A stretch of DNA of 55,764 nucleotides from Butyricicoccus sp. Marseille-Q5471 (lineage in GTDB: Bacteria; Bacillota; Clostridia; Oscillospirales; Butyricicoccaceae). Both the position numbers and the translations under genes were made by a program. Below, piece after piece: positions 1 to 55,764 of this stretch (its first letter is position 1; every line of letters begins with the position of its first letter). Under the pieces are notes generated by a model. The model ran no database searches, had not been told where the DNA came from, and was given only the letters and a program-made list of their open reading frames with translations. The stretch is from contig NZ_CATNVC010000014.1 in the NCBI RefSeq assembly GCF_951230135.1, forward strand, positions 1 through 55,764, given 5' to 3'.

Positions 1-373
1 CGTCGATTGCCTGACGGCCGCAGAATACGACGTCGTCGTCCTCGAGGCCAATCTTCTTGATGGCAGCAGCGAGGATCTGAGAGGTTGCGAAGGTATCGGA
101 ACCGCCGAATTCACGAGCGGAAACCAGCACGCCTTCATCAGCGCCCATTGCAATCAGCTCACGCAGCATGCCCTGTGCCGGAGGGGGACCCATGGTGACA
201 ACAACGACCTTGCAGCCGGTTGCGTCCTTCAGAGCCAGTGCAGCTTCAACCGCGTTCTTATCGTCCGGGTTGATGATGGTAGCCATAGAGGCACGGTTCA
301 GCGTGCCATCCGGATTAACGGCAACCTTGCCAGAGGTATCCGGAACCTGCTTTACACAAACAATAGCTTTCAT
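1..373 (-). CDS. etfB: Electron transfer flavoprotein beta subunit (partial, C-terminus beyond window)
   Basis: About 124 N-terminal residues are present, beginning MKAIVCVKQVPDT, which is the typical EtfB start, followed by a segment like LNPDD/NAVEAAL and GPPPAQGMLRE found in the nucleotide-binding fold. The family carries FAD/AMP in an EtfA/EtfB heterodimer. Beside butyryl-CoA dehydrogenase it is expected to pass electrons in the butyrate-forming, electron-bifurcating complex in the cytoplasm. The ATG at 371-373 has a strong AAGGAGG eleven bases upstream. It lies 22 bases after the bcd stop, so the two are co-transcribed; etfA would be expected next, outside the window. The gene is cut by the left edge. 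Confidence 0.93.
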   Translation of the reverse strand, partial: MKAIVCVKQVPDTSGKVAVNPDGTLNRASMATIINPDDKNAVEAALALKDATGCKVVVVTMGPPPAQGMLRELIAMGADEGVLVSAREFGGSDTFATSQILAAAIKKIGLEDDDVVFCGRQAID

Positions 374-395
374 GTTCAGTTATCCTCCTTATTCC

Positions 396-1538
396 TTACT
401 TGCCGAGAATGTTGCCGGAAATGACGACGCGCTGGATCTCAGAGGTGCCCTCGTAGATCTCGGTGATCTTTGCATCACGCATCATGCGCTCAACCGGGTA
501 ATCCTTGGTGTAGCCGTAGCCGCCGTGCAGCTGAACAGCCTGGGTGGTAATCTTCATGCATGCTTCGGAAGCAAACAGCTTCGCGGTAGCAGCGTCAAGC
601 GTAAAGCGCGCGCCCTCAGTCTTGAGAGCAGCAGCCTTGTAGGTCAGCAGACGTGCAGCTTCAATCGCAACGTGCATATCAGCAAATACGAACTGCGTAT
701 TCTGGAACTTGGAAATCGGACGGCCGAACTGCTCACGGGTCTTGGTGAAGCTCATTGCCTCAGCCATAGCGCCCTCTGCGATGCCGAGCGACTGAGCAGC
801 GATACCAATACGGCCGCCGTCCAGCGTCTGCATTGCGATGGCAAAGCCCTTGCCTTCGCGGCCCAGCATGTTTTCCTTGGGAACGATGCAGTCGGTGAAC
901 ACGATCTCAGCCGTGGGCGAGCCGTGCAGGCCGAGCTTTTCCTCGTGCTTGCCTACGGAGAAGCCTGGGAAAGAGCTTTCTACGATGAACGCAGAGATGC
1001 CCTTGGTGCCCTTGGACTTGTCGGTCATGGCAAAAACAACGAAAACATCAGCAACATAGCCGTTGGTGATGAAAATCTTGGAGCCGTTGAGGACGTAGTG
1101 GTCGCCGTCCAGCTCAGCCACGCAGGTGCCCTTGGCAGCGTCAGAGCCAGCATCCGGCTCAGTCAGTGCGAAAGCGCCTACCTTGTGACCTTCGGTCAGC
1201 ATACGCAGATACTTTTCCTTCTGCTCGGGCGTGCCGTGCTGGATGATCGGACCGCAGCACAGGCCGTTGTGTGTCGCCAGAATGTCGCCGGTGGAGGCGC
1301 ACTGCTTGGACAGCTCCTCAATAGCGATTGCAGAGCTGAGGTCATCAGCACCGGCACCGCCGTACTCCTTGGGAACGATCATGCCCATAACACCGAGGTC
1401 AAACAGCTTCTCAATGTTTTCACGGGGGTATGCACAGGTACGATCGGTTTCAGCAGCGATGGGCTTAACTTCGGTTTCGGTGAAGTCTTGCATCATCTGG
1501 CGGATCAAATCCTGCTCACGGGTCAGATGGAAATCCAT
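396..1538 (-). CDS. bcd: Butyryl-CoA dehydrogenase (short-chain acyl-CoA dehydrogenase)
   Basis: 380 residues, the usual acyl-CoA dehydrogenase length. It shows the N-terminal helical domain, the FAD-contacting stretch ALTEPDAGSD, the LGLHGSPTAEIVF beta domain, and the C-terminal YEGTSEIQR, where the Glu (about residue 363) is the catalytic base of short-chain members. It reduces crotonyl-CoA to butyryl-CoA with EtfAB and FAD. An in-frame TTG at 1544 lies too close to the AAGGAG at 1547-1552, so the ATG at 1536-1538 (8-base spacing) is preferred. etfB follows immediately, which supports bcd over other acyl-CoA dehydrogenases. Expression is probably driven from 1828-1856 through a long leader containing a terminator-like hairpin. 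Confidence 0.92.
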   Translation of the reverse strand: MDFHLTREQDLIRQMMQDFTETEVKPIAAETDRTCAYPRENIEKLFDLGVMGMIVPKEYGGAGADDLSSAIAIEELSKQCASTGDILATHNGLCCGPIIQHGTPEQKEKYLRMLTEGHKVGAFALTEPDAGSDAAKGTCVAELDGDHYVLNGSKIFITNGYVADVFVVFAMTDKSKGTKGISAFIVESSFPGFSVGKHEEKLGLHGSPTAEIVFTDCIVPKENMLGREGKGFAIAMQTLDGGRIGIAAQSLGIAEGAMAEAMSFTKTREQFGRPISKFQNTQFVFADMHVAIEAARLLTYKAAALKTEGARFTLDAATAKLFASEACMKITTQAVQLHGGYGYTKDYPVERMMRDAKITEIYEGTSEIQRVVISGNILGK

Positions 1539-1648
1539 GTTCAAGTCTCCTTTTGATATTGAATATTATTATGCCGATGCCGACGAAGCCGGCTTCCTGC
1601 CATTCTTAAAAGCACCGCCTTTTGGCGCGGCGCCGCGCTTTGGCACAT

Positions 1649-1681
1649 AAAAAAACCGCTGACGTCCCTCTTGTCCGTCAG
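1649..1681 (-). terminator. Terminator-like hairpin inside the bcd leader
   Basis: On the minus strand CTGACG and CGTCAG (1676-1681 and 1659-1664) form a 6-bp stem around an 11-base loop. A CGG and a run of seven T (1649-1655) follow. It sits between the bcd promoter and the bcd start, so it could act as an attenuator, or end a short separate transcript. The stem is short, so termination strength is uncertain. Confidence 0.45.
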
Positions 1682-1827
1682 AGGAGTATTCCACTGTGCC
1701 ATTTGTAAGTAGCTGTACAGATGTACAAAACCGAAGCCAGATAAACACAAAGGTTTTGTCATCTCTGTGGTCTGGTTAACGTTATTTTTTGCACACATTC
1801 GTGTTAAGTTTTGTTTTTTCGTACTTC

Positions 1828-1856
1828 AATATACCACATTGACATACATTCGTCAA
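1828..1856 (-). promoter_or_regulatory. Sigma-A-type promoter for bcd-etfB
   Basis: The minus strand carries TTGACG (1851-1856) and TATATT (1828-1833) with a 17-base spacer. Transcription would start near 1820, giving a leader of about 280 bases before bcd. The leader includes a GC-rich palindrome near 1623-1640 and the terminator-like hairpin at 1649-1681. From 1857 to 2083 I recognise nothing further apart from AT-rich sequence. Confidence 0.7.
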
Positions 1857-2083
1857 CCACAAAAGCATCAGTATCTGCACAATTTATTTCGTAATTCATC
1901 CATATTTTTGGTTGATTCCCTAACAAAAATCTACCAATCAGATAAAATCACCAAACCGCTCCAAAAAAATATAGGATATATGTCTAGGGGCACAAATTTC
2001 CATATGCTTTTTGACCTTGCATTGCCTGTCGGGCCGCGGATTGCAACTCCGTTTTGCTCCGTACGGCCAAGTCTGTTTTTACT

Positions 2084-2114
2084 AAAAAGGAGCACCCACC
2101 AACGTGGATGCTCC
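2084..2114 (-). terminator. Rho-independent terminator of the AraC-family gene
   Basis: GGAGCATCCAC and GTGGGTGCTCC pair on the minus strand (2104-2114 and 2089-2099) around a 4-base loop with one internal G-T pair. A five-T run follows at 2084-2088. A T run on the other side (2122-2128) makes it partly bidirectional. Confidence 0.8.
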
Positions 2115-2129
2115 CTGATACTTTTTTTA

Positions 2130-2978
2130 CTAAATCGGATACTTACGAAACAGGGTCGGCGACAGGCCGACGCGACCGGTAAAAGCATTTGTAAAGGTCG
2201 TCACATTCTGATAGCCGACCGACTGCGCAATGGTTTTGATTGGCAGCTCAGTGGTTTTCAGCAGGTGTTTTGCGCGGTTGAGCCGTGTCAGAATCAGATA
2301 TTCGTGCGGCGAGTACCCGCAGGCCTTTTTGAACAGACGCGAAAAATGGTACTGACTCATATTTACGCTCGACGCAACATCAATCAGCGAAATCTGCTGG
2401 CTGTAATGATCCCGAATGAACTGAATTGCAGTGACGATCGGAGAATCTGCTCCCTGCCGTTCTTCCCGTTCCCCTGCTCCGTCGAGCAGCGCGGTCAAAA
2501 TTCCGTTCAGTTTGTGCGACAGCCGCGTCTCTCCGGGCAGTTGGTCGTTTCGGCAGGCAAAAACAATCTCATAGATTCGATCCTTGATTTCATTGGCGCA
2601 CGGTGTATCAAATACGAATCCCTCCTGCTGCTGTTCAACCTGCTTGAAAAAATCTCCCGTATTTACACCATCGAGATGAATCCAAACGAATTCGCTGTTG
2701 CCGATTGTATGGTATTCATGCGGTTCATGGCAATTGAGAAAGACAATCTGCCCCGGTACTGCCACCATGGTGCGGCCACCACTGGTGACCGACAAGCGAC
2801 CCTCGCTAATGTAACAGACCAGATAACTGAAATAGTCCTGCCGCTCGATTCGATAGTCATAGTCCGTATAATAATACCCGCATGATGTCATGTAATACAG
2901 CAGGTGCTGTGCACTGACCGATGGGGTTTGAAAATACAGATCCGAACCCGAGCAGGTGCCGCGCTCCTGTCCCAGCAT
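2130..2978 (-). CDS. AraC-family transcriptional regulator
   Basis: 282 residues. The N-terminal two thirds is a cupin-like sensor domain (for example the VAVPGQIVFLNCHEPHEYH stretch). The C-terminal ~100 residues hold two helix-turn-helix units: ISLIDVASSVNMSQYHFSRLFKKACGYSP, then IKTIAQSVGYQNVTTFTNAFTGRVGLSPTLFRK, the AraC/XylS signature. Such proteins usually sense sugars or related small molecules and activate a nearby operon. No sugar genes sit beside it here, so the target is unknown. The ATG at 2976-2978 follows AAAGGAGG with 8-base spacing. The gene has its own promoter (3029-3057) and terminator, so it is monocistronic. Confidence 0.9.
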   Translation of the reverse strand: MLGQERGTCSGSDLYFQTPSVSAQHLLYYMTSCGYYYTDYDYRIERQDYFSYLVCYISEGRLSVTSGGRTMVAVPGQIVFLNCHEPHEYHTIGNSEFVWIHLDGVNTGDFFKQVEQQQEGFVFDTPCANEIKDRIYEIVFACRNDQLPGETRLSHKLNGILTALLDGAGEREERQGADSPIVTAIQFIRDHYSQQISLIDVASSVNMSQYHFSRLFKKACGYSPHEYLILTRLNRAKHLLKTTELPIKTIAQSVGYQNVTTFTNAFTGRVGLSPTLFRKYPI

Positions 2979-3028
2979 AAGGCGCTCCTCCTTTGATGGT
3001 CTTTCTCCCGATTTTGATTTCTGTACTA

Positions 3029-3057
3029 ATTATACCGTTTGGTGCAAAGACTGTCAA
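3029..3057 (-). promoter_or_regulatory. Consensus sigma-A promoter for the AraC regulator
   Basis: TTGACA (3052-3057) and TATAAT (3029-3034) on the minus strand with a 17-base spacer: a perfect match to the vegetative consensus, 50 bases upstream of the AraC-family start. Confidence 0.88.
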
Positions 3058-3111
3058 ATTTAGACCGCTGGAAAAAAGCAAGAAATCTAATTGGAAGAGC
3101 AAATTCGCGCA

Positions 3112-3240
3112 TTTCAAAGGGACGATAGCGCGCTTATAATAAGGGCAACACCATAGCGTTCAGGAACATCTCAAGCAATAACTATGCTCATTCCTTTCTC
3201 CTTTTGCAGTCTGCCCCCCTCAGGGCAGGCTGCATTTTTC
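3112..3240 (+). ncRNA. Candidate small RNA with promoter-like and terminator elements
   Basis: On the plus strand a TATAAT (3135-3140), with only a weak TTTCAA 17 bases upstream, is followed about 95 bases later by a strong hairpin and T run (3206-3240). No convincing reading frame with a ribosome site lies between, so the predicted product is a ~90-base RNA from about 3147 to 3238. It lies between two minus-strand genes, so it does not belong to either mRNA. Function unknown; the promoter call is weak. Confidence 0.3.
3206..3240 (+). terminator. Rho-independent terminator on plus strand
   Basis: GCAG-T-CTGCCC pairs with GGGCAG-G-CTGC (3206-3216 with 3223-3233) around CCCTCA, followed by ATTTTTC. 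On the minus strand the hairpin is followed by AAAAGG rather than T, so the orientation is plus. That is opposite to both flanking genes. Confidence 0.65.
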
Positions 3241-3258
3241 TTACTAAAACAGGCGTTG

Positions 3259-3909
3259 TCAGAACTCTTTTTTCTTGTAAATGCGCACTGTGATTGCACC
3301 AAACATTAAATCCAGTAAAACGCCGACCACCAATGCAATCACCGATGCGCCCAAAATTTGTATATCGCTCGCCTGCTGAATCGTCTCCACCAACGCAATT
3401 TCCGGCAAATCCATTTTAGAAATGACAAAACCAATCAGGATAGGCGTCCAAACAACTGCCATAAACAGATAGCGTGCCTTTTCCGTACCCCAACGAACCG
3501 TCATGCACATCACCACTCCGCTGAGCAGCAGTCCAATGCCTTGGCAAAACAACAGTCCCGCAATATTGAATACAAAATCTTTGTCGAGGCCAAACACAGC
3601 AAAGGCGATTGTCACCAATACTGCTAACACCGTTAGCACACCGGCGAACAGTGCACTCATTGCGAATTTGCTCCAAACAATATCCTTGCGGCACACCGGC
3701 ATAGACAGCGAGTACCGCTCCCAACCTACGGTAGGATCAGGTGCGAACAAGGTCATCGGCACCATAATCATCAGCATGATTGTCAGCATGTAGATAAATG
3801 AAATCGATTCCATTGTCACCGCCGCCAGGGTGAGCACAATGAACACAATCAGCATTTGCCGCATGGTTTGCTTGAGTACTGCCCAGTCCGCATATAGCAT
3901 AGCTTTCAT
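3259..3909 (-). CDS. ABC-2 type transporter permease
   Basis: 216 residues from the ATG at 3907-3909 (MKAMLYADW). There are about six hydrophobic segments and few charged loops, including an APDPTVGWERYSLSMPVCRKDIVWSKF stretch typical of clostridial ABC-2 permeases next to YtrA regulators. It would form the membrane pore of an exporter with the upstream ATPase. The ATG lies one base after the ATPase stop, so translation is coupled. A longer reading frame to 3951 exists but would overlap the ATPase. The substrate cannot be read; relatives handle antimicrobial peptides or cell-envelope stress. Confidence 0.85.
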   Translation of the reverse strand: MKAMLYADWAVLKQTMRQMLIVFIVLTLAAVTMESISFIYMLTIMLMIMVPMTLFAPDPTVGWERYSLSMPVCRKDIVWSKFAMSALFAGVLTVLAVLVTIAFAVFGLDKDFVFNIAGLLFCQGIGLLLSGVVMCMTVRWGTEKARYLFMAVVWTPILIGFVISKMDLPEIALVETIQQASDIQILGASVIALVVGVLLDLMFGAITVRIYKKKEF

Positions 3910-3910
3910 C

Positions 3911-4756
3911 TTAGTTTTCCCCCTTGGTGCAAAACAGCATAATCTGCTCAATATTCACCGATTCAACCGGCCAACCCTGCGGCACCATACCGCGCCGGAC
4001 AAGCGCCTCCGCGCCGAATGCCCCGCGCCTGCTTGCACGCACCGCCTTCGGGTCAAGCGCATCGAGCTGCGCGGACGTACATTTGAGCACACCGTAAGTC
4101 TCAAGCAGTTCATCCCTCGGCTCGCTAAACAGCACGCGGCCTTCATGAATGAAGGTGATGTAATCCGCGATTTTGTCCAAATCGCTTGTGATGTGCGTGG
4201 ACATCAGTACCGAGTGATCGTCGTCCTGCAGAAACTCCCAAAATAAATCAAGTACCTCATCCCGCACAACCGGGTCCAGCCCGCTGGTCGGTTCGTCTAA
4301 AATCAGCAATCGCGCATGGTGCGACAACGCCGCCGCAATCGACAGCTTCATCCGCATGCCTTTGGAATAATCCTTAATTTTCTTATTCGTTTCAATCCCA
4401 AATCGGGAGAGATAGCGATAAAACGCATCCTTATCCCAGTTTTTGTATGCACGCGACATAAAGCCATCCGCCTGCGCCGCGGTGAAAAACTGCGGAAAAT
4501 TGCCATCCTCCAGTACAACGCCGATTTGTTCCTTAACCGCACGTTCCTCTGCAATCGTATCCATCCCAAAAACATGAATCTCGCCTGCATCGCGATGCAG
4601 CAAGTTTAAAATTGCCTTGATTGTCGTCGTCTTGCCCGCGCCGTTTTCACCAATCAGACCCATCACGCAGCCGCACGGCACGGCAAAGCTCACGTCTTGC
4701 AGCGCAAACTGTGCATATTTTTTTGACAGTCCCTGAATCTCCAGTGCGTTTTCCAT
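3911..4756 (-). CDS. ABC transporter ATP-binding protein
   Basis: 281 residues. Walker A is GENGAGKTT (about residue 37), the signature motif is the variant YSKGM, Walker B is LLILDEPTSGLD, and the switch histidine is in STHITSD. The C-terminal 70 residues form the accessory region common in ABC-2 exporter ATPases. It powers the membrane partner encoded directly downstream. It starts 2 bases after the GntR-type regulator stop, so all three genes form one operon governed by that regulator. Confidence 0.93.
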   Translation of the reverse strand: MENALEIQGLSKKYAQFALQDVSFAVPCGCVMGLIGENGAGKTTTIKAILNLLHRDAGEIHVFGMDTIAEERAVKEQIGVVLEDGNFPQFFTAAQADGFMSRAYKNWDKDAFYRYLSRFGIETNKKIKDYSKGMRMKLSIAAALSHHARLLILDEPTSGLDPVVRDEVLDLFWEFLQDDDHSVLMSTHITSDLDKIADYITFIHEGRVLFSEPRDELLETYGVLKCTSAQLDALDPKAVRASRRGAFGAEALVRRGMVPQGWPVESVNIEQIMLFCTKGEN

Positions 4757-4758
4757 CT

Positions 4759-5133
4759 CTACTCCTCCTCAAACAAGGTTGCCGCCATATCAAGGAATTC
4801 ATCCTTGCACAGTGCCCCCATATGTGCCGCTTCAACCGCGCGGGTCAAATGCCCTTCCACGGTGCGCAGCACTTCTTCCCGCATTAGTTCGGCGTTGCGC
4901 GGAGCAACGAAGCTTCCGCGACCAGTTTGTGTTGTGATAAACCCGTCTCGTTCCAATTCTTCATACGCCCGTTTGGTCGTGATGACGCTGATGCGCAGCT
5001 CCTTTGCAAGCAGCCGCATGGACGGCAGCGCCTCCCCCGACTTTAGGCCGTCCGAGACAATCAGTCCCTTGATTTGCCGGACAATCTGCTCATAAATCGG
5101 TGTTCCGTCGACATTGGAAATGATAATGTCCAT
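4759..5133 (-). CDS. GntR-family regulator, YtrA subfamily
   Basis: 124 residues. A winged helix-turn-helix (GEALPSMRLLAKELRISVITTKRAYEELERDGFITTQTGRGSFV) spans about residues 36-78. A short C-terminal tail without a ligand domain is characteristic of the YtrA subfamily, which represses a linked ABC transporter operon and responds to envelope-active agents. It is the first gene of the operon with the ABC ATPase and permease. ATG at 5131-5133 with AAGGAG 8 bases upstream. A palindromic operator overlaps its promoter at 5155-5175, indicating autoregulation. Confidence 0.92.
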   Translation of the reverse strand: MDIIISNVDGTPIYEQIVRQIKGLIVSDGLKSGEALPSMRLLAKELRISVITTKRAYEELERDGFITTQTGRGSFVAPRNAELMREEVLRTVEGHLTRAVEAAHMGALCKDEFLDMAATLFEEE

Positions 5134-5154
5134 TCTTCTGTCTCCTTGAAATAT

Positions 5155-5193
5155 TGTATATATCCATTATATACACCTATCACATTCTGTCAA
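5155..5193 (-). promoter_or_regulatory. Promoter with overlapping palindromic operator (YtrA-type)
   Basis: TTGACA (5188-5193) and TATAAT (5166-5171) with a 16-base spacer on the minus strand. A perfect inverted repeat TGTATATA-N5-TATATACA (5155-5175) covers the -10 element and start site, an ideal position for repression by the GntR-type regulator encoded 20 bases downstream. The promoter is seen directly; the link to this regulator is inferred from position and the family. Confidence 0.8.
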
Positions 5194-5213
5194 CCCTTAT
5201 CTGCAATTTTACG

Positions 5214-5241
5214 GAAAAAAACTCCGGCACGAAGCCGGAGT
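5214..5241 (-). terminator. Terminator after the histidine kinase
   Basis: ACTCCGGC / GCCGGAGT (5234-5241 with 5221-5228) with a 5-base loop, then seven T on the minus strand (5214-5221). It ends the response regulator-kinase transcript. A four-T run on the other side gives weak bidirectionality. Confidence 0.85.
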
Positions 5242-5247
5242 TTTGGG

Positions 5248-7335
5248 TTAAGAAACGGTCAGTCCGTAAATGGGAAACTCAATGGTCACCTTGAACAGGT
5301 CTCCATCCACATCGACCCGCAGTTCACCGCCGCAAGCGACAACATAGCTTTTCGCAATTGCCAAGCCGAGTCCGCTTCCTTCCGTGGTACGCGCCGCATC
5401 ACCGCGCACAAAGCGCTCGGTAATTTCCTCTGCATCAAAATCCATTGCATAATTTGCAATATTTTTTATTTCGATGATTGCGCGTTGCTCGTCCTCGAAC
5501 GCCGTGACAAATACACGCGTGCCCTGCATAGAATACTTCGCACAATTGCCAATCAGGTTTTCGAGCACGCGGGACAGTTTTTTTCCGTCCGCCCAGATAG
5601 GGATCTCATGATCCGGCATGGTCACCTTGAGGGACAACCCGCCAGCCTCAATCGCCTGATCCTGTTCGCCCAGCGCCTGCCGCACAAGCGTGCAAACGTC
5701 AAGACGTTCGGACAGGATGGTCTCTGCCCCCGACTGCACCTTGGAGATGTCAAACAAATCGCTGGTCAGGTTTTTCAGTCGGTTGGATTTTTGATAAATG
5801 ATTTTGGCATAATCATTTGCCTCCTCCGGACTGAGATGTTCCTTACACAGCAGGTCGGAGTAGTTGATAATCGAAGTGAGCGGTGTTTTCAAATCGTGGC
5901 TGACATTGGTAATCAGTTCCGACTTCATCCGTTCTGCTCGGATTTCGTTCTGCAATGCAGCCTGCAGGCCATCGCCCAAAGAGTTGATATCCTGTGCCAC
6001 GCCGCGCAGCACACCCTGCGGGTAGCCTTCGATATTGATTTTGTGTGTCAAATCGCCTGCACGTATTTTCTGAATGCTCTGAACGATTGTTTCAAAGCCG
6101 AACACCCGCTTATACAGAAACAGCACACCGGCAGCACAGGCGCCCAATATCAGCAGGAAAAAGAGCAGCATCAGTCCGTCGCCCTCGTATAGAAACGCGC
6201 CAAACAGCGTCGCGCAGAAGACCAGCGTCGCAGAATAGGCCAAGAGGAGTAGCACTGTCTTTCGATCCGCATACTGTCCAAACAGCATATGGCGCAGCGT
6301 GTACTTACGCTCTCTTTGCGCGATACGGCCATACAGGCCCTTGCAGCCGCCAAACATCCGTCTCCATACTCTTTTCACCACATTCCAGCACCAGCGGCAA
6401 GCGCACAGGATGAAGGATCGTAATACAAACGAGCGATTTTTAAGCAGACGTGTCAGTGAAAGCAGCAATTCCATCAGAAGCGCACCGCCCAGCGTCGCAG
6501 CGACCGCAATCGCCCATAGCAGCGAACTTACAAGCCCATTGCTGAATATCGCGTCAAAGCTAACTATAACCAGCGCACCAACACCCAGTCCAACGCCAAC
6601 AATCAGTGCCACATTGAACTCAACGTACATCCGGTCAATCAAAATTAGATGAATTTCATCGTCCTCGGCGCGTCGACCCGTCACACAAAGCAGATAAACG
6701 AACATTGCCAGTGCCAGTACAAACAAGCCCAGGATACGTATCAGCAGCTGATCCACCACCTGCCGACTCTGCTCCCACTGTGCTTTGGCTGAGGCTGCCT
6801 GTTCGTCTGTAATCGTGACCAGAATATAATCGTCCTCTGCGTAGGTCGGTACGGACTCATCTGCACCGCCCTCTGTGTCCGTCACATCCGACTGGTAATA
6901 CGAACCATCCATCATCTGATAACTCACCCAATAATCGGAGGTTCCCTCATAGCCACCGGGTGAAATACGCAGATAGTACGCCGCCTTGTCCAATTCTGCC
7001 GCACCACCCGAATAAGTAGTTCCATTGTGACGCACTTCATATCCACCGATAAAATCGGACAAACCACGAATCCCATCACGGGTCGGCAGCGGAGCATCCG
7101 GTTCCGTGTTGGCAATATAATTATCCAGAATACTTGCCGCATTTCGCAGCTCCGATCTGATGTACCATGAGTTTGCAAAATCACCTTCAAATTGATAGAT
7201 AATTGCCCCGGTGCGACCGCCTTGTGTCACAGTGTTCACGCCGTTTCCGGCCACCAGAACCGCGGCTCCGATGCACAGTATGCACAGCAGGAAGGCTGTC
7301 GCTTTCAGGAGCGGTGAACGCATCACTTTCTTCAT
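5248..7335 (-). CDS. Membrane sensor histidine kinase (multi-TM, HAMP)
   Basis: 695 residues. One N-terminal membrane segment (about 10-30) precedes a ~170-residue extracellular domain. Several more hydrophobic segments lie at roughly 205-225, 240-300 and 365-410. A HAMP-like linker leads to the H box NVSHDLKTPLTSI (phospho-acceptor His about 480). The N box LENLIGNCAKYS is at about 591 and the G2 box GSGLGLAIA at about 653. The usual DxGxG G1 box is replaced by IEIKNIANYAMD, a variant seen in a clostridial kinase group. It phosphorylates the response regulator encoded one base upstream. Signal unknown. Confidence 0.92.
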   Translation of the reverse strand: MKKVMRSPLLKATAFLLCILCIGAAVLVAGNGVNTVTQGGRTGAIIYQFEGDFANSWYIRSELRNAASILDNYIANTEPDAPLPTRDGIRGLSDFIGGYEVRHNGTTYSGGAAELDKAAYYLRISPGGYEGTSDYWVSYQMMDGSYYQSDVTDTEGGADESVPTYAEDDYILVTITDEQAASAKAQWEQSRQVVDQLLIRILGLFVLALAMFVYLLCVTGRRAEDDEIHLILIDRMYVEFNVALIVGVGLGVGALVIVSFDAIFSNGLVSSLLWAIAVAATLGGALLMELLLSLTRLLKNRSFVLRSFILCACRWCWNVVKRVWRRMFGGCKGLYGRIAQRERKYTLRHMLFGQYADRKTVLLLLAYSATLVFCATLFGAFLYEGDGLMLLFFLLILGACAAGVLFLYKRVFGFETIVQSIQKIRAGDLTHKINIEGYPQGVLRGVAQDINSLGDGLQAALQNEIRAERMKSELITNVSHDLKTPLTSIINYSDLLCKEHLSPEEANDYAKIIYQKSNRLKNLTSDLFDISKVQSGAETILSERLDVCTLVRQALGEQDQAIEAGGLSLKVTMPDHEIPIWADGKKLSRVLENLIGNCAKYSMQGTRVFVTAFEDEQRAIIEIKNIANYAMDFDAEEITERFVRGDAARTTEGSGLGLAIAKSYVVACGGELRVDVDGDLFKVTIEFPIYGLTVS

Positions 7336-7336
7336 T

Positions 7337-8032
7337 TCATTCGTTCCTTTCTATCTTATAGCCTACCCCCCAGACCACTTTCAGATATCTGGGTTCCTTC
7401 GGATTGATTTCAATTTTTTCTCTAATATGCCGGATGTGCACCGCAATTGCATTATCGGATACCGCTTCGTCATTCCAAACCTGTCGGTAAATTGCCTCAG
7501 TCGAAAAAACCTTACCCGGATGGTGGCACAGCAATTCCAATATCTTGTACTCAAGTGGTGTCAGTCGCACCTCCTCACCGTCGACCGAAACCACCTTACT
7601 CTCCGTGTCAAGCACCAGTCCGCGAATCGCAATCTGTGTCTCCCGCACCTGCATCGACCCCAACTGTGTATAGCGGCGCAGCTGACTTTTCACGCGTGCG
7701 ACCAGTTCCGATGGATTGAACGGTTTTGTGATGTAATCATCCGCACCGGCGGTCAATCCGAGGATTTTATCAGCGTCCTCCGATTTCGCCGAAATCAGAA
7801 TAATCGGAATGTTTTTGCTTTCCCGCACCTTCAAAAGCGTTTTAATCCCGTCGAGCTCCGGCATCATAATATCCAACAGCAGCAAATGTACCGTCTGCGT
7901 CATGATGATATCAAGCGCTTCTAACCCGTTATACGCCTTTTCAACCGCATATCCGTCAGCCTGCAAGAAAATCGCAATGCTGTCAACAATTTCGTGATCG
8001 TCATCGACCACCAGAATCTTTAATTGCTCCAT
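7337..8032 (-). CDS. OmpR-family response regulator
   Basis: 231 residues. The receiver domain carries the acidic pair VVDDDHE, phospho-acceptor Asp54 (LLLLDIMMPELDG) and the conserved Lys in TKPF. The C-terminal winged helix (about 135-231) reads LTPLEYKILELLCHHPGKVFSTEAIYRQVW and ends VVWGVGYKIE. It acts as a DNA-binding transcription factor for the adjacent kinase. An upstream in-frame ATG (8045-8047) overlaps the GAGGAGGGGG ribosome site, so the ATG at 8030-8032 is the start. Stop and kinase ATG are one base apart. Confidence 0.94.
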   Translation of the reverse strand: MEQLKILVVDDDHEIVDSIAIFLQADGYAVEKAYNGLEALDIIMTQTVHLLLLDIMMPELDGIKTLLKVRESKNIPIILISAKSEDADKILGLTAGADDYITKPFNPSELVARVKSQLRRYTQLGSMQVRETQIAIRGLVLDTESKVVSVDGEEVRLTPLEYKILELLCHHPGKVFSTEAIYRQVWNDEAVSDNAIAVHIRHIREKIEINPKEPRYLKVVWGVGYKIERNE

Positions 8033-8131
8033 GTTCCCCCTCCTCATAGCTCTATCCTACCAAAGCATTCTTTTGAAACCTTTCAGAAAATTCTTAAGAT
8101 TTTATTGTGATACAAATTTTCTGCATATAAC

Positions 8132-8160
8132 AAAAAAGACGCCCAAAAGGCGTCTTTTCT
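8132..8160 (-). terminator. Terminator of the Asp-Phe-Gly-Cys tRNA operon
   Basis: GACGCC / GGCGTC stem (8149-8154 with 8138-8143), loop of 5, followed on the minus strand by six T (8132-8137). It lies just after tRNA-Cys. The plus strand also has a T run, but the neighbouring genes point to use by the tRNA transcript. Confidence 0.88.
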
Positions 8161-8163
8161 TTT

Positions 8164-8237
8164 TGGAGGTACCACCCAGAATCGAACTGGGGATCAGGGA
8201 GTTGCAGTCCCACGCCTTACCGCTTGGCTATGGTACC
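8164..8237 (-). tRNA. tRNA-Cys (GCA)
   Basis: 74 bases including encoded CCA. Anticodon loop CTGCAAC within a GGGA/TCCC arm gives GCA. T loop GTTCGATT. Last tRNA of the operon, 3 bases after tRNA-Gly. Confidence 0.96.
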
Positions 8238-8240
8238 ATA

Positions 8241-8316
8241 TGGAGCGGCTGACGAGGCTCGAACTCGCTACCTCCACCTTGGCAAGGTGGCGCTCTACCA
8301 GATGAGCTACAGCCGC
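8241..8316 (-). tRNA. tRNA-Gly (GCC)
   Basis: 76 bases with encoded CCA. Anticodon arm CCACC-TTGCCAA-GGTGG gives GCC. Acceptor GCGGCTG / CAGCCGC. Confidence 0.96.
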
Positions 8317-8479
8317 ATATGGGAATTTGGTGTCTCCGACTTTTCTGAAGGCTCTTAATGATATAAGTGATGCCTCCGGATGGAATCGCTTTTCTACGGA
8401 AAAGCCACGGCAGTTCAAACAGTCCACTGGGCTGTTCTCAAGAGCCGCCTTTCGATTCGAAAGACACACAAGATATAAA
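8317..8479 (-). other. Structured spacer with tRNA-Phe-like relic between tRNA-Phe and tRNA-Gly
   Basis: 163 bases where other spacers in this operon are 3-5 bases. Bases 8368-8388 match the 3' end of the adjacent tRNA-Phe (8480-8500) at 19 of 21 positions, covering half of the T arm, the acceptor strand and a mutated CCA. A second CCA-type end lies at 8328-8339. GGCTCTT (8440-8446) and AAGAGCC (8350-8356) could close a ~97-base structure. It looks like remnants of former tRNA genes; no intact cloverleaf is seen. Confidence 0.5.
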
Positions 8480-8555
8480 TGGTGCCTCCGGACGGAATCG
8501 AACCATCGACACGGGGATTTTCAGTCCCCTGCTCTACCGACTGAGCTACAGAGGC
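8480..8555 (-). tRNA. tRNA-Phe (GAA)
   Basis: 76 bases with encoded CCA. Anticodon arm GGGGA-CTGAAAA-TCCCC gives GAA. The discriminator base is A, which fits the U in the T-box bulge of the aro operon leader. Confidence 0.97.
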
Positions 8556-8560
8556 AAAAT

Positions 8561-8637
8561 TGGCGACCCGGATGGGACTTGAACCCACGGCCTCTAGCGT
8601 GACAGGCTAGCGCTCTAACCAACTGAGCTACCGGGCC
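8561..8637 (-). tRNA. tRNA-Asp (GTC)
   Basis: 77 bases with CCA. Anticodon arm CTAGC-CTGTCAC-GCTAG gives GTC. Identical over its whole length to the tRNA-Asp at 55227-55303. First tRNA of this operon. Confidence 0.97.
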
Positions 8638-8670
8638 ATCTCGTGGTGTTGACCACCAGCGACAGTGATT

Positions 8671-8699
8671 ATTATATCGAAAAACTGCCGCTGTGTCAA
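8671..8699 (-). promoter_or_regulatory. Consensus promoter of the tRNA operon
   Basis: TTGACA (8694-8699) and TATAAT (8671-8676) with a 17-base spacer on the minus strand. Start predicted near 8664, about 27 bases before tRNA-Asp. It lies between tyrS and the tRNAs. Confidence 0.88.
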
Positions 8700-8738
8700 C
8701 ACCTTTTTTAAACTTTTTCGCTATTCTGAGAAATTAAA

Positions 8739-9959
8739 TCAAAGCATGACCTTATGAAAGGTTTTCTTTCCCTTTTTAAGGATGCATTCCTGCGCGAAAA
8801 GCTCCTTGTCAAGCATCTGCTTGATATCCGCAACCTTCTCATTGTTGACTGTCACGCCGCCACCCTGCACTAGCTTGCGCGCTTCGCCGTTCGAGCCTGC
8901 GAGACCGCACTTCACCAGCAGCGTCAGCACGCCAATTTGGCCGTCTGTAAAGTCTTCCTCCGTCAGCTGTGTGGTCGGCATATTCTCGCTTGTGCCGCCG
9001 CCGACAAAAATACTTTTTGCAGCTTCCATCGCCTTATCGGCCTCTTCCTTGCCGTGCACCAGATCGGTCAGCTCGTAGGCCAAGATTTCCTTGGCGCGAT
9101 TGAGCTGTGCACCCTCCCAGCTGTCCATCTCGCGAATCTGCTCCATCGGCAGGAAGGTCAGCATGCGGATGCATTTGAGCACGTCCGCATCGTCGATATT
9201 ACGCCAGTACTGGAAGAACTCATAGGGGCTGGTCTTGTTGGGGTCGAGCCAGACGGCGCCTGCCGCTGTCTTGCCCATTTTCTTGCCTTCCGAATTGAGC
9301 AGTAGGGTGATGGTCATTGCGTGCGCGTCCTTGCCCAGCTTGCGGCGAATCAGCTCGGTGCCGCCCAGCATGTTGCTCCACTGGTCGTTTCCGCCGAACT
9401 GCATGTTGCAGCCGTAGTGCTGGAAGAGGTAGTAGAAGTCGTAGGACTGCATAATCATGTAGTTAAACTCGAGGAAGCTCAGACCCTTCTCCATACGCTG
9501 CTTGTAGCACTCCGCGCGCAGCATATTGTTAACCGAGAAGCATGAGCCTACGTCGCGCAGCAGCTCGATATAATTGAGGTTCATCAGCCAGTCGGCGTTG
9601 TTGACCATCTGTGCTTTTCCCTCGCCAAACTCGATAAAACGCTCCATCTGCTTCTTAAAGCAATCACAGTTGTGCTGAATGGTCTCCACCGTCATCACAG
9701 AGCGCATATCCGAGCGTCCGGACGGGTCGCCCACCATGCCGGTGCCGCCGCCAATCAGTGCAATCGGACGGTTGCCCGCCATCTGCAAACGCTTCATCAG
9801 GCACAGTGCCATGAAGTGACCGACGTGCAGACTGTCTGCCGTCGGGTCAAAGCCGATGTAAAAGGTGGCTTTTCCGTTATCAATCATCTTCTGGATTTCT
9901 TCTTCATTGGTAACCTGCGCCAGCAGGCCGCGCTCCTTGAGCTCCTGAAATACTCCCAT
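8739..9959 (-). CDS. tyrS: Tyrosyl-tRNA synthetase
   Basis: 406 residues, normal for bacterial TyrRS. The class I HIGH motif is HVGH at 45-48 and the KMSKS loop is KMGKT at 227-231. The tyrosine-recognition region includes GGNDQWSN (about 189-196). An S4 RNA-binding domain occupies the C-terminal ~60 residues (GEARKLVQGGGVTVNNEKV). It charges tRNA-Tyr in the cytoplasm. It lies 58 bases after recN with no terminator visible between them, so it may be read through from the nusB-recN run. There is no T-box in front of it. Confidence 0.96.
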   Translation of the reverse strand: MGVFQELKERGLLAQVTNEEEIQKMIDNGKATFYIGFDPTADSLHVGHFMALCLMKRLQMAGNRPIALIGGGTGMVGDPSGRSDMRSVMTVETIQHNCDCFKKQMERFIEFGEGKAQMVNNADWLMNLNYIELLRDVGSCFSVNNMLRAECYKQRMEKGLSFLEFNYMIMQSYDFYYLFQHYGCNMQFGGNDQWSNMLGGTELIRRKLGKDAHAMTITLLLNSEGKKMGKTAAGAVWLDPNKTSPYEFFQYWRNIDDADVLKCIRMLTFLPMEQIREMDSWEGAQLNRAKEILAYELTDLVHGKEEADKAMEAAKSIFVGGGTSENMPTTQLTEEDFTDGQIGVLTLLVKCGLAGSNGEARKLVQGGGVTVNNEKVADIKQMLDKELFAQECILKKGKKTFHKVML

Positions 9960-10017
9960 TCTGTTATCTCCTTCTATCTATCCGTGTTTCAAATCAGTTT
10001 CATACAAGCCGTCAGAG

Positions 10018-11748
10018 TCACGGTGCGCGTTCCTTACGTCTTTCGTCGATAATCACCGTGGCGCTGCCCGTTTTATGCTGCTCCGCCGCGCCGAGGAGTT
10101 CGGCCGCGTTGTTTTTGGATGCTTCTGTAATCTGCTCGCCCGATATCATGCGCGCAATTTCGCACACACGCTTCTCGTAATCCATCGGACTGACATCGGT
10201 ATAGCTGCGTTCACCGCGCACCGATTTGCGAATCAGCAAATGGTGTTCGCCCATCGCGGCAATCTGCGGCAAATGGGTCACGCACAGCGTTTGCTTCTTT
10301 TTGGATATCGCCGCCAGCTTGCGGGCAATCTGCTGCGCGGCGTGACCGCTCACGCCGGTATCAATCTCATCGAAGATCAGCATTCCCACATCCTCGCCCG
10401 CTGTCAACACATTTTTCATTGCCAGCATAATGCGAGAAAGTTCGCCACCGGATGCGACCTTGGACAGCGGCTTCTCAGGCTCGCCGGGGTTAACCGAAAT
10501 CTCAAAAGCCACGGTATCAAAGCCGTGCACTGTCAGTTTCGTGCCGGTCTGCACCGCAATGCGCATGCGCACACGCTCCATGTCCAGCTCGGCCAATTCC
10601 GCTATGATGCTTTGCTCTAATTTGTTGGCAGCCTGTCGGCGTGCATCCGTCAGCCTTGCGGCGACTGCTTTCGCTTCCGCAAGCTTTGCGCGATATTGCT
10701 CGCGCAGCTCGTCCCGCCGTGTGTCCGCATGCTGCATACTATCCAATTCAGCCGTAATCTTCTCCTGATAGGCGAGAATCTCCTCGATTGTGCCGCCGTA
10801 TTTTTGCTTCAGACGAAAAATGTCATCCAGCCGCTGCTCGGTCAACTCGCGCTCTGCCTGCGAAAATTCGCTGTTTACAAACTGTCCCGACACCATATCA
10901 CGCAAGTCCGCCGCGAGATATCGCAGCTCCTGCGCCTTATCCGCAATGGAGGCAAAAGCGTCCGACACATCGCTTGCCGCCGCCAGCGCATCCGCCGCAC
11001 GGTCAAGCAATGTGCAAGCGCCGTCCAGTTCGTCATCTCCCGCAAGCGCCTGCTGCGCCTGTCCGAGCGACGCGATAATTTTGCCCGCGTGATCGAAAAA
11101 AGCTTTGCGCTGCTGCAGCTCCTCGTCCTCACCCGGGCGAAGCGCTGCCTGCTCAATCTCTTGCTGATGGAAAGAGAGCATATCGACACGCTGCAGCCGC
11201 TCCTGCTCGCCGGTTTCCAACGCAGTGATCTCACGTTTGAGCGCCAGCAGCGCCTGATAGTGCGGCCGATATTCTTCCAGCAGCGCCTGATTCTCTGCAA
11301 AACCATCCAGATAATCAATGTGATACTGCTCATCGAGCAGCTTTTGGCCGTCGTTCTGCCCGTGAATATTGATTAAAAACGGCGCAAGGCTCTTGAGCAC
11401 CGACGCCGTGACCGGTTTCATGTTCACGCGGCAGGTGCTCTTGCCGTCCGCCGTAATTTGGCGCTGAATGTGCAGCGTATCCGGCTCATCGCCTGACAGC
11501 TGTAATTCGTCGAGCAGCGCGGTCAAGCCGGGGGAAAGCTCGGTGAAAACCGCGCTGACAAACCCTTTTTTCGCGCCCGAGCGAATCAAATCCCGGCTCA
11601 CGCGGTACCCCAGAATGGCCCCGACAGAGTCGATCACGATCGATTTGCCCGCGCCGGTCTCACCGCTCATCACGGTCAGCCCCTGCTCGAGCTCGATATC
11701 CGCTTGTTCAATAACGGCAATATTCTCGATGTGAAGCAGCTGTAGCAC
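10018..11748 (-). CDS. recN: DNA repair protein RecN
   Basis: 576 residues, an SMC-like ATPase acting early in double-strand break repair. Walker A is GETGAGKS at about residue 31. Two coiled-coil arms occupy the middle (about 155-360). The C-terminal half has the signature KVASGGELSRIMLA and Walker B MLIFDEIDTGVSG. The start is GTG (11746-11748) after AGGGGAG. It lies 17 bases after argR, the classic argR-recN pairing in Firmicutes. Confidence 0.96.
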   Translation of the reverse strand: MLQLLHIENIAVIEQADIELEQGLTVMSGETGAGKSIVIDSVGAILGYRVSRDLIRSGAKKGFVSAVFTELSPGLTALLDELQLSGDEPDTLHIQRQITADGKSTCRVNMKPVTASVLKSLAPFLINIHGQNDGQKLLDEQYHIDYLDGFAENQALLEEYRPHYQALLALKREITALETGEQERLQRVDMLSFHQQEIEQAALRPGEDEELQQRKAFFDHAGKIIASLGQAQQALAGDDELDGACTLLDRAADALAAASDVSDAFASIADKAQELRYLAADLRDMVSGQFVNSEFSQAERELTEQRLDDIFRLKQKYGGTIEEILAYQEKITAELDSMQHADTRRDELREQYRAKLAEAKAVAARLTDARRQAANKLEQSIIAELAELDMERVRMRIAVQTGTKLTVHGFDTVAFEISVNPGEPEKPLSKVASGGELSRIMLAMKNVLTAGEDVGMLIFDEIDTGVSGHAAQQIARKLAAISKKKQTLCVTHLPQIAAMGEHHLLIRKSVRGERSYTDVSPMDYEKRVCEIARMISGEQITEASKNNAAELLGAAEQHKTGSATVIIDERRKERAP

Positions 11749-11765
11749 AGCAGGTATCTCCCCTT

Positions 11766-12221
11766 TTACTTCAGAATCTCATGGGCGCTCTCACAAAAGC
11801 GCGCCGCACTTTCGTTGTCCTTCATCACAGCGAACACGGTATCGTCTCCGCCCAGCGTGCCAACCACCTCGGGCGCGCGCATGGCGTCGATTGCCATTGC
11901 AGCCGCCTGCCCCAGTCCGGGCAGCGTTTTGATGACCACCATGTTCTGCGCCGCCTGAATATCGGTCACGCATTCGCGGAAGATATTGCGCAGTCGAGTC
12001 GTGAAGCTGTTTTCCACGCCCGAGGATGCGACCGCATATTTATATTTTCCCGTCTCTCGTGACAGGATTTTAATCAGGCGCAGTTCTTTGATGTCGCGTG
12101 ACACCGTGGCCTGCGTGGTCGAATAGCCGAGTACGCGCAGCTGCTCGGTCAGTTCTTCTTGGGTTTCGATCTCAAAACGGTCGATCAGTTCAAGAATTTT
12201 CGCTTGTCGCTGAAACTTCAT
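11766..12221 (-). CDS. argR: Arginine repressor ArgR/AhrC
   Basis: 151 residues. The N-terminal winged helix contains the recognition segment TTQATVSRDIKEL. The C-terminal oligomerisation and arginine-binding domain carries GTLGGDDTVFAV, whose Asp pair contacts L-arginine. A hexameric regulator of arginine biosynthesis and catabolism; no arginine genes are in this window. ATG at 12219-12221 follows GAGGAGG. It sits 19 bases after nadK. Confidence 0.96.
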   Translation of the reverse strand: MKFQRQAKILELIDRFEIETQEELTEQLRVLGYSTTQATVSRDIKELRLIKILSRETGKYKYAVASSGVENSFTTRLRNIFRECVTDIQAAQNMVVIKTLPGLGQAAAMAIDAMRAPEVVGTLGGDDTVFAVMKDNESAARFCESAHEILK

Positions 12222-12240
12222 CGCATGCGCCTCCTCTGCA

Positions 12241-13095
12241 TTACAACTTCTGCTGCAAAATGCTATAAAAACTGTTGCCTTTCAGCCGAATCAAGCGGCT
12301 GACCAGGTTGGATTTTGTGATTTCAATGCGGTCGTCCGGCCGTACCGCAAACCCCTGTCCGCCATCCGAGGACACAAACATCTCACTGCCGTCCTCACAG
12401 GAAACCGAAACGGTGATCCTCCGCTCCGGCCCAAAAACAAAGGCTTTGGCCCGCAGCGCATGCGCACAGATCGGTGTGACCGCGATATTTTCCGCGCTCG
12501 GTTCAATAATCGGTCCGCCCGCAGACAGTGCATATGCCGTCGTTCCGGTCGGGGTGGAAACAATGACGCCATCGCCGTTAAAGGCGGTGACGGGTGCGCC
12601 GTCTGATTCAATGCGCACGCAGAGCACGCGAAAAGCAGTGCCCTTGGCAACGACCACATCGTTGAGTGCGTCGTTTTCATAAACAAGACGGCCGTCTCTG
12701 ATGATTGAAACATGCAGCATCATACGGCTGTCAATTGTATAATCGCCGGTGAACAGCTTGTTCATCTCTTCCAATTCGTCACACTCGAGTTCGGTCATAA
12801 ACCCGACATGTCCCAAATTAACGCCCAAAAGCGGTACCTCATGAAGCGCCGCTTCCCGCGCAAGGCGAAGCATTGTGCCGTCTCCGCCCAAAACGATCGC
12901 CGCATCCGCAGAAGCAACTGCGGCTTCGTCCTCCAGAAACGCTACATCGTCCGATGGCAGCTGCATGCCGCGGCAGCGCAGCGGCAGCATCAGATGCGCA
13001 CCCTGCGCCTCCATCAGCCTGCACACCTGTCCGACAACGCTCGGCACCCCGTCTTTTCGCATATTGGGATAGATGAAAAAGTTGTTCATGTTCAT
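12241..13095 (-). CDS. nadK: NAD kinase
   Basis: 284 residues. Begins NNFFIYPNMRKDG as in clostridial NAD kinases. It has the diagnostic GGDGT loop (IVLGGDGTMLRLA), FNGDGVIVSTPTGTTAYALSAGGPI for substrate binding, and the C-terminal beta-sandwich. It phosphorylates NAD to NADP in the cytoplasm. The ATG at 13093-13095 overlaps the tlyA stop as ATGA, indicating translational coupling. Confidence 0.95.
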   Translation of the reverse strand: MNMNNFFIYPNMRKDGVPSVVGQVCRLMEAQGAHLMLPLRCRGMQLPSDDVAFLEDEAAVASADAAIVLGGDGTMLRLAREAALHEVPLLGVNLGHVGFMTELECDELEEMNKLFTGDYTIDSRMMLHVSIIRDGRLVYENDALNDVVVAKGTAFRVLCVRIESDGAPVTAFNGDGVIVSTPTGTTAYALSAGGPIIEPSAENIAVTPICAHALRAKAFVFGPERRITVSVSCEDGSEMFVSSDGGQGFAVRPDDRIEITKSNLVSRLIRLKGNSFYSILQQKL

Positions 13096-13889
13096 TTGTC
13101 CAGTTCCTCATGCGCCGCGTGAACAACTGCTGCCAGTTCAGGTATGGTTTCAGCCGCGCACTTGCTTAAGTATCCCAGAAATTCAATATTGCCTTCCGGG
13201 CCCTTGATTGGCGAGAAAGTAACGTTTTGCACGGCAAAGCCCGCCTCATGGGCGTTTTCAATGAAATTCTCCAGCACTTCCAGATGGATTTCCGGCTCGC
13301 GCACAACGCCTTTTTTGCCGACCTTGCCCTTACCTGCTTCAAACTGCGGCTTAATCAGGCACGCGACCCGTCCGTCCTCGGACAGCAGGCTCGACACCAC
13401 CGGCAGCACCAGCTTGAGGGAGATGAACGATACGTCAATCACGCACAGCGAGGGGATTTCCGTCAGCTGCTCGGGCGTGACGTAACGAATATTCGTGCGC
13501 TCCATGCAGACGACGCGCGGGTCCTGCCGCAGGCTCCACGCCAGCTGCCCATAGCCCACGTCAATTGAATACACCTTCTGCGCACCGCGGCGCAGCAGGC
13601 AATCGGTAAAGCCGCCGGTCGAAGCGCCCACGTCCATCACGACCAAATCCTTCGGGTCGATGCCGAAATAGTCCAGCGCCTTTTCAATTTTATGTCCGCC
13701 GCGCGAAACAAAGGCCTTGCCCATGTCCCGCACCTCAATTTCCGCGTCCTCCGGGATCGTCATGCCTGCCTTATCCGCCTTCTGACCGTTGACATAGACC
13801 AGTCCCGCCATAATGGTGGTCTTGGCACGCTCGCGCGAGGGTACAAGCCCGCGCTCAAACAGCGCGACATCCAATCGCAGTTTACTCAA
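13092..13889 (-). CDS. tlyA: TlyA-family rRNA 2'-O-methyltransferase (hemolysin A homologue)
   Basis: 265 residues. An N-terminal S4 domain (LRLDVALFERGLVPSRERAKTTIMAGLVYVNG) precedes a Rossmann methyltransferase (VVMDVGASTGGFTDCLL, SAM-binding). The family methylates 16S/23S rRNA riboses. The best start is TTG at 13887-13889, overlapping the dxs stop as TTGA. An upstream extension would run into dxs. Typical dxs-tlyA-nadK order. Confidence 0.93.
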   Translation of the reverse strand: MSKLRLDVALFERGLVPSRERAKTTIMAGLVYVNGQKADKAGMTIPEDAEIEVRDMGKAFVSRGGHKIEKALDYFGIDPKDLVVMDVGASTGGFTDCLLRRGAQKVYSIDVGYGQLAWSLRQDPRVVCMERTNIRYVTPEQLTEIPSLCVIDVSFISLKLVLPVVSSLLSEDGRVACLIKPQFEAGKGKVGKKGVVREPEIHLEVLENFIENAHEAGFAVQNVTFSPIKGPEGNIEFLGYLSKCAAETIPELAAVVHAAHEELDK

Positions 13890-15751
13890 TTCAGTGCCTC
13901 CAAAACAGCCTGCGCCATACTCTCGGCATTCAGGCCGCAATATTCATATAACTCCGGTACGCTGCCGTGCGGCAGAAACCGATCTCCCGTATTGCACAGC
14001 AGAAGATGGTCGGCTTTTAGGCCGTGTTCCGCCAACGCGGCTGCCACCGCTTCGCCCACGCCGCCTCGCTGCACCACATCCTCCGCAATCAGTGCGGCGC
14101 GCGCGGATGCAACCTGCTGCAGAAACGCATCCTCAAAGGGCGCTGTCAAATCGTTGATTTTGTATATGGCAGTTCGAATGCCCTGCTTGTCCAGCCGTTC
14201 GGCAGCATCAAAGGCCTCGTTAATCATCACACCGTAGCTGACAATCACCGCATCTGCGCCTTGGCGAATCTGCACCAGCGCCGCACCAGCCGTGTTTTGG
14301 AGGAATCCTCCCTCTCCGCCGCGCGGATAGCGGATTGCAACCGCGCCGCTGTCCCGATAAATCGCCTGGCTGAGCATGGAGCGCAGTTCAGCAAAATTGG
14401 AGGGCGCATACAGCGTAATTCCCGGAATTTGGCGTAAAAAAGCCACGTCAAACACACCGTTGTGGGTTGCACCATCCGCGCCGACAATACCCGCGCGGTC
14501 AATAGCGAACACCAGATGAATGCTGCCGTCAATTGCAACATCGTGAATCAGCTGATCGTATCCTCGCTGCAAAAAGGTAGAATACAGTGCAACGACGGGC
14601 ACCAATCCCTGCTTGGCCATGCCTGCCGCCATTGCGATCGCATGCTCCTCAGCAATGCCGACGTCGAAAAATCGATCCTTATAGGTTTCCGCGAACTGCG
14701 TCAGACCCGTGCCGGACGGCATTGCCGCCGTGATTGCACAAATCCGGCCGTCCTTTGCCGCAAGCGCACCCAATTCCTTGCCAAAGCAAGCCGAAAAATC
14801 CTCCGCCGAGGGCGACAGGCTCTCGCCCGTAATCGGATTGAACTTAGAAACGCCGTGAAACTTTTCAGGACTCTGCTCGCTCGGCATATAGCCGCGCCCC
14901 TTTTGGGTCATCACATGCAACAGAACAGGCTTCTTCATTTTTTTCGCCTGCGAGAGTAGCTCGCACACAGATTTTAAATCGTGTCCGTCAACCGGTCCCA
15001 GATAGGCAAATCCCATCTGCTCAAACAGTGACGTAGGCAGCAGCAGCCGTTTCAGGCGCGCCTTGAAGCGAGAAATGCAGTCGGTCATCCGTTTGCCGCC
15101 CGGCATATGCGCGAGGCCGTCCTTAATTCGTGTTTTCGCACGCAGATACTTGGGATGCACGCGTAAACGCGACAAATGCCGGCTCAGGCCGCCGACATTC
15201 TGTGCAATGGACATATTATTGTCGTTCAGCACAACCAGCAGCGGTTCACCGCTCGTACCTGCGCTGTTGAGCGCCTCATACACCATGCCGCCTGTCATCG
15301 CGCCGTCGCCAATCACAGCGACCACATGATATTTTTGGTTTTTCAGTGTGCGTGCATGCGCCATGCCAAGCGCAACCGACACCGAATTGGAAGCGTGCCC
15401 GGTAATGCAAGGGTCGGCAATGCTTTCCTCAGGCTTCATAAACCCAGACAAACCGCCGAACTGGCGCAGGGAATCGAAGCGGTCACGGCGGCCGGTCAGA
15501 ATCTTGTGCACATAGCTCTGATGTCCGACATCATAAATGATGCGGTCGAGTGAAGAGTCAAACTCCCGCTCCAGTGCGACAGCCAGTTCGACAATGCCAA
15601 GATTGGACGCCAAATGACCGCCCGTACGGGACACGCTGTCTACAATGAATTCGCGCAGGGATGCACAGAGCATGCCCAGCGAATCATAGGACAGTTCCCG
15701 CAAATCGGCCGGTCCTGTTATATTGTCTAAAATACCATAACGTTTTTTCAT
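13886..15751 (-). CDS. dxs: 1-deoxy-D-xylulose-5-phosphate synthase
   Basis: 621 residues from the ATG at 15749-15751, matching the usual ~620. The thiamine diphosphate motif is GDGAMTGGMVYEALN, with GHQSYVHKILTGR upstream. The pyrimidine-binding and C-terminal transketolase domains include DRAGIVGADGATHNGVFD. It condenses pyruvate and glyceraldehyde-3-phosphate in the first step of the MEP isoprenoid pathway. An in-frame extension to 15826 overlaps the membrane-protein gene and is rejected. It follows oapA and shares the run with ispA, the prenyl-chain enzyme. Confidence 0.96.
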   Translation of the reverse strand: MKKRYGILDNITGPADLRELSYDSLGMLCASLREFIVDSVSRTGGHLASNLGIVELAVALEREFDSSLDRIIYDVGHQSYVHKILTGRRDRFDSLRQFGGLSGFMKPEESIADPCITGHASNSVSVALGMAHARTLKNQKYHVVAVIGDGAMTGGMVYEALNSAGTSGEPLLVVLNDNNMSIAQNVGGLSRHLSRLRVHPKYLRAKTRIKDGLAHMPGGKRMTDCISRFKARLKRLLLPTSLFEQMGFAYLGPVDGHDLKSVCELLSQAKKMKKPVLLHVMTQKGRGYMPSEQSPEKFHGVSKFNPITGESLSPSAEDFSACFGKELGALAAKDGRICAITAAMPSGTGLTQFAETYKDRFFDVGIAEEHAIAMAAGMAKQGLVPVVALYSTFLQRGYDQLIHDVAIDGSIHLVFAIDRAGIVGADGATHNGVFDVAFLRQIPGITLYAPSNFAELRSMLSQAIYRDSGAVAIRYPRGGEGGFLQNTAGAALVQIRQGADAVIVSYGVMINEAFDAAERLDKQGIRTAIYKINDLTAPFEDAFLQQVASARAALIAEDVVQRGGVGEAVAAALAEHGLKADHLLLCNTGDRFLPHGSVPELYEYCGLNAESMAQAVLEALN

Positions 15752-15771
15752 ATCTACTCCCAACCAGGAGA

Positions 15772-16371
15772 CTATTGCCTCTTTTTGTCCAGAGAAAGGG
15801 GCAGCACCGACAGGATGCGGCCGCACACCGCAAGGATTCGTCCGCTGAATGCAAGTGCAAGTCCCTTGCCGGCAGCTTTGCCGCCGATGGTCAGCGCTGA
15901 AATCAGACCGGTAATCAGCAGAGAAAGTGCCACCGTCTGGATTGCGCTCTTGCCCGACGAAATGCCGGCAACAATCAGCGCACCTGTTGCACCCGAGATA
16001 ATACCCGAGATATCGCCGATGACGTCGTTGCAGATGCTAGAAACCTTTTCGGCGTTTCGTGTCATCCAAACCGCTTCCTTCGCGCCCTTGACCTTGCGTG
16101 CGGCCATGGAGTGAAACTCCTTTTCCGTCGCAGCGGTCGAAGCCACACCGATCATGTCGAACACGATGCCCAGCGCAATGAACACAAACAGCACAATGAA
16201 CGACGTAATCGTATTGGCGTTGTTCAGCGCTTCGTTTGACAGGTAGGACATTGCCATCGAAAGCACCAGGCTTACCGGCATAATTGTGCCGACCCAGCGC
16301 CAGTTAACCAGCCGCGGTTTAGTCGGTGCGGACTGCTGTTTTTTCTTCTGTTGTCTGTCGGTTCCGTCCAA
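15772..16371 (-). CDS. oapA: OLE-associated membrane protein OapA-like (DUF21/CNNM-related)
   Basis: 199 residues. A basic Lys/Gln-rich N-terminus (about 6-20) precedes four hydrophobic segments (about 29-44, 56-78, 130-143, 145-165). The middle, TAATEKEFHSMAARKVKGAKEAVWMTRNAEKVSSICNDVIGD, resembles the DUF21 core of CNNM/CorB-type magnesium proteins, but the CBS and CorC domains are absent. Known OapA proteins have this size and type, bind OLE RNA at the membrane, and are encoded between ole and dxs exactly as here. The start is TTG at 16369-16371 after AAAGGGG; the next in-frame ATG is 30 codons in. The family call rests on synteny and fold-like features. Confidence 0.8.
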   Translation of the reverse strand: MDGTDRQQKKKQQSAPTKPRLVNWRWVGTIMPVSLVLSMAMSYLSNEALNNANTITSFIVLFVFIALGIVFDMIGVASTAATEKEFHSMAARKVKGAKEAVWMTRNAEKVSSICNDVIGDISGIISGATGALIVAGISSGKSAIQTVALSLLITGLISALTIGGKAAGKGLALAFSGRILAVCGRILSVLPLSLDKKRQ

Positions 16372-16393
16372 GGAATCAAAACCCCTTTATATC

Positions 16394-16415
16394 AAAAATA
16401 ACGCCCATACGGGCG
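16394..16415 (-). terminator. Hairpin between OLE RNA and oapA
   Basis: CGCCC-GTAT-GGGCG stem-loop on the minus strand followed by TTATTTTT (T-rich at 16394-16398). It could end or trim OLE RNA while letting some transcripts continue into oapA-dxs. The stem is only 5 bp, so termination is probably partial. Confidence 0.5.
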
Positions 16416-16429
16416 GTTCTGCTTATCAT

Positions 16430-17050
16430 AAAGTGACAGCAGACAGAGTAAATCTTACGGCTTGAGGTTCGGTTGGTTTTCCCCGCGAACTACCACGCGT
16501 CGCCGTCATGGCGGTTTCCCTTTAAAGTTCGTGCCGGGATGTTACCATCACCGGGACCGAATTGCCACTGAGTCCGTACTGCAATCCTCTGTCTGCCTCT
16601 GTGAGAACAGCCTAGGTGATTTCCACAACAGGCAACGCGATTCTTAGCCTCTTTTGCAGGCATGGTTTCAAGCGTCAATTCCCACGGGTTCCTGGCCGGG
16701 AAACCGCGGGCGGATACCCTATCCACCATGACCACTCAAGGCAGGCTACACTGCACACAGCGTTTTGCCCCCGAAGGAGCGCCGCACCGCAATACAGGTT
16801 TCATCCTGCACCGTAGGACATCCATCAACCCCCGAAGGGATGCTATAGGTGTCCCACGCATGCAGGTCTCCACGGCGGGAGGGTCGGTACTTCATGCCAT
16901 TGAAGCGCGCCCTCGAGCCTTAACCTCCAGCATCCACCCCAAACTGGGCGTAAGAAGCAAACACCAGAGACTTCATCGATATGCCCTTCTACGGATTTTT
17001 AGGCCCGTCCTGGGAATCGCATGCGCTGACTAAGGATACTGTGTCACTTT
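16430..17050 (-). ncRNA. ole: OLE RNA (ornate large extremophilic RNA)
   Basis: About 621 bases without a credible gene, between ispA and a DUF21-like membrane protein followed by dxs. The ends pair perfectly: AAAGTGACA at 17042-17050 with TGTCACTTT at 16430-16438, a 9-bp closing helix. Many internal hairpins are visible, for example around 16817-16845. Known OLE RNAs are ~610 bases, lie in exactly this isoprenoid operon and form a membrane complex with OapA linked to stress and magnesium tolerance. A promoter sits 7 bases upstream. Covariance-model confirmation was not possible here; identity rests on size, ends, context and partner gene. Confidence 0.85.
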
Positions 17051-17057
17051 GCTAGGT

Positions 17058-17086
17058 ATTCTACCACAAGCATGGAAAAAATTCAA
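17058..17086 (-). promoter_or_regulatory. Promoter immediately upstream of OLE RNA
   Basis: TTGAAT (17081-17086) and TAGAAT (17058-17063) with a 17-base spacer on the minus strand, starting 13 bases after the ispA stop codon. The expected start falls at the first bases of the closing helix (about 17050), so OLE RNA can be made independently of the nusB-ispA transcript. Confidence 0.7.
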
Positions 17087-17098
17087 GTAAAAACCGCG

Positions 17099-17986
17099 TT
17101 ATTTGACCCGCCCGATTAAACTGCCGGTCAATTTCCCCAGAAAAGCGCTGTCCGGGAATGTCGAAATTGCATCGATTGCCTCACCGCTGAGCGCGGTCAC
17201 AAGACGCTTGCACTCCTCCATGCCGAGCAGCGACGGAAAGGTCGATTTCTCGCTTTTCTCATCCTTGCCAACCGATTTTCCAAGTGTTGCCGCGTCGCCC
17301 TCAATATCAAGAATGTCGTCCTGAATCTGAAACGCCAGCCCCAGCTTGTCGCCGTAGGTTTCGGCGGCGCGAAGCGTATCCGCATCGTCTTTACCTGCCG
17401 CCAGACAGCCGACCACCGCCGCAATGCGAATCAGACGGCCGGTTTTCAGCCGCTGCAGGCGCTGGAGCGTTTCCAAATCAATCTGCTTGTGCTCGCTTTC
17501 CATGTCGAGCACCTGTCCGCCGATCATGCCGGTCATTCCTGCCGCCTGCGCCATGTAACCGATTGCGCGCAGCACGGTTTCGGCAGGCAGCTTTTCGGCG
17601 TTTGCCGATGAAATCTCAAAGGCACGCGTCAGCAGTGCGTCACCCGCGAGCAATGCAGTCGCTTCACCAAACACCTTGTGGCTGGTCGGACGTCCGCGGC
17701 GCAAATCATCGTTGTCCATACACGGCAGATCATCATGGATGAGCGAATAGGTGTGAATCATTTCCAGTGCGCACGCAAAGGGCAACGCGTTTTCCGTTTC
17801 ACCGCCGCACATGCGGCAGAACGCCAGCAAAATGACCGGACGTAGACGCTTGCCGCCCGCCATCGCGGAGTATTTTGCCGCCTTGAAAATCACATCATAG
17901 CCTTCGCCGTTCTCGCCCGACAGATAGGCCTCAAGCGCCTGTTCAATCCGTGCAATATCGTCCGACAGCTGCTTTTCAAAATCCAT
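17099..17986 (-). CDS. ispA: Polyprenyl synthetase (farnesyl/geranylgeranyl diphosphate synthase)
   Basis: 295 residues from the ATG at 17984-17986 with GGAGGA upstream. The first Asp-rich motif is DDLPCMDNDDLRRGRPTSH, the second DDILD, with GKRLRP at about 54. It condenses isopentenyl diphosphate with allylic diphosphates, using the MEP product supplied through dxs encoded downstream. One base separates it from the xseB stop. The residue before the first DDxxxxD, the chain-length region, is not diagnostic by eye, so the exact product length is open. Confidence 0.94.
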   Translation of the reverse strand: MDFEKQLSDDIARIEQALEAYLSGENGEGYDVIFKAAKYSAMAGGKRLRPVILLAFCRMCGGETENALPFACALEMIHTYSLIHDDLPCMDNDDLRRGRPTSHKVFGEATALLAGDALLTRAFEISSANAEKLPAETVLRAIGYMAQAAGMTGMIGGQVLDMESEHKQIDLETLQRLQRLKTGRLIRIAAVVGCLAAGKDDADTLRAAETYGDKLGLAFQIQDDILDIEGDAATLGKSVGKDEKSEKSTFPSLLGMEECKRLVTALSGEAIDAISTFPDSAFLGKLTGSLIGRVK

Positions 17987-17987
17987 A

Positions 17988-18221
17988 TCAGACTTCCTCC
18001 GCCTCAAACGGCTCTTCCCGCAGTTCGCCCTGCTCGTTTTCCATCATGACCGTCACCTTTTGCTCCGCCTTGTCCAGCAGCTTACCAAGTGCGGCCGAAA
18101 GCTTGGTTCCTTCTTCAAACAGCTTCATGCTGTCTGCCAGGGGCGCTTCGCCTTTTTCGAGCAGACGTACAATTTCCTCCAACCGCTCCATTTGGCCCTC
18201 AAACGTTTTTTCTATCGCCAT
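17988..18221 (-). CDS. xseB: Exodeoxyribonuclease VII small subunit
   Basis: 77 residues, all-helical, with the family core FEGQMERLEEIVRLLEKGEAPLADSMKLFEEGTKLSAALGKLLDKAE. It partners the XseA large subunit to degrade single-stranded DNA. The ATG at 18219-18221 uses an AAAGGAG that overlaps the xseA stop codon, six bases away. Confidence 0.95.
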   Translation of the reverse strand: MAIEKTFEGQMERLEEIVRLLEKGEAPLADSMKLFEEGTKLSAALGKLLDKAEQKVTVMMENEQGELREEPFEAEEV

Positions 18222-18227
18222 GTGCGT

Positions 18228-19493
18228 TTACTCCTTTTCGGTATCCGTCACGCGGCAGCACGCCGCGCCTTTTGCAAATTGGATGCGCAATTCCTCGCCT
18301 ATGTTGAGGGATGCGGCATCGGTCACAATGCCCGCGCTGCCTGTTGCAACCGCATAGCCGCGACTGAGCACCTTAAGCGGACTGATTGCATCGAGTGTTG
18401 CCACCGTGCGCGTAAACCGCAGGCGGCGTGTCTGCGTCATCCCTCTCCCAACGGTGAGCAGGCGGTGGTTCATCAGTTTCAGACTCTGCCGGTCGCGCGC
18501 AAGACGCGCGGGGAGCGCACTCAGCAAACGCTCGGATATATGGTCAAGCAGCAGTCGTTTCTCATCAATATACTTCGCGGGGGTGCGGAGCGCCAGACGC
18601 TCCTGCAAGCCCTCCAGCCGATGCCGTGCCATTGCAGTGCGCCGATTTGCCGCTACATGCAGCCGTGCATCCATCTGACGCACCGTCTGCCGGTATTCCA
18701 TCCGGTCGGGCACGGCCAATTCGGCGGCTCCGGACGGCGTCGGTGCGCGCAAATCGGCGACAAAGTCGGCAATCGTGACATCCGGCTCATGGCCAACGGC
18801 CGAAATCACCGGCAGCTCGCTTGCAAAAATCGCCCGCGCGACCGCTTCCTCGTTAAACGCCCACAAATCCTCGATTGAGCCGCCGCCGCGGCCGCACAGA
18901 ATGACATCCGCTTCGCCAATCGCGTTTGCAAGTGCAATCGCACGGCTGATACTCTCTGCCGCGCCCTGCCCCTGCACCTGTGCCGGATAGAGCGTCACCT
19001 TGGCCAGCGGCCAGCGGCGTCCCAGAATACGAGTCATGTCCCGCGCCGCAGCGCCGGTCGGCGAAGTCACAAGCGCGACATGCTCCGGGCAGTACGGAAT
19101 CGGCTTTTTATAGTGTTCGTCAAACAGCCCTTCTATCTGCAGCTTGCGTTTGAGCTGCTCGAACGCGAGATTGAGCGCACCAGCACCGTCCGGCATCAGC
19201 TCGGTCAGATAGAGCTGCACCTGGCCCGACTTGGGGAATGAACTGACGCGCCCGCGCGCAATGACCTTCATGCCGTTTTCCGGCCGGAATTTGAGCCGCA
19301 TCGCGTCCGAGCGAAACATGACGGCATTAATCGATGCGCCTTCATCTTTTAGCGTCATGTACTGGTGTCCGGAAGAATGCGCCTTGTAATTCGACAGCTC
19401 GCCCTGCACCAGCAGATTGCGATAACCGGGGACGGCATCCAGCAAATCTTTAATTTCGTTATTCAGTTGAGTGACGGAATAAACTACGCTCAC
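18228..19493 (-). CDS. xseA: Exodeoxyribonuclease VII large subunit
   Basis: 421 residues. An N-terminal OB-fold (VVYSVTQLNNEIKDLLDAVPGYRNLLVQGELSNYKAHSSGHQYMTLKDE) precedes the catalytic domain with the conserved GRGGGSIEDLWAFNEE and a C-terminal coiled coil. It processes single-stranded DNA in both directions. The start codon is GTG (19491-19493), overlapping the preceding stop as GTGA. Confidence 0.95.
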   Translation of the reverse strand: MSVVYSVTQLNNEIKDLLDAVPGYRNLLVQGELSNYKAHSSGHQYMTLKDEGASINAVMFRSDAMRLKFRPENGMKVIARGRVSSFPKSGQVQLYLTELMPDGAGALNLAFEQLKRKLQIEGLFDEHYKKPIPYCPEHVALVTSPTGAAARDMTRILGRRWPLAKVTLYPAQVQGQGAAESISRAIALANAIGEADVILCGRGGGSIEDLWAFNEEAVARAIFASELPVISAVGHEPDVTIADFVADLRAPTPSGAAELAVPDRMEYRQTVRQMDARLHVAANRRTAMARHRLEGLQERLALRTPAKYIDEKRLLLDHISERLLSALPARLARDRQSLKLMNHRLLTVGRGMTQTRRLRFTRTVATLDAISPLKVLSRGYAVATGSAGIVTDAASLNIGEELRIQFAKGAACCRVTDTEKE

Positions 19494-20425
19494 GTTTGGT
19501 TCCTTTCATACTGCCGTGCGGCAAGCACTGCCGCACCGACTGCATTGTCGCCCGAAAGTACGGGTTCGGCAAAATAAATATCGTCAAATTTCTGCAGTCT
19601 CAAACGGATGACCTCACTCGCCATCACACCGCCCGCGCACAGCACGGGATACGGATACTGCGTCAGCGCCTGCTCGGTCGCCTTTATGACCGCATTCGCG
19701 ACCGTTTCGAGTGCAAACCGCGCAACAGCAGCGCCTTCCGCACCTTTTTTATGCAGGGTATCGATTTGATTCTGCATGCCGGACAAGGAAAACGAGCACT
19801 CCTCCACCTTGGGACGATACCCCTTTTCGGGCGCAGCCGTCAACGCGAGCCTGTCCAACTCCGCGCCGGACGGAAACGCCAGTCCGAGCAGTGCGCCCGC
19901 ACGATCAATTAGCTGTCCCGCCGCGAGATCGGTGGTGCCGCCGATGCAGGTGCAATCAGGCATGCCATGCGCATCAGGCCTGACCAGCAGCAATTCACTC
20001 GTGCCACCGGACAGGTGCCATGCGAGAAAGGGGGCGTCCAGTAAATCAAGCCGTCCTGCAGACAGTGCCGCCGCGGCGACATGACCCTGTTGATGCGAAT
20101 TTTCAAAAAGCGGTACGCAAAGCAAATGCGCCGCGCTTCGCGCGGCGCTGATACCCGCCAGAAAGCAGGGCATATACGAACCTTCGACCGCACGCGGGCG
20201 GGTGCTCACGCCGATGGCGGACACTTTGCCCTGCGGCAGTGCTTCAATTTTTTCGTGCAGGCGTACCGTGTGCTGAAACAGCGCGTCGGACTGACGCAGG
20301 CCAATCGCGCCCTCGGGCACGGTCAGCAGGCTGCCCTCGTTGCACCACGCGCCGGTTGCCGCATCATACACGGCGGCAGAGGTGCGGTAATTTGAGGTGT
20401 CGACCCCTAAAAAGCGGCTGCTCAT
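19490..20425 (-). CDS. TsaD/Kae1-like ASKHA-fold protein (divergent paralogue)
   Basis: 311 residues, shorter than true TsaD (~335-340). The N-terminal FLGVDTSNYRTSAAVYD matches the first phosphate loop, HQQGH (about 109-113) retains the metal-binding HxxxH, and WHLSGGTSELLLV and CAGGVMAS match later motifs. Real TsaD makes the t6A tRNA modification with TsaB/TsaE, which are not encoded nearby. Clostridia often carry this paralogue between nusB and xseA, with no role I can assign. ATGA overlap with nusB and GTGA overlap with xseA show tight coupling. Confidence 0.82.
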   Translation of the reverse strand: MSSRFLGVDTSNYRTSAAVYDAATGAWCNEGSLLTVPEGAIGLRQSDALFQHTVRLHEKIEALPQGKVSAIGVSTRPRAVEGSYMPCFLAGISAARSAAHLLCVPLFENSHQQGHVAAAALSAGRLDLLDAPFLAWHLSGGTSELLLVRPDAHGMPDCTCIGGTTDLAAGQLIDRAGALLGLAFPSGAELDRLALTAAPEKGYRPKVEECSFSLSGMQNQIDTLHKKGAEGAAVARFALETVANAVIKATEQALTQYPYPVLCAGGVMASEVIRLRLQKFDDIYFAEPVLSGDNAVGAAVLAARQYERNQT

Positions 20426-20904
20426 TCGGCGCTTTCGTCGGCCTTGAGTTCGACCGTCTCTCCGGTCTCCGCACGGGCAACCGACCCCAGAATGCCGTTG
20501 ATAAAGGAAGCCGCTTCCTCAGAATCATACTCCTTGGCCAGCTCGACGGCTTCATTGATCGCAACGCCGACCGGCACATCCTCCATCGTGCGCATTTCGA
20601 ACAACGCCAGGCGCAGGATTGCAATCGTGATGCGGGACAGGCGATTCAGCTTCCAGCCGCGCGAATATTGTTCGATTGTGCGGTCAAGCTCATCCTTGCA
20701 AGCCGCAACGCCCTTGACCACTGCCATGATATAGGCGGTCTGACCCTCGGTCAGCTTGCCGGCATACAGCGCAATATCTCCGCTGATTGAGGCCATGATG
20801 CTTTCGTCCAGACGGTCAGCCAGTTTTTCCTCCGGCTCAAAATTGGAAAACCCCATCTCAAAAATCAGATGCAGGGCGATTTCTCTTGCTTTTTTTCTAC
20901 TCAC
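20422..20904 (-). CDS. nusB: Transcription antitermination factor NusB
   Basis: 160 residues, helical, with the NusB core SRKKAREIALHLIFEM and the C-terminal DVPVGVAINEAVELAKEYDSEEAASFINGILGSVA, followed by a short acidic tail. It binds boxA RNA with NusE for antitermination of rRNA operons. The start is GTG (20902-20904) with GGGAGG upstream. First gene of the long run that ends near recN/tyrS, with its own promoter at 20952-20980. Confidence 0.95.
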   Translation of the reverse strand: MSRKKAREIALHLIFEMGFSNFEPEEKLADRLDESIMASISGDIALYAGKLTEGQTAYIMAVVKGVAACKDELDRTIEQYSRGWKLNRLSRITIAILRLALFEMRTMEDVPVGVAINEAVELAKEYDSEEAASFINGILGSVARAETGETVELKADESAE

Positions 20905-20951
20905 GGTCGGAAGTTCCTCCCTTTATTTCGTAAATCTCATAAGTATGTTTT

Positions 20952-20980
20952 ATTTTATCGTATTTTCGCCAAAAGTGCAA
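20952..20980 (-). promoter_or_regulatory. Promoter of the nusB-ispA-dxs-recN run
   Basis: TTGCAC (20975-20980) and TAAAAT (20952-20957) with a 17-base spacer on the minus strand, placed between the asp23 terminator and nusB. Confidence 0.68.
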
Positions 20981-20991
20981 GAGAATATAAG

Positions 20992-21018
20992 AAAAACGCG
21001 AGTCTTTCGACTCGCGTT
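20992..21018 (-). terminator. Terminator after asp23
   Basis: Perfect 10-bp stem AACGCGAGTC / GACTCGCGTT (21009-21018 with 20995-21004) closed by a GAAA tetraloop, followed by T-rich sequence on the minus strand (20992-20996). Confidence 0.9.
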
Positions 21019-21023
21019 TCACA

Positions 21024-21434
21024 TTATTCTTCTTCCGTGGCCTCTGCAGGTTCTTCATTCTCTGCAGGCGCAAAGGTTACGCCGCCGACATGAACGTTGA
21101 CCTCAACCACTTTAAGTCCGGTCATCGATTCAATCGCGGACTTGACGCTCGTCTGCACGGTTTTGGAAACCTCACAGATATTGTGTCCGAACAGTGCAAG
21201 GAATCCGATTTCAATCTTAACGGTATCATCCTCGCCCAAATCGACGCGTACGCCCTTGGACAGGTTCTTTTTGCTCAAAAAGCTGACGATGTCATTCGTC
21301 AGACTGGAATACAAACCGCTGACGCCCTCAGTCTCCAAGGCGGAAAGCGCGGCAATCGAAGCAACAACGTCCTCCGAAATTTTAATCGTGCCCTGATCGC
21401 CCGTGGTCGACCAATAATCCTTGTGATCTGCCAT
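21024..21434 (-). CDS. Asp23/Gls24 family envelope stress protein
   Basis: 136 residues. The Asp23 fold is visible as GTIKISEDVVASIAALSALETEGVSGL followed by VRVDLGEDDTVKIEIGFLALFGHNICEVSKTVQTSVKSAIESMTGLKVVEVNVHVGGVTF, with an acidic tail. Members are abundant membrane-associated or cytoplasmic proteins linked to envelope stress. In clostridia one copy usually sits just before nusB, as here. It has its own promoter and terminator, between spoIIIAH and nusB. Confidence 0.92.
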   Translation of the reverse strand: MADHKDYWSTTGDQGTIKISEDVVASIAALSALETEGVSGLYSSLTNDIVSFLSKKNLSKGVRVDLGEDDTVKIEIGFLALFGHNICEVSKTVQTSVKSAIESMTGLKVVEVNVHVGGVTFAPAENEEPAEATEEE

Positions 21435-21459
21435 AGTGCTTCACTCTCCTTATAGTGGG

Positions 21460-21487
21460 ATTATAGCACAATCACGGCAAAAAGCAA
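21460..21487 (-). promoter_or_regulatory. Promoter of asp23
   Basis: TTGCTT (21482-21487) and TATAAT (21460-21465) with a 16-base spacer on the minus strand, 26 bases before the asp23 start. There is no terminator between spoIIIAH and this promoter. Confidence 0.65.
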
Positions 21488-21502
21488 AGGAAAAATGAGT
21501 CA

Positions 21503-22030
21503 TCACGCTGCTTCAACGATTTTGATCTGATCGGCGCTCACACCGGTCTCTTCGATTACGATATCCTTGATGACGGTCGCGTCCGTTGCCTGCAGGCCGC
21601 CCTCAGGTGGTGCAACAACAACATTTACGCTTGCGTCGCCCATCATGACAACTGCATCGTCATAACCCTTGGCACGGATCAGGCTCTCGACACGCGCCTC
21701 TGTCACCGAGTTTTCAGCCAGTACCGAAATCTGCGCGGCCGCGTCGTCCTTCGCCGTGTCTGCCGCCTTATCGCTCTCCGTTGTTTCCTTCAGGATGCTG
21801 ATCGCTTCATCCCGCGCCTGTTCGCGTGTGAGACGAGAGGTTGCAAAGTAGTCGTCGCCGGTTGCCGCCGCACCCTCAGCGTCAGCACTTGCCGGCTCCC
21901 CTGTGTCCGTTTGTCCCGCGACCAGCAGTTCGTCCGGTGCGCCCACGAAGTTCCAGTTCAAGTAGATGGCCACACACAGCATAAGCGCGATCACGCCATA
22001 GATTGCCCCGCGTTTTTTGATTTTTTTCAT
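21503..22030 (-). CDS. spoIIIAH: Stage III sporulation protein AH
   Basis: 175 residues. A basic N-terminus and one membrane segment (IYGVIALMLCVAIYLNWNFVG) are followed by an extracellular Ala/Asp-rich region. The C-terminal YscJ/FliF-like domain contains LTREQARDEAISILKE and ends in a ring-building motif. SpoIIIAH in the mother cell membrane pairs with forespore SpoIIQ to form the intercellular channel. The ATG at 22028-22030 is preferred over an in-frame TTG two codons upstream. Last gene of the spoIIIA operon. Confidence 0.93.
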   Translation of the reverse strand: MKKIKKRGAIYGVIALMLCVAIYLNWNFVGAPDELLVAGQTDTGEPASADAEGAAATGDDYFATSRLTREQARDEAISILKETTESDKAADTAKDDAAAQISVLAENSVTEARVESLIRAKGYDDAVVMMGDASVNVVVAPPEGGLQATDATVIKDIVIEETGVSADQIKIVEAA

Positions 22031-22064
22031 GTCCAATTCGCCCTCCCAACATTGTTGCTACTAT

Positions 22065-22616
22065 TTATGAATCTGCTGCCATTTTTAGAACGGTTACTTT
22101 GTCCGTCCCCACGCCGCACAGCGTGGAAACCGCCTGTGTCACGGCATACCGAACGGTCGTATTGTTCGCCCCATCGCACAGCACGACCGCGCCGCGGAAG
22201 GTTGGAAGCAGATTTTTGACCGTGACCGGATTTTCGCCATAACTGCCGTCCGAAACGACCGTCAGATTGCTTTCATAACTCTGCACGCTCGCGCCGTTCT
22301 CCGTGCGGCGCACATTGACCGCATAAACCGACTCCTCGGTCTCCTCAAGCGACAGCATGAGTGATACACGCCCAACTCCATCAATTGCGGAAAGTTGCTC
22401 GTTGAGGCTCTGCTCAAATTCATCCAGATCAAATAGCGCAGGCTCCAGCCCCTCTGCCGAGGGCGCCTTGACCTGCTGTGTATCTTTGAACAGCCCGCCC
22501 GACGCAAGCAGCAGCACGCCCGCAATCAGTACAATCAGTACCGCGCGATATTTTTTGAGCACCGGCACCACTTTTTCCGTCACCGGCCTCAGCCATGCAA
22601 GGTCTATGTTTTTCAT
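22065..22616 (-). CDS. spoIIIAG: Stage III sporulation protein AG
   Basis: 183 residues from the ATG at 22614-22616, overlapping the spoIIIAF stop as ATGA. One membrane segment (AVLIVLIAGVLLLASGGLF) is followed by a ring-building domain with LSAIDGVGRVSLMLSLEE and PTFRGAVVLCDGANNTTVRYAVTQAVSTLCG, a typical AG ending. It forms the large ring of the forespore-mother cell channel. Confidence 0.94.
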   Translation of the reverse strand: MKNIDLAWLRPVTEKVVPVLKKYRAVLIVLIAGVLLLASGGLFKDTQQVKAPSAEGLEPALFDLDEFEQSLNEQLSAIDGVGRVSLMLSLEETEESVYAVNVRRTENGASVQSYESNLTVVSDGSYGENPVTVKNLLPTFRGAVVLCDGANNTTVRYAVTQAVSTLCGVGTDKVTVLKMAADS

Positions 22617-23089
22617 CTCCGGATCATCTCCTGTCTGTCTGCGGATATGCCGCAATCGTTTTCCAGAATTGTGCGCAGCTCGTCAAGCCGTGGTTCGTCT
22701 GAGGCACGATAATATACAGTCGCTTTATCGCTCTGCAGTACGCCGTTTTCATCGGTTTTCATCGTAATCGTAACCGAGCAGCTAATGCCCTGTTCGGCGG
22801 CATGATCCTCTACGACGCTCGCAATCGTCGCGCCTACCGAACCCATTGTTGTCTGTGCATTTTGCATCTCAATATCGGAGACGTTGACGCCGCTCCCCTT
22901 CATCAGATCGCCAAACGACCCCAGACGCACCTGCGCCAGCGGCTGCACCAGTGCCAACACCATGAGCAGGCCGGCTGCCAGACGCACGGTTTCGCGTAGC
23001 GCCCCCTCCTTCGCGACCGACAACGCGGCGGCGGACGCAATACCCGCCAGCGTAACACGCATTAAAATAGCCTGAAATAATTCTGTCAT
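22613..23089 (-). CDS. spoIIIAF: Stage III sporulation protein AF
   Basis: 158 residues. Two N-terminal membrane segments (about 10-25 and 33-50) precede a soluble domain ending in the diagnostic tail LDELRTILENDCGISADRQEMIRR. Part of the sporulation channel basal apparatus. The ATG overlaps the spoIIIAE stop. Confidence 0.92.
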   Translation of the reverse strand: MTELFQAILMRVTLAGIASAAALSVAKEGALRETVRLAAGLLMVLALVQPLAQVRLGSFGDLMKGSGVNVSDIEMQNAQTTMGSVGATIASVVEDHAAEQGISCSVTITMKTDENGVLQSDKATVYYRASDEPRLDELRTILENDCGISADRQEMIRR

Positions 23090-24171
23090 ATCGGCTTCAC
23101 CATCGCTACCACATAAACCAGTTCAAAATACAGAATCATGCTGCAGGTGGAAAGCATACCGAGTAGCAGACCGAACCCCGTTCCCACGCCTGACAGCAGA
23201 CCCTCCATGCTCTTAGAGCACAGCGGAGATAATACTGCCGCCCCCGCTCGAAAGCACAGATAGGACGCCCCTGCCTGCAAAAACGGCACAATGCAGATGG
23301 CAGTGATACACAGCATGCCGAATACGCCAACCGCGTTTTTTAGAAGCATCGCGCCGGTCAGCATGGTTTCTGTTGCATCCGAAATGATGCCGCCAACGAC
23401 CGGCACTGCGCCTGACACGGCAAATTTTGCCGTCTTAAGCGCCATACGATCCACGCTGCCCGAAACGCCGCCCGCAATTGTTATGTAAGCGATGAACAGC
23501 GTTAGAATCAGCTTGAGTGTGCCTGTTGTCAGACTTTTGATGCCGTCCGCCAATCCTCGCAGCATATCGTTTCCTGTTGCCGCATCGACCGCCACCACCG
23601 CCAGATAGGCGCAGGCAGCGGGCACAAGCAGCGTTGTTATCAGACGGATGACGAAGTCAAACACCAGCATGGTTGCGACCTGCAGCACCGTCGCAGTTGT
23701 TGTGCACCCGCCAATCGACAGCGCCGTTGCAAGCACCGGCTGCAGTACCCCCGAAAAGACGCTGATTTGCTGTAACGCATCGCGGCAAATGGTCAGCACA
23801 CCGGAAAAATCAGTCAGCAGTACGGCCGCGCAGCCGAGTGCGCCCGCCATATCGATTGCACTGTCCGCCCCGCCGCCGACCGCGCTGGAAACACCGCGCC
23901 CGATTGCGGTCAGCATGACGATGACCGAAACCCGCAGCAAACTGCGAAAGGCATTTTGCAGTGCGGTCGTACCGTCCTGCGAAATGTTTTCAATTAGGCG
24001 TGTAAACGAACCGCTCAGGTCAGTCGCATCACTCGCTGTAATGCCATCCAAATAGCCGCGCTGCTCGTTCGGCAGTGCATCCGCCAGTCCCCCCACATCA
24101 CTTTGGTCCAGTGCGCCCGCGCTTGTCAAACAGAGTAACAGCAGCAGACAGCAGAGAAAAATCCGTTTCAT
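23086..24171 (-). CDS. spoIIIAE: Stage III sporulation protein AE
   Basis: 361 residues from the ATG at 24169-24171 (MKRIFLCCLLLLLCL), a signal peptide. There are about seven further hydrophobic segments and the conserved VSGAVPVVGGIISDATETMLTGAMLLKNAVGVFG. A polytopic component of the SpoIIIA channel. An upstream in-frame start would overlap spoIIIAD. Confidence 0.94.
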   Translation of the reverse strand: MKRIFLCCLLLLLCLTSAGALDQSDVGGLADALPNEQRGYLDGITASDATDLSGSFTRLIENISQDGTTALQNAFRSLLRVSVIVMLTAIGRGVSSAVGGGADSAIDMAGALGCAAVLLTDFSGVLTICRDALQQISVFSGVLQPVLATALSIGGCTTTATVLQVATMLVFDFVIRLITTLLVPAACAYLAVVAVDAATGNDMLRGLADGIKSLTTGTLKLILTLFIAYITIAGGVSGSVDRMALKTAKFAVSGAVPVVGGIISDATETMLTGAMLLKNAVGVFGMLCITAICIVPFLQAGASYLCFRAGAAVLSPLCSKSMEGLLSGVGTGFGLLLGMLSTCSMILYFELVYVVAMVKPI

Positions 24172-24184
24172 TTTCGTTTTCCTT

Positions 24185-24574
24185 TCAACGCGCCCAGTCG
24201 CCAACCAAGCTCAGCACCTGCTGAAACAGCGGCAGGCAAGCTGAGATTGCCAGCACTGCGCCCGCGATTTCGACTTTTGCAGCAAGCGCTGACTGCCCGG
24301 CATCCTTGCACAGTGCGCTCATCACGCGTATCACCGTCGCGATGCCCACCACCTTGAGCACCGGCAGATAGAGCGACTGCCCGATTCCGCCTTGCCCAAA
24401 CGCCTGTTCAAAGGTCTGCACCGCACCGCTGATTTCGGAAAACACGCGAAACAAAATGACAAGCCCCGTCACCAGCACAAGCAGGAATGCAATGGCCGGG
24501 CTGTCCTTTTTCAGCGTCAGCGTGAATACGATGGCCAGCAGTGCAAGACCACACAGCGGCATGAGTCCGCTCAA
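24185..24574 (-). CDS. spoIIIAD: Stage III sporulation protein AD
   Basis: 129 residues, four membrane segments, ending VEIAGAVLAISACLPLFQQVLSLVGDW as in AD proteins. The start is TTG (24572-24574), overlapping the spoIIIAC stop as TTGA. The alternative ATG four codons later is possible but lacks the coupling. Confidence 0.92.
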   Translation of the reverse strand: MSGLMPLCGLALLAIVFTLTLKKDSPAIAFLLVLVTGLVILFRVFSEISGAVQTFEQAFGQGGIGQSLYLPVLKVVGIATVIRVMSALCKDAGQSALAAKVEIAGAVLAISACLPLFQQVLSLVGDWAR

Positions 24575-24765
24575 AACCCGAATACGCTCTTCATCATGGA
24601 GAACAGCTGCCCGATCTCCTGCACGATCATCATCAAGACCACAATTAACGCGGCCAAAACGACCATGAGCGCCTGTTCATCCCGTCCCGAACGCGTCAGC
24701 AGCTGGTTGAGTACCGCTACCAGAATGCCGATCGCGGCGATTTTAAAAATCAGATCAACGTCCAT
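24571..24765 (-). CDS. spoIIIAC: Stage III sporulation protein AC
   Basis: 64 residues with two membrane segments: DLIFKIAAIGILVAVLNQLLTRSGRDEQALMVVLAALIVVLMMIVQEIGQLF. The RSGRDEQA linker is the family hallmark. Small membrane component of the SpoIIIA channel. Confidence 0.95.
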   Translation of the reverse strand: MDVDLIFKIAAIGILVAVLNQLLTRSGRDEQALMVVLAALIVVLMMIVQEIGQLFSMMKSVFGF

Positions 24766-24778
24766 AATTTCCTCCGCT

Positions 24779-25297
24779 TCAAATCAGCACCAACACGACC
24801 AGAATACCCATTGCAATGCCGCAGGTGCGGTACAGGTTGCCTTTATTCGTCAGCTCCTGTGCAGCGACCTCGCGTGATGTGCTCAGTCGACGTGAAATCT
24901 GACGCAAACCGGCAAGCTGTTCGGATGCATCATAACGCCCCAGAAAATTTGAGGCCTGGCATAAAATCTCGCATTCCTGATTGCCAAGTCCAATCTCCTC
25001 CCGCATATCCCGCAGATTGGCGCACCACAGATAGCCCAGCGAAAGACCGTTCTGCTCCCGCAGCCGCCGCTGCAGGGCAAGAAACACCCTTGCGACCGCT
25101 TCGTTCTCATTTTCGGTCAATTCCGCGATGATGTCCGGCAGTGTGGCGCGCCGACACTCAATTTCGCTCATAATCAGCGTCAGCGCGAGCAAAAGCGCAT
25201 CCGCTGCCGCCACTCGCCGTCGCAGCTGCTGTCTTGCCGACAGTCCCAGCGCGGCGCACGAACCGAAAATCATCACAGCCCCCAGTAATTTCAGCAT
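24779..25297 (-). CDS. spoIIIAB: Stage III sporulation protein AB
   Basis: 172 residues. N-terminal hydrophobic segment, a soluble helical centre (EIECRRATLPDIIAELTENE) and a C-terminal membrane segment (GIAMGILVVLVLI). AB resembles GspF-like partners of type IV pilus or secretion ATPases. It overlaps spoIIIAA by seven bases. Confidence 0.92.
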   Translation of the reverse strand: MLKLLGAVMIFGSCAALGLSARQQLRRRVAAADALLLALTLIMSEIECRRATLPDIIAELTENENEAVARVFLALQRRLREQNGLSLGYLWCANLRDMREEIGLGNQECEILCQASNFLGRYDASEQLAGLRQISRRLSTSREVAAQELTNKGNLYRTCGIAMGILVVLVLI

Positions 25298-26184
25298 TCT
25301 GATTCCTCCTTGATGTCCTCCACGTGATACGTCCGTTTTTCCCCGTCGAGCGAGACAATTATCACCCGCTCGAACAAATGAAGCGCAAGCAGCTCGCGAT
25401 ACAATGCCCGCCGCCGCAAATCCTCCAAATCCTTCGCATGCGCCGATGCAACGACCGACACGCCGCAGTGTGCACAGAGTCCCACCGCCTGTACATCACC
25501 GGGTGACGTAATCTCATCGAGCGCAATGAGCGCGGGCGACATGGTTTTGAGCAGCATGAGCGCTGCCTGCTGCTTGGAACAGCCTTCGATTACATCGGTG
25601 CACCGCCCTACATCAAACTGCGGTACCCCTTCCGACAGTGCTGCAATTTCGCACCGCTCGTCCGCAACGCCGACCGTCCACCCCGCGTCCGATGTGCGGC
25701 GAATCAGCTCACGCAGCAGCGTTGTTTTGCCAAGACCCGGCGGAGAGATCAGCAGTGTTGAGTGCAGCCGTCCGTCTGACACCAGTTCCAAACCTTCCCC
25801 TGCGTCCCGAATCTGCCGAGCAACGCGCAGGTTGAGCGAGGAGATATTTCGGATGCCGCTCACTTCACCGTTCTCGACCACCGCGGTGCCGCACACGCCC
25901 AGTCGATGTCCCCCTGCGAGCGTGATGTAGCCGTATCGCAGGCTTTCTGCATAGCTATGTACCGAAAAACGTGCCGCACGGCTCAGGATATCGCGCAGCG
26001 TCTCTGCAGAAAGCGGCTCCAAATCCAGCACTCTCTCCTCCAAAGCTGCTTTCACACCCGGAGGCCGCCCTGCGCGCAGACGCAATTCTTCGATTTCTGT
26101 CTGCTCTTCCATTCCTTCCAGCTGCATCCTGAGCAGCGGCGGCATACACTCAGCCGCCTGCTGGAATGCTTTGTCCGTCTTCAT
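25291..26184 (-). CDS. spoIIIAA: Stage III sporulation protein AA (ATPase)
   Basis: 297 residues, a RecA-like secretion ATPase. Walker A is SPPGLGKTTLLRELIRR and the Walker B-type stretch is SPALIALDEITSPGDVQAV. It energises the SpoIIIA channel from the mother cell. First gene of spoIIIAA-AH, expected under sigma-E. A CATACC at about 26223 (minus) could be a -10, but the -35 is a poor match, so no promoter is called. The aro promoter lies back-to-back at 26262. Confidence 0.95.
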   Translation of the reverse strand: MKTDKAFQQAAECMPPLLRMQLEGMEEQTEIEELRLRAGRPPGVKAALEERVLDLEPLSAETLRDILSRAARFSVHSYAESLRYGYITLAGGHRLGVCGTAVVENGEVSGIRNISSLNLRVARQIRDAGEGLELVSDGRLHSTLLISPPGLGKTTLLRELIRRTSDAGWTVGVADERCEIAALSEGVPQFDVGRCTDVIEGCSKQQAALMLLKTMSPALIALDEITSPGDVQAVGLCAHCGVSVVASAHAKDLEDLRRRALYRELLALHLFERVIIVSLDGEKRTYHVEDIKEESEC

Positions 26185-26261
26185 GTCTCATCACCTGTCC
26201 TACTCTATGCGTCTGCCTGTCCCCGGTATGACAGAGAAACAAAATTGCAATAAAACAACCA

Positions 26262-26290
26262 TTGACAAAAACTACAAACCGTCCTATAAT
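26262..26290 (+). promoter_or_regulatory. Consensus promoter of the aro operon
   Basis: TTGACA (26262-26267) and TATAAT (26285-26290) with a 17-base spacer: perfect consensus. Start predicted near 26297, just before the T-box leader. Confidence 0.9.
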
Positions 26291-26304
26291 AATCACATAT
26301 ATTG

Positions 26305-26581
26305 CACAAAGCGATGACAGAGGAAAGTAATTGTCCCAAGTGCGGCTTTCAGGGAGTGTCCGGCATGACTGTAAACGGACGCAGACGCCGGTATGATGAA
26401 GTTCCCTCTTGAGCTGCGGCGCTGAACCATTCGTTTAGTAGGCGCTGACGGGTCTCCTCCGTTACAGGGATAGGATATTTTTTGTATCCGAAAAAGTGCG
26501 GCAGAATTTTTTTGCCGAATGTGGGTGGTACCGCGGAACCGTTTGTCTTTCGTCCCTCTTTGTGGATGAAGGGCTTTTTTT
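26305..26581 (+). promoter_or_regulatory. T-box riboswitch (probable tRNA-Phe sensor)
   Basis: Stem I starts with GCGATGACAGAGGAAAGTA (26311-26329). The 3' strand of the specifier loop reads GATGAAGTTCCCTCTTGAGC, placing a likely UUC (Phe) specifier at 26402-26404. The T-box core TGGGTGGTACCGCGG is at 26523-26537. The terminator pairs GTCTTTCGTCC (26545-26555) with GGATGAAGGGC (26564-26574), then seven T. Uncharged tRNA would stabilise the antiterminator and turn on aroF-aroK. The bulge UGGU fits discriminator A of the tRNA-Phe at 8480. The specifier reading is inferential; the T-box itself is clear. Confidence 0.93.
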
Positions 26582-26647
26582 ATACCTTTTCCGCCGCTGA
26601 CAGACGTAAACAACATTCACCTACAGAAAAGAAAAGGAGACAATATT

Positions 26648-27664
26648 ATGATTATCATCATGAAGCCAACTGCAACACGCGAACACGTAGAGGAGTTATC
26701 CGCACTCATGGAACGCTGGAACGTCAAAGCAAACCCGATTTACGGCGAGGGCACGATTGTTATCGGCCTGGTAGGCGATACGGGCGCTGTCGATAAGGAC
26801 GCGCTGCTGCGCGATCCGCAGGTCGACAATATTATTAAGGTGCAGGAGCCGTTTAAGCTCGCCAACCGCAAGATGCACCCGCAGGATTCTCTGGTCACAA
26901 TCGGCAAGGACGTTGTCATCGGCGGCAAGAAAATCATCGTTATGGCCGGCCCCTGCTCGGTTGAGGGTCATGACCAAATCATTGATGTTGCACGTCATGT
27001 TAAGGCGGACGGCGCAACCGTGCTGCGCGGCGGTGCTTGGAAGCCCCGCTCGTCCCCGTACTCTTTCCAGGGCATGAAGGCCGAGGGACTGGATTTGCTG
27101 CACGAAGCCAGCCTCGACACCGGTCTGCCGGTCGTCACCGAAATCACCAATCCCGCGCATATCGATCTGTTCATGGAAAAGTGCGACTGCTTCCAGGTCG
27201 GCGCGCGCAACATGCAGAACTTCGAGCTGCTCAAGGAGCTGGGGCAGGTCAACAAGCCTGTCCTGCTCAAGCGCGGCTTCGCAAACACGATGGAGGAGTT
27301 CCTCATGTCCGCCGAATACCTGATGGCGGGCGGCAACGAGGATGTCATTCTCTGCGAGCGCGGCATCCGCACCTACGAGCAGTACACCCGCAACACACTG
27401 GACATTTCGGCTGTTCCGGTGCTCAAGCGTATGAGCCACCTGCCGGTTATCGTCGACCCGTCACACGCGGGCGGCATCTACTGGATGGTCGAGCCGCTTG
27501 CCAAGGCCGCTGTCGCCGCTGGTGCGGACGGTCTGATGATTGAGGTGCACAACGACCCTGCGCACGCCCTGTCGGACGGTGCACAGTCGCTGACCTACGA
27601 TTCTTTTGCTGAAACTATGGGCAGCCTGCGCGCAGTCGCTCAGGCGGTTGGCCGCGAACTGTAA
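26648..27664 (+). CDS. aroF: 3-deoxy-7-phosphoheptulonate (DAHP) synthase, type I-beta
   Basis: 338 residues. An N-terminal ferredoxin-like regulatory domain (about 1-65, MIIIMKPTATREHVEEL) precedes a TIM barrel with MAGPCSVEG, LRGGAWKPRSSPYSFQG, QVGARNMQNFELL, KPVLLKRGF and VDPSHAGG, the metal- and PEP-binding set of the I-beta class. It condenses PEP and erythrose-4-phosphate in the first shikimate step. ATG at 26648 after AAAAGGAG. First gene behind the T-box; feedback control by the N-terminal domain is likely. Confidence 0.96.
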   Translation: MIIIMKPTATREHVEELSALMERWNVKANPIYGEGTIVIGLVGDTGAVDKDALLRDPQVDNIIKVQEPFKLANRKMHPQDSLVTIGKDVVIGGKKIIVMAGPCSVEGHDQIIDVARHVKADGATVLRGGAWKPRSSPYSFQGMKAEGLDLLHEASLDTGLPVVTEITNPAHIDLFMEKCDCFQVGARNMQNFELLKELGQVNKPVLLKRGFANTMEEFLMSAEYLMAGGNEDVILCERGIRTYEQYTRNTLDISAVPVLKRMSHLPVIVDPSHAGGIYWMVEPLAKAAVAAGADGLMIEVHNDPAHALSDGAQSLTYDSFAETMGSLRAVAQAVGREL

Positions 27665-27694
27665 GAGACAATTACGATAAAGGAGTGAGCATTT

Positions 27695-28738
27695 GTGGCG
27701 CAGATTCTGTCCCTTTCGGGCGCAAACGGCGTGTCCGATATCCACATTGAAGCCGGCCTGCTTGATCGGGCGGGTGCCGTCATCGGTGAGACATTTTCAC
27801 CAAGCCGCATTCATATCGTGACCGATTCGACAGTCGCGCCGCTATATCTCGACCGACTGAAACAGCAGTTTGCACTGCCCGTTTCCGAGACTGTGCTGCC
27901 CGCAGGCGAAGAATATAAGCGCCTTGCGGCTGTTGAGGGCATCTATCATGACCTGCTCGCGAGCGGCATGACACGGAAAGATCTAATTATCGCGCTCGGC
28001 GGCGGTGTGACCGGCGATATCACAGGCTTTGCCGCCGCTACCTTTCTGCGCGGTGTGTCGCTCTGCCAGATTCCGACCACGCTTCTGGCGCAGGTGGATT
28101 CCTCAGTCGGCGGCAAAACCGGCGTTGATCTGCCCGAGGGCAAAAACCTCGTCGGCGCGTTTTATCAGCCCCGGCTGGTACTGATTGATCCCAATGTTCT
28201 CTCCACCCTGCCCGATGCAACCTTTGCGGACGGCATGGCCGAAGTGGTCAAATACGGTTATATCGCAAACCGCGAGATTCTCGATCTCGTCGCGCAGCCG
28301 GATTATAAGCAGAACATCGAAACCATTATTTATGAGTGTGTTAAAATCAAGCGTGACGTGGTTGCCATTGACGAGCATGATACCGGACTGCGCATGATTT
28401 TAAACTTCGGTCATACCATCGGGCATGCGGCAGAAAAGCTGGGCAATTACACCGCGCTCACACACGGACAAGCGGTCGCTATCGGCATGGTCTGCGCGAT
28501 GCACCTGTCCGCACTGCGCGGTGACGCGGATTTGTCCGCACCGCTCGTGCGCCTGCTGCAGCAGATTGGTCTGCCGACCGAGCTGACATACGACCGCGAA
28601 GCGATTTTTAACGCTCTTCTGTCGGACAAAAAGAAGTTCGGCGCAACGGTCAATTTTATCCTCGTGCGCGAGCCGGGACGGGCGGAAATCACGCCCATCG
28701 AAGCGGATGCGCTGCACGAATTCATCAAACAACTGTAA
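27695..28738 (+). CDS. aroB: 3-dehydroquinate synthase
   Basis: 347 residues. NAD-binding GGGVTGDITGFAAATFLRG, QIPTTLLAQVDSSVGGKTGVDLPEGKN, and metal ligands in EHDTGLRMILNFGHTIGHAAE and THGQAVAIGM. It converts DAHP to 3-dehydroquinate. The start is GTG (27695-27697) behind AAAGGAG. It lies 30 bases after aroF. Confidence 0.96.
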   Translation: MAQILSLSGANGVSDIHIEAGLLDRAGAVIGETFSPSRIHIVTDSTVAPLYLDRLKQQFALPVSETVLPAGEEYKRLAAVEGIYHDLLASGMTRKDLIIALGGGVTGDITGFAAATFLRGVSLCQIPTTLLAQVDSSVGGKTGVDLPEGKNLVGAFYQPRLVLIDPNVLSTLPDATFADGMAEVVKYGYIANREILDLVAQPDYKQNIETIIYECVKIKRDVVAIDEHDTGLRMILNFGHTIGHAAEKLGNYTALTHGQAVAIGMVCAMHLSALRGDADLSAPLVRLLQQIGLPTELTYDREAIFNALLSDKKKFGATVNFILVREPGRAEITPIEADALHEFIKQL

Positions 28739-28750
28739 GGAGGACCGCAA

Positions 28751-29842
28751 ATGGGCTCCACTTGGGGAAACAGCATCAAAATTTCCATCTTCGGCGAGTC
28801 GCATGGCGGCGGCATCGGCGTAGTACTGGACGGTTTTCCGTCCGGCATCGCATACGATGAGGCGTTCATCCTCTCTGAAATGAAGCGCCGCGCTCCCGGT
28901 CAGAACAAGCAGTCGACTGCCCGCAAGGAGAGTGATGCACCGCGCGTGCTCTCCGGCATTTTGAACGGCAAAACGACCGGCACGCCGATTTGCGCGGTCA
29001 TTGAAAATACCAATCAGCGCTCGGGCGACTATGCCGAGCTTGCCGATCAGCCACGCCCCGGCCACGCCGATTATACCGGCATGCTGCGTTACAAGGGTTT
29101 CAACGACCCCCGCGGCGGCGGCCATTTCTCCGGCAGATTGACCGCGCCTCTCGTGTTTGCAGGTGCACTGTGCAAGCTGTATTTGAAAAGCGAAGGCGTC
29201 ATGGTCGGCTCGCACATCCAGTCGATTGCACAGATTCAGGACATGCCGTTTGACGACGTTTGCGTGACCGAAGCGCAGCTCGAAGGCCTGCGCACTGCCG
29301 AATATCCCATTCAAAACGACCGTGTGCGTGACGCAATGCTCACCGCTATCGAGGATGCGCGGCTCGAGCAGGACTCGGTCGGCGGCGTGATTGAATGCGC
29401 GGCCATCGGCCTTCCAGCCGGCTTGGGCAGTCCCATGATGGACACGGTGGAGAGCCGTCTGTCCTCCATCCTGTTTGCCGTTCCGGCGGTCAAGGGCGTG
29501 GAGTTCGGCGCAGGCTTCGGCTTTGCCGGTCTGCGCGGTTCGCACGCAAATGACACGTTTTATAAGGAAAACGGCACGGTCAAAACCGACACCAACAACA
29601 ACGGCGGTGTGCTCGGCGGTATCACCAGCGGTATGCCCGTGCTCGTCCGCGCGGCGATTAAACCCACCCCGTCAATCGGCATGCAGCAACAGACGCTCAG
29701 CCTGTCGCGCGGCACGGTCGAGCCGCTTTCCATCCACGGGCGGCACGATCCCTGTATCGTTACCCGCGCGGCGCCTGTCATTGAGGCCGCAGTGGCAATC
29801 GCAGTCGCCGATTTACTGAGGGAGGCAAAGGGTTATGCGTGA
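28751..29842 (+). CDS. aroC: Chorismate synthase
   Basis: 363 residues, full length. Opens GSTWGNSIKISIFGESHGGGIGVVLDG, with the FMN and substrate motifs RPGHADYTGMLRYKGFNDPRGGGHFSGR and RHDPCIVTRAAPVIEAAVA. It makes chorismate from EPSP using reduced FMN. RBS AAGGAGG eight bases upstream; its end overlaps pheA by eight bases. Confidence 0.97.
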   Translation: MGSTWGNSIKISIFGESHGGGIGVVLDGFPSGIAYDEAFILSEMKRRAPGQNKQSTARKESDAPRVLSGILNGKTTGTPICAVIENTNQRSGDYAELADQPRPGHADYTGMLRYKGFNDPRGGGHFSGRLTAPLVFAGALCKLYLKSEGVMVGSHIQSIAQIQDMPFDDVCVTEAQLEGLRTAEYPIQNDRVRDAMLTAIEDARLEQDSVGGVIECAAIGLPAGLGSPMMDTVESRLSSILFAVPAVKGVEFGAGFGFAGLRGSHANDTFYKENGTVKTDTNNNGGVLGGITSGMPVLVRAAIKPTPSIGMQQQTLSLSRGTVEPLSIHGRHDPCIVTRAAPVIEAAVAIAVADLLREAKGYA

Positions 29843-30974
29843 ACTTCCCTCCATCCGGCAGGACATTAACTCGGTGGACGCCGCGATTCGCGAGCTGTTT
29901 TTGCTGCGAATGTCGCTTGCGCTTGAAGTCGCGCGGACCAAAGCGCAGACCAACGATAAAATTTTCAAACCTGACCGAGAAGCCGAAATCATCGAAAAGC
30001 GCGCCACCGGCATGCCGGAGGAGCTGCGGCTCAAGTACATCGCACTGCTGCAGAACATGATTTGCGCCAGCCGCGAATATCAGTACAGCGAAATCCTGCG
30101 TCTGAATCCGGATAAGTTCCCCTTCCATCCTGCCGAAAGCGCACTGGCGCCGCAGTCGGTCTATTATCAAGGCGTGCCTGGTGCGTACCAGGAACTGGCC
30201 GCCCGCGCACTCTTTCCGCAGACCGAGCCGCAGCATGTGCCGACCTGGGAGCAGGTATTTCAGTCGGTGCGCGATGGCGCGGCGGATGCAGGTGTTGTCC
30301 CGGTCGAAAATACGACCGCGGGCACGGTGAGCGAGGTGTATGATCTGCTGTTGGAATACGATTTGTCCATCAACTATTCTTACATTAAAAAGATTCGCCA
30401 CTGTCTGGCGGCAGTTCCCGGAACCCGCATTGACGAGGTGGAGCGCGTCTGCTCCCATCCGCACGCGCTGCCCCAGTGCCACGCCTACATACAGGAGCAC
30501 AGTTTTGAAGCCATTGAGGTCGCCAATACCGCGATGGCCGCGCAGAACGTCGCCGCACGCGGGGATAAGGGGCTTGCCGCAATCTGCTCCCGTGAAGCTG
30601 CCGAGCGCTATGGCTTAGATGTGCTCGCCGAGGGCATCAACGACCTCAAGCACAACGAAACGCGCTTTATCGCGGTCAGCCGCACGCTGACCTGTAGGCC
30701 CGAGGATAACCGCATAGAAATCGCGTTCCACATTCCGAACGTACCCGGCTCGCTGGGCGCGGTGCTGAACATTTTCTCGGACTACGGCGTCGACATGACC
30801 GAAATCTATTCACGCCCGATGAAGGACAGTCCGTGGTGCTATGTGTTCTACATCGATTTTACCGGCAACATGCGCGACCACGCGGTGCAGGCGCTTCTTT
30901 ATCAGCTCCATGAGGAGCTTCCCTACATCAAGGTCATCGGCAGCTACCGCGTCGCCGAGGCAACGGAGGAATAA
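29835..30974 (+). CDS. pheA: Bifunctional chorismate mutase / prephenate dehydratase (P-protein)
   Basis: 379 residues in three parts. An AroQ-type chorismate mutase occupies about 1-90 (RQDINSVDAAIRELFLLRMSLALEVARTK...KPDREAEII). The prephenate dehydratase domain spans about 107-285, with VVPVENTTAGTV and the catalytic NETRF. An ACT domain at about 295-375 (IAFHIPNVPGSLGAVLNIFSDYGVDMTEIYSRP) senses phenylalanine. It commits chorismate to Phe, which fits a Phe-responsive T-box. It overlaps aroC, so translation is coupled. Confidence 0.95.
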   Translation: MRELPSIRQDINSVDAAIRELFLLRMSLALEVARTKAQTNDKIFKPDREAEIIEKRATGMPEELRLKYIALLQNMICASREYQYSEILRLNPDKFPFHPAESALAPQSVYYQGVPGAYQELAARALFPQTEPQHVPTWEQVFQSVRDGAADAGVVPVENTTAGTVSEVYDLLLEYDLSINYSYIKKIRHCLAAVPGTRIDEVERVCSHPHALPQCHAYIQEHSFEAIEVANTAMAAQNVAARGDKGLAAICSREAAERYGLDVLAEGINDLKHNETRFIAVSRTLTCRPEDNRIEIAFHIPNVPGSLGAVLNIFSDYGVDMTEIYSRPMKDSPWCYVFYIDFTGNMRDHAVQALLYQLHEELPYIKVIGSYRVAEATEE

Positions 30975-30975
30975 C

Positions 30976-32247
30976 ATGCAAGTCAATACATCCGGCCCGC
31001 TGCGCGGCGAAATCACCGTGCCGGGCGATAAATCCATTTCCCACCGCGCGGTCATGCTGGGCGCGCTGGCCAAGGGCACGACCCACATCACCGGCTTTCT
31101 GATGGGCGAGGACTGTCTGTCCACCATCGACTGCTTCCGCAAAATGGGCGTTGAAATCGGGATTACCGAAGATGAGGTCATTGTGCACGGCGTCGGCCTG
31201 CACGGCCTTTCCGCGCCTCAGGATGCGCTCTACACCGGTAACAGCGGCACTACCACTCGCCTGCTGTGCGGCATTCTTGCCGGACAATCCTTCCCCGTGA
31301 CGATGAGCGGCGACCCGTCTATCCAGAAACGTCCGATGGGCCGTGTCATCAAGCCGCTGCGCGAGATGGGCGCACGAATCGATGGGCGGGACGACAATTT
31401 CTGTCCGCTGACCATCCATCCGAGCGAGCTGTGCGGCATTGAATACACACTGCCCGTCGCTTCGGCGCAGCTCAAGAGTGCGATTCTGCTCGCCGGCCTG
31501 TATGCCGAGGGGCAGACGACCGTCATTGAGCCGGCCCCCTCCCGCGACCACACCGAGCGTATGTTCCGCGCACTGGGCGTCGAGGTGGAGACCCACGACG
31601 GTGTGATTACTCTCGACCCACCCGAAGAGTTGCACGCACTGGACATTGCGGTGCCGGCTGATATTTCATCGGCAGCCTTCTTCCTCGTTGCGGGCGCGAT
31701 TGTGCCCGGCAGCGAACTGACCATCAAAAACGTCGGTGTAAACCCGACACGTACCGGCATTCTCGATGTGCTGCGCGACATGGGTGCAGAAATTACCGAG
31801 AAAAATTTCCGGGATGATGCGGAACCTGTCTGCGATTTGATCGTCAAATATAGTGCGCTCCATGGCACAACGATCGGCGGAGAGATTATCCCCCGCCTGA
31901 TTGACGAGCTTCCCGTCATTGCGGTCGCGGCCGCCTTCGCCCAGGGCGAGACTATTATCCGCGACGCACAGGAGCTGAAGGTCAAGGAATCCAACCGCAT
32001 CGCCGCTATGGTGACCGAGCTGAAAAAGGCCGGTGTCGACGTGGAGGAAACCGAGGACGGCATGATTATCCGAGGCGGCAAAAAGCCGCACGGCGCGACC
32101 TTTGAAACCTATAAGGATCACCGCATTGCAATGAGCCTTGCCGTCTGCGCACTCGCCTGCGAAGGGGCAAGCCGCATTTTAGACCCCGAGGTCGTGGCGA
32201 TTTCGTACCCCACCTTCTTTGAAACGCTGCAGAAACTGGGAGGCTGA
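30976..32247 (+). CDS. aroA: 5-enolpyruvylshikimate-3-phosphate synthase
   Basis: 423 residues from the ATG at 30976, one base after the pheA stop, with GGAGGA upstream. PGDKSISHRAVMLGALAKG carries the catalytic Lys, TGNSGTTTRLLCGIL binds PEP and shikimate-3-phosphate, and ELKVKESNRIAAM and HGATFETYKDHRIAMSLAV complete the two-domain fold. A longer in-frame extension inside pheA is rejected. Confidence 0.96.
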   Translation: MQVNTSGPLRGEITVPGDKSISHRAVMLGALAKGTTHITGFLMGEDCLSTIDCFRKMGVEIGITEDEVIVHGVGLHGLSAPQDALYTGNSGTTTRLLCGILAGQSFPVTMSGDPSIQKRPMGRVIKPLREMGARIDGRDDNFCPLTIHPSELCGIEYTLPVASAQLKSAILLAGLYAEGQTTVIEPAPSRDHTERMFRALGVEVETHDGVITLDPPEELHALDIAVPADISSAAFFLVAGAIVPGSELTIKNVGVNPTRTGILDVLRDMGAEITEKNFRDDAEPVCDLIVKYSALHGTTIGGEIIPRLIDELPVIAVAAAFAQGETIIRDAQELKVKESNRIAAMVTELKKAGVDVEETEDGMIIRGGKKPHGATFETYKDHRIAMSLAVCALACEGASRILDPEVVAISYPTFFETLQKLGG

Positions 32248-32251
32248 TTCC

Positions 32252-33637
32252 ATGCTGCTTTCCCTTGAAGAATTCCGCGCCTTTACGCCGACCAAGGACA
32301 CCTACGCCCTGTTCGGCTGGCCGCTCGGCCACACGATGAGCCCCGAGCTGCACGCGCAGCTGTTTGCGGCCTCCGGGCAACAGGCAGAGTACATCGGCGT
32401 TGCCGTTCCGCCCGAACAGCTTGAGGAGGCCTTTGCCCTTGCCAAGCAAAAGCTGCGCGGCATCAACTGCACGATTCCGCACAAAAAGGCCGTTATCCCG
32501 CTGCTTGACGAGGTGGATACGGCCGCGCGCGATCTTCATTCGGTCAACACCGTCGCGTTTCGGGATGGCAAGGCGATTGGCTACAACACTGACATTCTCG
32601 GCTTTGCCGAGTCGCTCAAGAAGGACGGCGTGACGCTTGAGGGCAAAAAGGTTCTGCTGCTCGGCTATGGCGGCGCAGCCGCGGTCATGGCGTACCACTG
32701 TCTGTCCGAGGGCGCATCGCTTACCATCACCGGGCGTAATCTGGACAAGGCTGTCGCCCTGCAACAGCAGCTGTCCGCAGCACTGCCCCGCGCCAAGATT
32801 GCGGTATTTAGCCGCCGTCACATTCCGCGCGATATCCAGATTGTTTTAAATTCCACGCCTCTCGGCATGTTTCCTAAGGAAACCACATCTCCCCTGCATT
32901 TTCTTCCACACAAGACAGAATATGTATTCGATGCGATTTACAACCCGCCTGTCACCGCGACCATGAAGCTTGCCAACCCCAAGAAAATCAAAACGCGTGA
33001 CGGTCTGTACATGCTGGTCATGCAGGCGGCGCACGCGCAGACAATTTGGTCGGGCGCGGCCTTTACACCGCAGTCCTGCGACAGTATTCTGCGTCGGCTC
33101 TATGGTAAAATGGCGGTCAAGCGCCTGCATGATAAGTATGGCAAACAGAACATCGTGCTGTGCGGCTTTATGGGCAGCGGCAAGACGACAATCGGCCGCA
33201 AGCTTGCCCGCCTGACCGGCCTTACCTTTGTAGATGCCGATCAGTATCTGGAGGCCAAGGAGGAAACAAAAATCCCGGACATTTTCGCCGCACATGGTGA
33301 AGCCTATTTCCGAGACAAGGAAACCCAGTACATTAAGGAGCTCTGCCGGCAGGAAGGCCTCGTGCTGTCGCTCGGCGGCGGCGCGGTGCTGCGCGACGAG
33401 AACGTTGCAGCCATCCGCGAGACCGGCTTTTTAATTCATCTGGACACGCCTTATTACCGCATTTTGAAAAACCTGTCCTATTCGGACAGCCGCCCCCTGC
33501 TCAACAAACCCGACAAGCAGGCCGAAACGCGCCGTCTTTATAATGCGCGCAAGGGTCTGTACCACCGCGTATCCGATGTTTCGGTGCGCAGTCCCAAAAT
33601 CTCCGAGGTTTTGGAGAAGGTCGTCAAGAGCATCTGA
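32252..33637 (+). CDS. aroE-aroK: Fused shikimate dehydrogenase - shikimate kinase
   Basis: 461 residues from the ATG at 32252 with GGAGG 8 bases upstream. Residues 1-~280 are AroE: LFGWPLGHTMSPELH for shikimate binding, catalytic Lys78 in CTIPHKK, Asp114 in YNTDILGF, and NADP-binding GYGGAAAVMA. Residues ~298-461 are AroK: Walker A GFMGSGKTTIGRKL (about 305-316), FVDADQYLE, LSLGGGAVLR and SDSRPLL. One polypeptide therefore reduces 3-dehydroshikimate and phosphorylates shikimate. Separate genes are more usual. Dehydroquinate dehydratase (aroD/aroQ) is the one step not in this operon. Confidence 0.94.
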   Translation: MLLSLEEFRAFTPTKDTYALFGWPLGHTMSPELHAQLFAASGQQAEYIGVAVPPEQLEEAFALAKQKLRGINCTIPHKKAVIPLLDEVDTAARDLHSVNTVAFRDGKAIGYNTDILGFAESLKKDGVTLEGKKVLLLGYGGAAAVMAYHCLSEGASLTITGRNLDKAVALQQQLSAALPRAKIAVFSRRHIPRDIQIVLNSTPLGMFPKETTSPLHFLPHKTEYVFDAIYNPPVTATMKLANPKKIKTRDGLYMLVMQAAHAQTIWSGAAFTPQSCDSILRRLYGKMAVKRLHDKYGKQNIVLCGFMGSGKTTIGRKLARLTGLTFVDADQYLEAKEETKIPDIFAAHGEAYFRDKETQYIKELCRQEGLVLSLGGGAVLRDENVAAIRETGFLIHLDTPYYRILKNLSYSDSRPLLNKPDKQAETRRLYNARKGLYHRVSDVSVRSPKISEVLEKVVKSI

Positions 33638-33653
33638 GAAATCGAGGTTCTGC

Positions 33654-36647
33654 ATGAAATTCCTGAGCAAAAAATCCATACGCGCAGTCTCGTCTGCGCT
33701 CGTCGTCTGCCAGCTTATCTCGGCAGGCGCGGGCGCGGCGTTTGACAGCGCGTTTTCCTATTCTTACCCGGTCGGTGAAGGCACAACCTACACCCGTGTT
33801 GAGGGCAAGAACAGTGCCGGCCTGCAAAAGGCCAATATTTTGACCTATGCACCGAATACGACTGTCACGCCGCGTATTGTTTACGCCAGCGAACAGCTAT
33901 ACGGCGCAAAGGCCACCATTATGAACGCCGCAAAGTATATGACGAATAAAAACCTCAAGGTAATCGGCGGTGTGAACGCTGACTTTTTCGTCATGTCGAG
34001 CGGTATCCCAATCGGCCTGGTCATCGATGAAGGCGAACTCATTTCGTCCGATGCATGGCAGTACGCGGTCGGCTTCAAACCGGACGGCACCGCCGTCACC
34101 GGACGGCCGACCATGAGCATGAAGATCGCCGGTACAACCGGCACGGTTTCGGTCGCCTATTTTAACAAGACCCGCACGACGGCAGGCATCTACCTGCTCG
34201 ACCGCAATTATGACTCCTCGACTCATTTTTCCGCGAACGGTCGAAACATCATCCTCGAGCGCATCGATGATACACCGGTTACCGTAGGCGGAACGGTTAA
34301 AATGAAGGTCATTAACAAGGGAACAGGCGCAAGCCCGCTTACCATCACCGAGAATCAGATGGTGCTGACCCAGTCGGACGGCGCCAAGGGTGACTGGATT
34401 GACTTTGCAGTCGGCGAAGAGGTAACGCTTACGGTTCAGGCAGCCGACAGCGCGTGGCGTGATGTCGATTACGCAGTCGGCGGCAAGCTGCTGCTTGATA
34501 ACGGCACAGTCACCACCTCAGGCATTGACGCTGCTTCCAGCAAAACCGCCCGCAGCGCGATCGGTGTAAAAGCAGACGGCACGATTATCCTCTACGAAGT
34601 TGACGGCCTGCAGTCGACGCACAGCGCCGGTCTGACAGCGGCTGAGCTAGGAAACGAGCTGAAGGCGCTCGGCTGCGTCAGTGCCATCTGTCTCGACGGC
34701 GGCGGCTCGTCCGCCATGGCGCTTCGTCAGCCCGGCAGCAGTGATGTTTCGCTCATCACCAAGCCGTCGGACGTCTCTCAGCGCTCGTGCGCCAACTACA
34801 TTTTCCTCATCAACAACGCGCCTTCGGACGGCGTGACCGCACATGCGATTCTCACACCGAGTTATCGCTATCTGCTGCCCGGTGCATCGACCTGGTTCTC
34901 CGTGAAGGGTGCGGATTCTTCCTACGGTCCTGCCGAAGCGCCGACCGATTTGTCCTATACCGTCAGCGGCGATTTGGGCACGGTCAGCGGACAGACATTT
35001 ACCGCAGGCAGCAACACCGGCAGTGCGACCATCAAGGCGTCAAGTGGCTCGGTCAGCGGTGAGATGACGGTGTCTGTCACCGAAGATGTCAACTCCATCG
35101 CGCTGTCCAGCGGCAGCAACAGCATCAGTTCGGTATCGCTTGACCCGGGTAAGTCGATTGACCTGGACGCAACCGCCTATCATCAGGGCACCAAAATGTC
35201 CGCAACCGACGATCTGTTCACATGGTCTGTTTCGGGTGCAGTGGGCACACTGGACAAAAACGGCGTCTTTCAGGCGGGCGAAAACATGGCTTCGGGCACG
35301 CTGACCTGTGCTTACGGCGCAACAAAAAAGACGATTAACGTATCTGTCGGCATGGGTGACGCACAGCAGTCGTCCAAAATCGCCGATTTTGAATCCGCGC
35401 AGCCTTGCACCGCAACGGATGGTGTGACCCTGTCTACGGTCAGCGACTACACGCTCGTGGGATACGGTGCGCGTTCGCTCAAGGCCGCTTACGACGGCAC
35501 GAAGGTTGCGACTGCCACAATCCATCTGCCGGAGACCGACGTTTCCGAGATGAAGTATCTGTCGCTCTCTGCTCGTTCGGCGGGCACGATGTCCAATCTG
35601 ACCGCTGTTTTTGCGGATGAGAACGGCGAAGAGTTGACCGCTCCCCTCTCCGCTGCGACGACGACCTCGTGGCGGCACCTGACGACGGCTGTGCCTGAGG
35701 GTGCGGCGAAGCTGGTCGGTATCCGTGTGCAGAAATCCGGCACGGGCGCGGCGAATTCGGCACTGTACCTCGATCAGATATTTGTCTCCGCACATCATGC
35801 GGTCACCAATACCGATGCCCCGGCACTGACACTCGCGAAGAATGCATTGACCGTCAGCGCGGGTGCTTCGGCCACCGTTACCGGCACGGCCACCATGGAA
35901 AGCGGCAAGTATCCGGTGCGGGCGGGCAACATCACCGTCAAGGTAGACGGCAAGACCGTCACCGGTGCGGCAAAGATGAGTGGCTCGGCCTTGACGGTCA
36001 CCACAGGTGCGCTCTCCGCAGGCACGCATTGTATCACCATTGATGCGACCGACGACGCAGGCAACCGCACCCGCAAAAGCGTGACCGTCACAGCGGGCAA
36101 CGCGTCCAGTCCTTTTTCCGACACCGCTTCGCACTGGGCAGGCGGCTACGCTTCTCTGCTGAATACGACCGGCATTATGAAGGGCGAAACACAGGACGGC
36201 AAGACTTATTTCAGCCCTGACCGCAATCTGCGGCGTATGGAATTTGCCGTCACCATGGCACGCGTGCTCGGTCTGGATACTTCGTACACCGGCAAGCTTG
36301 ACTTTGCGGACGATGCCTCCATTCCCTCCTGGGCACGCGGCGCGGTTTATGCTGTGTCTAAGGCCGGCATCATGAACGGTCAGAAATCGGGCGACAAAGT
36401 TTACTTCGCCCCGAGCGCCGACATGATCCGCGCTGAGGTGATGACCGTAATCGGCCGCAGCCTGCCGCGTGGTTTTGCGGCGGCTTCGCTCAGCTATACG
36501 GATGCTTCTTCGGTGCCCTCCTGGGCGACCGAGCAGGTCAAGACCTGCGTTTCCGCCGGCATCATCGGCGGCTATGCAGATAATACACTCAAACCGCTCG
36601 GCAATATCACGCGCGGTGAGATTGCGAAAATTCTTGCCCTTCTGTAA
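33654..36647 (+). CDS. Secreted phosphodiester glycosidase-family protein with three SLH repeats
   Basis: 997 residues from the ATG at 33654; the first ~30 form a signal peptide. Residues ~60-395 are a NAGPA/DUF2233 phosphodiester glycosidase domain (GGVNADFF and the hallmark CLDGGGSSAMAL). Two to three Ig-like or bacterial beta-sandwich regions follow (about 405-580 and 720-820), with a jelly-roll-like segment at about 585-715. Three SLH repeats at the C-terminus anchor it to the cell wall. It probably cleaves a sugar phosphodiester at the surface; the substrate is unknown. It is 16 bases after aroE-aroK, an odd operon partner, and ends at a strong terminator. Confidence 0.88.
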   Translation: MKFLSKKSIRAVSSALVVCQLISAGAGAAFDSAFSYSYPVGEGTTYTRVEGKNSAGLQKANILTYAPNTTVTPRIVYASEQLYGAKATIMNAAKYMTNKNLKVIGGVNADFFVMSSGIPIGLVIDEGELISSDAWQYAVGFKPDGTAVTGRPTMSMKIAGTTGTVSVAYFNKTRTTAGIYLLDRNYDSSTHFSANGRNIILERIDDTPVTVGGTVKMKVINKGTGASPLTITENQMVLTQSDGAKGDWIDFAVGEEVTLTVQAADSAWRDVDYAVGGKLLLDNGTVTTSGIDAASSKTARSAIGVKADGTIILYEVDGLQSTHSAGLTAAELGNELKALGCVSAICLDGGGSSAMALRQPGSSDVSLITKPSDVSQRSCANYIFLINNAPSDGVTAHAILTPSYRYLLPGASTWFSVKGADSSYGPAEAPTDLSYTVSGDLGTVSGQTFTAGSNTGSATIKASSGSVSGEMTVSVTEDVNSIALSSGSNSISSVSLDPGKSIDLDATAYHQGTKMSATDDLFTWSVSGAVGTLDKNGVFQAGENMASGTLTCAYGATKKTINVSVGMGDAQQSSKIADFESAQPCTATDGVTLSTVSDYTLVGYGARSLKAAYDGTKVATATIHLPETDVSEMKYLSLSARSAGTMSNLTAVFADENGEELTAPLSAATTTSWRHLTTAVPEGAAKLVGIRVQKSGTGAANSALYLDQIFVSAHHAVTNTDAPALTLAKNALTVSAGASATVTGTATMESGKYPVRAGNITVKVDGKTVTGAAKMSGSALTVTTGALSAGTHCITIDATDDAGNRTRKSVTVTAGNASSPFSDTASHWAGGYASLLNTTGIMKGETQDGKTYFSPDRNLRRMEFAVTMARVLGLDTSYTGKLDFADDASIPSWARGAVYAVSKAGIMNGQKSGDKVYFAPSADMIRAEVMTVIGRSLPRGFAAASLSYTDASSVPSWATEQVKTCVSAGIIGGYADNTLKPLGNITRGEIAKILALL

Positions 36648-36650
36648 CAT

Positions 36651-36688
36651 AAAAAAGAACACCTGCCTCATTGCAGGTGTTCTTTTTT
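36651..36688. terminator. Bidirectional terminator between convergent genes
   Basis: A perfect 16-bp inverted repeat (36651-36666 with 36673-36688) around CTCATT, with A and T runs at its ends. It serves the plus-strand aro/SLH transcript and the minus-strand reductase. The last codon and stop of the reductase lie inside it. Confidence 0.93.
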
Positions 36689-37406
36689 ATACGCAGAACC
36701 CGCCTGTCACAGCGAGCGTTTGGCCGGTAACAAAGGATGCTTTGTCGGAGCAGAGATAAACAATACTCTGCGCCACCTCCTCCGCCTTGCCGGTGCGGCC
36801 GAGGGGTGTTTCATCAGCCAGCTGCCGCATCGTTTCGTCAGAATGTGCCGCATTCATGTCGGTGTCAATCACACCGGGAGCGACACAGTTGACGCGAATA
36901 CCCGATGGGCCAAGCTCCTGCGCCAGCGACTTCGTTAAACCAATCAGCGCGGCCTTGGACGCGGCGTAATGGCTTTCGCAGGATGCCCCTGTTACGCCCC
37001 ACACCGAGGATACGGTGACAATACTTCCCGCCTTCTGGTGTACAAAATCCGGCAGAGCACTCTGCATGGCATAGACGGCACTCATTAGATTTGCATTCAG
37101 CATGTTGTTCCAGTCCGTGTCGGTCAGGTCACAAAACATCTTTTGCTGCGCAATACCAACGTTGCACACCAGTGCGTCTGGGCGACCAAAGGTCTGCCGT
37201 GCGAGGTCAAAGCAGCGCTCCACGTCGGCTTTTACCGTCATATCACCCTGCAGGGCAAACACGTGAGCATGCTCCTCTGTTAGCCGCTGAGCATGCTCAG
37301 CACTGCTGCGATAGGTGAACGCCACCTGCCAGCCTTCCGCCGCAAAGGCACGCACACAGGCGGCGCCAATGCCGCGCGAGCCGCCTGTAATCCATACTGT
37401 TTTCAT
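36687..37406 (-). CDS. Short-chain dehydrogenase/reductase (FabG-like)
   Basis: 239 residues. The Rossmann glycine motif is TGGSRGIG, with NVGIAQ, catalytic Ser in TVSSVWG, YAASK (Tyr/Lys) and PGVIDTDMN. It resembles 3-oxoacyl-ACP reductase, but no fatty-acid genes adjoin, so it could be another NADPH-dependent carbonyl reductase. The ATG at 37404-37406 has GGAGGAG. It begins right after the pfkA terminator and has no obvious promoter, so it may rely on read-through. Confidence 0.88.
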   Translation of the reverse strand: MKTVWITGGSRGIGAACVRAFAAEGWQVAFTYRSSAEHAQRLTEEHAHVFALQGDMTVKADVERCFDLARQTFGRPDALVCNVGIAQQKMFCDLTDTDWNNMLNANLMSAVYAMQSALPDFVHQKAGSIVTVSSVWGVTGASCESHYAASKAALIGLTKSLAQELGPSGIRVNCVAPGVIDTDMNAAHSDETMRQLADETPLGRTGKAEEVAQSIVYLCSDKASFVTGQTLAVTGGFCV

Positions 37407-37419
37407 AAACTCCTCCGAA

Positions 37420-37447
37420 ACAAAGAGGGACAGCGCGAAGCTGTCCC
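37420..37447 (-). terminator. Terminator after pfkA
   Basis: GGGACAGC / GCTGTCCC 8-bp stem (37440-37447 with 37427-37434), loop of 5, followed on the minus strand by TCTTTGTTTC. The imperfect T run suggests incomplete termination. The opposite side carries five T. Confidence 0.75.
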
Positions 37448-37465
37448 CTTTTTATGCTGTTTAAA

Positions 37466-38440
37466 TCAGATGGCAACCGTCTGCTCGGCCTGGAACAAAT
37501 CCTGCTCCAAATCCTTCTTGCGCGACAGGCCTTCCTCAATATCGAGATCGGTGACACGGTTGTCGTCAAACACGATAACGCGGTTGGTTTTACCAGACTC
37601 CAACGCCATAACCGACTCATATCCCATGCGAGTCGCCATCACGCGGTCACGCGCCGTGGGCGAACCGCCGCGCTGGATATGTCCCAGAATGGTGACACGG
37701 GTATCCAGACCGGTCGACTCATGAATACGGTCAGCCACGTCCTGTGCTGCGCCATAGCCCTCTGCCACAATGATAATATGGTGATTACGGCCCTTGATGC
37801 GGCCGGTGCGCATTTTCTCAATCACGTCAACGTCAAAGTTGATCTCACGCTCGGGCAGCAAAATCGCTGTCGCGCCGACTGCGCAGCCGACATGCAGCGC
37901 CAGATGTCCAGCTCTGCGGCCCATGACCTCTACCACGGAGCAGCGCTCGTGAGACTGCATCGTGTCGCGCAGCTTATCGATGCATTCAATCGCGGTATTG
38001 CAGGCAGTGTCAAAGCCGATTGTATAGTCGGTGCACACAATATCGTTGTCAATCGTTCCGGGTACGCCGATGCACGGCACGCCCATGTGGGAAAGTGCCT
38101 GTGCGCCGCGAAACGTACCATCGCCGCCGCAGCAAATCAGGCCGTCGATGCCAAGATACTTGCAGGTGTCCGCCGCCTTCTGCAGGCCTTCCTCGGTCAT
38201 CATCTCCTTGCAGCGTGCAGTGTAAAGCATGGTACCGCCCTTGCGGATAATGCCATCCACACTGCGGGAACCCATCTCGATGATGTCGCCGTTAATCAGA
38301 CCGCTGTAACCGCGGCGAATGCCAAGCACCGAAATATCATGCGCAGACGCGGTGCGTACCACCGCACGGATCAGCGCATTCATGCCGGGCGCATCACCGC
38401 CGCTGGTCAACACACCGATTCTGCGAATTTGCTTGTCCAT
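37466..38440 (-). CDS. pfkA: 6-phosphofructokinase (ATP-type)
   Basis: 324 residues. GVLTSGGDAPGMNA, the ATP site CCGGDGTFRGA, catalytic Asp in PGTIDNDIVCTDYTIGFDTA, EVMGRRAGHLAL and LGHIQRGGSPTARDR are all intact. It phosphorylates fructose-6-phosphate in glycolysis. GGDGT with the Gly of the ATP-specific type argues against a PPi-dependent enzyme. ATG at 38438-38440 after AGGGAGGA. Promoter at 38496-38525. Confidence 0.96.
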   Translation of the reverse strand: MDKQIRRIGVLTSGGDAPGMNALIRAVVRTASAHDISVLGIRRGYSGLINGDIIEMGSRSVDGIIRKGGTMLYTARCKEMMTEEGLQKAADTCKYLGIDGLICCGGDGTFRGAQALSHMGVPCIGVPGTIDNDIVCTDYTIGFDTACNTAIECIDKLRDTMQSHERCSVVEVMGRRAGHLALHVGCAVGATAILLPEREINFDVDVIEKMRTGRIKGRNHHIIIVAEGYGAAQDVADRIHESTGLDTRVTILGHIQRGGSPTARDRVMATRMGYESVMALESGKTNRVIVFDDNRVTDLDIEEGLSRKKDLEQDLFQAEQTVAI

Positions 38441-38495
38441 AATGATCCTCCCTAATGTCCCAATATATCAACAAAAAAACCAAATCTCTGATTCT

Positions 38496-38525
38496 ATTAT
38501 AGCATTTTTCTTGTTCAATAGTAAA
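38496..38525 (-). promoter_or_regulatory. Probable promoter of pfkA
   Basis: TATAAT (38496-38501) with a weak TTTACT (38520-38525) 18 bases upstream on the minus strand, in the 88-base gap after dnaE. Confidence 0.55.
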
Positions 38526-38528
38526 GTG

Positions 38529-41500
38529 CTATTTTACAACTACATTGGGTTCGCCCAGAACCTCGCGCAGCCGTTCCAGCAACGCAATATCCGCACGGCA
38601 CCAAAGGGTGCGCGGCGCAAGCATCCGCTTGCCTGTGTCCGCCGGACAGAATACCACCGGCATATCACCGCTTTGCATCGAAAGCAGGCGCTTGGCTTCA
38701 CTGCTGACTTCATCGCGCATGTCCGGCACGCGCAGATACAGCTTCTGCTGAGACAGTCCGGCCGCCTGTTGGTCGGTATAAACGGACTTCCGCGGGTGTT
38801 CATGATCCATCATGCTGTTCACCGCCGCCTCAGTCAGCGGCTGCGCTTCATTGAGCAGCACTTTGGGTGCCTCATCTTCGCGCGCGTCGATTTTACCGGT
38901 CAGCAGTACCGCACTGTCTTCCGTCAGATAAGAGCCACACTGCTGCAGGGAACGCGGAAAAACGACCAATTCAATTGGCGCCGACTCATCCTCCACCGTG
39001 ACGTAGGCCATCATTGAACCGTTCTTCGTGGATTTCAGCCGCACCGCCGTAATGACACAGGCCAGCCGAACCGTCATGCCGTCCTTATAGATCGGGGCTG
39101 CGCTTTCACCGGACAAATCGTCGATAATGGCGCGAATTGACGCGGCACTCGCCTTTCGGGAGATTTCCCGGTATTCATCCATCGGGTGACCGGACAGGTA
39201 CAAGCCTGTTGTTTCTTTTTCCATCGAAAGCAGCTCGCGCTTGCTCAGCTCCGGAATGTTCGGCAGTGCGATTTCGCTGTCCTGCACTTCCTGATTGCCC
39301 ATGCCGAACAAATCCATCTGTCCCTCGATATTCCGTTTCCGGCTTTGTGAGACAGCGTCGACCACCAGACCTGCAATCTTAAGCAGTTGACTGCGCCGAT
39401 ACCCCAGCGAATCAAACGCGCCCGCCTTGATTAGATTTTCCAGTGCCCGCCGATTGAGTTCCCGGTCAAACATTCGCTCGCAAAACTGCTGAAACGAATG
39501 GAATGAACCGTTCTGCTCCCGCTCGTCAACCAACTGCTTCATAAAGCCGCGTCCAACGCCCTTAACAGCTGCCAGTCCGAACCGAATGTCATTCCCTGCA
39601 ACTGAAAACCCGTCGAAGGACTCATTGACATCAGGCGGCAGCACCGAGATGCCCATTTCCCGTGCGGCTTGAATATACTCGGAAATTTTGTCTGACGAAT
39701 CGAGCACCGAGGTCAGTAATGCCGCCATATATTCGCGCGGATAATGGCACTTGAGGTATGCCGTGCGGTAAGATACGACCGCATAGCAGACCGCATGTGC
39801 CTTATTAAAGGCGTAATTGGCAAAATCCATGATTTCGTCGAAGATGGAGGCCGCAATCGCTTCGGGAACGCCGCGCTTGACCGCGCCGTCAATCCCCTCC
39901 GTCTCGTTGCCATGAATGAAGCTGATGCGCTCTTTTTCCAGCTCCTTCATCTTCTTTTTACTCATTGCGCGGCGCACCATGTCCGCCTTACCGAGCGAGT
40001 AGCCTGCAAGCTTACGGAAAACCTCCATAACCTGTTCCTGATAGACCATACAGCCGTAGGTGACCGAAAGAATGGGCTCGAGCAGCGGATGCTTATAAGT
40101 GACCTTTTCAGGATGATGCTTACACTCAATATAGCGCGGGATGGACTGCATCGGCCCGGGTCGGTACAGCGCAACGACCGCCGTAATATCTTCAATCGAC
40201 TGCGGACGCAGACCTGTGACGACGTTTGTGATGCCCGCCGATTCCAACTGGAACACACCCATCGTTGAACCGCGGCCGAGCATTGCATAGGTTTGCTCAT
40301 CCTCCATCGAGACGGTTTCCATATTGAAATCCGGTGTATGGCGGCGAATCATTTTCTCCGCATCCGCGATAACGGTCAGGTTGCGCAGTCCCAGAAAATC
40401 CATTTTGAGCAGCCCGAGCTCCTCAATCGTTGTCATCGGGAACTGGGTGACCATCTGGTCATCGTTGCGGGAAAGGGGCACATAGGTATCAACCGGATTT
40501 TTCGTGATGACCACGCCTGCGGCGTGTGTTGATGCGTGCCGCGGCATACCCTCGAGCGCGCGAGCCGTGTCAATCAGCTCCCGTGTCTGCGGGTTTTCGT
40601 CATACATTTTTTTCAGTTCCGGATTGACCGACACGGCTTTGCTAATTGTGATATGCAGTTCGTTAGGCACTTGCTTGGCGACCGCATCCACATCGTTATA
40701 CGGAATATTCAGCGCGCGGCCGACATCACGAATCGCACCGCGCGCCGCCATCGTACCAAAAGTGACAATCTGCGCCACGCGATCCTTACCGTACTTCTCC
40801 GTGACGTACTGAATGACCTCAGGACGGCGCACGTAGCAGAAATCGATATCGATATCGGGCATGGAAACGCGTTCCGGGTTTAGAAAACGTTCAAAGTAGA
40901 GCGAATAATGAATTGGGTCGAGGTCGGTGATGCCAAGGCAGTAGGACACAATCGAACCCGCCGCAGAGCCGCGCCCAGGGCCGACCGGAATATCATTTTT
41001 CTTGGCATATCCAATAAAGTCAGAGACAATCAAAAAGTAATCGACAAATCCCATCTTTGCAATCATGTCGATTTCATACTGCAAGCGCTCGCGGTTGGTG
41101 CCGTCGTCATTCGGATAACGTTCGGCAAAACCCTCCTCGCACAGCTTTTGCAAATACGCAAGCGAGGTATAGCCGGCGGGCACATCAAATTCGGGCAGGT
41201 GATATGTTCCAAATTCAAACTCCACCTGACACCGCTCGGCGATTTTGACGGTGTTCGCCAGTGCCTCCGGATGTCCGGGGAACAGAGCGGCGATTTCATC
41301 TGCGTCCTTGATGTAAAATTCCTCGGTCTCAAACTTCATACGGGTCGGATCGTCAACCGTCTTCCCCATTTGAATCGACATCAGCACATCCTGCAGCTTT
41401 GCATCCTTCCGCGTGAGATAGTGCGCGTCATTCGTTGCGACTAGACCGATATTCAGCTCCTCTGCGAGCTTGAACAGGCCTTGGTTAACACGCTGCTGCG

Positions 41501-42044
41501 CTTCGATGCCGTGATCCTGCACTTCCAGATAAAAGTGCTCCCGATCGAAAATATCAAGAAACTGCTCGCACAGTTCGTACGCGCCGTCCATATCTCCATT
41601 ATTGAGCGCCCGCGGAATCGCGCCCGCGAGACAGGCCGACAGGCAAATCAGCCCCTCACTATGCTGACGCAGCAGCTCCATATCGATACGCGGCTTCATA
41701 TAAAATCCCTCAGCAAAGCCAAGGCTGACCATGTGGATTAGGTTGCGGTAGCCAGTCATGTTTTCACAGAGCAGAATCAGATGGCTGTGCCACTCGTTAT
41801 TCACATAGCTGCGCTCAAAGCGAGAACGCGGCGCTACGTATACCTCACACCCGATAATCGGATGCAGGCCCTTGGCCTTACAGGCCTTATAAAAATCAAT
41901 TACGCCGTACATCACACCGTGGTCGGTCAGCGCGATTGCCGTCTGTCCCAGCTCGGCGACGCGATCGACCAGACCCTCAATGCGGCAGGCGCCGTCGAGC
42001 AGACTGTATTCACTATGTACATGTAGATGAACAAAGGGTTCCAT
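38529..42044 (-). CDS. dnaE: DNA polymerase III alpha subunit (DnaE type)
   Basis: 1171 residues. The N-terminal PHP domain begins FVHLHVHSEYSLLDGAC. The palm catalytic acids are in MPDIDIDF (about residue 400), with GPGRGSAAGSIVSYCL upstream. The finger and little-finger region holds FNKAHAVCYAVVSYRTAYLK. A helix-hairpin-helix follows, and an OB-fold sits near 970-1060 (VRLACVITAVRLKSTKNGSMMAYVTVED). It lacks the 3'-5' exonuclease domain that marks PolC. It starts five bases after the whiA stop with GGAGGCG upstream. Last gene of murB-rapZ-whiA-dnaE. Confidence 0.96.
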   Translation of the reverse strand: MEPFVHLHVHSEYSLLDGACRIEGLVDRVAELGQTAIALTDHGVMYGVIDFYKACKAKGLHPIIGCEVYVAPRSRFERSYVNNEWHSHLILLCENMTGYRNLIHMVSLGFAEGFYMKPRIDMELLRQHSEGLICLSACLAGAIPRALNNGDMDGAYELCEQFLDIFDREHFYLEVQDHGIEAQQRVNQGLFKLAEELNIGLVATNDAHYLTRKDAKLQDVLMSIQMGKTVDDPTRMKFETEEFYIKDADEIAALFPGHPEALANTVKIAERCQVEFEFGTYHLPEFDVPAGYTSLAYLQKLCEEGFAERYPNDDGTNRERLQYEIDMIAKMGFVDYFLIVSDFIGYAKKNDIPVGPGRGSAAGSIVSYCLGITDLDPIHYSLYFERFLNPERVSMPDIDIDFCYVRRPEVIQYVTEKYGKDRVAQIVTFGTMAARGAIRDVGRALNIPYNDVDAVAKQVPNELHITISKAVSVNPELKKMYDENPQTRELIDTARALEGMPRHASTHAAGVVITKNPVDTYVPLSRNDDQMVTQFPMTTIEELGLLKMDFLGLRNLTVIADAEKMIRRHTPDFNMETVSMEDEQTYAMLGRGSTMGVFQLESAGITNVVTGLRPQSIEDITAVVALYRPGPMQSIPRYIECKHHPEKVTYKHPLLEPILSVTYGCMVYQEQVMEVFRKLAGYSLGKADMVRRAMSKKKMKELEKERISFIHGNETEGIDGAVKRGVPEAIAASIFDEIMDFANYAFNKAHAVCYAVVSYRTAYLKCHYPREYMAALLTSVLDSSDKISEYIQAAREMGISVLPPDVNESFDGFSVAGNDIRFGLAAVKGVGRGFMKQLVDEREQNGSFHSFQQFCERMFDRELNRRALENLIKAGAFDSLGYRRSQLLKIAGLVVDAVSQSRKRNIEGQMDLFGMGNQEVQDSEIALPNIPELSKRELLSMEKETTGLYLSGHPMDEYREISRKASAASIRAIIDDLSGESAAPIYKDGMTVRLACVITAVRLKSTKNGSMMAYVTVEDESAPIELVVFPRSLQQCGSYLTEDSAVLLTGKIDAREDEAPKVLLNEAQPLTEAAVNSMMDHEHPRKSVYTDQQAAGLSQQKLYLRVPDMRDEVSSEAKRLLSMQSGDMPVVFCPADTGKRMLAPRTLWCRADIALLERLREVLGEPNVVVK

Positions 42045-42049
42045 AATGC

Positions 42050-42946
42050 TTATTGCGCCTCCTTTTGGGCGAGTTCAGTGATTTTGCGAAGCCGGTGACT
42101 CAGACCGGGCTTGGAAATCGGCGGGTCAAATCGCGCGGCAAGCTCGGCCAGACTATCGGTCGGGTAGGCAAGGCGCAGCTGCACGGTTTCCCGCAGCTTG
42201 TCCGGAAAAAAGGTGTCACCCCGCCGTGCAAGTGCCGCCTGAATCGCTGCAATCTGCCGCGCCGACGCATCGGTCGCCTTGACGAGATTTGCCGTTTCGC
42301 AATTCACCTGTCGGTTAATCGTATTTCGAATATTTTTTTCGACCTTTGCCTCCATCAGCTCCAGCGCGGCGCGAGGTGCACCGATCAGCGTCAGAAAATC
42401 CTCAACGCGGGTGCTGTCTTTGAAGTACAGCACGTGGCTGTTCTGCCGCACGGTTAGCTTTGGAGAAAGCTGCAAATCAAGCATCAGACTCATCACCTCG
42501 CCACTCAGGCTTTGGTGCGCGGTCTTGATTTCCAGATGACTCTTTTTGTCTGGTCCTGCCACCGTTCCGGCCGGCAGAAACACGCCGCGCAGAAATGCTA
42601 CGGCACAGCAGTCGTTTTCGAGCACATTTCGGTTCAGATGATAGGTCACATGGCTTTTATAATCATAACCCAGCCGGTCAAAAATACGGCGCAGCGCAGC
42701 CTCCTCCGTCAGGCAGAACTGAAATTTGCGCCCGATGCGCTGCGGCTGCGTGTCCACGCTGAACGCGCGGAACAGCATGGTACGGATACGACGGGCGATT
42801 GCTTCATTCTCGGTTGCAAAACGAATCTCCCGATGGGTAAATACCGTGGCATACAGCAGCACACCGTAAAGCTCCGCACGGATACAGCAGGGGCGCGTTA
42901 GTGGGACATGGCTCAATTCGGTCTTTACTTGTGCGGAAAAGGACAT
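42050..42946 (-). CDS. whiA: WhiA-family DNA-binding protein
   Basis: 298 residues. An N-terminal domain related to LAGLIDADG endonucleases (AFLRGVFLPAGTVAGPDKKSHLEI) is followed by a C-terminal helix-turn-helix (LRLAYPTDSLAELAARFDPPISKPGLSHRLRKITELA). WhiA links to cell division and growth in Firmicutes. It sits between rapZ and dnaE. The yvcK gene often found between rapZ and whiA is absent here. Confidence 0.95.
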   Translation of the reverse strand: MSFSAQVKTELSHVPLTRPCCIRAELYGVLLYATVFTHREIRFATENEAIARRIRTMLFRAFSVDTQPQRIGRKFQFCLTEEAALRRIFDRLGYDYKSHVTYHLNRNVLENDCCAVAFLRGVFLPAGTVAGPDKKSHLEIKTAHQSLSGEVMSLMLDLQLSPKLTVRQNSHVLYFKDSTRVEDFLTLIGAPRAALELMEAKVEKNIRNTINRQVNCETANLVKATDASARQIAAIQAALARRGDTFFPDKLRETVQLRLAYPTDSLAELAARFDPPISKPGLSHRLRKITELAQKEAQ

Positions 42947-42968
42947 GAAAACGCTCCTTCTATTTGTT

Positions 42969-43826
42969 TCAGCGCTGATAATCGCGGTGCATGGTCACAA
43001 CACCATATTCTTTGCCTCGCAGGTGCGAACTCAGCGCTTCGGTGATGGCCACCGAGCGATGCTTACCGCCCGTGCAGCCAATACCGATGACGACATTCGC
43101 CTTACCCTCCGACACATAACACGGAAGCAGAAAATCAATCAGCGAGGTCAGATGGCTCATCAGCGCATCGGCCGTGCCGCCGCGGAACACGTAGTCCCGC
43201 ACATCGGGATCGGTGCCGTTTTTCTCACGCAGGCTCATTTCATAATAAGGGTTGGGCAGGAATCGCACGTCAAACACCAAATCGGCATCCGGCGGAATCC
43301 CGTATTTAAATCCAAAGGACTGCACGATAACCTCGAGCCGCCCCAAATTATCCGTGCCGGAAAAGAGGTTCAGCAGTCGTTCCCGCAACCCCGCGGCCGA
43401 CAGCGAAGTGGTATCCACGACAAAATCCGCCCGGCTGCGCAACGCAGAAAGCAGCTGCCGCTCCTTTTCGATTGCGGCAGTCATGCTCTCTCCCCGTTCC
43501 ATCAGCGGATGCTTGCGGCGCGTTTCTTTAAAGCGGCGAATGAGCGTCGGCGAATCCGTGTCCAGAAACAGGATGCGATAATCGCATCCCATATTTTTAA
43601 TCGAATCCAACGAATCAAACAGCTGCTGAAAATCGCCGCCCGCGCGCACATCGGTCACCAGCGCGACACGCTCGTACCGTTCTGTCGCCGCCAGGCAGAT
43701 TTCAGCAAAACGAGGAATCAGTGCAATCGGCAGATTGTCGACGCAGTAGTACCCCAAATCCTCCAGCGTGGCGACCGCACGGCTCTTTCCCGCGCCTGAC
43801 ATCCCCGAAACAATTAAAAAATACAT
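42969..43826 (-). CDS. rapZ: RapZ/YvcJ-family nucleotide-binding protein
   Basis: 285 residues. Walker A is SGMSGAGKSRAVA (about 7-19). The Walker B-like stretch is RILFLDTDSPTLIRRFKETRRKHPL. The C-terminal half is the conserved VQSFGFKYGIPPDADLVFDVRFLPNPYY...GCTGGKHRSVAITEAL. It hydrolyses GTP/ATP; in enterics it directs GlmZ RNA decay, and in Firmicutes its role is less clear. ATG after GAGGAAAGC. Co-transcribed with murB and whiA. Confidence 0.95.
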   Translation of the reverse strand: MYFLIVSGMSGAGKSRAVATLEDLGYYCVDNLPIALIPRFAEICLAATERYERVALVTDVRAGGDFQQLFDSLDSIKNMGCDYRILFLDTDSPTLIRRFKETRRKHPLMERGESMTAAIEKERQLLSALRSRADFVVDTTSLSAAGLRERLLNLFSGTDNLGRLEVIVQSFGFKYGIPPDADLVFDVRFLPNPYYEMSLREKNGTDPDVRDYVFRGGTADALMSHLTSLIDFLLPCYVSEGKANVVIGIGCTGGKHRSVAITEALSSHLRGKEYGVVTMHRDYQR

Positions 43827-43845
43827 GCTTTCCTCTGCTTTCTGT

Positions 43846-44757
43846 TTATCTAATGATGCGGACTTCGCATTCCAATTCTACGCCAAACTTCTCGTGCACG
43901 CGCTGTTGGACCGTTTCAATCAGCCGCAGCATATCATCACACGTCGCCCCACCGCGGTTAATCAGAAAGCCCGCATGCTTCTCCGATACCTGCGCCGCGC
44001 CGACGGCAAATCCCTTGAGACCGCATTCTTCAATCATTTGACCTGCAAAATGCCCTTGAGGCCGCTTGAAGGTTGAGCCTGCGCTTGGAAAGTTCAGTGG
44101 CTGTTTTGTACGGCGGCGCTGCGCAAAATCGTTCATTTTACTCAGAATTTCCGTCGGATCACCCGCTTGCAGTTTGAGTTCACTGCGCAGCACAATCCAA
44201 TCGGGCTGTTCCCGAAAGATGCTGCTGCGATAGTCAAACCGATGCGCTTCGCCCTCCAGCAGATGCAGCTCACCCGCGGCATCCAGATACTCGGTCTGCT
44301 GAACGATTGCCTGCATCTGACCGTCATATGCGCCCGCGTTCATGAATACCGCGCCGCCCAGACTGCCCGGAATGCCGCCTGCAAATTCTGCACCGGTCAA
44401 TCCCGCGTGCTGTGCGCACCGTGCCACACGGGACAGCAGCGCACCTGCCTCGGCAATCACCTTGTCCCCATCAATGTGCACCTCGTCCAAGCCTGTGGTG
44501 CACACAACCGCACTGCGCACACCGGCATCCGCCACCAGCATGTTTGAGCCGTTGCCTAGCATCAGGTACGGTAACTCCCGCTCGCGCAGACAGGCAATCG
44601 TGTACCGCAGACCTTCCTGCGTTTTGGGACTGATGAACACATCCGCCGGCCCACCGATCGCAAACGTCGTATGCTGTGCCATGCACTCATTTTCCCGCAC
44701 TTCTATCTCGTGCGCCGCCTGCTGCAGCGCCAAAATCAAATCATGGTATTGTTCCAT
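43846..44757 (-). CDS. murB: UDP-N-acetylenolpyruvoylglucosamine reductase (type II)
   Basis: 303 residues from the ATG at 44755-44757 (GGAGGAG upstream), normal for Gram-positive MurB. FAD-binding HTTFAIGGPADVF and LMLGNGSNMLVAD, AGGIPGSLGGAVFMNAGAYDGQ, catalytic Ser in PSAGSTFKRP and Glu near the C-terminus (VELECEV). It forms UDP-MurNAc in peptidoglycan synthesis. A longer frame to 44928 overlaps the gpsA terminator and is rejected. Confidence 0.95.
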   Translation of the reverse strand: MEQYHDLILALQQAAHEIEVRENECMAQHTTFAIGGPADVFISPKTQEGLRYTIACLRERELPYLMLGNGSNMLVADAGVRSAVVCTTGLDEVHIDGDKVIAEAGALLSRVARCAQHAGLTGAEFAGGIPGSLGGAVFMNAGAYDGQMQAIVQQTEYLDAAGELHLLEGEAHRFDYRSSIFREQPDWIVLRSELKLQAGDPTEILSKMNDFAQRRRTKQPLNFPSAGSTFKRPQGHFAGQMIEECGLKGFAVGAAQVSEKHAGFLINRGGATCDDMLRLIETVQQRVHEKFGVELECEVRIIR

Positions 44758-44793
44758 TGTTCTCCTCCGCAAGTCCAAAGGACGTATGCTATT

Positions 44794-44822
44794 ATTATAC
44801 CAAATCGCATGGCACTCTGCAA
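44794..44822 (-). promoter_or_regulatory. Promoter of murB-rapZ-whiA-dnaE
   Basis: TTGCAG (44817-44822) and TATAAT (44794-44799) with a 17-base spacer on the minus strand, 36 bases before the murB start. Confidence 0.8.
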
Positions 44823-44831
44823 TCAAAGCGC

Positions 44832-44870
44832 AAAAAAACAGCCGCAGGTCCAAGAAAACCCAACGGCTGT
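44832..44870 (-). terminator. Terminator after gpsA
   Basis: ACAGCCG / CGGCTGT (44864-44870 with 44838-44844) closes a loop that itself contains a small stem. A run of seven T on the minus strand (44832-44838) follows. Just downstream of the gpsA stop. Confidence 0.82.
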
Positions 44871-44881
44871 ATATTTTTGAA

Positions 44882-45895
44882 TCAATGCACCCAAACCTGC
44901 TCATTTTCGCCCTTACGCGGACGGCCAATCAGCAGCTTAATCGCATCCTGCGCCGAAGCGCCGCGATACAGCACGTCATACATCGCATCAACAATCGGCA
45001 TGGAAACGCCCTGCTGCTGTGCAAGGTGATAGCCGGCCTCGGTGGCGTAATAGCCTTCTACTGTTGCGCCAACTTCGCGCATGGCTTCTTCCGCGGTCTT
45101 GCCCTGTCCAATCAGGATGCCTGCCCGACGATTACGAGAATGCATCGAGCAGCAGGTTACGATCAAGTCACCTACGCCGGAAAGACCTGCGAACGTCTCC
45201 TGATGTGCGCCAAGCTTGACGCCCAGACGCGCAATCTCAGTCAATCCGCGGGTCATGAACGCGGCCTTCGAATTATCGCCCAATCCCAGACCATCGGAGA
45301 TGCCCGCGCCGAGTGCGATAATGTTCTTGAACGCGCCGCCCAGCTCTGCACCGACAATATCGGCCGAGGTGTAAACGCGGAAAAAGTTTTCATTCATGAA
45401 GGCGGCCTGCACCAACTCCGCCGCATCCCTGCTGGCCGAAGCCGCAACAATTGCGGTCGGAATGCCGCGTGCCACTTCCTCGGCATGTGTCGGCCCGGTC
45501 AGTGCGACAACAGGGTTTTTGCCCTGCATCTCGCGCTCAATGGTCTCGGAAAAGCGGCAGTAGCCGTGCTTGGAATCCAGTCCCTTGCCAACGTTTACAA
45601 CAACCGTGCCCGCGGGTACAATTTCGGATAACTGCGCCGCAGTGGAGGCAACCGCAAAGCTCGGCACCGCCATCAGAACGATATCCGCATCCTTCGCGCC
45701 CGACATGTCGGTTGTGATTTCAATGTCCTCCGGAATCATTACGCCGGGCAGCAGCTTTTCATGGCAGCGCTTTTCACGCAGCATGTCGCACTCTGTCTGC
45801 AGATACGTCCACGAGCTCACCTGATGACCGTTGGTATGCAGCAAATTCGCCAATGCGATACCCCAACCGCCGGTGCCCAATACGAAAATCTTCAT
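44882..45895 (-). CDS. gpsA: Glycerol-3-phosphate dehydrogenase [NAD(P)+]
   Basis: 337 residues. N-terminal IFVLGTGGWGIALANLL dinucleotide fold, PSFAVASTAAQL, and the C-terminal substrate domain with ELGGAFKNIIALGAGISDGLGLGDNSKAAFMTRGLTEIARLG (catalytic Lys) and GLSGVGDLIVTCCSMHSRNRRAG. It reduces dihydroxyacetone phosphate for phospholipid synthesis, feeding PlsY encoded just upstream. The ATG overlaps the plsY stop as ATGA. Confidence 0.96.
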   Translation of the reverse strand: MKIFVLGTGGWGIALANLLHTNGHQVSSWTYLQTECDMLREKRCHEKLLPGVMIPEDIEITTDMSGAKDADIVLMAVPSFAVASTAAQLSEIVPAGTVVVNVGKGLDSKHGYCRFSETIEREMQGKNPVVALTGPTHAEEVARGIPTAIVAASASRDAAELVQAAFMNENFFRVYTSADIVGAELGGAFKNIIALGAGISDGLGLGDNSKAAFMTRGLTEIARLGVKLGAHQETFAGLSGVGDLIVTCCSMHSRNRRAGILIGQGKTAEEAMREVGATVEGYYATEAGYHLAQQQGVSMPIVDAMYDVLYRGASAQDAIKLLIGRPRKGENEQVWVH

Positions 45896-46539
45896 GTTTT
45901 GCCCTCTCTTTTCGTCTTGCTCTCATCTGTCTCAATGGTCTTTTTGCTCTTAAACGAGAACCTGTTCTCTGTTCCCGTCAGAATGCGGCCAATGTTTGCA
46001 CGGTGCATAAAGATGACTGCTGCCGCCATGCCAAAGGCCATTGCCCTCAGCACCGGATCATGGTAAAAGAGATACGTTGTAATCGGAAAGCTGATTGCGC
46101 CCAGAATCGAGCCAAGCGACACCCAGCGCGTTAGAATGACCGATACGAAAAACAGACCGATTGCAATGCAGAACACGCGCCAGTCAAACAGCGCGAGCAT
46201 TGTTGCGCCAACCAAGACGCCCTTGCCGCCGCGAAAGCCGAAATACAGTGGAAACATATGACCCAGAATGACAAAGATGCCGCCAATCAGTTTGCCGACC
46301 GGCCCGCCCAGCAACGCGCCAATCGCAACCGCAGCTGCGCCCTTTCCAATGTCACCCAACAGAACAAGCAGCGTTTTTTTGCCACCCATCGTGCGGTAGG
46401 AATTGGTCAGACCCGCATTGCCCGAGCCATAGTCGCGGATATCCTTACCTAACGTCAGCTTGCTTACAATGATGGCAAAACTCAGCGAACCGAGCAAATA
46501 GCCGCATATCGCGATAATGGCGAAGTTTGTTATAGTCAT
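45892..46539 (-). CDS. plsY: Glycerol-3-phosphate acyltransferase PlsY
   Basis: 215 residues, about five membrane segments. Conserved loops GYLLGSLSFAIIVSKL, DIRDYGSGNAGLTNSYRTMG, LGDIGKGA, GHMFPLYFGFRGGKGV and HRANIGRILTGTE contain the three PlsY catalytic motifs. It transfers acyl from acyl-phosphate to glycerol-3-phosphate at the membrane. It sits between der and gpsA, joined to gpsA by ATGA. Confidence 0.96.
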   Translation of the reverse strand: MTITNFAIIAICGYLLGSLSFAIIVSKLTLGKDIRDYGSGNAGLTNSYRTMGGKKTLLVLLGDIGKGAAAVAIGALLGGPVGKLIGGIFVILGHMFPLYFGFRGGKGVLVGATMLALFDWRVFCIAIGLFFVSVILTRWVSLGSILGAISFPITTYLFYHDPVLRAMAFGMAAAVIFMHRANIGRILTGTENRFSFKSKKTIETDESKTKREGKT

Positions 46540-46562
46540 CTATTGTGTCACTCCCCGTATTG

Positions 46563-47891
46563 TCACTTTTCCTTATCGCCACGCTGACGCACGATCATGC
46601 GCACCGGCGTGCCCGTCAGGCCAAATACCTCACGCACCTGATTTTCCAGATAGCGCTGATACGAAAAATGGAACAGCCGCGCATCGTTGCAGAAGCAGAC
46701 AAAGGTCGGCGGGCAGGTAGACGGCTGCGTCATATAGAAAATCTTCAGGCGGCGGCCTTTGTCCGTTGGCGGCTGCACACGTGCGGTCGCATCCGCCAGA
46801 ATCGAGTTGAGCTGACCGGTCGGAATACGCATGTGGTTTTGCTCGTACACATCCTTAACCAGCTCAAACAGCTTGTCAACACGCTGACCGGTCTGCGCCG
46901 AAATGAACAACACAGGGGCATACGGCATATAAGCCAATCCCTCACGCACGCGGAGCGTGTACTCCTGCATGGTTTTTCCGTCCTTTTCCACCAAATCCCA
47001 CTTGTTGACCACAATGATACTGGCCTTGCCTGCATTGTGCGCCTCGCCGGCGACCTTGGTGTCCTGCTCGGTCACGCCCTCGGTCGCGTCAATCATGATG
47101 ACACAGACATCGGAACGCTCCACTGCGAGCAGCGAACGCATGACCGAATACTTTTCAATTTTCTCATCCACCTTGCTCTTCTTGCGGATACCCGCCGTGT
47201 CGATGAAGGTAAATTTACCGTGCGCGTTGTCAAGCTCGGCATCCACACTGTCTCGCGTCGTGCCGGCGATATTGGAGACAATGACGCGCTCCTCACCCAA
47301 TACGCGGTTGAGCAGACTCGACTTGCCGACGTTCGGCTTGCCAATCAGCGCCACGCGGATCCGCTCATCGTCCTGTTCCCCATCCTCTTCGGGCGGGAAA
47401 TAATCGTAGCACACATCAAGCAAATCGCCCACGCCGTAACCATGCAGCGCGGAAATGCCCCACGGCTCGCCCAGACCGAGGTTGTAAAATTCATAGAATT
47501 CGGCCTCTGGCTGACCGGGTCGGTCGCACTTGTTGACCGCCAGCACAATCGGCTTGCCGGAACGCTGCAGCATAGCAGCCACGTCCTGATCGGCCGCAGT
47601 GATGCCGGTACGCAAATCAGTGATAAAGATGATCACATCAGCATTAGAAATCGCCGTTTCCGCCTGAAAACGCATGAATTTCAGAATTTCATTGTCATTT
47701 GACGGCTCGATACCGCCGGTGTCAACCACCGTGAAATCACGGCCGCGCCAGTCGCTGTCTGCATACAGACGGTCACGGGTTACGCCGGGTGTATCCTCTA
47801 CAATCGACAGGCGCTTGCCTGCCAGTCGGTTAAAAAGCTGACTTTTGCCTACGTTGGGTCGTCCAACGATAGCAACAATGGGTTTTGACAT
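46563..47891 (-). CDS. der: Ribosome-associated GTPase Der (EngA)
   Basis: 442 residues with two tandem G domains. G1 motifs are GRPNVGKS (about 10) and GKPNVGKS (about 185), with DTGG/DTAG switch II and NKCD/NKWD base-recognition motifs. A C-terminal KH-like domain reads LKIFYMTQPSTCPPTFVCFCNDARLFHFSYQRYLENQVRE. It is essential for 50S assembly. It lies 24 bases after the DUF512 gene. Confidence 0.97.
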   Translation of the reverse strand: MSKPIVAIVGRPNVGKSQLFNRLAGKRLSIVEDTPGVTRDRLYADSDWRGRDFTVVDTGGIEPSNDNEILKFMRFQAETAISNADVIIFITDLRTGITAADQDVAAMLQRSGKPIVLAVNKCDRPGQPEAEFYEFYNLGLGEPWGISALHGYGVGDLLDVCYDYFPPEEDGEQDDERIRVALIGKPNVGKSSLLNRVLGEERVIVSNIAGTTRDSVDAELDNAHGKFTFIDTAGIRKKSKVDEKIEKYSVMRSLLAVERSDVCVIMIDATEGVTEQDTKVAGEAHNAGKASIIVVNKWDLVEKDGKTMQEYTLRVREGLAYMPYAPVLFISAQTGQRVDKLFELVKDVYEQNHMRIPTGQLNSILADATARVQPPTDKGRRLKIFYMTQPSTCPPTFVCFCNDARLFHFSYQRYLENQVREVFGLTGTPVRMIVRQRGDKEK

Positions 47892-47914
47892 AAAAGTTAC
47901 CTCCTTTTCGGGGG

Positions 47915-49216
47915 TCAGTCCTCGAATATCTTACAGAGCAGATCGGCGCCGTCTATCTCAACGGGCACAATCGGCACACCGAGTTCGACCGATACCTGCT
48001 GCGGCGTCATGTCGTCCAAGAAAACATCCCCGCCGTCGCGCAGCATATTGGCGGAGATCAGCACGCGCTCGCCCAGTTCTCGTCCCTTGAGCTGCTTTAC
48101 CAAATCCTGTCCCGTCACAAGGCCGGCGACAGAGACCAGCTGCCCAAAGAAATCATTGCGAATCGCCACAACTTGTCCTCTTAAATTATCGCATTTTGCG
48201 GCCGCTTCGTCAAGCAAAAGCGCCAATGAGGGCGCGGCGGCCTGTCCGGTCGCAATGGTGAAGGGACGCGCGGTTCGACCCTTGTAATCAGGCAACGCGA
48301 GGCGGAACTCCTCCATAAAAAGCGGCAGCATGCCGATACCGTTTTCAAACTGCGTGAAATCCTCATAGTATTCGGTGTCCCGAAGCGGACGTCCCGCCTT
48401 GAGATACAGTTCATCTCCGCACCAAACCAACCGCGTGCCGAGCTCCTGCAGGCATTCGTCTGCAAAGGGTTCGACGATGTCGAGCACCTCGCCTGCGCTT
48501 TCAGACGTGGTCGGTTCGAGGGCATACAGGCCCTCACGATGGTTGGTCATACCGAACGGCACGACGGAAATCGTGCTGACCGCCGGATACAGCGCTTTAA
48601 GGTCACGAAGCGACCGGCGCAGCTCCTCGCCATCATTTAATCCCTTGCACACGACCAGCTGACAATTCATCGTGATGCCGCCTTCGGCAAAGCGGTTCAT
48701 GATTTGCAGCGCCTCACCCGCCCGCTTGTTCTGCAGCATTTTGACACGCAGTTCGGGATTGGTCGTCTGCACCGAAATGTTGACAGGCGAAATGTGCATC
48801 CGCAGAATACGGTCGACATCCGCTTCGGACAGATTGGTCATGGAAATATAGTTTCCCATCAGAAAGGACATGCGCGCATCGTCATCCTTGACATATAGCG
48901 TCTCGCGCATCCCCTTGGGCAGCTGATCGATGAAACAGAACACGCATTTATTGGAACATTGCTTCATGCCATCCATCAAATAATGCTCAAACGTCAGCCC
49001 AAGCGGCTCTCCCTCGTGTTTGTGAACGGGAATGTCGCAGACCGCGCCGTCCTCGTCCTGTATCTTCAATACTAATTTTGCGTCATAAGAGTAAAATTTA
49101 TAATCTAATACATCACGAATTGACGTACCATCAATTGAGAGCAATATTTGTCCCGCGCGCAGTCCCGCGCGGTCAGCCGGACTGTCTTGGTCGACCAATG
49201 TGATTTTTGACGCCAT
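47915..49216 (-). CDS. DUF512 radical SAM/PDZ protein
   Basis: 433 residues from the ATG at 49214-49216, with AAAGGAGG upstream. An N-terminal PDZ-like domain (ITLVDQDSPADRAGLRAGQILLSIDG) precedes a radical SAM barrel with the cluster motif CSNKCVFCFIDQLPKGMR (CxxxCxxC). A C-terminal DUF512 region completes the family architecture. Function is unknown in Firmicutes, though it is regularly encoded before der. It follows directly after the rpmF terminator and shows no promoter of its own. Confidence 0.9.
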   Translation of the reverse strand: MASKITLVDQDSPADRAGLRAGQILLSIDGTSIRDVLDYKFYSYDAKLVLKIQDEDGAVCDIPVHKHEGEPLGLTFEHYLMDGMKQCSNKCVFCFIDQLPKGMRETLYVKDDDARMSFLMGNYISMTNLSEADVDRILRMHISPVNISVQTTNPELRVKMLQNKRAGEALQIMNRFAEGGITMNCQLVVCKGLNDGEELRRSLRDLKALYPAVSTISVVPFGMTNHREGLYALEPTTSESAGEVLDIVEPFADECLQELGTRLVWCGDELYLKAGRPLRDTEYYEDFTQFENGIGMLPLFMEEFRLALPDYKGRTARPFTIATGQAAAPSLALLLDEAAAKCDNLRGQVVAIRNDFFGQLVSVAGLVTGQDLVKQLKGRELGERVLISANMLRDGGDVFLDDMTPQQVSVELGVPIVPVEIDGADLLCKIFED

Positions 49217-49236
49217 GCAAACGACCTCCTTTCCAT

Positions 49237-49271
49237 AAAAAAAATGGAGAAAGCCAAGCGCTTTCTCCATT
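49237..49271 (-). terminator. Terminator-like hairpin between rpmF and the DUF512 gene
   Basis: An 11-bp stem (49261-49271 with 49243-49253) with loop CCAAGCG on the plus strand, then eight T on the minus strand (49237-49244). The DUF512 ribosome site begins four bases beyond the T run, leaving no room for a promoter after it. Confidence 0.85.
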
Positions 49272-49279
49272 TTGCAAGC

Positions 49280-49462
49280 TTACGCTTCGGTCGATACGAC
49301 CTCGCGGCCGTTGTAGTAGCCACAAGCCTTGCACATTCTGTGGGACAGCTTCATCTCGCCGCACTTAGGGCACTTGGTCATGCCGGGCAGAGAGAGCTTC
49401 CAGTGCGAGCTACGACGCTTGTCGCGGCGGGCTTTCGAAACTTTTCTCTTAGGTACTGCCAT
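49280..49462 (-). CDS. rpmF: 50S ribosomal protein L32
   Basis: 60 residues. [23 protein letters not shown] is the L32 start, and CPKC...CKAC gives the zinc-binding C+ form. ATG after AGGAGG. It follows yceD, the usual pairing. Confidence 0.97.
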
Positions 49463-49510
49463 GGTGGATACACCTCCTACTCTTTCTTCTATTATCTTGC
49501 GAACGTAAAA

Positions 49511-50026
49511 TTAGGACTGCTCGTCCCGATTGGAATCGAGCAGCGCGCGCAGCGCGGCAAAACGCGGATCCATTTGACGGCTTTCGCAGTCGCACTGGGT
49601 CACGTTTCGGTCAGCACCGCAATGGGGACAAAGACCCTTGCAGTCCTCCGCGCAGAGGTAGGTCATTTCCACCTGTAAAATAAGCGCCGGAACCAAAATA
49701 TCAGCGGGGTCAACGCTGTCTTCAGTCAGCACGAAGAGATCTTCTTCCTCCTCGGCGGTTGGGTCGTCGGAAAGGATGGTGTCGGTTTCCGCAGTCAGCA
49801 GAATATCAAGCGGTTTGAGACAACGCGCACAGCACGTGGAATAAATCGTCTTGACCGTACCCTTCAGGCGCAGCACGCCGGAGTCGTTCGTCACTTCACC
49901 GGTTAGGTGCACCGGACTTTGGAATGGATGCGCTCCATAGAGCGCTTCACCGCTCAGGTCGATGGTTTCGGAAAACGGAACACTCGTGACCTTTGCACCG
50001 GTTAATTTTTTTAAATCAATCTTCAT
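49511..50026 (-). CDS. yceD: DUF177/YceD family protein
   Basis: 171 residues. Four cysteines appear in CCARCLKPL and LCAEDCKGLCPHCGADRN, and the C-terminal CESRQMDPRFAALRALL is the DUF177 ending. In bacteria and chloroplasts the family is tied to 23S rRNA accumulation. ATG at 50024-50026 with TGAGGT. Co-transcribed with rpmF from the promoter at 50052. Confidence 0.92.
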   Translation of the reverse strand: MKIDLKKLTGAKVTSVPFSETIDLSGEALYGAHPFQSPVHLTGEVTNDSGVLRLKGTVKTIYSTCCARCLKPLDILLTAETDTILSDDPTAEEEEDLFVLTEDSVDPADILVPALILQVEMTYLCAEDCKGLCPHCGADRNVTQCDCESRQMDPRFAALRALLDSNRDEQS

Positions 50027-50051
50027 GTCAACCTCACATGGTACATGGTAT

Positions 50052-50081
50052 AGTATACTATATCGAATCAGCGTTTGTCAA
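50052..50081 (-). promoter_or_regulatory. Promoter of yceD-rpmF
   Basis: TTGACA (50076-50081) and TATACT (50052-50057) with an 18-base spacer on the minus strand, ending 25 bases before yceD. Confidence 0.78.
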
Positions 50082-50173
50082 CCAAAAAATGCGCAAAAAC
50101 GCGTATTTTCTTTTGCAGAATTATGCGGTATACTGTTATTAGTATAGAATCAGCAAACGGAAGGAAAAACGCC

Positions 50174-51145
50174 TTGAAAGAATATCAAATCACAAAAAAC
50201 GACAGCGGCCAACGGCTGAACAAGTTTCTCGAAAAGGCCGTTCCCCGCCTGTCCGGCGGTATGATGCACAAATATCTGCGTCTCAAGCGAATCAAAGTCA
50301 ACGGCAAACGTGCAGAAGCCGCTTATAAGCTTACCGAAGGAGATGCCGTTCAGCTTTATCTGAACGACGAGTACTTTGACGATGTGCGCGAAGAAGAAGC
50401 ATACCGATATATTATAACACCAAAACTCAATATCGTCTACGAGGATGCGCATATTTTGTTGGTGGATAAATCGCCCGGCATGGTGGTTCATGCCGACGAG
50501 CACGGCGATGCAAACACGCTGATTGCCAATATTCAGGCATATCTGTTTCAGTCCGGTGCATGGAAGCCGGATGACGCCGCCAGCTTCGCTCCCGCCCTGT
50601 GCAACCGAATTGACCGCAATACGGGCGGCATTGTCATTGCTGCAAAAACCGCGGAAGCGCTGCGCATCTTAAACGATAAAATTAAGGATCGGGAACTCGA
50701 AAAGAAATATCTCTGTGTTGTCCACGGCGCACCGCGTCCGGGGGCAGGAGAAATACAGAATTTTTTGCGGCGCGATGAGAAGAATAAGCAGGTCACCGTT
50801 CACGCGGCGCAAGTTCCCGGCAGCAAAACTGCGCATACGCGTTATCGCACGCTTGCCCGAAGCGGCGCACTATCGCTCGTCGAGTGCGAACTGCTGACCG
50901 GCCGCACCCATCAAATCCGTGCGCATATGGCATCCATCGGCTGTCCCCTGCTTGGTGACGGCAAGTATGGCAGCAACGAACAAAACCGCCCCTACCGTGA
51001 AAAGGGACAGGCGCTCTACTCTTATTCGCTTACCTTCCGCTTTGAAGAGGATGCAGGCGTACTGTCCTATTTAAATGATAAAACGTTTCTTGTGCGCAAT
51101 ATACCTTTTGTAACCAAGTATTTTCCGGGTTATACCTTTAAATAA
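50174..51145 (+). CDS. RluA-family pseudouridine synthase
   Basis: 323 residues from TTG at 50174, which has GGAAGG nine bases upstream. An extension to 50075 would run through the promoter region. An N-terminal S4 domain (GQRLNKFLEKAVPRLSGGMMHKYLRLKRIKVNG) precedes the catalytic domain with NRIDRNTGGIVIAAKT (nucleophile Asp) and ECELLTGRTHQIRAHMASIGCPLLGDGKYG. It isomerises uridines in rRNA; RluC/RluD-type specificity cannot be separated by eye. The promoter is not clear: a TATACT at 50129-50134 lacks a good -35. Confidence 0.92.
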   Translation: MKEYQITKNDSGQRLNKFLEKAVPRLSGGMMHKYLRLKRIKVNGKRAEAAYKLTEGDAVQLYLNDEYFDDVREEEAYRYIITPKLNIVYEDAHILLVDKSPGMVVHADEHGDANTLIANIQAYLFQSGAWKPDDAASFAPALCNRIDRNTGGIVIAAKTAEALRILNDKIKDRELEKKYLCVVHGAPRPGAGEIQNFLRRDEKNKQVTVHAAQVPGSKTAHTRYRTLARSGALSLVECELLTGRTHQIRAHMASIGCPLLGDGKYGSNEQNRPYREKGQALYSYSLTFRFEEDAGVLSYLNDKTFLVRNIPFVTKYFPGYTFK

Positions 51146-51185
51146 GGGTTTCGTGGCTACGACGCGCCAATGCTCATCGCCATGT

Positions 51186-51221
51186 AAAAAGGCTTCCGGC
51201 AGCAATGCCGGAAGCCTTTTT
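51186..51221. terminator. Bidirectional terminator between convergent genes
   Basis: GGCTTCCGGC / GCCGGAAGCC (51191-51200 with 51207-51216) with A5 before and T5 after. It serves the plus-strand pseudouridine synthase and the minus-strand AIM24 gene. Confidence 0.92.
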
Positions 51222-51222
51222 C

Positions 51223-51906
51223 TTATGTATTGCTCGAGGGGAAATACGGCCGCAGCGTCCCTGCAACCGCACTGATCGGCATTGTCTGCAAAAGCAACTG
51301 CCCCGGTCCGGTAACCACAGTGTTGAACAGTCCCTCTCCGCCGAACAGAATATTCTTCACGCCCGGCACGGAAACGATATCAATCGAGCAGGTCTCGCTC
51401 ATGGCTGCAACATAGCCGTTATCCACGACAATTTTTTGCCCCGGTGCTAACGTATATTCAACCGTATGCCCGTCAATCTCAATGAAGGCGGTTCCCTGCC
51501 CACTCAGGCGCTGCATAATGAACCCTTCTCCACCGAAAAAGCCTGCGCCAAGCTTCTTCTGAAAGAACACAGACATCTCAATCCCTGCCTCCGACGCCAG
51601 AAATGCAGCCTTCTGCACGACCATTCCGCGGCCCGGTGCGATATCCATCTTGCGAATCGTCCCTGGGAAACTGGATGCGAACGCAATCATGCCTGGACCG
51701 CCCTGCGCGGTGTAGCGATTCTGAAACAAGGCCTCCCCCGCAAACATACGACCCAGCGCTTTGCCAATTCCGCCGTTTGAGGTGGTCTCCATGCGCATGT
51801 TGGGACTCATCCAGCACATGGAGCCACGTTCGGTTATCATACTCTCGCCATTTTCCAGTTCGCAGATTACTACCGGCAATGTCTCGCCCTGAATACTATA
51901 TTTCAT
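51223..51906 (-). CDS. AIM24/TIGR00266 family protein
   Basis: 227 residues, mostly beta, with glycine-rich repeats: GGPGMIAFASSFPGTI, GAGFFGGEGFIMQRLSGQGTAFIEIDG, VKNILFGGEGLFNTVVTGPGQLLLQTM. This double beta-helix family is widespread in bacteria and named for a mitochondrial homologue; its biochemical role is not known. It lies 17 bases after the deacetylase gene with GGAAGGA upstream, so the two are probably co-transcribed. Confidence 0.9.
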   Translation of the reverse strand: MKYSIQGETLPVVICELENGESMITERGSMCWMSPNMRMETTSNGGIGKALGRMFAGEALFQNRYTAQGGPGMIAFASSFPGTIRKMDIAPGRGMVVQKAAFLASEAGIEMSVFFQKKLGAGFFGGEGFIMQRLSGQGTAFIEIDGHTVEYTLAPGQKIVVDNGYVAAMSETCSIDIVSVPGVKNILFGGEGLFNTVVTGPGQLLLQTMPISAVAGTLRPYFPSSNT

Positions 51907-51923
51907 GTCAGGTCATCCTTCCA

Positions 51924-53711
51924 TTATGAGGCGGTTGTATCATCTGTACTGCTCGCCATGCTTGTATCAATTTTGTTATACACGACGCCCGGCTCCAGCG
52001 TCACGCCTTTGATTGCCGCAAGCTCGGATACGGTTACAAACGCATAGGTTTTATCCTCGCGCTTCTGCAGCTCGTCAATGGCAGCCAATACGCCATGCAC
52101 GGTGGTGGGATACATATCATGCATCAGCACAATTGAACCGTCATGCACCATATTCAAAAGATTGGTTTTCACACTCTCTGCGTCACGTTTCTTCCAGTCG
52201 AGTGTATCAACATCCCAGTTGATAATCGGCAGACCCAGTTCCTTCATCACCGCACGCACATCGTCGTTCACCGCACCGCCGACCGGACGCATCACCGTGG
52301 GCTTTTGACCGCAGTACTGCTCAATCAGCGTGCTGTTTGAGTCCACCTCTTCACGAATGCCGTCTGCCGTCAGGCCGGTCAGTGTGCTGCTCGGATGATT
52401 CATCGTATGATTGCCGAGTTCATGCCCCTCTGCCAAATAACGCGCACAATGGGAATTGAAATCTTTCAGACGGTATCCGCACATGAAGAACGTCGCATGC
52501 ACGCCGCGCTCCTTCAATCCATCAAGCAGCTCCACGGTCAGCCCATTTGAGAAATCCTTAGTCTTGCCGGTCGGTCCGTCGTCAAAGGTCAGCGCTACAT
52601 AGACGTCGGCCTCCGGCACGTTTACCTCTACCGCTGTGCTCAGCTTGCTGCTAAAAGAAATCAAATAGGCTTTTTGGCTATCAAATCCATCCAGCGACTG
52701 TGAAGTATATGCAAACGCTCCTTCACCCAAATCGCTGTAGGTTTTCCCAATCATCGCACCAAACAGCTGTGCCGACACATAAAATCTATTCTTATCGGTG
52801 TCTCTATATGCCGAAATGCCGTCACCCTTTATGTGCTTTTTGGAAACCGTAGCCTTGCCGTCTTCCGTTACAGTAGATTCCAAATCCTGATATTGCACCG
52901 TCCACTTGGTCTTGCCGTCATACTCAGCCTTGCCGCCAAGCGTCGCCATTGCAGCTTCCAGCGGCACATAACGCACATTCTCGACCTCAATAACCGAATT
53001 CGTCTTTTTGTTCTGATCCTTCATTGACTCAGACTTGTCGTTCATGTACAGCTTATCCGAATCCACGCGCATCAGCACGCTGCCATCCATCAACTGCTGA
53101 CGAGATGGGCCGAGCACTGTCAGTGCCTCTACTGCCGCGGCCTTCACCGCATCCTCAGTCAAATCCTTTTTGGATTTAGAAACAACAATCATATGCCCTT
53201 GTTCCGGGCCTACGAAGCCGACTTTCCATGAAAACGCTTCACAAATATCGCGAACAGGCACATAAGTCGTGCCGTCTACCATGACGGGCGCCGTCGACAT
53301 TTCTTTTGATTCATCATTGATGCGCAGCGTCTTGCTTCCAACCTGCACACGAATCGTATTCTTTTTCTGTTTAATCTGTACTGTTTTTGTGACCTGTTCC
53401 CAGCCCACCTGATCATCCGCAATCCCCAGGCCCTGGCTCAGTGTGCGCAACGGAATCACCGTGCTGCCGCTTTGGTCGATAAACGGCGCCGCGCCCCCCA
53501 GATCGACAATTTCCTTGCCAATCAACGCTTTGCTGTTATATACCTGAAAAACTGCTTGATTAGCTGTGCCAACAGAACCACCGATCACGCTTTTTACCAC
53601 TTTAATCCCAACAGGGATCGCCAACACGATCAAAAGTATCAGTGCAGCCAAGACGCCATAATGACTGTTGCGGCGTCTGCGGCGGCGTCTGTACCTTGAT
53701 TGATATGCCAT
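51924..53711 (-). CDS. Membrane-anchored polysaccharide deacetylase (CE4) with two copper-amine-oxidase-N-like domains
   Basis: 595 residues. A highly basic N-terminus (YRRRRRRRN) precedes one membrane helix (about 19-38). Two stalk domains of the Cu_amine_oxidN1 type lie at about 55-170 and 185-285. The CE4 domain at about 370-570 has TFDDGPT (catalytic Asp), HELGNHTMNHPS (metal His), MRPVGG, DVDTLDW and LMHD. It probably deacetylates peptidoglycan GlcNAc outside the membrane, a known route to lysozyme resistance. A TGC-TATAAT promoter lies 44 bases upstream. Confidence 0.9.
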   Translation of the reverse strand: MAYQSRYRRRRRRRNSHYGVLAALILLIVLAIPVGIKVVKSVIGGSVGTANQAVFQVYNSKALIGKEIVDLGGAAPFIDQSGSTVIPLRTLSQGLGIADDQVGWEQVTKTVQIKQKKNTIRVQVGSKTLRINDESKEMSTAPVMVDGTTYVPVRDICEAFSWKVGFVGPEQGHMIVVSKSKKDLTEDAVKAAAVEALTVLGPSRQQLMDGSVLMRVDSDKLYMNDKSESMKDQNKKTNSVIEVENVRYVPLEAAMATLGGKAEYDGKTKWTVQYQDLESTVTEDGKATVSKKHIKGDGISAYRDTDKNRFYVSAQLFGAMIGKTYSDLGEGAFAYTSQSLDGFDSQKAYLISFSSKLSTAVEVNVPEADVYVALTFDDGPTGKTKDFSNGLTVELLDGLKERGVHATFFMCGYRLKDFNSHCARYLAEGHELGNHTMNHPSSTLTGLTADGIREEVDSNSTLIEQYCGQKPTVMRPVGGAVNDDVRAVMKELGLPIINWDVDTLDWKKRDAESVKTNLLNMVHDGSIVLMHDMYPTTVHGVLAAIDELQKREDKTYAFVTVSELAAIKGVTLEPGVVYNKIDTSMASSTDDTTAS

Positions 53712-53754
53712 TTGTCACTCATCCTTCCGTCCATACCTTTATATTACGTTTTAC

Positions 53755-53763
53755 ATTATAGCA
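53755..53763 (-). promoter_or_regulatory. Extended -10 promoter of the deacetylase gene
   Basis: TGCTATAAT on the minus strand, with TATAAT at 53755-53760 and the TG dinucleotide just upstream. No good -35 is seen, which the extended -10 can compensate. Confidence 0.6.
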
Positions 53764-53800
53764 CATGCGTGCAGCAATTGGGTTACAATCCCATTACTGC

Positions 53801-54673
53801 TTACGCAAACAGATCGTCATCTAAAATCTGCGCCCCCACGCCGAGCAGATGCGGTCCGGTATATGCGCCAAGTGTACTGCCAATATCGGCCTCGACCAGA
53901 TTTTCATAATCCGGCATCGTTTTTTGTACGAGAGCGCGCAGCTCTTTCAATTCATCCGGCGAATTGCCGTGCGCCAATGCCAGATTAAACCGCACGCCGC
54001 GTGGTATTTTCTGTGCAATCAGGTGCACCAGTTTTTCCATCGCCTGCTTGCGCCCGCGCACCTTCGCCACATTGATGAGCTCCCCATCCTGCGCGAAGGA
54101 GAGAATCGGCTTGATTTGCAACAATGTTCCGGCAACTGCAGTGGCCTTTCCGATGCGTCCGCCCTTTTGCAGGTACTCCAATGTATCAACGCAGAACATT
54201 GCCCATGTTCTGCGAATCAGGCGTGGCAGCGCACGCAGAATTTCAGGCCAAGAGCGCCCTTCCTCAATCCAGTGCGCCGCTTGCAGCACCGTCAAGCCGG
54301 TACCGAGAGAGCCACTGCAGGTATCAAAGGAGGCCACCTCAAGACCGACCGTCTGTTCACCAATCACGCGTACCATGTTGTACGTGCCGCTCAAAACGCC
54401 CGCTAAATTAATAGCCAGCACCTTGGTGTATCCGGCAGCACGAATGCGTGCAAAAGCCGCCTCGACCGTCGCGCCGTCCGGCAACGTCGTCTTCGGAATT
54501 TCAGTTTTCAGCCGGGCGTACACTTCGCTGGCCTGAATTTCCACGCCATCCGCATATTCGCCGTCCCGAAAGATCAGTTTGAGCGGCACTACGTGAATAT
54601 CATACTTCTTCAAGAGGTGCGCGGGAACATCCGCGCAAGAGTCTGTTAAAATAGCAATTTTTTGTTGATTCAT
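53801..54673 (-). CDS. DegV family fatty-acid-binding protein
   Basis: 290 residues. The DegV N-terminal IAILTDSCADVPAHLLKKYDIHVVPLKLIF, the Ser/Thr lipid-contact loops TTLPDGATVEAAF and NLAGVLSGTYN, and DTCSGSLGTGLTVLQAA match the family. Homologous FakB proteins present fatty acids to the kinase FakA; no fakA is nearby. The ATG at 54671-54673 is chosen, with a GTG three codons earlier as the alternative. It is coupled to the zinc-ribbon gene. An imperfect hairpin follows the stop, without a T run. Confidence 0.92.
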   Translation of the reverse strand: MNQQKIAILTDSCADVPAHLLKKYDIHVVPLKLIFRDGEYADGVEIQASEVYARLKTEIPKTTLPDGATVEAAFARIRAAGYTKVLAINLAGVLSGTYNMVRVIGEQTVGLEVASFDTCSGSLGTGLTVLQAAHWIEEGRSWPEILRALPRLIRRTWAMFCVDTLEYLQKGGRIGKATAVAGTLLQIKPILSFAQDGELINVAKVRGRKQAMEKLVHLIAQKIPRGVRFNLALAHGNSPDELKELRALVQKTMPDYENLVEADIGSTLGAYTGPHLLGVGAQILDDDLFA

Positions 54674-54682
54674 TTCATTCAC

Positions 54683-54871
54683 CTAATCAAGATCCTCACC
54701 TGCACTCCAGTTAATCAACTGGGGTGGCATAGGGCGCTCTTCATTGGGATGCGCCACCTTACATCCAAAGAAATCATACCGCTGCCCGCAGCTGTCACAC
54801 TGCCACGCCGTCGCTTCTTCCTCGTCCATGATGTAAATTTCTTCGCCACACTGACAGGTCAAAATCGTCAT
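54683..54871 (-). CDS. Small zinc-ribbon-like protein
   Basis: 62 residues. Cys pairs CQCGE and CDSCGQRYDFFGC look like a rubredoxin-type or zinc-ribbon knuckle. The C-terminal half is proline-rich (NEERPMPPQLINW). Not recognised as a named family. It ends about ten bases before degV and has its own promoter, so it leads a two-gene transcript. The short length and the presence of ribosome site and promoter support a real gene. Confidence 0.72.
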   Translation of the reverse strand: MTILTCQCGEEIYIMDEEEATAWQCDSCGQRYDFFGCKVAHPNEERPMPPQLINWSAGEDLD

Positions 54872-54922
54872 GTCTACGCTTCCTTTTTCATGCAGGGTTT
54901 CCCCTTGCTTACTAGCAGTAAT

Positions 54923-54951
54923 AGTATATCACAGGAACGATAAAAAGTCGA
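54923..54951 (-). promoter_or_regulatory. Promoter of the zinc-ribbon and degV genes
   Basis: TATACT (54923-54928) with TCGACT (54946-54951) 17 bases upstream on the minus strand. Moderate match. From 54952 to 55099 the sequence is AT-rich and I see no gene or clear site. Confidence 0.55.
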
Positions 54952-55099
54952 ATCACATTGCGAATTTGTATCTTAAACATTCTGAATTTTAGAGAATATC
55001 GGCTTTGAGTTTCCAGTTATTCAAGTTTTTCCTATATTATCAGGGACACGATGGGTTCTTCGTATATATGACTTCATTGGCAAAAGGAGCAGAAACGCC

Positions 55100-55142
55100 A
55101 AAATACCGCTTAAACAATCAAATGATTATCTAAGCGGTATTA
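55100..55142 (-). terminator. Terminator of the rRNA-tRNA operon
   Basis: AATACCGCTTA pairs with TAAGCGGTATT (55131-55141 with 55103-55112), with a small inner AATCA/TGATT stem, then TTTT on the minus strand. It follows tRNA-Thr, the last RNA gene. Confidence 0.72.
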
Positions 55143-55146
55143 AAAT

Positions 55147-55222
55147 TGGAGCTGTTGATCAGGATTGAACTGACGACCTCATCCTTACCAAGGATGTACT
55201 CTACCGACTGAGCTACAACAGC
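55147..55222 (-). tRNA. tRNA-Thr (GGT)
   Basis: 76 bases with CCA. Anticodon arm CATCC-TTGGTAA-GGATG gives GGT. Last tRNA of the rRNA operon tail. Confidence 0.96.
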
Positions 55223-55226
55223 ATAT

Positions 55227-55303
55227 TGGCGACCCGGATGGGACTTGAACCCACGGCCTCTAGCGTGACAGGCTAGCGCTCTAACCAACTGAGCTACCGG
55301 GCC
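55227..55303 (-). tRNA. tRNA-Asp (GTC)
   Basis: 77 bases with CCA; anticodon loop CTGTCAC gives GTC. Identical to the copy at 8561-8637. Confidence 0.97.
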
Positions 55304-55308
55304 TAATA

Positions 55309-55384
55309 TGGCAGGGGCAGTAGGGATCGAACCCACGGCACGCGGTTTTGGAGACCGCTGCTCTACCAGCTGAGCTATACCCCT
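55309..55384 (-). tRNA. tRNA-Trp (CCA)
   Basis: 76 bases including CCA end. Anticodon arm GCGGT-CTCCAAA-ACCGC gives CCA. Confidence 0.96.
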
Positions 55385-55396
55385 ATGCAAAAAAGA

Positions 55397-55473
55397 TGGT
55401 GGGCCTTCGGGGACTTGAACCCGGGACCGACCGGTTATGAGCCGGTTGCTCTAACCAACTGAGCTAAAGGCCC
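55397..55473 (-). tRNA. tRNA with CAT anticodon (elongator Met or Ile2)
   Basis: 77 bases with CCA. Anticodon arm ACCGG-CTCATAA-CCGGT gives CAT. It is not the initiator type, as it has a paired first base. Whether C34 becomes lysidine (Ile2) or the tRNA is elongator Met cannot be settled by eye; the acceptor GGGCCTT leans to Ile2. Confidence 0.93.
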
Positions 55474-55490
55474 ACAGTTGATAGATAGCA

Positions 55491-55522
55491 CTTTGCCGCC
55501 ACGAATTAAGGTGGCGGCAAAG
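55491..55522 (-). other. Perfect hairpin between tRNA-Asn and tRNA-Met/Ile2
   Basis: A 12-bp stem CTTTGCCGCCAC / GTGGCGGCAAAG (55511-55522 with 55491-55502) with an 8-base loop. No T run follows, so it is unlikely to be a terminator; RNA processing of the rRNA-tRNA transcript is more likely. Confidence 0.7.
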
Positions 55523-55534
55523 CCTTATCAAATA

Positions 55535-55610
55535 TGGCTCCTCAAGTTGGACTCGAACCAACGACCCTGCGGTTAACAGCCGCATGCTCTACCAACTGAG
55601 CTATTGAGGA
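55535..55610 (-). tRNA. tRNA-Asn (GTT)
   Basis: 76 bases with CCA. Anticodon arm TGCGG-CTGTTAA-CCGCA gives GTT. First tRNA after 5S rRNA. A GACGGATC/GATCCGTC hairpin (about 55616-55637) lies between them. Confidence 0.96.
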
Positions 55611-55638
55611 ATATCGGACGGATCAAAGAGATCCGTCA

Positions 55639-55757
<119 letters not shown>

Positions 55758-55764
55758 ATATTGA

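Follow-up and report, generated by a model that had tools for sequence, protein, structure and literature searches.

Full-length OLE RNA and genes for its known partners in an Agathobaculum-like bacterium, and altered P12.2/P13 elements in relatives that lack oapB

What OLE RNA does has long been an open question, and it has been studied mostly in one alkaliphile. Deletion of the RNA in H. halodurans gives phenotypes involving Mg2+, cold, ethanol and carbon source (PMC12054373; this and the other papers are cited here from parts of their text). The most common immediate downstream neighbour of ole is oapA, whose product has four membrane helices (PMC12265935), and a second protein, OapB, binds the P12.2/P13 region of the RNA (PMC9723947, PMC12265935). 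Neither ispA nor dxs is mentioned in the available main text of PMC12265935. OLE RNAs have been reported from 2,822 Bacillota genomes, with gut clades named among them, and variant 1 and variant 2 RNAs have been described from TANB77 and RF39, in which P7–P9 or P7–P8 are shortened or missing (PMC11332333).

We identified an OLE RNA on the minus strand of the window, the whole stretch of 55,764 nucleotides that was analysed. A cmscan search matched the Rfam model RF01071 over all of its positions (1–616 of 616) with an E-value of 2.3e-133 and a score far above the gathering score of 50 (Table 1). This match is the only one in the host genome, which is 99.8% complete (2.94 Mb in 43 contigs). None of 14 control genomes matches RF01071, so the match is not due to chance. 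The bit score lies within the range of 432–482 seen in relatives for matches over model positions 1–616 or 24–616, genus g7 excluded. The initial annotation had called a block of about 621 bases an OLE RNA locus on the letters alone and had proposed a covariance-model search; both the identity and the extent of the block are borne out, and it is near certain that the block is a genuine, well-conserved full-length OLE RNA whose known partners are encoded in the same genome. Judged from its identity and assembly, this is very probably a working OLE RNA gene.

The locus resembles the OLE RNAs of H. halodurans, C. acetobutylicum and C. botulinum in its full model match and P1–P13 architecture, in having oapA immediately downstream and in the presence of the partner genes, whereas its host belongs to a lineage of gut anaerobes. 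Its P6 carries CCUCCC, where a perfect CCUCCU has been reported from H. halodurans (PMC12054373). Gut hosts are shared with the variant 1 and variant 2 RNAs; unlike those, the RNA described here matches the full model, and it has a bulged P13, whereas in variant 1 the OapB site is often absent (PMC11332333).

Table 1. Features of the ole locus in window coordinates, and the loci used for genus g3
Feature	Position	Strand	Basis or remark
dxs	13886..15751	-	PF13292, 374.3 bits
oapA, CNNM/DUF21-like membrane protein, 199 aa, TTG start	15772..16371	-	profile A1; CNNM scores of relatives
Terminator-like GC hairpin, TTATTTTT tail, between ole and oapA	16402..16415	-	pattern scan
OLE RNA, full-length RF01071 match	16417..17063	-	465 bits; RNA body about 16430-17050
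P1 closing helix, 3' arm	16430..16438	-	partner of the 5' arm; covariation
P12.2 + P13 module, reported OapB site	16484..16533	-	alignment and fold
P13 hairpin	about 16493-16511	-	bulged A at 16506
ATCGATGAAGT in J4a/5 (k-turn region, OapC site)	16970..16980	-	identical in 30/30 family rows
P1 closing helix, 5' arm	17042..17050	-	AAAGTGACA pairs with TGTCACTTT
Putative sigma-70-like promoter of ole	17058..17086	-	TTGAAT-17-TAGAAT, TG before second hexamer; pattern scan, 9/12
ispA, polyprenyl synthetase	17099..17986	-	PF00348, 205.6 bits
xseB + xseA, exonuclease VII subunits	17988..19493	-	PF02609, PF02601
g3 loci, map-infA	L163-L172, L182		
g3 loci, OLE	L006, L010, L022, L024, L027, L192		

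The perfect nine-base-pair closing helix noted at the outset is present, and its two arms delimit positions 17050–16430 exactly. Eight of the nine pairs were counted, because the base of the innermost pair is paired elsewhere in the Rfam structure. Across 30 loci of the family, both sides have changed in six of these eight pairs; in 16 loci the bases of the outermost pair do not pair. The Rfam structure together with the eight closing pairs gives 165 pairs, which across the 30 loci are standard in 88.3% of cells. Changes on both sides were seen in 89 of the 165 pairs, against 57.0 in shuffled alignments and 29–45 when the partners were slid; the covariation score was 0.313, against 0.141 shuffled and 0.077–0.100 slid, where the slid control favours the true structure in that it was placed via the window's own row. 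The OLE structure, closing helix included, thus covaries strongly across the family. Helices 10, 4 and 12 are weaker, with 74.8%, 75.9% and 66.3% of cells paired. In P6, an anti-SD-like CCUCC occurs in only 9 of the 30 RNAs, and two G-C pairs (alignment columns 152/185 and 153/184) are invariant. A variable stretch at columns 285–360 has 20 nucleotides here and 3–76 over the 30 loci. The k-turn region was located after PMC9723947 and placed by eye in the present RNA.

The gene order on the minus strand is xseA-xseB-ispA-OLE-oapA-dxs, in agreement with the order initially read from the letters (ispA upstream, a small membrane-protein gene and then dxs downstream). A promoter-like element directly precedes the closing helix, and a TTGAA...TG.TA signal is also present in the consensus upstream of the relatives (30 rows, with L024 on the wrong strand). 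Scanning the region on both strands gave two promoter-like sites where 0.6 would be expected, and four terminator-like sites where 1.1 would be expected. Given these counts, it is plausible, not proven, that ole is flanked by its own promoter-like and terminator-like signals. Farther along the window, the sporulation operon spoIIIA occupies positions 21503–26184, about 4.4 kb from ole; by Pfam it comprises AA, AB, two genes of the AC/AD family, AE and AH. Sporulation genes near ole have been mentioned before (PMC11332333). A T-box leader (26305–26560, plus strand, 106 bits) lies ahead of an ORF at 26648.

Like described OapA proteins, the small membrane protein has about 200 amino acids, is encoded beside ole and carries the CNDV.GDI motif, which is invariant in a 17-row family alignment; unlike them, it scores below the cut-off of CNNM/DUF21 (PF01595), with 13.0 bits against 28.4. 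Neither Pfam nor NCBIfam assigns it to a family with confidence. It aligns along its length with relatives that include the orthologues reaching that cut-off, in G052 (34.8 bits) and G085 (28.3, or 28.7 with neighbours). The gene directly downstream of the RNA is therefore oapA. An OapA profile search of genome contigs confirmed at least 582 loci, and the best 80 of these were retained. Among these 80 the closest are six from Agathobaculum, followed by a Clostridiaceae bacterium and Butyricicoccus; records of the host genome itself may be excluded from this ranking. The host thus appears Agathobaculum-like, in line with the initial guess of a gut anaerobe. Agathobaculum is a butyrate producer.

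The remaining known components of the particle, OapB, OapC and bS21, are all encoded elsewhere in the genome. The gene for OapB lies between map and infA, and the best PDB match of its product is OLE-associated protein B itself (7k9b, E 3.9e-6). Searching for it instead through the KOW domain (PF00467) gave two matches above the cut-off, in frames of 110 and 223 amino acids, which we read as L24 and NusG and set aside. An OapC/YbxF homologue is located just downstream of an ORF read as rpoC, and its top PDB matches are YbxF structures (4lck, E 2.3e-10; 3v7e, E 2.4e-10). The names map, infA and rpoC were read by eye from the ORFs, without a family search. Ribosomal protein bS21 was found with an E-value of 5.4e-21. 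No CNNM match was found in the host genome at E 0.001, and hence no MpfA-like gene.

Among 87 genomes of the family, OLE RNA is present in 50 and OapA in 53; 49 have both and 33 have neither. Only G082 has OLE without OapA, and its match ends 81 bases from a contig end. The reverse is seen in G040, G042, G048 and G081, all of which except G042 are 65–72% complete. In an order-wide sample of 297 genomes, for which a completeness of at least 95 was asked and stricter filters applied, OLE was found in 76 genomes and 34 of 136 genera. This count and the published survey run against the initial view that a setting outside the extremophiles is novel; OLE in gut Bacillota has been published, and the host setting is not new. 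No paper coupling OLE RNA with Butyricicoccus, Agathobaculum or Faecalibacterium was among the literature matches listed, and others may exist.

In G053, G083 and G084, ispA, a DUF212-type (divergent PAP2) ORF and dxs occur in this order (L147, L148 and L149; the Pfam check was made in G083 only), and both ole and oapA are gone. The two genes can therefore be lost jointly while ispA and dxs stay. A decayed OLE remnant between ispA and dxs was sought in relatives without OLE and rejected: to E 1, no Rfam match was found in L147, L148, L149, L152, L153 or L059, apart from a Staphylococcus sRNA in L059, far below its threshold. In G037 (L060 and L061; C32:94000-120500), ole adjoins ispA and oapA adjoins dxs, with about 20 kb of other genes between. 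In G042 (L059, C99), OapA is present and OLE RNA was not detected. Because ole adjoins ispA in G037, a genome of the same genus, and G042, like G039 and G036, gave no ispA, either a deletion or an assembly gap could account for this. An OLE match lies close to oapA in 73 of the best 80 named loci. The other seven (L071, L074, L077–L080 and L086) also gave nothing by cmscan to E 1; in L074 just 91 bases are available upstream of oapA. L071, from Clostridiaceae, has 1,120 bases upstream of oapA without an OLE match, and its ole may sit elsewhere in the genome.

The published anticorrelation between MpfA and OLE (PMC11332333) agrees with the CNNM counts in the family. Strong CNNM copies number none in 24, one in 25 and two in one of the OLE-positive genomes, so that an MpfA-like gene is present in 26 of the 50. 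Among OLE-negative genomes the copy number is zero in eight, one in four, two in 13, three in seven and four in five (P 4.6e-7, uncorrected for kinship and with partial and weak CNNM matches excluded). Within genera g6 and g15, copy number is equal with and without OLE. Replacement of OLE by MpfA is thus supported at the family scale and not within these two genera.

While the OLE finding itself is correct but mostly ordinary, the pattern of P12.2/P13 and OapB among the relatives is the part worth following. With the host's OapB as query, OapB was found in 41 of the 87 genomes, 35 of them OLE-positive and six OLE-negative. In the sister genus g3 only G037 of 12 genomes gave a match. At the map-infA site, inspected by eye among the listed ORFs (G034, whose P13 is canonical, gave no map match), the oapB ORF is missing in ten of the 11 g3 genomes where the site is visible and present in G037, whose P13 is likewise canonical. 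Six of the ten genomes that lack oapB have OLE (G031, G032, G033, G035, G038 and G041). Clade-level absence of OapB has been reported, as have variant OLE RNAs in which the P13 site is often missing, and the available portion of the same paper describes no case of oapB loss within a genus (PMC11332333). Loss of oapB extends beyond g3, since all nine OLE-negative genomes examined from g8, g10, g12 and g13 lack the gene at the map-infA site; oapB can also outlast OLE, as the six OLE-negative genomes with OapB show.

We compared the six RNAs with 44 other OLE RNAs of the family, 35 from OapB-positive genomes and nine others. Of 337 alignment columns conserved at 95% or more in the 44, 25 lie in P12.2/P13. 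Five of the 337 are changed in all six RNAs, four of them in the module (hypergeometric P 1.1e-4). These four correspond to window positions 16526, 16505, 16501 and 16491, each conserved in 44 of 44. With a cut-off of 85%, four of 15 changed columns are in the module, which holds 29 of 409 conserved columns (P 0.016). At this cut-off other groups gave, as plain counts of columns in the module out of columns changed, 3/12 in g4, 0/0 in g2, 0/9 in g7, 0/15 in G037 with G034, 2/30 in g15 and 0/1 in g5. Positions 16526 and 16491 are paired in the canonical RNA (columns 610/645), and this pair, a U-A at the P12.2/P13 junction, is broken in all six. Beside the P13 loop, the six also share a change of a C-G pair to U-G. 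Outside the family GCAA loops are common, and the change at 16501 is nothing unusual there.

The comparison was widened to 100 further loci (L065–L144 and L192–L211), of which 93 have an OLE match; with the 30 family loci these form a 123-row alignment that was not de-duplicated, several named records being the same genomes as ones in our set. Leaving out 12 short or partial rows, 105 full-length OLE RNAs have 299 columns conserved at 85% or more. The sole one of these that differs throughout the six is 16505, which is C in 97 of the 105 and T in the six. Counted from CC to GG, P13 has 18 nucleotides in five of the six RNAs; in G032 it has 19. The other 117 rows comprise 89 with 19 nucleotides, 21 with 20, two with 21, three with 18 and two that could not be read. 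The three 18-nucleotide cases are L117, L124 and L129, records of uncultured Bacilli, Bacillota and Mycoplasmatota. Folding of the 18-nucleotide P13 of G033, G041, L117 and L129 gave no bulge, and the bulge is present in the folds of G000, G037 and G032. In an OLE tree built without P12.2/P13 (G052 and G085, which have long branches, left out), G037 and G034 fall together, the six RNAs are grouped (96/96), and the five without the bulge are nested inside them (91/89); G032, which kept the bulge, is the deepest branch of the six. A map-protein tree left genus g3 unresolved.

The data probably reflect one loss of oapB, with the P12.2/P13 changes on about the same branch and loss of the bulge later in a subgroup, and are suggestive of a connection. 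This order, in which the P12.2/P13 changes precede the loss of the bulge, fits a site freed by loss of its protein; as a single event it gives no statistical proof of the link. We put at about even chances the fuller reading, that g3 lost OapB, that the RNA site for OapB was then rewired, with five of the six RNAs later dropping the one bulged nucleotide so that P13 became an uninterrupted helix, and that OLE would work there with OapA, OapC and bS21.

Several other explanations of the window's locus must be weighed against a working OLE RNA. The interval could encode one or more small proteins rather than an RNA, as it contains ORFs of up to 81 amino acids (minus strand) and 123 amino acids (plus strand). 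However, these are stop-free over more than 90% of their length in just one and five of the 30 family loci, respectively, the window's own row included, and every frame of every locus has at least two stops (median 7–9). With no reading frame conserved among the 30 loci, a protein-coding interval is extremely improbable, and the block is noncoding, as the initial annotation had it. A further possibility is that the copy is decayed or passive and is kept through linkage to ispA and dxs. The complex is evidently dispensable in some lineages, as G053, G083 and G084 kept these neighbours without it, yet the full-length score in the relatives' range, the strong covariation and the presence of genes for OapB, OapC and bS21 make a decayed copy very unlikely.

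If the gene works, its role may still differ from that in the alkaliphile, as the initial annotation suggested. A gut-specific role is in keeping with the different habitat, with the P6 anti-SD mimic not being conserved in the family and with a sister genus that dispenses with OapB; but the RNA architecture, the partners and the gene pair are as published, and we found nothing genus-specific that points to another role. With all known partners encoded, nothing in the sequence separates the role here from that in H. halodurans, and a gut-specific one is unlikely. That the physiological role matches H. halodurans in detail, an argument by analogy, could equally prove right or wrong. Extrapolating from the H. 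halodurans work and cryo-EM of a clostridial OLE RNA, a working RNA in this host would dimerise and be anchored at the membrane by OapA; OapC would hold the k-turn at P5, bS21 would sit at P6 and OapB would grip P12.2/P13, and the particle would help the cell to withstand stress from cold, alcohol, Mg2+ and carbon source. As no MpfA was found in the host, the OapA-OLE particle may carry much of its Mg2+ tolerance.

Intact, jointly lost and OapB-less versions of the system occur in close species among the relatives from Agathobaculum and Butyricicoccus, so that the requirement for each partner can be compared there without engineering, and the P12.2/P13 pattern gives a specific and cheap binding prediction. 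If the fuller reading of g3 is true, the changed P12.2/P13 nucleotides would be part of what OapB reads, and OapB would be a removable folding or stabilising factor rather than a catalytic part of the OLE particle.
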